NCBI GenBank assembly: GCA_002070755.1
Contig: MWDY01000294.1
Coordinates: forward strand, 1 to 23,205
Length of the DNA stretch: 23,205 nucleotides
Source: Spirochaetes bacterium ADurb.Bin110
GTDB lineage: Bacteria; Spirochaetota; Spirochaetia; Treponematales; Rectinemataceae
Reading direction: 5' to 3'
Shown: piece by piece, positions 1 to 23,205 of the stretch
Numbering within the stretch: the first letter of the stretch is position 1
Layout: each line of letters opens with the position of its first letter
Notes under the pieces: generated by a model
What the model saw: the letters and a program-made list of their open reading frames with translations, nothing else
Told to the model about the DNA's origin: nothing
Databases searched by the model: none
Made by a program: the position numbers and the translations under genes

Positions 1-28
1 TTGTGAAGCGCTGAGACGGGAGGATGGT

Positions 29-1816
29 ATGGCATATAAGAACTTCATTTTAGTGTGCGGTGGAACGGGCTGTGAGTCTTCTCATAGCGATGAGATTTAT
101 AGAAATCTCATCAAGGAAGCCGAAGCCCTGGGTGTGAGCCATGATGTGCAGGTTGTCAAGACAGGATGTTTTGGGTTCTGCGAAAAAGGTCCAATCGTAA
201 AGGTGCTTCCCAGCGAATCCTTCTATGTTCAGGTCAAACCGGAAGATGCCCATGACATCATTGCAGAACAGGTGATAAAAGGCCGTGAGGTAACTCGTCT
301 TCTCTATCGAAAAGACAAGAAAACCGAGACTACCAAGCTCGAAGAGATTGAATTCTACCAGAAGCAATTCAGAATAGTTCTTAGAAACTGCGGCGTTATA
401 AATCCAGAAAATATCGATGAATATATTGCACGAGATGGTTATAAGGCACTCGAGAGAGTCCTTTTCGAAATGACACCCGAAGAGGTCATAGCCGAACTTA
501 AAGCATCCGGGCTTCGCGGAAGAGGTGGAGCAGGCTTCCCCACTGGCATGAAATGGGAGGCTGCTCGCAAGGCTCCCGGAGATATCAAATATATCGTATG
601 CAATGCAGACGAAGGAGACCCTGGTGCCTATATGGATCGCTCCACAATAGAAGGGGATCCTCACTCTATCCTTGAGGCTATGGTTATTGCGGGGGAAGCC
701 GTGGGAGCGAACTTCGGATACATCTACATTCGGGCAGAATACCCGCTTGCCATTCAGCGACTTAAGATCGCTATAGCTCAAGCCAAGGAATATGGGCTTC
801 TAGGGAAAGATATTCTGGGCTCCGGTTTCGATTTCGATATAGAAATCCGCCTTGGAGCTGGCGCTTTTGTCTGCGGCGAGGAAACTGCGCTTCTTCAGTC
901 CATCGAAGGAAAGCGCGGAATGCCCAGGCCTAAGCCTCCGTTCCCTGCTATGAAAGGACTTTGGGGCAAACCGACGGTTATCAACAATGTCGAGACTCTG
1001 GCTAACGTGCCAGTCGTTCTTACGCGCGGTGCAGAGTGGTTCTCCTCCATAGGAACCGACAAGTCCAAAGGCACAAAGGTATTTGCTTTGACAGGCAAGA
1101 TCAGTAACTCTGGGCTCATTGAAGTACCAATGGGAACAACCTTGCGCGAGATTATCTTCGACATAGGTGGAGGCATAAGGAACGGTAAGAAGTTTAAGGG
1201 CGTTCAGACAGGAGGACCCTCCGGTGGTATCATCGTCGAAAAAGACCTCGATAGGCCAATCTCTTACGAAACCCTTACGGCTCTTGGTTCGATGATGGGC
1301 TCGGGCGGTATGATTGTTATGGATGAAGACGACTGCGTAGTCGATGTATCCAAATTCTATATGACCTTTTGCGTCGACGAATCCTGCGGAAAATGCGCTC
1401 CTTGTCGCATAGGAACGAAACAGATGCAGGTCCTTTTAGACAAGATATCCAAGGGGCAAGGAGAAGAAGCCGACTTGGCCAAGCTGGAGCAGATAGGCAA
1501 AGCTATGACAAAGGCATCGCTCTGCTTGCTAGGAGGTTCGGCGGCTAATCCGACACTTTCGACGATAAGACATTTCCGAGATGAATATCTTGAGCATATC
1601 CGCGATAAAAAATGCCGCGCAGGCAAATGCAAAGACCTCGTGATTTACGAAATCAACCCCGAAAAGTGCATTGGCTGCGGTCTCTGCGCGCGCCGCTGTC
1701 CGGTCCAGTGCATTTCCGGTGAGAAAAAGAAAGCCCATGTCATCGATAGTTCGAAGTGCATCAAGTGCGGCGAGTGTTTCACCGTCTGCAAGTTCGGTGC
1801 GGTCATCAAGCGCTAA
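29..1816 (+). CDS. hydB: NADH-binding flavoprotein subunit of [FeFe]-hydrogenase (HydB/NuoF-like)
   Basis: This 595-aa protein should carry FMN and move electrons between NAD(P)H and the hydrogenase encoded next. Domains in order: a thioredoxin-like [2Fe-2S] domain (C10, C15, C47, C51); a NuoF core with GRGGAGFPTGMKW near 163-176 and NADEGDPGAYMDRS near 192-205; a [4Fe-4S] site ESCGKCAPCR (C453, C456, C459) with C499; and a two-cluster ferredoxin tail (C547, C550, C553, C557 and C577, C580, C583, C587). H523, C529 and C534 resemble the zinc site described in HydB proteins, which is inference. The start is set by GGGAGG at 18-23, 5 nt before ATG. The bases before it (1-14) can be read as Val-Lys-Arg-stop, perhaps the end of a HydC/NuoE-like gene, but that is too short to call. 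The hydA gene follows after 18 nt. The domain order matches HydB of trimeric bifurcating hydrogenases, but bifurcation itself cannot be read from sequence. Confidence 0.95.
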   Translation: MAYKNFILVCGGTGCESSHSDEIYRNLIKEAEALGVSHDVQVVKTGCFGFCEKGPIVKVLPSESFYVQVKPEDAHDIIAEQVIKGREVTRLLYRKDKKTETTKLEEIEFYQKQFRIVLRNCGVINPENIDEYIARDGYKALERVLFEMTPEEVIAELKASGLRGRGGAGFPTGMKWEAARKAPGDIKYIVCNADEGDPGAYMDRSTIEGDPHSILEAMVIAGEAVGANFGYIYIRAEYPLAIQRLKIAIAQAKEYGLLGKDILGSGFDFDIEIRLGAGAFVCGEETALLQSIEGKRGMPRPKPPFPAMKGLWGKPTVINNVETLANVPVVLTRGAEWFSSIGTDKSKGTKVFALTGKISNSGLIEVPMGTTLREIIFDIGGGIRNGKKFKGVQTGGPSGGIIVEKDLDRPISYETLTALGSMMGSGGMIVMDEDDCVVDVSKFYMTFCVDESCGKCAPCRIGTKQMQVLLDKISKGQGEEADLAKLEQIGKAMTKASLCLLGGSAANPTLSTIRHFRDEYLEHIRDKKCRAGKCKDLVIYEINPEKCIGCGLCARRCPVQCISGEKKKAHVIDSSKCIKCGECFTVCKFGAVIKR

Positions 1817-1834
1817 AGGCAGGGAGATAAGACT

Positions 1835-3628
1835 ATGGTAAACTTAAAAATCAATGGAATACCGGTTCAGGTTGCAGAGGGTTCGACTATTCTGGAAGCT
1901 GCAAAAAAGGCACATGTAAAGATTCCGACGCTTTGTTATAACCCAGATCTTTCTCCTTGGGCCGCTTGCGGCATATGTGTGGTAAAGGTCGAAGGATCTA
2001 ACAAAATGTTGCGATCCTGCTGCACGCCCGTTTCCGAAGGCATGAGCATAATCACCAATGATCCAGAGCTTGTGCAGACGCGCAGAACCGTGATAGAGCT
2101 CATTCTCTCTACACATCCCGACGATTGTCTCGCATGCCCGCGCAATCAGGCTTGCGAATTACAGACTCTCGCTCAGGAATTCGGCATAAGAGAACAGCCC
2201 TTTAAAAAATTGGTGCGCGATCTTCCCCTGGATACATCCACTGGCAGCCTCATTCTCAATCCTTCTAAATGTGTGCGTTGCGGTCGATGTGTAGAAGTAT
2301 GTCAGGAAATGCAAGGCGTCTGGGCTGTAGAGTTCTTAGGACGCGGAGAGTCTATCCGCATAGCTCCAGCGGCAGATGTCAAGCTAGGCGAAAGCCCTTG
2401 TATCAAGTGTGGTCAATGTTCGGCACATTGCCCGGTCGGCGCAATCTATGAAAACGATCAGACAAGTCTCATTTGGGACGCCCTTATGAAGGAAGGGCCG
2501 GATGCAAAGACCTGTGTTGTGCAAATTGCTCCAGCGGTTCGCGTTGCTCTTGGAGAAGCCTTCGGCTTGCCGCCAGGGACAGAACTGACTGGCAAGATCT
2601 ATACAGCGCTTCGTCGCCTTGGTTTCGATGCGGTCTTCGATACAAACTTTTCGGCCGACCTCACCATAATGGAGGAAGGCACCGAATTTGTTCATAGACT
2701 GACCGCGGCGCTTAAAGGTGGCGAGGATGGAATTTTGCAGGCGACAATCGATAGAAGCTTGCCGCTCATCACTTCCTGTTGTCCAGCTTGGGTAGATTAC
2801 ATGGAGAAATACTATCCCGATATGATTCCAAATTTCTCTACGGCCAAGAGTCCGCAGCAGATGATGGGCGCAATGATAAAAACCTATTGGGCAGCCAAGG
2901 CAAATGTAGATCCAGCCAAGATTTACTCTGTCTCCATAATGCCTTGTACCGCCAAGAAATTCGAGAATAGCCGCGATGAGCATATGTTCTCCTCAGGATA
3001 TCAGGATGTCGATGTCTCTATAACCACAAGAGAGTTGGCGCGCATGATAAAGCAGGCGGGTATCGATTTCCTAGAACTGCCTGATTCAGAGCCAGATAGC
3101 CCATTGGGCCCCTATTCTGGTGCAGGAGCCATCTTCGGAGCTACCGGCGGAGTCATGGAAGCTGCGCTTAGAACGGCTCATTTCCTTGTTACGGGAAAGG
3201 AGCTCGAGGAAGTCGAGTTTACCGCGGTGCGCGGCCTATCTGGTATAAAGGAAGCCACTGTTCACATCGACAACATCGAGCTGCGTGTGGCTGCAGCGCA
3301 TCAGATGGGCAATATCGCCACGGTTTTGGAACAGGTCCGCAAGGCTAGGGCAGAAGGCCGCGAGACCCCATGGCACTTCATAGAAGTTATGGCTTGCAGA
3401 GGTGGCTGTATCGGCGGCGGCGGTCAGCCCTATGGAGCCAATGATGAAGTGAGAAAGCTTCGCATGCGGGGTATCTACGATCACGATGAAGAATGTGAGT
3501 ACAGATGCTCTCATAATAACCCATTCATAAAGCAGGTGTATGAAGAGTTTCTGGAGAAACCTGGAAGCCACAAAGCCCATGAGCTTCTGCACACCAAATA
3601 CAAGGAAAGGCCCCTCTATTTGAAATGA
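1835..3628 (+). CDS. hydA: [FeFe]-hydrogenase catalytic subunit HydA
   Basis: A 597-aa cytoplasmic [FeFe]-hydrogenase that interconverts protons and H2. The N-terminal [2Fe-2S] domain has C34, C45, C48 and C62 or C63. It is followed by the His-Cys [4Fe-4S] site (H94, C98, C101, C107) and a two-cluster ferredoxin domain (C146, C149, C152, C156; C189, C192, C195, C199). The H-cluster motifs are complete: L1 TSCCPAW (C315, C316), L2 MPCTAKKFE (C371) and L3 EVMACRGGCIGGGGQP (C521, C525). C315 is the proton-relay cysteine of prototypical group A enzymes, so this is not a sensory-type hydrogenase. The small-subunit domain follows at the C-terminus. The protein ends there, without the additional C-terminal [2Fe-2S] domain known in Thermotoga maritima HydA (family knowledge). 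It is co-transcribed with hydB (18-nt gap, GGGAG upstream) and followed by a strong terminator. Maturation genes hydE, hydF and hydG are not in the window. Confidence 0.96.
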   Translation: MVNLKINGIPVQVAEGSTILEAAKKAHVKIPTLCYNPDLSPWAACGICVVKVEGSNKMLRSCCTPVSEGMSIITNDPELVQTRRTVIELILSTHPDDCLACPRNQACELQTLAQEFGIREQPFKKLVRDLPLDTSTGSLILNPSKCVRCGRCVEVCQEMQGVWAVEFLGRGESIRIAPAADVKLGESPCIKCGQCSAHCPVGAIYENDQTSLIWDALMKEGPDAKTCVVQIAPAVRVALGEAFGLPPGTELTGKIYTALRRLGFDAVFDTNFSADLTIMEEGTEFVHRLTAALKGGEDGILQATIDRSLPLITSCCPAWVDYMEKYYPDMIPNFSTAKSPQQMMGAMIKTYWAAKANVDPAKIYSVSIMPCTAKKFENSRDEHMFSSGYQDVDVSITTRELARMIKQAGIDFLELPDSEPDSPLGPYSGAGAIFGATGGVMEAALRTAHFLVTGKELEEVEFTAVRGLSGIKEATVHIDNIELRVAAAHQMGNIATVLEQVRKARAEGRETPWHFIEVMACRGGCIGGGGQPYGANDEVRKLRMRGIYDHDEECEYRCSHNNPFIKQVYEEFLEKPGSHKAHELLHTKYKERPLYLK

Positions 3629-3650
3629 GAGGTGAATTAGAATAAGAATG

Positions 3651-3692
3651 AAAGGGGCGCTGCTAAGATTTGGATGGCAAGCGCCCCTTTTT
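3651..3692 (+). terminator. Rho-independent terminator after hydA
   Basis: The arms AAAGGGGCGC (3651-3660) and GCGCCCCTTT (3681-3690) are perfectly complementary, with one more T-A pair inside, and a T tract follows. The stem is strongly GC-rich. It lies in the 77-nt gap between hydA and the convergent methyltransferase-like gene and could also work in the opposite direction, where the T run is poorer. Confidence 0.85.
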
Positions 3693-3705
3693 GTTGAATG
3701 CGTTT

Positions 3706-4929
3706 TTAGATCCATGGGGCTCTCATCAATATTTCGAGCCGTGAGCCAGGTGCAATGCCAAAGTGTGATTCACCGCGAATTTCTAGACCATCTGCAGCAA
3801 TAAGGTCGCCGCGTCCAAGTCCGAAAAAACCTAGGTTTTCAGCCATAGGGTCGTATCTAAGCGCCGAAATCGTCGCCCTCAAACCTCCATTTGTGCACAG
3901 GATATAGCGAACCCTTCCAGCCTTGTTGAGCATGGGCTCGGATACTATGCGACCGCTAAGTCCGCTAGAGCCAAAAGGAACTATCTTGTTGTCTTGCAGA
4001 GCTTCTTTGTCTTTCTCTTGTTTTTTGTGCTTTTTCAAGGCTACCCATGAAGCTTTGAGAGAATCGCGATCAAGCCCTGCGCAATCTGCAAGCTCTCGCA
4101 CTAAAGGAGGAAGATTCCATTTCCATTCTGAGAAACAAGGCTTTTTCTCTTTACCCAGCATGGGGCAGGGTAAGGAATGGGGACAGGGGCCAACACATGC
4201 GAGAGATATGCCATCCAAATCTGCTGCAAGCAAACTATCGCGCAACTCAAGGAGCGGGATGCTTGTGTAGTGAGCAGAAGGCTCTACTATTACTATGATT
4301 CCCTCTGGCTGCAAATTGGGCAAAAATTTCAGTACAAGATCACGTCGCTTCAAAATTCCATTTGGCGAATCGGGCCACAACTCATTTATGCTGTTGGTTG
4401 CGATAATCAGATCATAGGATTCGCCATTTGGAGCGCAGAAGTCTTCGATCTCAGCACAATGTTCTATTATCTCCAGGTTAAGCCCTTTAACTCTTCCTTT
4501 GGTGGCTATGGCAGAGGCTGCTGCCAGCGCATGCTTGCTTTTGTCCACAAGACTAGCTCGCTTGGCTCCGAACGTCTGCGCTGCGAAAGAAGCGGGCCCA
4601 GGTCCACTGCCCAAATCCAACACAGAATGAATATTGGGAAGCATGGCTCTCGTTCTCAGCTCATGGAGTAATGCTGATACTTCGTAGAAGGAGACAGGCC
4701 AGTAGTATAGCAAATAGGACTGCAAAATTCTTTGTTGATCCATATATGAGGCTGCTATGAGTTTTCGATCTCCCGTAAGCCCACGCTGAAGGTAGCTGAG
4801 ATTTTTGGAGATAATGGAGGTATCTATATTTTTGCAGAGTTCAAGACCAATCGATGAACTTGTTTCATACCAATTATTAAGCTGTGCGGAGAAAGCCAAA
4901 TTTGATACTTCATTGGATGGTCTTTTCAT
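3706..4929 (-). CDS. Rsm22/METTL17-family methyltransferase-like protein with likely [4Fe-4S] site
   Basis: A 407-aa protein with a SAM-binding Rossmann motif VLDLGSGPGPAS (103-114) and a motif IV-like stretch DLIIATNSINEL (173-184). After the methyltransferase core comes the cysteine signature of the Rsm22 family: CPH then CP (C249, C255), C265 in KPCFSEW, and a distant C345 in YILCTNGG. In the mitochondrial members Rsm22/METTL17 four such cysteines hold a [4Fe-4S] cluster, and the proteins act in small-ribosomal-subunit assembly (family knowledge). A role in ribosome assembly or rRNA methylation here is inference. A lysine-rich stretch (297-309) lies between C265 and C345. The gene is transcribed alone, convergent with hydA and divergent from the diguanylate cyclase. 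No clear Shine-Dalgarno precedes the ATG. Confidence 0.75.
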   Translation of the reverse strand: MKRPSNEVSNLAFSAQLNNWYETSSSIGLELCKNIDTSIISKNLSYLQRGLTGDRKLIAASYMDQQRILQSYLLYYWPVSFYEVSALLHELRTRAMLPNIHSVLDLGSGPGPASFAAQTFGAKRASLVDKSKHALAAASAIATKGRVKGLNLEIIEHCAEIEDFCAPNGESYDLIIATNSINELWPDSPNGILKRRDLVLKFLPNLQPEGIIVIVEPSAHYTSIPLLELRDSLLAADLDGISLACVGPCPHSLPCPMLGKEKKPCFSEWKWNLPPLVRELADCAGLDRDSLKASWVALKKHKKQEKDKEALQDNKIVPFGSSGLSGRIVSEPMLNKAGRVRYILCTNGGLRATISALRYDPMAENLGFFGLGRGDLIAADGLEIRGESHFGIAPGSRLEILMRAPWI

Positions 4930-4930
4930 A

Positions 4931-4959
4931 TATACAGCATCATTACTATACTATATAAT
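4931..4959 (+). promoter_or_regulatory. Putative sigma70-type promoter for the diguanylate cyclase
   Basis: TATACA (4931-4936, 4 of 6 to TTGACA) is followed after 17 nt by a perfect TATAAT (4954-4959). Transcription would begin around 4966-4968, only a few bases before the GTG start at 4971, so the message would be nearly leaderless. This fits the lack of any Shine-Dalgarno there. The -10 box sits inside the palindrome at 4945-4972. Confidence 0.4.
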
Positions 4960-4972
4960 TCTATAGTATAGT
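4945..4972. promoter_or_regulatory. Near-perfect palindrome between divergent genes, candidate operator
   Basis: ACTATACTATA (4945-4955) and TATAGTATAGT (4962-4972) are exact reverse complements around the 6-nt spacer TAATTC. Each arm also contains a direct ACTAT repeat. The element fills most of the gap between the two divergent start codons, covers a candidate -10 box and touches the GTG start of the diguanylate cyclase. That placement suits a repressor site controlling one or both genes. The region is AT-rich, which lowers the significance somewhat. Confidence 0.5.
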
Positions 4973-6404
4973 GAAACTCGATGCTTCTATCCTAAAGGAT
5001 TTTTTCCTAGACTCTTCACTTTCTGATTTCTTTAAGGAAATAGATATCTTCTACATAGACTTTATCTCGCACACCGCACAATCCTGTACCACTCTCCGAT
5101 CTCTTGGATATGAAGACCCAGACTTGCTTAAGGTTATGGAAAACTTTCCTGTCCATGAGTCCGACAGAGAGAGGGCGAATCTACAACTACAGCGTATCTG
5201 GTCAGGTCAGATAGAGACTTTCATAGATGCTTTCAGGCTGGCTTCGAAAGATGGCTCGAGCTATCGATGGCTTCGTTTTACTCTCAAGGTTCTGTTGCGG
5301 AATTCAGAAAAAAGACCAAAAATCGTAGTGGGCCATGTCGTAGATCTCGACGATCTCATCACTTCCCAGGAAGAAATACGAGAGCGCCTTGTCGAGATCG
5401 ATACCATGCGAGAGCTTTTCACCGCCATAAACAAGAGCCTCGATTTCAGCGAAACTTTTTCGAGAACCATTGACCAACTACGCCGTATCATACCCTTCGA
5501 CAGAGCCTGCGCGGAATCTCTCGAAGATGGAAGATTGGTAGTTGTTGCGGGCTATGGCTACAATGACAGCGATCTCAGTGGCCTTGTTTTTCCGGCTCAT
5601 GGGGTTGAAAATCCGGCCGTGCGCGCAATTGAAGAGCGTAGGATCGTTATTTGCAATGATGTTCAGCACTCATTTCCAGGCTTCATCAACGCTACAGAGG
5701 AATTCACTGCCATGTCTTGGCTAGGTATTCCGCTTATATACGAAAAGAAAGTGATTGGATTACTCACCTTAGATAACAAAGAATTGAATGCCTATAGCGA
5801 TCAGCATGTCAGGATTGCAAGCGAGCTATCGGAATATATCGCCATTGCTCTAGAGCACGCGCGCAGGCATCAGCTAGTGACAAGGCAAGCCATGACCGAC
5901 AAGCTTACAGGGCTCGCAAACCGCTATGGTCTTGAGACTCATGGCCTAGAAGTTTTTCAGAAGGCAATAGAACAGGAGCACTCCATAGGTGTGCTTATCA
6001 TCGACATCGATCACTTTAAGCAAATAAACGACACATACGGACACGCTTATGGCGATGTTGTTCTTCAGACAATAGCTCTTACTATTCGTGGTCAGATTCG
6101 TACACGAGACTATGCAATTCGATATGGTGGAGAAGAATTCGTTGTGCTTCTTCCTGAGTTGGGCACGCGAGAAGCCTTGATTGTCGCGGAGAGGCTTCGC
6201 AACAAAATTGCTCAAATCAAAATGGAAGATAATAAAAAAATGCCCACAGTGAGTATAGGAATATATGCTGCTATCCCTGGCACCCTCGATATACTGCATG
6301 AGTTTATTAGAAAAGCCGATATGGCTCTATATGCAGCAAAAGAGGCGGGCAGAAACCGCTCTCGAGTCTGGTCGATCAGCCCTGAATTCTACGGAGAAAA
6401 ATAG
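4971..6404 (+). CDS. PAS-GAF-GGDEF diguanylate cyclase
   Basis: A 477-aa soluble signalling enzyme expected to make cyclic di-GMP from two GTP. Domains: PAS-like (about 20-125, with an SYRWLRF strand typical of PAS/PAC); GAF (about 155-295); a short linker helix; then GGDEF (about 309-470). The catalytic motif is GGEEF (386-390) with the metal-binding aspartate near D345 in IIDIDHFK. An RxxD inhibitory site (RTRD, 377-380) sits exactly five residues before GGEEF, so product feedback inhibition is likely. No membrane segment is seen, so the signal is probably cytoplasmic, such as a small ligand or redox state. The start is a GTG without Shine-Dalgarno directly after the palindrome. No other in-frame ATG occurs until residue 56, inside the PAS domain. 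The gene converges on trpS with only 7 nt between the stops. Confidence 0.92.
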   Translation: MKLDASILKDFFLDSSLSDFFKEIDIFYIDFISHTAQSCTTLRSLGYEDPDLLKVMENFPVHESDRERANLQLQRIWSGQIETFIDAFRLASKDGSSYRWLRFTLKVLLRNSEKRPKIVVGHVVDLDDLITSQEEIRERLVEIDTMRELFTAINKSLDFSETFSRTIDQLRRIIPFDRACAESLEDGRLVVVAGYGYNDSDLSGLVFPAHGVENPAVRAIEERRIVICNDVQHSFPGFINATEEFTAMSWLGIPLIYEKKVIGLLTLDNKELNAYSDQHVRIASELSEYIAIALEHARRHQLVTRQAMTDKLTGLANRYGLETHGLEVFQKAIEQEHSIGVLIIDIDHFKQINDTYGHAYGDVVLQTIALTIRGQIRTRDYAIRYGGEEFVVLLPELGTREALIVAERLRNKIAQIKMEDNKKMPTVSIGIYAAIPGTLDILHEFIRKADMALYAAKEAGRNRSRVWSISPEFYGEK

Positions 6405-6411
6405 GCACAAT

Positions 6412-7458
6412 CTACTCGTGTTTTTTTCGCTCTTCCGCCTTTCGAGAAATACGGTTCCAGATCGAGCTCATACCCATCGCTTTTTTTGCCATGGAAAGCG
6501 TAATTCTTGCCTCTTCGCGCATATGAAGAGTGCCATCATATATGATTTCTTCGACTAGACCTTTTTGTGATTCGTAGTAAGCTCGTCTTTCGCGTATGGG
6601 ATCTAAAAAATCATTGAGGACTTTGGCTAGTCTCTCTTTTACTTCGACATCGCCTACTTTGCCAGCTCTGTATCGTGCTTTGAGCTCTTCGACTTCAGCC
6701 GTATCTTGATTGAAAGCATCGTGATAGATAAAGACTGGATTTCCCTCAACGGTGCCGGGAATATCGGCTCGTATGCGCTTTGGGTCGGTATACATCGACA
6801 TGACACGTCTATACACGGTTTTTGCGTCATCGGAAAGGAAGATAGCGTTGTTCAAACTCTTAGACATCTTGGTATTTCCGTCTGTTCCCACAAGGGAACC
6901 ATATTCCGAGACCATAACTTCCGGAACAGGAAAGGTCTCACCATAGAGATAGTTGAAGCGTCTTGCGATTTCCCTTGTAACTTCGACATGGGCTTCGTTG
7001 TCTTTGCCCACTGGAACGAGATGTGCGCGAGGAAGCAGAATGTCGGCTGCCTGCAGCACGGGATATCCCAAAAGGCCAAAGGGCATCTCTTCGATATGCG
7101 CATTTTGTGCCATTTCTTTGAGACTTGGCACGCGAGAAAGCCTCGGTACAGTTATCAGATTTCCGAAAAAAAGCGAGAGTTCGGTTACTTCTGGAACCGC
7201 GGACTGTAGATAGATCACCGATTTATTTGGATCTATGCCAACCGAGAGATAATCTAGGACCGCTGAGTGTATATTTTCGGGAAGTCGCTCTATGTTTTCT
7301 TTTTCTGGCCTAGTGGTGAGCGTATGGAGATCTGCGATTATGAAGAAGCACTCGTATTCGTCCTGAAGGCGCACGCGATTCGCCAGCGAGCCGACATAAT
7401 GACCGAGATGCAATTTCCCCGTAGGTCTATCGCCCGTAAGAATGCGCTTTTTTTGCAT
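6412..7458 (-). CDS. trpS: Tryptophanyl-tRNA synthetase
   Basis: A 348-aa class I aminoacyl-tRNA synthetase that charges tRNA-Trp. The HIGH-type motif is GKLHLGH (14-20), the KMSKS loop is intact (197-201), and [12 protein letters not shown] (131-142) is the usual tryptophan-pocket helix. The open frame extends 27 codons further upstream, but [14 protein letters not shown] is the normal family N-terminus and a CGGAGA sequence lies just ahead of this ATG, so 7458 is chosen over 7539. The length fits the bacterial family (about 330-350 aa). It stands alone on the minus strand, divergent from the alpha/beta hydrolase gene. No T-box leader is seen in the 170-nt upstream gap. Confidence 0.96.
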
Positions 7459-7628
7459 TATAGTTCTCCGATTCTCTTTAACTGAATGATGAAGTGTTGA
7501 AACAGTGTAGCGAAACAGAAAAAAAAGGGCAATGAGCAAAGAGCTTGGAAAGAGGTGCGTTGTAATTTGGACAAGGGTTGTAATTCCTGGTCCTGCTCAG
7601 TTCATTAAAAATGCGCTAGAATGCAGGC

Positions 7629-8621
7629 ATGTGGCTGATAATTGTAGTTTATGCTGGCTTGGTATGCATCCTGACAGCGCTGTCCTATGCACTTATGTTT
7701 AAGCCAAAATGCAAGAGCCTTGAATTTACGAAGCAAGTCTCGCTCGAGCGAGGGGAGTTCGATGAGAGTTTTTTAAATCTCGATTGGCAGGAATGGTCAT
7801 TCGCATCGCCTCATGGCTATACTCTGAAAGGCCAGTATCTACGAGGAAAAAAGGATGCACCAGCAGCGCTATTCGTCCATGGCATAACCTGGTCGCGCTA
7901 TGGCATGGCAAAATATATGCGACCGTTCATAGAGCGCGGCTGGAATGTGGCGGCTTTCGATCTTGCAGGGCATGGAGCCAGCATAGCACCAAGGCGCTTC
8001 TACCCATCCTATGGCTTTTATGAAAAATACGATGTGAAGGCTGGAGTTGAATCGCTGCATTCGCTCTTTTCAAATGCTCCGCTCTATGGTCTTTTTGGTG
8101 AATCACTCGGAGCGGCCTCAGCGCTGCAATATGCTCCTCTTGCAATAGCCACATCCTCGAGAGAAATCGATTTTATTATAGCCGACTGTTCTTTTTCTTC
8201 GGCATGGGAGGAGCTCCTCGAACAGTATAGAGAAATCCATATGCCAAACTTTATAGCCTGGCCGGCTGCACATATTACAAGGTTTTTTGTGCGCCTTTTT
8301 CGAGGCTTCGACCTAAAAGATGCAAGCCCCTCTAAGGCAGTATTGTTGACCGATATACCAATTCTCTTTGCGCACGGCATGGAGGACAGCTATGTGCCAA
8401 CCACAATGAGCGTACGCATGGCCAGCGCTCGGATGTCGAACAATATCGGATTGACGGAGCTAGTGCTTATTCCTGGCGCTAGGCATGCGGTGGGAATTTT
8501 GACAGACCAGATGCGTTGGTTATCTGCTGTCGATGCTTTCATCGATCGGGTCTTTTTGAAAAAGAAAGCAACATTCAATAGCGCAGAATGCAATATGCCT
8601 AAGAAAGAAGAGAGTAGATAG
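7629..8621 (+). CDS. Membrane-anchored alpha/beta hydrolase
   Basis: A 330-aa protein with one N-terminal hydrophobic segment (about 2-23) acting as an uncleaved anchor or signal. An alpha/beta-hydrolase domain follows: oxyanion-hole strand FVHGITW (82-88), DLAGHGAS (111-118), nucleophile elbow GLFGESLGAA with S159, acid D253 in HGMEDSYVP and H286 in PGARHAVG. The fold resembles the YqkD/BEM46-like serine hydrolases of unknown substrate. The substrate cannot be read; acyl esters or lipids at the membrane are plausible. The thioesterase gene follows after 25 nt on the same strand, so the two are probably one transcription unit. The Shine-Dalgarno before this ATG is weak (AGG only). Confidence 0.87.
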   Translation: MWLIIVVYAGLVCILTALSYALMFKPKCKSLEFTKQVSLERGEFDESFLNLDWQEWSFASPHGYTLKGQYLRGKKDAPAALFVHGITWSRYGMAKYMRPFIERGWNVAAFDLAGHGASIAPRRFYPSYGFYEKYDVKAGVESLHSLFSNAPLYGLFGESLGAASALQYAPLAIATSSREIDFIIADCSFSSAWEELLEQYREIHMPNFIAWPAAHITRFFVRLFRGFDLKDASPSKAVLLTDIPILFAHGMEDSYVPTTMSVRMASARMSNNIGLTELVLIPGARHAVGILTDQMRWLSAVDAFIDRVFLKKKATFNSAECNMPKKEESR

Positions 8622-8646
8622 CGATTTAGCTACGAGGAGAGCAGCA

Positions 8647-9051
8647 ATGGAACTCAAAGAAGGAATTTTTGCGGAAAAAGAAATCATCGTGGAAGAAAAG
8701 TATGTCGCTTCGCATCTGGGCTCGGGAGGCGTTCCTGTCTACGCAACACCGATGATGGTCTTGCATATGGAAGAGACTTCGCGCCTTGTGGTGGATCATC
8801 TTCTTGAACCAGGCAAAGCTACGGTCGGGGCTTTTATTGCCGTCAAACACCTTGCCCCGACCCCAAAGGGAATGAGAGTACACATTCGCTCTGAGCTTGT
8901 GAAAATCGAAGGGCGCATGCTAACTTTCAAGGTCGAAGCTTGGGATGAAGTAGAAAAAGTCGGCGAGGCAGAGCATCTTCGTTCCATAATAGATATTGAA
9001 CGATTTGCCGAACGAATCGAGAAGAAAAAAGCTATCGCCGCTTCGAAATGA
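8647..9051 (+). CDS. FlK-like hotdog-fold acyl-CoA thioesterase
   Basis: A 134-aa single hotdog-domain protein of the fluoroacetyl-CoA thioesterase (FlK) family. It carries VYATPMMVLHMEE and VKHLAPTPKG, the two blocks around the catalytic residues. T34, E42 and H68 correspond to FlK T42, E50 and H76 with a constant offset of eight, so the triad is intact. With the same offset the position of FlK's gating Phe36 is glycine (G28). This suggests an ordinary acyl-CoA thioesterase or chemical-defence role rather than fluoroacetate resistance (inference). GAGGAG at 8633-8638 precedes the ATG. It probably forms an operon with the upstream hydrolase, two hydrolytic enzymes acting on acyl esters and thioesters. 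Confidence 0.86.
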   Translation: MELKEGIFAEKEIIVEEKYVASHLGSGGVPVYATPMMVLHMEETSRLVVDHLLEPGKATVGAFIAVKHLAPTPKGMRVHIRSELVKIEGRMLTFKVEAWDEVEKVGEAEHLRSIIDIERFAERIEKKKAIAASK

Positions 9052-9061
9052 GCATTATATC

Positions 9062-9850
9062 TTACATGCTCTTCCAGAATCTATAGAATCTACGCTCAAC
9101 AGTGCCAAGGTCTAGATAAGGATAGAATTTGCAAGGTCTATCCTGCTCAGCAAAGACAAAACCTTCCTTGAGATATTTGTACGAGATATGGTCAATTGGA
9201 CAATCCAGAGAAATACCCTTGACAACCTTGCCTGGCGTATTGCGCACTTCTTCGATAGCAGCCGCGAGTCTTGCGGGATGTATGCCAGGCACATAGCATC
9301 GGATAAGAGGATTTTCCTCATATTCTTTCATGAATTGTTGACTATCGAACTCGAGGAGTGTGAAGGCAGTCTTTGGTGCACCTTTGGTGTTGCGTGGGTC
9401 GGTTATGAATTGGCCAAAGTCATGGTAGTTGAGTTTTGTGAGTACTATGAAGCGCACGGGATTTACTTCGAGCATGATCCGGAATTCATCGGTGTCTATC
9501 GAAGGTTCATGGGGTTTGGATTCCAGCTCCACATAATCGCCTAGCGAATTGCTGATATAGAGCTTGCCGAATGCGCTGTAATCCATATGCTCCAATACCC
9601 GGTAGCTCTTTATGAATTTTGTGGCTTTAGGCCTACCGTCTTCATGAGGTTTGAGCTCTGAATAAGCGGTATCGATGTCGAAATAAGGGTTTCTGAATTC
9701 GGGATCGACTTCGACAAAGATCAGCCTGCCTTCAAAGTATCGCGTTGAGCCCTGGACATAATGCTTTATGAAGCGTTCAGGCTCGAGCTGTGAAGCGATG
9801 AGCGAGTGATTCGGATGAACGATCATATATAGACGTTTTTCATAATCCAT
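9062..9850 (-). CDS. Unrecognised 262-aa cytoplasmic protein
   Basis: I do not recognise this family. The reading is supported by a perfect AGGAGG nine bases before the ATG, an uninterrupted 262-codon frame and balanced protein-like composition. There is no signal peptide, membrane segment or known catalytic motif. The protein is rich in aromatic residues and in charged pairs. Short segments look like alternating strands (YMIVHPNHS, GRLIFVEVDPE, RFIVLTKLNYHDFGQF), ending with YLDLGTVERRFYRFW. Only two cysteines occur, both in the C-terminal third plus. It is the next gene downstream of the membrane pyrophosphatase (88-nt gap) and converges on the thioesterase gene with a 10-nt gap. In that 88-nt gap TAGCCTA (9876-9882) and TAGGCTA (9927-9933) are inverted. 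Confidence 0.75.
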   Translation of the reverse strand: MDYEKRLYMIVHPNHSLIASQLEPERFIKHYVQGSTRYFEGRLIFVEVDPEFRNPYFDIDTAYSELKPHEDGRPKATKFIKSYRVLEHMDYSAFGKLYISNSLGDYVELESKPHEPSIDTDEFRIMLEVNPVRFIVLTKLNYHDFGQFITDPRNTKGAPKTAFTLLEFDSQQFMKEYEENPLIRCYVPGIHPARLAAAIEEVRNTPGKVVKGISLDCPIDHISYKYLKEGFVFAEQDRPCKFYPYLDLGTVERRFYRFWKSM

Positions 9851-9938
9851 GGGGCGAACCTCCTAAGGTTCCAAATAGCCTAAATATATTATCGCAATTC
9901 TTACATATTTAAAGAAATTTCTGCAATAGGCTAAAACA

Positions 9939-12014
9939 TCAACCCCACACTGTTTTTAGAACAGGAGCAAGCACGAGCGAAATAACCGCCATCAATTTTA
10001 TCAGAATATTCAGAGAAGGGCCGGCTGTATCCTTGAAGGGATCGCCTACGGTATCTCCCACTACGGCGGCGCGATGGGCGCTAGTTCCCTTGCCTTCTTC
10101 ACTTCGTGATTCTATGAGCTTCTTGGCATTGTCCCAAGCTCCACCCGCATTCGACATGAATATGGCAAGAAGGCCTCCAGAAACCGTGGCGCCAACCAAT
10201 AATCCGGTAAGTACGGCAGGCCCACCGATGAAGCCAGTCAATACAGGCGCAGCTATGGCCGAAAGACCCGGCAGTATCATGCTCTTCAAGGCTGTCTGTG
10301 TAGAAATGTCGATACAGCTTCGGTAGTCTGGTTCATCGGTTCCTTCTAGAATACCAGGTTTTGCGCGGAACTGTTTTCTTACCTCCTCTATCATCGCAAA
10401 TGCAGCTCGATAGATTGCATCCATGGCCAATGAGCTGAAAAAGAAGGGAATCATTCCGCCAATAAAAAGACCAATGAGCACACTGGGATTTGCAAGGTTC
10501 ATCATTTCTACTGGTAAACCTGTAGCGCTCAAAAAGGCAACGATAAGGATGAGCGAAGTAAGAAGCGCCGATCCTATGGCAAAGCCTTTGCCAATGGCTG
10601 CTGTCGTATTGCCGACGGCGTCGAGCGAATCTGTGATTCTTCGTACTTCTGGTTCCATTTCTGCCATCTCCGCAAGACCTCCTGCATTATCCGCAACAGG
10701 GCCGTATGCATCGACAGAGAGCTGTATTCCGAGTGTCAGCAGCATTCCAAGGCCAGCGATCCCTATACCATAGAGCCCTGCAAGCCAGTTTGAGATCCCA
10801 ATGGCGAGCCCAATGACCAGAATAGGAAATACCGTGGAAATCATGCCGACGCCCAAGCCAGAAATGATCGTGGTTGCAGCGCCAGTTGTGCAGGATTTTG
10901 CTATTTTTCGAACTGGAGGAGAATCCGAGCCAGTGTAGTATTCGGTAATGAGGCCAATTGCCGTACCTGCCACCAAGCCTGTTATGCATGCAAGATAGAC
11001 CCCAATCCACCCTGCCTCTCTCGACCCAATCGAAAAACGGCCATCTCCGACAACTAAGCGAATTACTGGAATCAAAAGGACTATGGCTATTATAGATGCT
11101 CCTATAGAACCGGCATTGAGCGCATTCTGAGGGTGTTTGGCTCGGCTTAGGTGAACAAAGAGCGTTCCGATGAGCGAAGCCACCACTCCAGTCCCTGCGG
11201 CAATTAGCGGCAATATAGCTAATCTTTGCTGAAGTTCTGGGCTAGCTGAAATCGCAAGGCCAAGCACCATACAGCCAACTATAGATCCTGCATACGATTC
11301 AAAAAGATCCGCTCCCATGCCAGCGACATCGCCCACATTATCGCCAACATTATCTGCAATGACGGCTGGGTTTCGGTGGTCATCTTCGGGTATACCGACC
11401 TCGACCTTGCCTACGAGGTCGGCGCCAACATCTGCGGCTTTGGTGTAAATGCCGCCGCCAACGCGTGCAAAAAGAGCCATCATAGAGGCTCCTAGCGAAA
11501 ATCCCGATACAATTGGGAATATTGTTTGAGCAAGTATTTGCTCTGCATCTGGCATAAGAAGAAGGAGCCCTAGGATAGCCCCTATCCCCAATAGCACAAG
11601 CCCTACCACTGTCATGCCCATAACCGAACCACTCGAAAACGCAATTCTTAGCGCAGGCAGGACACCTTTCTCTGCAGCCTCCGCCGTCCTAGCATTGGCC
11701 TTGACTGCTATGCCCATACCGAACCAGCCCGATAGGGCGGACAGAACTGAGCCAACGAGAAAAGAAACAGCTTGCAATTTGAGAGCGCCATTGTTGAGAC
11801 AAAGAAGAAGAATAGCAACCACTGGAATGATAAAGCTCACTGCTTTATATTCCCTAACGAGGAAAGCATGGGCTCCTTCCTCGATATAGCCAGAAATTCG
11901 CATTACTGTAGGGTTGGAAAGAGGTATCTTTTTGATTTTTGAGCTCGTAATCAAGGAATACCCCAGCGCTGCCAGGGCTGCTATGATTGCAACGAATACT
12001 CCACTCGAGAGCAT
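9939..12014 (-). CDS. hppA: Membrane-bound ion-pumping pyrophosphatase, K+-dependent type
   Basis: A 691-aa integral membrane protein with about 16 helices that couples pyrophosphate hydrolysis to ion transport across the inner membrane. Signature blocks are present: [43 protein letters not shown] and [27 protein letters not shown] (from 468) has alanine at the position that is lysine in K+-independent enzymes, so it should need K+. The helix-6 glutamate lies in [10 protein letters not shown] (E239), the position found in Na+-PPases and Na+,H+-PPases (equivalent to E246 in Thermotoga), not the plant-type H+ position. The pumped ion is therefore uncertain. An ATG exists at 12029, but AGGAGG lies inside that extension six bases before the ATG at 12014, so 12014 is chosen. 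Confidence 0.95.
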
Positions 12015-12059
12015 CGGCGACCTCCTCATTGCGAAAAGCCAAATTGTGCTTTACGTTTC

Positions 12060-12089
12060 ATTATAAGGCTGGTTGTTTAAATCTGGCAA
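12060..12089 (-). promoter_or_regulatory. Sigma70-type promoter for the membrane pyrophosphatase
   Basis: On the minus strand TTGCCA (12084-12089, 5 of 6 to TTGACA) is followed after 18 nt by a perfect TATAAT (12060-12065). The start of transcription would fall near 12053, about 40 nt before the chosen ATG at 12014. Confidence 0.55.
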
Positions 12090-12090
12090 T

Positions 12091-12108
12091 ATTGAAAATA
12101 AATACAAA
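12091..12108. promoter_or_regulatory. Weak ARG-box-like sequence
   Basis: ATTGAAAATAAATACAAA matches the E. coli-type ARG box (WNTGAATWWWWATTCANW) at all but two of its specified positions. The two mismatches are symmetric. It lies just upstream of the pyrophosphatase -35 box and about 380 nt before argC, an awkward distance for ArgR control of the arg genes. The AT-rich context makes a chance match likely. Confidence 0.22.
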
Positions 12109-12120
12109 ATCCCGAGCAAA

Positions 12121-12159
12121 AACATGATAATGCCTAGAAATATTTAGAACATGATAATT
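12121..12159. repeat. 11-nt direct repeat in the hppA-argC gap
   Basis: AACATGATAAT occurs at 12121-12131 and again at 12148-12158, 27 nt apart. No coding sequence covers it. It may be a paired protein-binding site; no known motif is recognised. Confidence 0.45.
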
Positions 12160-12169
12160 ATGTGCCGAG

Positions 12170-12206
12170 TGTGCGACAGTTTTGTATATTGCGCATCGGG
12201 CGCACA
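12170..12206. repeat. Inverted repeat TGTGCG/CGCACA
   Basis: TGTGCG (12170-12175) and CGCACA (12201-12206) are inverted around a 25-nt centre that itself contains GCGCATCGGGCGC-like symmetry. The segments CAGTTTTGT and CAATTTTGT flank the unit as near-copies. It is a short GC-rich island in an otherwise AT-rich gap, about 45 nt upstream of the proposed argC -35 box, so an activator or repressor site is possible. Confidence 0.35.
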
Positions 12207-12250
12207 ACAATTTTGTCCAAAGTTAATCAAGCTATTACGCATCCATATCC

Positions 12251-12280
12251 TTGACAAAAATAGCGATTTGTATTTTTATT
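12251..12280 (+). promoter_or_regulatory. Candidate promoter of the arg operon
   Basis: A perfect -35 TTGACA (12251-12256) is followed by an AT-rich stretch with TTTATT (12275-12280, 18-nt spacer, 4 of 6) as the best -10. Transcription would start near 12287, giving a leader RNA of about 200 nt before argC. That leader contains the leader-peptide ORF. Confidence 0.42.
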
Positions 12281-12308
12281 GAAACACTTTTCTTTTTGGG
12301 AGGGGCAC

Positions 12309-12419
12309 ATGGAATGCTCACTTCTCATACCTATCTTCTCACCATCTCTGAGAACTCTGCGAAGAACCTTTCTTGCATTCCATTCCCGTCGTCTTCATCT
12401 ATTCTGCTATCGTCGTTGA
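12309..12419 (+). CDS. Arginine-rich leader peptide upstream of argC (candidate attenuator)
   Basis: A 36-codon ORF beginning ATG GAA TGC TCA and ending with CGT CGT TGA, preceded by GGGAGGGG (12298-12305), a strong Shine-Dalgarno with GGAGG 5 nt from the ATG. The peptide starts MECSLLIPIF and has seven arginines (R15, R18, R19, R27, R28, R35, R36). Three of these are Arg-Arg pairs, and the last two codons before the stop are both CGT. The stop lies 68 nt before the argC start. A small hairpin begins 5 nt after the stop. The start region ATGGAATGC (12309-12317) is exactly complementary to GCATTCCAT (12375-12383) further along the ORF. High Arg content directly before an arginine biosynthesis operon suggests ribosome-stalling control. 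Nothing beyond sequence supports translation, and the pyrimidine-rich composition could generate such a frame by chance. Confidence 0.5.
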   Translation: MECSLLIPIFSPSLRTLRRTFLAFHSRRLHLFCYRR

Positions 12420-12424
12420 CAATC

Positions 12425-12443
12425 TTGCACTTTATACGTGCAA
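12425..12443 (+). promoter_or_regulatory. Small hairpin after the leader-peptide stop
   Basis: TTGCAC (12425-12430) pairs with GTGCAA (12438-12443) across a 7-nt loop, followed by TTT and a pyrimidine-rich stretch. A ribosome paused on the final Arg codons (12411-12416) would cover the 5' arm, so it is placed as an attenuator hairpin would be. The six-pair stem and short T tract make it weak as an intrinsic terminator. Confidence 0.33.
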
Positions 12444-12487
12444 TTTACCTCATTTCTCATTACACTTGTTATTGAAAGGAGATGCCC

Positions 12488-13537
12488 GTGATTCATGTGG
12501 GTATATTAGGGGCCACCGGCTATGCTGGGCTCGAGCTGACCCGAATCCTCTTGCAGCATCTAGAAGTAGCAGCATTGAGCGCTTCATCTGTGAGCTTTGA
12601 AGGCAAAAGACTCGAAGAGGTCTACCCATCGATGATAAACCTTCAGACAGATGTGGCGCTTCCAATGCTCGAAAAAGCCGAGGATGTTATATGCAAAGCC
12701 GATGTTGTTTTCTCTTGCTTACCGCATGGGCATGCGGAGGAAGCAGGTCAACAGTGCCTTGAAGCATCGAAGCCTTTCATCGATATCTCTGCTGATTTTA
12801 GGTTTGGAATCCATGAGAATATATTCGAAAAATGGTATGGTTCACCGTATAAATATCCAAAACTGCATGAGTATGCGATATATGGTCTACCGGAGCTAAA
12901 GCGTAAGGCGATCAAATCCGCGATTCTTATCGCAAACCCAGGATGCTACCCTACCTCTGCGGAGCTAGGCCTTATGCCTGCTATTCAGGAAGGCCTTGTG
13001 GATATTTCTAGTATCGTGATCACTTCGATGTCGGGAGTGACTGGGGCAGGTCGCGAACCGAGTCAAACAACGCATTATCCAGAAGCAGCGGATGCCGCTT
13101 CACCCTATAAAGTCGGATCTCATAGGCATCAGCCCGAAATTGATCTTTTGCTCTCTGAGATGGCCGGAGAGCAAGTGCAGAGCGTATTCACTCCGATCCT
13201 CGCTCCCATGAATCGAGGTATTGTGAGCACGATCTGCTTTCGACTTTTGCGTGCGGTTTCGGATGAGGAGCTTCATTCGATCTATATAGAGCACTATGCT
13301 GACGAGCCTTTCGTGCGTGTACTGCCGCTTGGTAGCACGGCTTCGAATCGCTTTGTCAGATTCTCGAACTATTGCGATATCTCGGTTCACCTATCTGCGG
13401 ATAAGGAGCGAGCCGTCATAATCTCTACTATTGATAATATGGTAAAAGGTGCGGCTGGTCAGGCCGTTCAGAATATGAATATTCTCCTGGGCTTCGAGGA
13501 AACAGAAGGGCTCAGGTTCATTCCACCTGCATTCTAG
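12488..13537 (+). CDS. argC: N-acetyl-gamma-glutamyl-phosphate reductase
   Basis: A 349-aa enzyme reducing N-acetylglutamyl phosphate to the semialdehyde with NADPH, the third step of ornithine/arginine synthesis. The N-terminal Rossmann motif is GILGATGYAG. The catalytic cysteine is C153 in ANPGCYPTSAELGL, and GSHRHQPEI carries the conserved histidine. An ATG occurs at 12482, but AAAGGAG (12475-12481) directly abuts it, leaving no spacing. The in-frame GTG at 12488 has the Shine-Dalgarno six bases upstream and gives the usual N-terminus (VIHVGILGATG), so it is preferred. It is the first gene of argC-argJ-argB-argD, with argJ following after 14 nt. The long leader with an Arg-rich peptide suggests attenuation by arginine supply. 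Confidence 0.95.
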   Translation: MIHVGILGATGYAGLELTRILLQHLEVAALSASSVSFEGKRLEEVYPSMINLQTDVALPMLEKAEDVICKADVVFSCLPHGHAEEAGQQCLEASKPFIDISADFRFGIHENIFEKWYGSPYKYPKLHEYAIYGLPELKRKAIKSAILIANPGCYPTSAELGLMPAIQEGLVDISSIVITSMSGVTGAGREPSQTTHYPEAADAASPYKVGSHRHQPEIDLLLSEMAGEQVQSVFTPILAPMNRGIVSTICFRLLRAVSDEELHSIYIEHYADEPFVRVLPLGSTASNRFVRFSNYCDISVHLSADKERAVIISTIDNMVKGAAGQAVQNMNILLGFEETEGLRFIPPAF

Positions 13538-13551
13538 GCAAGGAGGGTGTG

Positions 13552-14769
13552 ATGAAACAAAGTCGGGGCGGCGTAACTGCCGCAAAAGGATTCCTAGCTT
13601 CTGGCGTTCATGTCGGAATTCGCAAAAACAAGGAAAAGAAGGATCTAGCCCTGATATGGTCGGAAGTGCCCTGTGCGGCTGCAGCCGTCTACACGACGAA
13701 TAGGGTAAAGGGTCAGACTCTTATAGTTACTCAGGAACACCTGGCAGATGGTCGCGCTCAGGCGATAATTGTCAACTCGGGTAACGCAAACACCTGTACC
13801 GGAGAAGAAGGTCTAAAAGCCGCGCGGCGCATGGCGGAGCTTGTATCCCAGTATCTTCCAGTCAAGACCGAAGACGTGGTCGTAGCCTCTACCGGTGTCA
13901 TTGGCCAACAGCTCGACGTCTCGGTTATCGAAGCAGGCATGCCCGATCTAGTAAAAGGCCTTTCCAAGGGCGGTTCGATAGATGCCAGAGAGGCAATCAT
14001 GACGACCGATACAATGAAAAAGGAAATTGCGGTCATCGAAGAACTCGATGGCGTACCGGTTACCATAGGCGCTATGGCCAAAGGTTCCGGCATGATCCAC
14101 CCAAACATGGCAACCATGCTCTGCTTTATTACGACAGACTGTGCTATTGCGGAACCTCTTCTTCAGAAAGCGCTCAAGGAAGTCGTCCGGGTTAGCTTCA
14201 ACCGTGTCAGTGTAGATGGCGATACTTCCACTAACGATATGGTCGTAATCCTTGCCAATGGCAAAGCCAACAATGCGTATATCGACAAAGAAGATGACAA
14301 CTACAGCGATTTTCGCGATGCCCTCCAATTCGTCTGTGTGGAACTAGCTAAGATGGTAGCTCGCGACGGAGAAGGCGCAACCAGGCTTATAGAGTGCACG
14401 GTGGGTGGGGCAGTATCCGAAGAACAGGCCGAATCCCTTGCAAAAGGCATAATCACATCGAGCCTCGTAAAAACCGCAATGTTCGGTGCGGATGCGAACT
14501 GGGGCAGAATTCTATGCGCAATGGGTTACACACGCAGCGATTTCAATCCAGACAAGGTGGATATCTCTTTCGAGAGCCCTAGAGGCTATATCGAAGTCTG
14601 CAAGGGGGGTGCGCCTTTGCCTTTCAGTGAAGAAAGAGCCAAGAAAATCCTCAATAATCAAGAAGTAGAAATTATCGTGGATCTGCATTTGGGAGAGGCT
14701 GAGGTAACGGCATGGGGCTGCGATCTTTCTTATGAATATGTGCGAATCAATGGCGATTATCGTACATAA
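13552..14769 (+). CDS. argJ: Bifunctional ornithine acetyltransferase / N-acetylglutamate synthase
   Basis: A 405-aa protein that moves the acetyl group from N-acetylornithine to glutamate, which closes the acetyl cycle and makes a separate argE unnecessary. It contains the self-cleavage motif KGSGMIHPNMATMLCF, with cleavage expected before T188, which becomes the nucleophile of the beta chain. A GTG lies at 13549, but AGGAGG (13541-13546) is 5 nt before ATG 13552, so the ATG is chosen. Whether it also uses acetyl-CoA (bifunctional) or only acetylornithine cannot be settled by reading. No argA-like gene is in the window. It lies between argC and a 111-nt gap before argB. Confidence 0.95.
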   Translation: MKQSRGGVTAAKGFLASGVHVGIRKNKEKKDLALIWSEVPCAAAAVYTTNRVKGQTLIVTQEHLADGRAQAIIVNSGNANTCTGEEGLKAARRMAELVSQYLPVKTEDVVVASTGVIGQQLDVSVIEAGMPDLVKGLSKGGSIDAREAIMTTDTMKKEIAVIEELDGVPVTIGAMAKGSGMIHPNMATMLCFITTDCAIAEPLLQKALKEVVRVSFNRVSVDGDTSTNDMVVILANGKANNAYIDKEDDNYSDFRDALQFVCVELAKMVARDGEGATRLIECTVGGAVSEEQAESLAKGIITSSLVKTAMFGADANWGRILCAMGYTRSDFNPDKVDISFESPRGYIEVCKGGAPLPFSEERAKKILNNQEVEIIVDLHLGEAEVTAWGCDLSYEYVRINGDYRT

Positions 14770-14795
14770 TAACAGCAAGGCTATACTGCCTTTGC

Positions 14796-14855
14796 GTCGC
14801 CCTTAGATAAATAGAAGTGATACTTTTTGTTATGTTCGAGTCGACCTTAGATAAA
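14796..14855. repeat. Pair of 16-nt direct repeats upstream of argB
   Basis: GTCGCCCTTAGATAAA (14796-14811) and GTCGACCTTAGATAAA (14840-14855) differ at one base and are spaced 44 nt start to start in the 111-nt argJ-argB gap. The gap is unusually long for this otherwise tight operon. The repeats could bind a regulator of an internal argB promoter. A related sequence, TAGATAAGATA on the minus strand, occurs at about 17152-17163 upstream of the MFS gene. Confidence 0.55.
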
Positions 14856-14880
14856 GATATGATTACAGACGAGGTGCTTT

Positions 14881-15741
14881 ATGGATAAACATTTCAATGC
14901 GGATGTCTTGATAGAGGCTCTGCCTTATCTGCGAAGATTCTGTGGCAAGATAATCGTAATAAAATACGGCGGTGCAGCCATGATCAATGAAGGCGTGCGC
15001 CAGACCGTGATTCAGGACCTTATTCTCATGCAGCAGGTGGGAATGAAACCAGTCCTAGTGCATGGAGGCGGGCCAGAGATAGATCGAATGCTAAAAAAAC
15101 TAAACAAAGAGCCAATATTTGTAGATGGCCTGCGCTACACAGATGACGAGACCATGGAGATAGTTCAAATGGTCCTTGCTGGCAAAGTAAACAAAGACCT
15201 CATCGAGCTCTTTTCGCGCATGGGTGGCAAGGCGATGGGAATCTGCGGTGCAGATGGTGGACTCTTCATGGCAAAGCGCATGCGAAAAAATGGACAGGAT
15301 CTCGGCCTTGTAGGCGACATCCAAGAAGTCAAAACCGAGGCTATCCGAATGCTATTGGACAATGGCATCATACCGGTTGTAGCGAGCCTTGCCCTTAAAG
15401 CGGATGAAGGGAGCGGATTCTATAATATAAATGCGGATACCGCGGCTGGAGCTCTAGCTATAGCACTCAAAGCTGAAAAACTAATTCTGCTTACCGACGT
15501 TCCGGGCGTTATGGAAGATAGGGCAGACCTCGGCACTCTAATCCGCGAAATGGATGTGGAGATGGCCAAGACACTCATGAAAAAGGGTGTAATAAAAGCT
15601 GGAATGATCCCCAAGGTCGAAGGTTGCCTCCAGGCTCTTGTCCAAGGCGTAACTGCAGCGCATATTGTCGATGGCCGTTCTCCACATTCTCTTTTGGTAG
15701 AATTATTCACTGATACCGGAATGGGGACAATGATAAGATGA
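14881..15741 (+). CDS. argB: N-acetylglutamate kinase, arginine-sensitive type
   Basis: A 286-aa amino-acid kinase that phosphorylates N-acetylglutamate with ATP, the committed step of the pathway. The nucleotide/substrate loops IVIKYGGAAM (about 25-34) and VLVHGGGPEI (about 58-67) are present, with conserved lysines further on. An N-terminal helix of about 20 residues precedes the first strand. The C-terminus has the block VDGRSPHSLLVELFTDTGMG. Both features mark hexameric, arginine-inhibited NAGKs such as those of Thermotoga and Pseudomonas (family knowledge), unlike the shorter arginine-insensitive E. coli enzyme. The start is ATG 14881 with GAGGTG about 5 nt upstream. Its stop overlaps the argD start by ATGA, so translational coupling is likely. 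Confidence 0.95.
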   Translation: MDKHFNADVLIEALPYLRRFCGKIIVIKYGGAAMINEGVRQTVIQDLILMQQVGMKPVLVHGGGPEIDRMLKKLNKEPIFVDGLRYTDDETMEIVQMVLAGKVNKDLIELFSRMGGKAMGICGADGGLFMAKRMRKNGQDLGLVGDIQEVKTEAIRMLLDNGIIPVVASLALKADEGSGFYNINADTAAGALAIALKAEKLILLTDVPGVMEDRADLGTLIREMDVEMAKTLMKKGVIKAGMIPKVEGCLQALVQGVTAAHIVDGRSPHSLLVELFTDTGMGTMIR

Positions 15742-16952
15742 AAAACATATTAAAGAATAAAGCGCCTATTAAGGATGCAAGGATGAACGACAGATTCATG
15801 AACACCTACACGCGGACCGGCCTTGTGCTGGATCATGGGGCTGGCGCGCGGCTTTTTGCTACCGATGGAAACGAATATATCGATTTTATGGCGGGAATCG
15901 GGGTAAGCTCGCTGGGGCACGGGCATCCGAAGCTCGTTTCAGCAATAGCGGAACAAGCATCAAAGCTAATCCATGTGTCGAATTATTTTATTACCGAGCC
16001 GTCGATAAAACTCGCTCAAGAGCTCACGGATGCAACCGGCTATGACAAGGTTTTTTTCTGCAATTCAGGAGCCGAAGCGAATGAGGGTATGTTCAAGCTT
16101 GCCCGCAAATATGGCTCAACAAAGAACCCAGACAAGAATATCATTGTAACTCTCAAACAATCCTTCCATGGGCGGACGATAACCACTATCACGGCTACCG
16201 GACAGGACAAATTTCATAAATACTTCGGACCTTTTACGCCAGGTTTTGTGTATGCCGAGCCAGATAACATAGAAGAGCTCGACAAACTGCTTGAACCGAA
16301 TGTGTGCGCCTTTGTGTTCGAGCCAATTCAAGGCGAAGGCGGGGTACGAATGATTTCGCAGGCGTATCTAAGGGCAGCCCAGGAGATGTGCCGCGAGCGG
16401 GATATCTTGTTCTGTGCGGATGAGGTGCAGACGGGGATGGGCAGAACGGGGGCGATCCTGGCCTGCGAGCGGCTGGGACTAAAGCCAGATGTCAGTGCGA
16501 TTGCCAAAGGGCTTGCTGGCGGCGTACCGATCGGCGCTTTCCTTGCGCGAGGAGATGCGGCCGAAGTGTTACAGCCTGGCGATCATGGCACAACCTTCGG
16601 CGGCGGCCCACTTGCGGCATCTGCGGCTCTCATTGTGCTATCGGAGCTCACAAGACCAGGTTTCCTCGACGAAATCGACCGCAAGGGCCGCCGCCTCAGA
16701 TCGCTCATAGAAAGCTTCAATCATCCAATAGTCAAAGATGTGCGCGGCATGGGGCTTATGATCGGGGTGGGCGTAAAAGTCGATCCTCATGAGGTCGTCA
16801 GCGCAGCCCAGGCTCACCACCTTCTCGTTCTAACAGCTGGAGATGATACCGTGAGGCTTTTGCCACCCTTGGTACTAACAGACAAAGATATCGAAGAGGG
16901 CGCCGCTGCGTTAAAGCTTGCGCTAGATGATGTGGAGAAGCTGCGGAAATAG
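15738..16952 (+). CDS. argD: Acetylornithine aminotransferase
   Basis: A 404-aa class III PLP-dependent aminotransferase making N-acetylornithine from the semialdehyde and glutamate. The PLP lysine is K257 in AIAKGLAGGVPIG, the pyridine-N aspartate is D228 in CADEVQTGMGRTG, and NSGAEANE (109-116) binds the phosphate. The first ATG overlaps the argB stop (ATGA). A second in-frame ATG at 15783 (MNDRFMNTYTRTG) also fits the family N-terminus and has AAGG nearby, so the first 15 residues are uncertain. The operon's arginine genes end here; argF, argG and argH must lie elsewhere. The 264-nt stretch before the next gene (16953-17216) shows no further gene and no convincing terminator. Confidence 0.95.
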   Translation: MKNILKNKAPIKDARMNDRFMNTYTRTGLVLDHGAGARLFATDGNEYIDFMAGIGVSSLGHGHPKLVSAIAEQASKLIHVSNYFITEPSIKLAQELTDATGYDKVFFCNSGAEANEGMFKLARKYGSTKNPDKNIIVTLKQSFHGRTITTITATGQDKFHKYFGPFTPGFVYAEPDNIEELDKLLEPNVCAFVFEPIQGEGGVRMISQAYLRAAQEMCRERDILFCADEVQTGMGRTGAILACERLGLKPDVSAIAKGLAGGVPIGAFLARGDAAEVLQPGDHGTTFGGGPLAASAALIVLSELTRPGFLDEIDRKGRRLRSLIESFNHPIVKDVRGMGLMIGVGVKVDPHEVVSAAQAHHLLVLTAGDDTVRLLPPLVLTDKDIEEGAAALKLALDDVEKLRK

Positions 16953-17216
16953 CAAAGGCAGCGCTGAGCAGCTTAAATCTCTGGCTTTGCCAGTCTTCCT
17001 CGCTGTAGTACTGCCCCTCTGTGTGGGATTCATCATGGGGCCTTTGAGACCATGCCAAAATGCCAAGAAGTATATCGCAGCGCCATAATTTTAGTTGACC
17101 GTAAAATGATATTATCCTGTTTAGCGCGGATGATTCTTATCGCGTTGCCAGTATCTTATCTAGCCGTTGACTTTGCTTCATAATATAAAAATTCGAGTAC
17201 AAGGGAGCGATCGATC

Positions 17217-18419
17217 ATGGAGCAAAATTACAAAGTTTTCCCCTATCGCTGGGTTATCCTTGTGGCAACAATGCTCGTCAATATGACTATACAGGTACTG
17301 TGGATTGCGTATTCGCCCATCACAAGCAGCGCGGCCTTATACTACGGGGTATCGGAAATGGCAGTTGGCTTTTTTGCGATGTCCTTCATGATCGCCTTTA
17401 TTCCACTCTCGATTCCAGTTTCGTGGCTGATCGACCGCTATGGTTATGTGTTGACCGTAGGCACGGCTTCCGTTGCGGTTGGCGTGCTGGGAATAGTGCG
17501 TGGCATTGCAGGGCAGCGTTTTGCGCTTGCAATGGTAGCGACCTGCGGGATAGCAGCGGCGCAGCCATTTTTGCTGAATTCATGGACAAAGATACCGGCT
17601 GCATGGTTTCCGGCGCGCGAGCGAGCTACTGCGGTTGGTCTTATCACTATTGCGAGCATTCTCGGAACCGCGGTTGGCCTGGTGCTGACTCCAATTTTGG
17701 CTGGAAGCATGGATATTGCGCAGGTGCAGATGGTGTATGGCGCGGCAGCGAGCGTGGCTGCGTTGGTGTTTGTGCTCGTGGCCAAGGAAAAGCCGCGGCT
17801 TCCGCCTGACGAATCGGCATCCCGCGAGCGCGCCTTCATGGTTGAAGGGTTAAAACATGCGCTCAAAACACCATCATTCGTGCAATTTCTCGTAATCGTG
17901 TTCGTTGGGATGGGCATTTTCAATGGTGTGACAACCTGGGTTGAGGGTATTGTTCGGCCGCGTGGCATAGGTTCAGACCAAGCGGGAATTCTCGGAGCCA
18001 TCATGTTGGTAGGAGGAATTATTGGCGCAATGGTCATACCGCACTTTTCTGACAAGGCTGGGAAACGCAAACCCTACATCGTAATAGGCCTTATGGGAGC
18101 GATTCCAGGTCTTGTTGGACTGGCACTCGCGCAAGGATTTGTACTGATCGCAGCTTCGGCTTTTGTGCTGGGTTTTTTTCTAATTGCAGTGAATCCTGTG
18201 GGAATGCAATATGCGGCTGAAGTTGCGCATCCAACTCCAGAAGGCACATCCAACGGCTTAGTTACGCTTGCGGGCCAAGTCTCTGTTCTACTCGTCTATG
18301 CGATGGAAGCGATCAACAATGTGACTGGAACTTTCACTGCATCGCTCATCATCGTAGCAGTACTATTGGGTGCTTCAGCAATTCTTGCCACAAGGCTCAA
18401 AGAGAATGATCAAAGATAA
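17217..18419 (+). CDS. MFS transporter, SLC49/FLVCR-like
   Basis: A 400-aa polytopic membrane protein with about 12 helices in two halves split by a charged loop near 190-215. The loop after helix 2 (WLIDRYGYVLT) is the MFS motif A region. AAAQPFLLNSWTKIPAAWFP followed by RERATAVG closely resembles the block shared by the SLC49 group (DIRC2/FLVCR and bacterial relatives), whose members move haem, choline or other cations. The substrate here is unknown. It lies on the arg operon strand but 264 nt downstream, so it may have its own promoter. The start is ATG 17217 with GGGAG nine bases upstream. An arginine or ornithine role cannot be inferred from position alone. Confidence 0.87.
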   Translation: MEQNYKVFPYRWVILVATMLVNMTIQVLWIAYSPITSSAALYYGVSEMAVGFFAMSFMIAFIPLSIPVSWLIDRYGYVLTVGTASVAVGVLGIVRGIAGQRFALAMVATCGIAAAQPFLLNSWTKIPAAWFPARERATAVGLITIASILGTAVGLVLTPILAGSMDIAQVQMVYGAAASVAALVFVLVAKEKPRLPPDESASRERAFMVEGLKHALKTPSFVQFLVIVFVGMGIFNGVTTWVEGIVRPRGIGSDQAGILGAIMLVGGIIGAMVIPHFSDKAGKRKPYIVIGLMGAIPGLVGLALAQGFVLIAASAFVLGFFLIAVNPVGMQYAAEVAHPTPEGTSNGLVTLAGQVSVLLVYAMEAINNVTGTFTASLIIVAVLLGASAILATRLKENDQR

Positions 18420-18534
18420 TGATGAGACGGCTTGTTTGATAACCTTGAATATTGCCTTGCTTACACCGCTGCCTATGCAATGCCATTTTAGGTCCATGAG
18501 AAAATCTTGGATGAAGAATATGTCGTTAGTTTAG

Positions 18535-18565
18535 AGGGATAATATGGAATCCCTATTTCTATTTT
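18535..18565 (+). terminator. Possible weak terminator after the MFS gene
   Basis: AGGGAT (18535-18540) pairs with ATCCCT (18549-18554) across 8 nt and is followed by ATTTCTATTTT. It lies in the 139-nt convergent gap and runs into the 3' end of the MBL-fold gene. The six-pair stem is short, so confidence is modest. Confidence 0.35.
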
Positions 18566-19707
18566 AAAAAGTCGCTTATTCGGTCGAATTGCGTAATTAC
18601 GCTCAGATTTCCCTTATCGTCGATAGAGACTCTTATGTTTCCATCAATGGGGCTCAAATAGACTGCTGCTCCTATTTTTCGGAGGTTATTATATACCTGC
18701 AAGCTGGCAAGGCGGTCATGCATCATCACTGCAATTTCTGGAGACACAAGTCTTATAAAAGACTTAGAGGATGATGTATCGCTACCGTGATGTCCTACTT
18801 TAAAAACATCGGCCTTGAGCTCAGAGCCATATTTCTCTATAAGATCCAGTTCCCTCGATGTATAGACATCGCCCATGAACAACATGCTCGAATTGCCAAA
18901 TGCGAATTTCATTACTAAAGATCTATCGTTTACAAATAGAGTGCTATTGGCAGGATATTCGCTGTAATACACGATATTAGCTTCCGGATTATATACTTTT
19001 GCATGTATTTTGCTGCCAAAGTCGAACTCCGATCCTTCTTCTAGATAGATAATAGGAATTTTCTTGTCCGCCGCATTGGTCAAAAAATTCTGGAAAATAG
19101 CGGTAGGATATTCGAGTTTGCTCATATAGATGACTTCTACAGGGAATTCTTGCAGTACGGATATAAGCCCACCTATATGATCTATATGAGGATGCGACAC
19201 TACTATGGCATCTATTCTATCGATTTCAAGAGCATGCAGATAGGAGCATACCATAGAACCGCAGGATGGGGCTCCGCCATCTATGAGCATCACCTTATTA
19301 TCTGGCGAGATAATGATAGTACTATCCCCAGATTTTTCATCGGTATTCGACTCTTCGGACAATAGGAGTCTTAAGAACCAGGCTGTCAACCTTTTATCAT
19401 TATTCTCACGACTGAATACCTGATCATAACGATCCACTATGGCAGAAGATTCGGCTTGAGCCCATGTAAGGCCGACAGTTCGAATCCCGAAGACAATGCA
19501 CAGCATTGCAAAAATGAATGTAGTCTTACATCGCAGAGCAAGCGCATTGCTGTGTCTTGAGCGGTCCAACTTGGGTTTTCTCTTTTTAGCCTCTATAGAA
19601 TAGGAATCCATAGAAGAGCCCTCTTTAGAAAAGTTTTCTTTAGAAAAGACCTTTTTGGGAAGGGTCACTACCCCTATAGAAAGAGGCTCTTTAGAAAGCT
19701 GGTTCAT
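18559..19707 (-). CDS. Membrane-anchored ComEC-like metallo-beta-lactamase-fold hydrolase
   Basis: A 382-aa protein with a basic, serine/lysine-rich N-terminus (1-60), one hydrophobic segment (about 62-85, ending TWAQA and possibly cleavable) and an MBL-fold domain on the outer face. The metal motif is complete: SHPHIDHIGG (H172, H174, D176, H177), FMGD and VGHHGSD. The arrangement resembles the C-terminal domain of ComEC/Rec2 (COG2333-type) found as a separate secreted protein. A nuclease or phosphodiesterase role is possible but unproven. A GTG at 19722 overlaps the upstream permease stop, but GGGAG lies just ahead of ATG 19707, which is chosen. The later ATG at 19611 (MDSYSIEAKK) would remove the repetitive N-terminus. 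It is the last gene of the ABC importer operon, 11 nt after the permease. Confidence 0.82.
   Translation of the reverse strand: MNQLSKEPLSIGVVTLPKKVFSKENFSKEGSSMDSYSIEAKKRKPKLDRSRHSNALALRCKTTFIFAMLCIVFGIRTVGLTWAQAESSAIVDRYDQVFSRENNDKRLTAWFLRLLLSEESNTDEKSGDSTIIISPDNKVMLIDGGAPSCGSMVCSYLHALEIDRIDAIVVSHPHIDHIGGLISVLQEFPVEVIYMSKLEYPTAIFQNFLTNAADKKIPIIYLEEGSEFDFGSKIHAKVYNPEANIVYYSEYPANSTLFVNDRSLVMKFAFGNSSMLFMGDVYTSRELDLIEKYGSELKADVFKVGHHGSDTSSSKSFIRLVSPEIAVMMHDRLASLQVYNNLRKIGAAVYLSPIDGNIRVSIDDKGNLSVITQFDRISDFLK
19622..19698. repeat. Short in-frame repeats in the MBL-fold gene N-terminus
   Basis: TCTTTAGAAAAG occurs at 19622-19633 and 19637-19648, and TCTTTAGAAAG at 19688-19698. The spacings are 15 and 51 nt, all multiples of three. 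On the coding strand they give repeated Phe/Leu-Ser-Lys-Glu units (LSKEP, FSKEN, FSKEG), joined by related SIG and SIE units. This looks like a small expanding coding repeat. Confidence 0.6.
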
Positions 19708-19718
19708 CTTACTCCCAA

Positions 19719-20588
19719 TCACTTTGAAGCCACCTTCGAAAATCCGGTAAGAATATATTTCTGAAGGAGAATGAATAGAATAATGATTGGAATAACCGTT
19801 ATTACAGCTCCAGCCATGATTTGGTTCTGATTCATAGTTTCTAGGCCTGCATAAGAGCGCTTGAGTTCATAGACGCCCAATGCGATTGTCCTTCGCAATG
19901 GAGTGGTGGTGGCGATTTTGGGCCAGAAATATGCATTCCAGCTATCGATAAAAGTTATTATGGTAACAGTAAGCATGGTGGGTTTGCATAATGGAATGAG
20001 AATGCGAAAGATAATACTGATTCGCCCTAATCCTTCGAGCTGTGCAGCTTCTATAAACGCATCGTCTACAGATTTGAAAGTCTGTCGAAGCATGAAGATC
20101 GTATAAGCGGATACGGCGTTAGGCACTATCAGACCCGCAAAAGTATTTATCCAATTGAGCTTTGCTATCATTACATATATTGGCACAAAGGTCACTTGAA
20201 TGGGTACCATTAGTGCTCCCAAGACTACAATGAATAGAATATCGCGTCCAGGGAATTTTCCTTTGGAAAAACCATAGGCCGCAAAGGATCCGATGACAAT
20301 CTGTAGCGTCATTACTCCTACGGTCATGACGATTGTGTTAAGTATATATTGCCCGAAAGGAGCCATTTTGAACACATCGATATAATTCTTCCACTGGAAT
20401 TTCAACGGCCAAAGAGTAGGAACAGGTCTCAGCAGCTCTTCGCTTGTCTTGAGCGATGTGATGATCATCCAGTAGAAGGGAAAGACTATGATTAGCGTAA
20501 ATACGATCGCAAACAGATACTGAAAAAATGTCAGTATATGCCGAGTCTTGATCGCTTTGATATTGGAAATTTCATTCTGTTTTAGCAT
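19719..20588 (-). CDS. ABC sugar-type importer permease (MalG/UgpE-like)
   Basis: A 289-aa inner-membrane permease with six predicted helices of the CUT1 carbohydrate importer family. The EAA loop that contacts the ATPase is EAAQLEGLGRISIIFRILIP (about 182-201). The first helix follows a short basic N-terminus, and FPFYWMIITSLKTSEEL is typical of the MalG/UgpE side. It pairs with the permease encoded 15 nt upstream and the binding protein two genes upstream. No ATP-binding subunit gene occurs in the operon, so a shared ATPase encoded elsewhere is likely (known for CUT1 systems using MsiK/UgpC-type ATPases). The Shine-Dalgarno is weak, so coupling to the upstream gene is possible. Confidence 0.92.
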   Translation of the reverse strand: MLKQNEISNIKAIKTRHILTFFQYLFAIVFTLIIVFPFYWMIITSLKTSEELLRPVPTLWPLKFQWKNYIDVFKMAPFGQYILNTIVMTVGVMTLQIVIGSFAAYGFSKGKFPGRDILFIVVLGALMVPIQVTFVPIYVMIAKLNWINTFAGLIVPNAVSAYTIFMLRQTFKSVDDAFIEAAQLEGLGRISIIFRILIPLCKPTMLTVTIITFIDSWNAYFWPKIATTTPLRRTIALGVYELKRSYAGLETMNQNQIMAGAVITVIPIIILFILLQKYILTGFSKVASK

Positions 20589-20603
20589 AAGTAAGTCGCC
20601 TTA

Positions 20604-21518
20604 TTATGATTCATAATAGATATTTCTTTCGGTGAATTTCATTGTGGCGGCAGTAAATCCCATTAGAATTACAAAAAAGACAAGGGTAACTGCTGCGGCG
20701 CGATCCACTCTAAAATCGACAAAAGCCAATTCATAGATCCAGTATACAATTACTTCTGTTGCCCCATACGGTCCTCCACTTGTCATTACATCGATTGATT
20801 GGAAGACTTTCATCGAGGCTATAAAAGTTGTGACAAAGAGGAACAGGGTTGTAGGAGAAAGAAGTGGGAGAGTTATAAATCTAAATCGCTGGAAACCATT
20901 TGCCCCGTCGAGCTTTGCCGCCTCATAATATTCAGGTGATATGCCCTTCATTGCGGAGAGATAGATCATCATGCCATATCCAATAACCCTCCAGCCCGTC
21001 AATATGAGCACTGCCGTCAAGGCATTTTCTTTGGTATTGAACATTATTGGCTTAAGGCCGATTACTTTGAGGACATAGTTAAGAATTCCGTATTGGTCGT
21101 TCAAGATCCACATGAATACAATGGCGGAAGCCGATATGGCGATATATCGCGGCATAAAAACGATAGAGCGCAATGCAGAAAAGACTTTGCTCTCTCTATT
21201 GAATAGGGATGCTAGCAACAGACCTCCAGCTATTGTTATGACAATTTCCCAGAATGTATAGCGGAAGGTGATGGCCAGGGAATTTACTAGGCTTGCGAAT
21301 CCCGAGCCCTTGAAAAGCCATTTGAAATTCTTGAGTCCAACATATTTATAGGTGTCGCTTATAAGATTCCAGTTTGTGAAACTGATCTGAAAGAGTTTTA
21401 CGATTGGGTAATAGACAAATAATGCGAAAAATATGACTGCAGGCAGCACGCATAGAAAATCTTTCAGTTTTTCGCGCCGCCGGTAGTTGATTTTCTTTTT
21501 TGTAGTCATTGAGTTCAT
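20604..21518 (-). CDS. ABC sugar-type importer permease (MalF/UgpA-like)
   Basis: A 304-aa inner-membrane permease with six helices after a very basic N-terminus (KKKINYRRREKLK, 7-19). The EAA loop is YEAAKLDGANGFQRFRFITL (about 198-217). The pattern FFALFVYYPIVKLFQISFTNWN near the start is characteristic of UgpA/MalF-like subunits. It forms the transport channel with the next permease. GGAG lies only 2 nt before ATG 21518. A second ATG at 21509 has longer spacing, so the first three residues are uncertain. A strong hairpin sits in the 86-nt gap before this gene and probably lowers permease expression relative to the binding protein. Confidence 0.92.
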   Translation of the reverse strand: MNSMTTKKKINYRRREKLKDFLCVLPAVIFFALFVYYPIVKLFQISFTNWNLISDTYKYVGLKNFKWLFKGSGFASLVNSLAITFRYTFWEIVITIAGGLLLASLFNRESKVFSALRSIVFMPRYIAISASAIVFMWILNDQYGILNYVLKVIGLKPIMFNTKENALTAVLILTGWRVIGYGMMIYLSAMKGISPEYYEAAKLDGANGFQRFRFITLPLLSPTTLFLFVTTFIASMKVFQSIDVMTSGGPYGATEVIVYWIYELAFVDFRVDRAAAVTLVFFVILMGFTAATMKFTERNIYYES

Positions 21519-21544
21519 TTCTCCAGCTTGACTCGGAATAAGGG

Positions 21545-21578
21545 TGTGGCTGACAAAGAGTATCTTTTGTCAGCCACA
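21545..21578 (-). promoter_or_regulatory. 13-bp intergenic hairpin between binding-protein and permease genes
   Basis: TGTGGCTGACAAA (21545-21557) and TTTGTCAGCCACA (21566-21578) are perfectly complementary with an 8-nt loop. On the operon strand there is no T run after the stem, so it is not a standard intrinsic terminator. In comparable operons (malE-malF and others) such a stem protects the 3' end of the binding-protein message and makes that protein more abundant than the permeases. Confidence 0.75.
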
Positions 21579-21604
21579 TTTAAAAGTGAATTAATTTTTG
21601 CTTA

Positions 21605-22846
21605 TCAGTCTTCAAGAGCTTCGTTTATTAGCTGTGCCATCTTTTTCATAGAAGAATCGACATCTCCACCTTCAATAATGACCTTAGCCAATTCCTGCAT
21701 CCAAATCTTCGAAAGCGCTGCATAGGCTGGGTGTTGAATACGTGGATTTATATTGTTTAGATTGTCGAAAACTGCCTTGAATGCTGGCTTTTCTTCTAGA
21801 AATGCTTTCGCCTCGCTTGTTTGTAAGACAGAGTTGCGGGTAGGCATATATCCAGTTTCTTTTGCCCAAAGCATGTTGACTTCCTTGCTTGTTAGATAGG
21901 ACAGAAGTTTCCATGCCGCATTCTTTACATCCTGTTTGTTCTTTGCTGGAATAAGGAGAACGCATCCTCCAATTTCCGATTTTCTTGTTACATTGCCCGG
22001 CAGATAGTGCATTCCAACCTTGAATTTGGCATTAGTGGCGTACATCTCGTACAATGAAGTAGTGTGTACAACTGAAAAAGCTTTTCCATCGAGAAAGTTC
22101 TGTCTCATTATAGAAGAAGCATCCTTTCCATAAGCCCAGTAGGCGCTTTTTTCGTCACACCACTGTTTAAGTTTCTTTGTGATTGCAACCGCGGTTGGTT
22201 CTCCTAGATCAGTAGTATTATTGTCTTTTATTATCTTTACCCCAGCGTTTAAATAGAAAGGCTCGAAATACCATTGATCCCAGCCCGGGATAACTGTGGC
22301 ATATCGTTGAGTAACTCCGCCCGAGATCTTTGAGGCTTTCTTCATGAATTCATCCATATCTGACCATTTTTCTGGTAGCTTGATTTTTTCAGCTTCCGCT
22401 ATGTCTTTGTTGTAGAACATGATTTGTGTAGAAATAAGGAAGGGCAAAGAGACCTGCTTGCCATCATAGCTCGAAGCTCGCCGCAAACCTTCACCAAAAT
22501 CATTGATATCGAAGCTAGTCGCCTTGATGTATGGATCAAGGATCTCACAAAGCCCTGCCGCACCATATTGTGCTACATAGGGTGTATTTGCCACTGTAAG
22601 CGCTGGCAAAGTAGTGCCTGCTGCCTGTGCAGCTATTAGCTTTTCGTTGAGATCCGCATAGCTGCCTTGATAGATTGCCTCGACCTTGATAAGTGGGTTC
22701 TGTTTTTCGAAGTCGGCGATTACCTTGTCGATAAGTGGCTTATATTGAGCCTCAAGTGCGTGCCAAAACTGTATCTTGATTGGGGCTTTGACCGCATATT
22801 TGTCAGCATCTTGAGCTCCTATCCCGACTATAACCATCAGCATCAT
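21605..22846 (-). CDS. ABC importer extracellular solute-binding protein (UgpB-like)
   Basis: A 413-aa family 1 solute-binding protein, expected in the periplasm. The N-lobe reads IQFWHALEAQYKPLIDKVIA then VEAIYQGSYADLNEKLIAA, the pattern of UgpB-type proteins for glycerol-3-phosphate or related sugar derivatives. WDQWYFEPFYLNAG (about 197-210) resembles their ligand loop. The substrate cannot be fixed. The N-terminus is odd: the hydrophobic stretch MMLMVIVGIGAQDA is short for a signal peptide and lacks the usual lysines, and no Shine-Dalgarno precedes it. Upstream in frame are codons for Lys-Pro-Leu-Thr-Ile and then a stop, with no ATG, GTG or TTG; an ATT start at 22849 is conceivable. No lipobox cysteine is seen. 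It is the first gene of the importer operon. Confidence 0.92.
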   Translation of the reverse strand: MMLMVIVGIGAQDADKYAVKAPIKIQFWHALEAQYKPLIDKVIADFEKQNPLIKVEAIYQGSYADLNEKLIAAQAAGTTLPALTVANTPYVAQYGAAGLCEILDPYIKATSFDINDFGEGLRRASSYDGKQVSLPFLISTQIMFYNKDIAEAEKIKLPEKWSDMDEFMKKASKISGGVTQRYATVIPGWDQWYFEPFYLNAGVKIIKDNNTTDLGEPTAVAITKKLKQWCDEKSAYWAYGKDASSIMRQNFLDGKAFSVVHTTSLYEMYATNAKFKVGMHYLPGNVTRKSEIGGCVLLIPAKNKQDVKNAAWKLLSYLTSKEVNMLWAKETGYMPTRNSVLQTSEAKAFLEEKPAFKAVFDNLNNINPRIQHPAYAALSKIWMQELAKVIIEGGDVDSSMKKMAQLINEALED

Positions 22847-22878
22847 AATTGTTAACGGTTTTTATATTTGATTTCTTA

Positions 22879-22891
22879 TGAACTCAGTTCA
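22879..22891. promoter_or_regulatory. Operator-like palindrome upstream of the importer operon
   Basis: TGAACTCAGTTCA is a perfect 13-nt palindrome with one central base, 33 nt before the binding-protein start. A further half site TGAAC occurs near 22904. Placement and symmetry suit a LacI- or GntR-type regulator of the ABC genes; no regulator gene is in the window. The operon's own promoter boxes are not clear. Confidence 0.45.
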
Positions 22892-22979
22892 AAATCATCT
22901 TAATGAACATATATCTAGATGATCATACAGCTCTTTTCCCATTCCGCTGCGACTATGCGCCAATTAAGCCAGCCCTCCC

Positions 22980-23008
22980 TGGACAGTATCTTTGCCTCGG
23001 AGGATAAT
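22980..23008 (+). promoter_or_regulatory. Sigma70-type promoter for the aminopeptidase P-family gene
   Basis: TGGACA (22980-22985) and GATAAT (23003-23008) each match the consensus at 5 of 6 positions with the ideal 17-nt spacer. Transcription would start near 23015, about 37 nt before the ATG at 23052. Confidence 0.6.
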
Positions 23009-23051
23009 TGCTCTGTTCTTTCCATATTATTTTAGATCCTAAGGAGCATGC

Positions 23052-23205
23052 ATGAACAACAAGAAATACTCAAGAAGGCGCTCTGCGCTTGCAGCGGAGC
23101 TTGTGCGAAAGGGCTTAGGCGCTGTTGTGGTATCGGATTTCGAGCATGGACGCGATTCGTCGCTGCGCTATCTTAGTGGTCAGCCTTCGGATGCCCTGCT
23201 TGTAG
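23052..23205 (+). CDS. Aminopeptidase P / Xaa-Pro dipeptidase family protein, N-terminal part only
   Basis: The frame opens at 23052 and runs off the right edge, giving 51 complete codons. AAGGAG (23041-23046) is 5 nt before this ATG. An earlier ATG at 23048 is in another frame that stops within about 45 codons. The visible part, beginning MNNKKYSRRRSALAAELV and containing LRYLSGQPSDALLV, is typical of the creatinase N-terminal domain of M24-family proline peptidases. The metal-binding catalytic domain lies outside the window, so activity cannot be judged. It diverges from the ABC importer operon. Confidence 0.72.
   Translation, partial: MNNKKYSRRRSALAAELVRKGLGAVVVSDFEHGRDSSLRYLSGQPSDALLV

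Follow-up and report, generated by a model that had tools for sequence, protein, structure and literature searches.

Probable arginine-codon leader peptides ahead of argC and argG in a family of spirochaetes

The window analysed here is a whole stretch of 23,205 nucleotides (contig MWDY01000294.1, Spirochaetes bacterium ADurb.Bin110). Positions 12488-16952 were occupied by an argC-argJ-argB-argD operon, with argC as its first gene, and a short leader open reading frame (ORF) lay immediately upstream. The features are given below along the forward strand; clades 1 to 3 are groups within the comparison family, as described with the conservation data.

12251..12256, + strand: -35 element TTGACA of the presumed argC promoter, conserved across clades
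12269..12282, + strand: ArgR-box-like palindrome TGTATTTTTATTGA over the -10 element, with one mismatch to TGNATWWWWATNCA
12274..12279, + strand: putative weak -10 element TTTTAT, 17 nt from the -35 element, read from the sequence
12298..12305, + strand: leader Shine-Dalgarno sequence GGGAGGGG, read from the sequence
12309..12419, + strand: leader ORF, 36 codons plus TGA, of the same length in 9/9 clade-1 rows; unlike in sequence and similar in ending in the other clades
12309..12459, + strand: C-rich, G-poor stretch, rut-like by composition only, at the 99.6th percentile against windows of the surrounding DNA
12411..12416, + strand: terminal CGT CGT (R35-R36), presumed arginine-sensing codons, directly 5' of the stop codon; conserved as Arg
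12425..12443, + strand: small hairpin TTGCAC-N7-GTGCAA, 5 nt after the leader stop, with the same form only in close relatives
12474..12481, + strand: argC Shine-Dalgarno sequence GAAAGGAG, read from the sequence and invariant in 9/9 clade-1 rows
12488..13537, + strand: argC, with Semialdhyde_dh domains; several relatives bear the name N-acetyl-gamma-glutamyl-phosphate reductase
13549..14769, + strand: argJ (PF01960, ArgJ)
14881..15741, + strand: argB, named by position (amino acid kinase, PF00696)
15738..16952, + strand: argD, named by position (class-III aminotransferase, PF00202)

The divergent upstream neighbour was a membrane pyrophosphatase-like gene on the minus strand (9939-12029), its name assigned by reading. 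The frame listed for argC opens at ATG 12482, which leaves no spacing from the Shine-Dalgarno sequence (SD); GTG 12488 was therefore considered the better start, and seven of the eight other clade-1 rows have ATG at that position. The leader stop and the argC start were separated by 68 nt.

The leader itself was as the original prediction had described it. The 36-codon ORF, its SD and its Arg codons were all present, the GGAGG of the SD ending 5 nt 5' of the ATG; seven of the 36 residues of the peptide MECSLLIPIFSPSLRTLRRTFLAFHSRRLHLFCYRR were arginine (R15, R18-R19, R27-R28 and R35-R36), forming three RR pairs, the last of which was at the stop codon. When four leader peptides were searched against Pfam, none matched any family up to an E value of 1, the SpeFL/orf34 family (DUF2618) included, in a search that weak matches of short peptides may escape; nor was there a match in a phage collection. 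For T-boxes or other cis-acting RNAs, Rfam gave no match at gathering score in the window; between 12050 and 12700 the only match was to a snoRNA, with an E value of 1.7 and far below its gathering score.

Conservation was assessed in 24 upstream regions, i.e., the window plus 23 genomes with a full-length argC among the 30 family genomes searched. The ArgC protein of the window shared 95% identity with its counterpart in Spirochaetaceae bacterium UBA8197 and 84% with those of two other spirochaete genomes; the family is presumably Rectinemataceae, a name borne by the more distant ArgC relatives P0057, P0077, P0104 and P0111. Regions were grouped into three clades by ArgC identity, and the ArgC tree agreed with this grouping except for L091, which was placed beside clade 1. 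A leader ORF with an SD was found ahead of argC in 22/24 regions: nine of nine in clade 1 (36 codons), eight of eight in clade 2 (29-30 codons) and five of seven in clade 3 (35-46 codons). Clade-1 leaders ended in RR-stop, those of clade 2 in RR-stop or RK-stop, and those of clade 3 in RR-stop, RRP-stop or LR-stop, such that Arg occupied the last place in 19/22 leaders and the place before it in 21/22. The SD region read GGGAGGGGC in 9/9 clade-1 rows and GGGAGGAGC in 8/8 clade-2 rows. No clear leader preceded argC in the two remaining family members, L099 and L100; in L099 there was only an Arg-rich ORF without an SD.

A strict rule (an SD core, ATG, 15-50 codons, and R or K as the last two residues), which was set after a first look at the family sequences, recovered a leader in 20/24 family regions, while dinucleotide shuffles of the same 24 regions gave a total of 0.01. 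It recovered none in 71 argC upstream regions from other bacteria (the non-family set). The pN/pS ratio of the leader was 0.50 in clade 1, and 0.43 and 0.68 in two subgroups of clade 2. Together with the equal lengths within clade 1, these values showed that the frame is kept and most of the peptide is free, while the start, the SD and the Arg end are constrained. The alignment of relatives proposed by the original prediction thus upheld the start, SD and terminal Arg codons, but the rest of the peptide was mostly variable, and neither the hairpin nor the six-base pairing considered below was kept as the ORF was. That prediction was also to fall if relatives retained argC and lacked the ORF or its Arg codons; this was not so for 22 of the 24 family members, but was so for L099, L100 and 62 of 66 regions elsewhere in the order. 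On comparative grounds, the pattern in the family indicates that the leader ORF ahead of argC is likely to be functional.

A different leader was found ahead of argG in 18 of the 23 family genomes with readable upstream DNA. These ORFs had 10-34 codons, from start codons picked by hand, and stood 35-126 nt from argG. All 18 had RLR within the last nine residues, and seven ended exactly in RLRRR-stop; counted from the stop, Arg was present at places 3 and 5 in 17/18 leaders, at place 1 in 13/18 and at place 2 in 12/18. The leader of G019 comprised 10 codons only (MKMHSRLRRR) and retained both the start and the Arg end. The bases CTCCGT were found near the end of 17/18 leaders, and an SD-like motif in 7/18 only; tRNA charging alone does not explain the Leu and the CTCCGT at these ends. 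In clade 1, the ATG followed a -10 element TATATT by 6-7 nt in 5/6 leaders (L115 has TATTCT); given this spacing, the argG transcript probably starts at the leader ATG itself, as a leaderless transcript. The DNA motif CGCCTCCGTMGNMGNTRA had 10 matches in 9/30 family genomes, of which eight were just 5' of argG, and none in the reversed control. One other match, L204, was taken as chance, while L206 (G025), which was leader-like but at a contig end with no argG seen behind it, was excluded from the count. The argG leader was absent in G029, G027, G028 and G009, where the argG start occupied the site expected for the leader ATG; G020, which is close to the window, had no RLR leader at argG, only MNLCKSCIFDSAQR by hand translation.

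Across the last six places of the 40 argC and argG leaders, CGT accounted for 61 of 119 Arg codons, compared with 12-14% in a small and rough background drawn from the longest ORFs at those loci (720, 442 and 887 Arg codons). This preference could be due merely to the low G content of the codon. Both argC and argG leaders displayed conserved, clustered codons for the end product, as do attenuators that respond to their own amino acid.

The -35 element TTGACA was present in 9/9 clade-1, 8/8 clade-2 and 4/5 clade-3 rows, the fifth clade-3 row having TTGACG, and TTGTATTTTTAT was unchanged at the -10 region in 9/9 clade-1 rows. This promoter was not listed by the promoter scan because its -10 element lacks A at the second position. 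Its position points to a single transcript carrying the leader ORF and argC. Using an ArgR-box consensus that was fitted by eye (TGNATWWWWATNCA), ArgR-like boxes with at most one mismatch and within 110 nt of the leader ATG were observed for 19/22 family argC leaders (0.47 in shuffles), and box-like palindromes within the same distance for 12/18 argG leaders (0.40 in shuffles). An ArgR gene was found in 27/30 family genomes, and not in 1.3 Mb of G001. The predicted boxes, together with the ArgR gene, suggest that the leader is probably a second layer of control besides ArgR; in trp, repressor and attenuator likewise operate together.

RNA structure in the leader was not a family trait in the form first proposed. 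The hairpin at 12425-12443, said to start 5 nt after the stop, was present (-6.4 kcal/mol, z = -3.1) but not conserved across clades. It was strong in the window, L083 and L084, and seen in several clade-1 rows; in clade 2, 7/8 rows carried a GGCG/CGCC stem of 4 bp immediately downstream of the stop, and nothing resembling a post-stop hairpin was seen in clade 3. Being different or missing in other clades, it was rejected as a general element, and the post-stop hairpins of clades 1 and 2 have no role in the favoured model. Similarly, CCTTTC (12367-12372) and GAAAGG (12474-12479), which were proposed to pair, were both present, but the pairing was rejected because it is not conserved: CCTTTC was complete in the window only among nine clade-1 rows, the homologous six bases in the other eight being GCTTTC, CATTTC, CCCTCC, CCCTTC, CCCTTC, CGCTTC, CCCTCC and CGCTCC. 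Whole leaders were not more structured than shuffled sequences (mean z = -0.51 for 22 argC leaders and -0.17 for 18 argG leaders). Using one simple rule, and scanning to 150 nt inside the gene, a terminator-like hairpin with a T run was found in 0/40 leaders, and an intrinsic terminator scan of the window between 11900 and 12800 found none.

In base composition, the argC leaders stood out from their neighbourhood. The ORF in the window was 31% C and 13% G, and the 40 nt past its stop were 28% C and 8% G; the corresponding means for argC leaders were 38% C and 18% G, then 36% C and 16% G. When compared with same-length windows of the surrounding DNA, 22/22 argC leaders were at or above the 99.6th percentile and 18/22 were above every other window. 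Among argG leaders, 9/18 were at the 95th percentile for C over G, mostly in clade 3. Over a fixed length of 150 nt, C minus G was at or above the 95th percentile in 19/24 family argC regions, 4/24 argF regions, 0/13 carA regions and 0/71 non-family argC regions. TnaC, SpeFL and mgtL are leaders of the Rho-dependent kind; TnaC, of the E. coli tna leader, is an ORF ending at a Rho loading site, where a held ribosome lets transcription continue. In the family, rho was found in 27/30 genomes (25 over the cut-off), and not in 1.3 Mb of G001, the nearest relative of the window. Rho favours pyrimidine-rich, unstructured RNA, according to PMC12121999. A C-rich, G-poor and unstructured leader, in which the simple scan found no intrinsic terminator, made Rho-dependent attenuation the preferred reading, most firmly at argC; it fits argG less well because the C-over-G skew is weaker there.

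Under the preferred reading, the leader ORF would be translated from its strong SD. When arginine is ample, the ribosome would pass the terminal Arg codons, terminate at the stop and depart; this would expose the C-rich RNA, free of structure, that spans the ORF end and the sequence past it, and Rho could load and halt RNA polymerase before argC is translated. When arginine is scarce, the ribosome would wait on the terminal Arg codons beside the stop, covering the C-rich RNA and barring the loading or passage of Rho, and transcription would proceed into argC. ArgR would act additionally, at the promoter. That the ORF is translated, that a shortage of arginine stalls the ribosome, that Rho ends transcription and which way the response runs are all inferred. 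The signal would be the Arg-codon end at the stop within a C-rich leader, with its sister at argG, rather than the hairpin or six-base pairing of the window. That these leaders represent a real, conserved, arginine-codon attenuator is considered very probable, and the prediction of an attenuator-type leader peptide was supported, as an addition to ArgR, by the 22 of 24 family members with a leader. That the argCJBD leader reads charged arginyl-tRNA and works through Rho, on top of ArgR, is considered somewhat probable; the Rho step stands at about an even chance.

Control could instead be exerted on translation, if a leader segment paired with the argC or argG SD and a ribosome stalled on the Arg codons freed the start, with Rho secondary in the manner of toiL of E. 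coli, a precedent for translational attenuation (PMC12121999). When a ribosome was positioned over the terminal Arg codons in folding, access to the downstream SD rose by at least 0.10 in 10/40 leaders (4/22 argC, including the window, from 0.25 to 0.35, and 6/18 argG); there was no such rise in 30/40, and access fell by at least 0.10 in 3/40, of which one was among the 22 argC leaders (the SD of L091 was unrecognised by the script). At argG, the CTCC of the CTCCGT found in 17/18 leaders can pair with the GGAG of the argG SD, and the consensus folds of clades 1 and 3 contained no other long-range pairing; but it amounts to four pairs that barely vary, and so offer no covariation, and the clade-2 argG fold was empty. 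In clades 1 and 2, CTCCGT was missing from the ends of the argC leaders, although some had CCTCC elsewhere. Support for the idea that a ribosome on the Arg codons exposes the SD is weak, and translational attenuation appears unlikely. The original proposal of a mechanism by pairing was not sustained, given that the SD opens in only 4/22 argC leaders and the six-base segment is variable.

It is also conceivable that the Arg-rich end (RLRRR or RR) stalls the ribosome itself, with arginine or release as the signal, like the fungal arginine attenuator peptide or TnaC. Arrest at high arginine would need to repress, which is the opposite of TnaC. The Leu that precedes the last run of Arg is retained through varied codons (mostly CTC, but CTT in L125, L294, L391 and L393), but by reading the last Arg residues are all that the argC leaders of the different clades have in common. 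R/K-X-R/K motifs do stall ribosomes in the presence of macrolides, as PMC12121999 describes. On balance, nascent-peptide arrest is improbable. Classical transcription attenuation of the trp/his type, through an intrinsic terminator and antiterminator, would suit the layout of promoter, SD and a short ORF in which the regulatory codon occurs in runs, but is very improbable in view of 40 leaders and a 11900-12800 interval without a hairpin and T run, and of leaders no more folded than shuffles. The least probable explanation was a small protein with its own function, or a chance ORF: pN/pS values of 0.43-0.68 within clades leave room for some constraint on the peptide, but leader sequence and length (29-46 residues) vary between clades while the start, SD and Arg end are constant, the unlike peptides at argG also end in Arg, and the shuffle expectation at argC was 0.01.

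The Rho-dependent reading can be set beside known systems. The trp and his attenuators are alike in using codons for their own amino acid, but no intrinsic terminator or antiterminator was found here. The fungal arginine attenuator peptide is alike as an upstream ORF controlling an arginine gene, but belongs to another domain of life and acts on translation at high arginine. TnaC shares the short ORF ending at a Rho loading site (putative here), but there free tryptophan together with a particular peptide does the holding, whereas the present leaders have an Arg-codon ending and precede a biosynthetic gene. In speF orf34 of Salmonella, consecutive Arg codons of the leader report arginine, and the likeness extends to an Arg-codon leader ahead of an arginine-related gene with Rho-dependent termination in the leader; but PMC6386406 places the sensing pair at codons 12-13 and gives the last Arg codon no role, and there the speF product converts ornithine to putrescine and much of the response is exerted through mRNA stability. 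The rbfL leader of Staphylococcus aureus (PMC13009471) is likewise a short ORF with an Arg-codon end (MVLKYRKR) that senses arginine shortage, but it runs into the SD of the gene that follows, and a stalled ribosome there leads to repression of a biofilm regulator; in the present case there is a 68-nt gap, and stalling should activate biosynthesis. For toiL, PMC12121999 describes leader-ORF stalling that relieves Rho-dependent termination, with rut in the 5' region, but the leader senses antibiotics via an SD-sequestering hairpin. Finally, a leader peptide precedes carA of Pseudomonas aeruginosa, a gene of arginine and pyrimidine synthesis, although attenuation there is tied to pyrimidines in PMC4997734.

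Other genes of the family gave little sign of such leaders. With argF and carA serving as internal controls, the strict rule found none at 26 family argF loci (L168 left out) and none at 15 carA loci, 20 having been listed, of which five had no start where expected. A looser rule gave two unlike ORFs at argF (L144 and L161) and one 11-codon ORF ending RRVSR at carA (L210, in G017). At trpE, no Trp-rich leader or SD-led Arg leader was seen in the five upstream regions covered, out of six; one of the five had a doubtful start.

Elsewhere in the order, the strict rule recovered leaders in 3/66 further argC regions (L301, L305 and L326), and L303 had a similar leader ending RRRQA, by reading; the other 62 had no such leader (L329 and L351 were dropped from this set as too short, and it overlaps in part with the genomes of the non-family argC set). 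Among 68 argG regions, in which a few genomes occur twice and from which L267 was skipped for want of upstream DNA, ORFs ending RLRLRLRRR were found in L294, L391 and L393. An SD was seen for L294 only, while the ORFs of L391 and L393 reach the edge of the scanned stretch. L386, L394, L248 and L259 were not counted as argG leaders, most having no SD and their sequence being unlike. Across 394 genomes of the class, the motif search gave 18 matches against seven for the reversed control; three were argG leaders (G041, G044 and G049), and the other 15, with no arginine gene seen behind them, were taken as chance. An ArgC tree was built from 57 selected rows, 26 of them with a leader; it required five gains or losses, compared with 19.1 when the labels were shuffled, and L303, as well as L301 together with L305, were placed at the base of groups otherwise lacking a leader. 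L406, from the same genome as L326 (G031), was a long branch. The tree pattern would suit an old trait that was later lost, with horizontal transfer as the alternative. A broader proposition, that arginine attenuation is ancient in the order of the window, with unlike argC and argG leaders that share Arg ends, with Rho and not an intrinsic terminator, with the argG leader of one clade starting on a leaderless transcript, layered on ArgR and lost in many Treponema, is put forward tentatively, at slightly less than an even chance.

In textbooks, arginine biosynthesis in bacteria exemplifies regulation by a repressor (ArgR), while the amino acids for which attenuation is described are Trp, His, Leu, Ile/Val, Thr and Phe. 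No leader peptide for bacterial argC or argG was found in the open-access literature, though older subscription papers on arg regulation may hold one; within that literature the mechanism would be unusual for bacterial arg genes, as first claimed, and, if true, would be the first leader-peptide control for bacterial argC or argG. Conserved Arg-codon leaders at two arginine operons, beside ArgR, suggest charged tRNA as a second signal. Since no terminator hairpins were found in them, these leaders would be well suited to testing the idea of Rho-dependent, codon-sensing attenuation, a kind that genome searches based on terminators would overlook, and the clades supply natural variants for direct testing, down to the 10-codon argG leader.

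The argC open reading frame listed in the window begins at ATG 12482, with zero spacing from its Shine-Dalgarno motif. Because this codon abuts the motif, GTG 12488, which is an ATG in most close relatives, was preferred as the likelier start. Elsewhere in the window lie two neighbouring genes resembling NADH-linked and iron-only hydrogenase subunits, their translations having been read by eye only:

29–1816, first gene of the pair
1835–3628, second gene of the pair

Among clade-2 argC leaders, seven of eight (L091–L096 and L098) carried a 4-bp hairpin, GGCG-N5-CGCC, immediately 3' of the leader TAA; this could be a polymerase pause site. A short conserved reading frame, M(R/K)IRSYTRMKRA(P/H)MTR, was found upstream of argC in two related Treponema (L004 and L005; also L347 and L348). 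Its Shine-Dalgarno motif was weak, and it may represent either another kind of arginine leader or chance.

Upstream of carA at one locus (L210, genome G017), an 11-codon reading frame, MRNPAGRRVSR, was preceded by a Shine-Dalgarno-like motif and ended 66 nt before carA; none was seen in the remaining carA regions scanned. Upstream of argF (L153–L157, L163, L164 and L166), AT-rich palindromes resembling the binding box of the arginine repressor, ArgR, were seen by eye, frequently in pairs, and no leader reading frame lay beside them.

The leaders of argG in clade 1 (L115, L117, L119, L122, L135 and L202) had a -10 element, TATATT in all except L115 (TATTCT), lying 6–7 nt ahead of the leader ATG. 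Judging from this spacing, the first nucleotide transcribed seems also to be the first of the leader peptide's coding sequence. At four loci, L114 (G029), L118 (G027), L134 (G028) and L120 (G009), the leader was absent ahead of argG, and the ATG of argG itself stood a few bases 3' of the -10 element, at the position occupied by the leader ATG in relatives. Here the argG transcript may be leaderless, with argG read directly from it.
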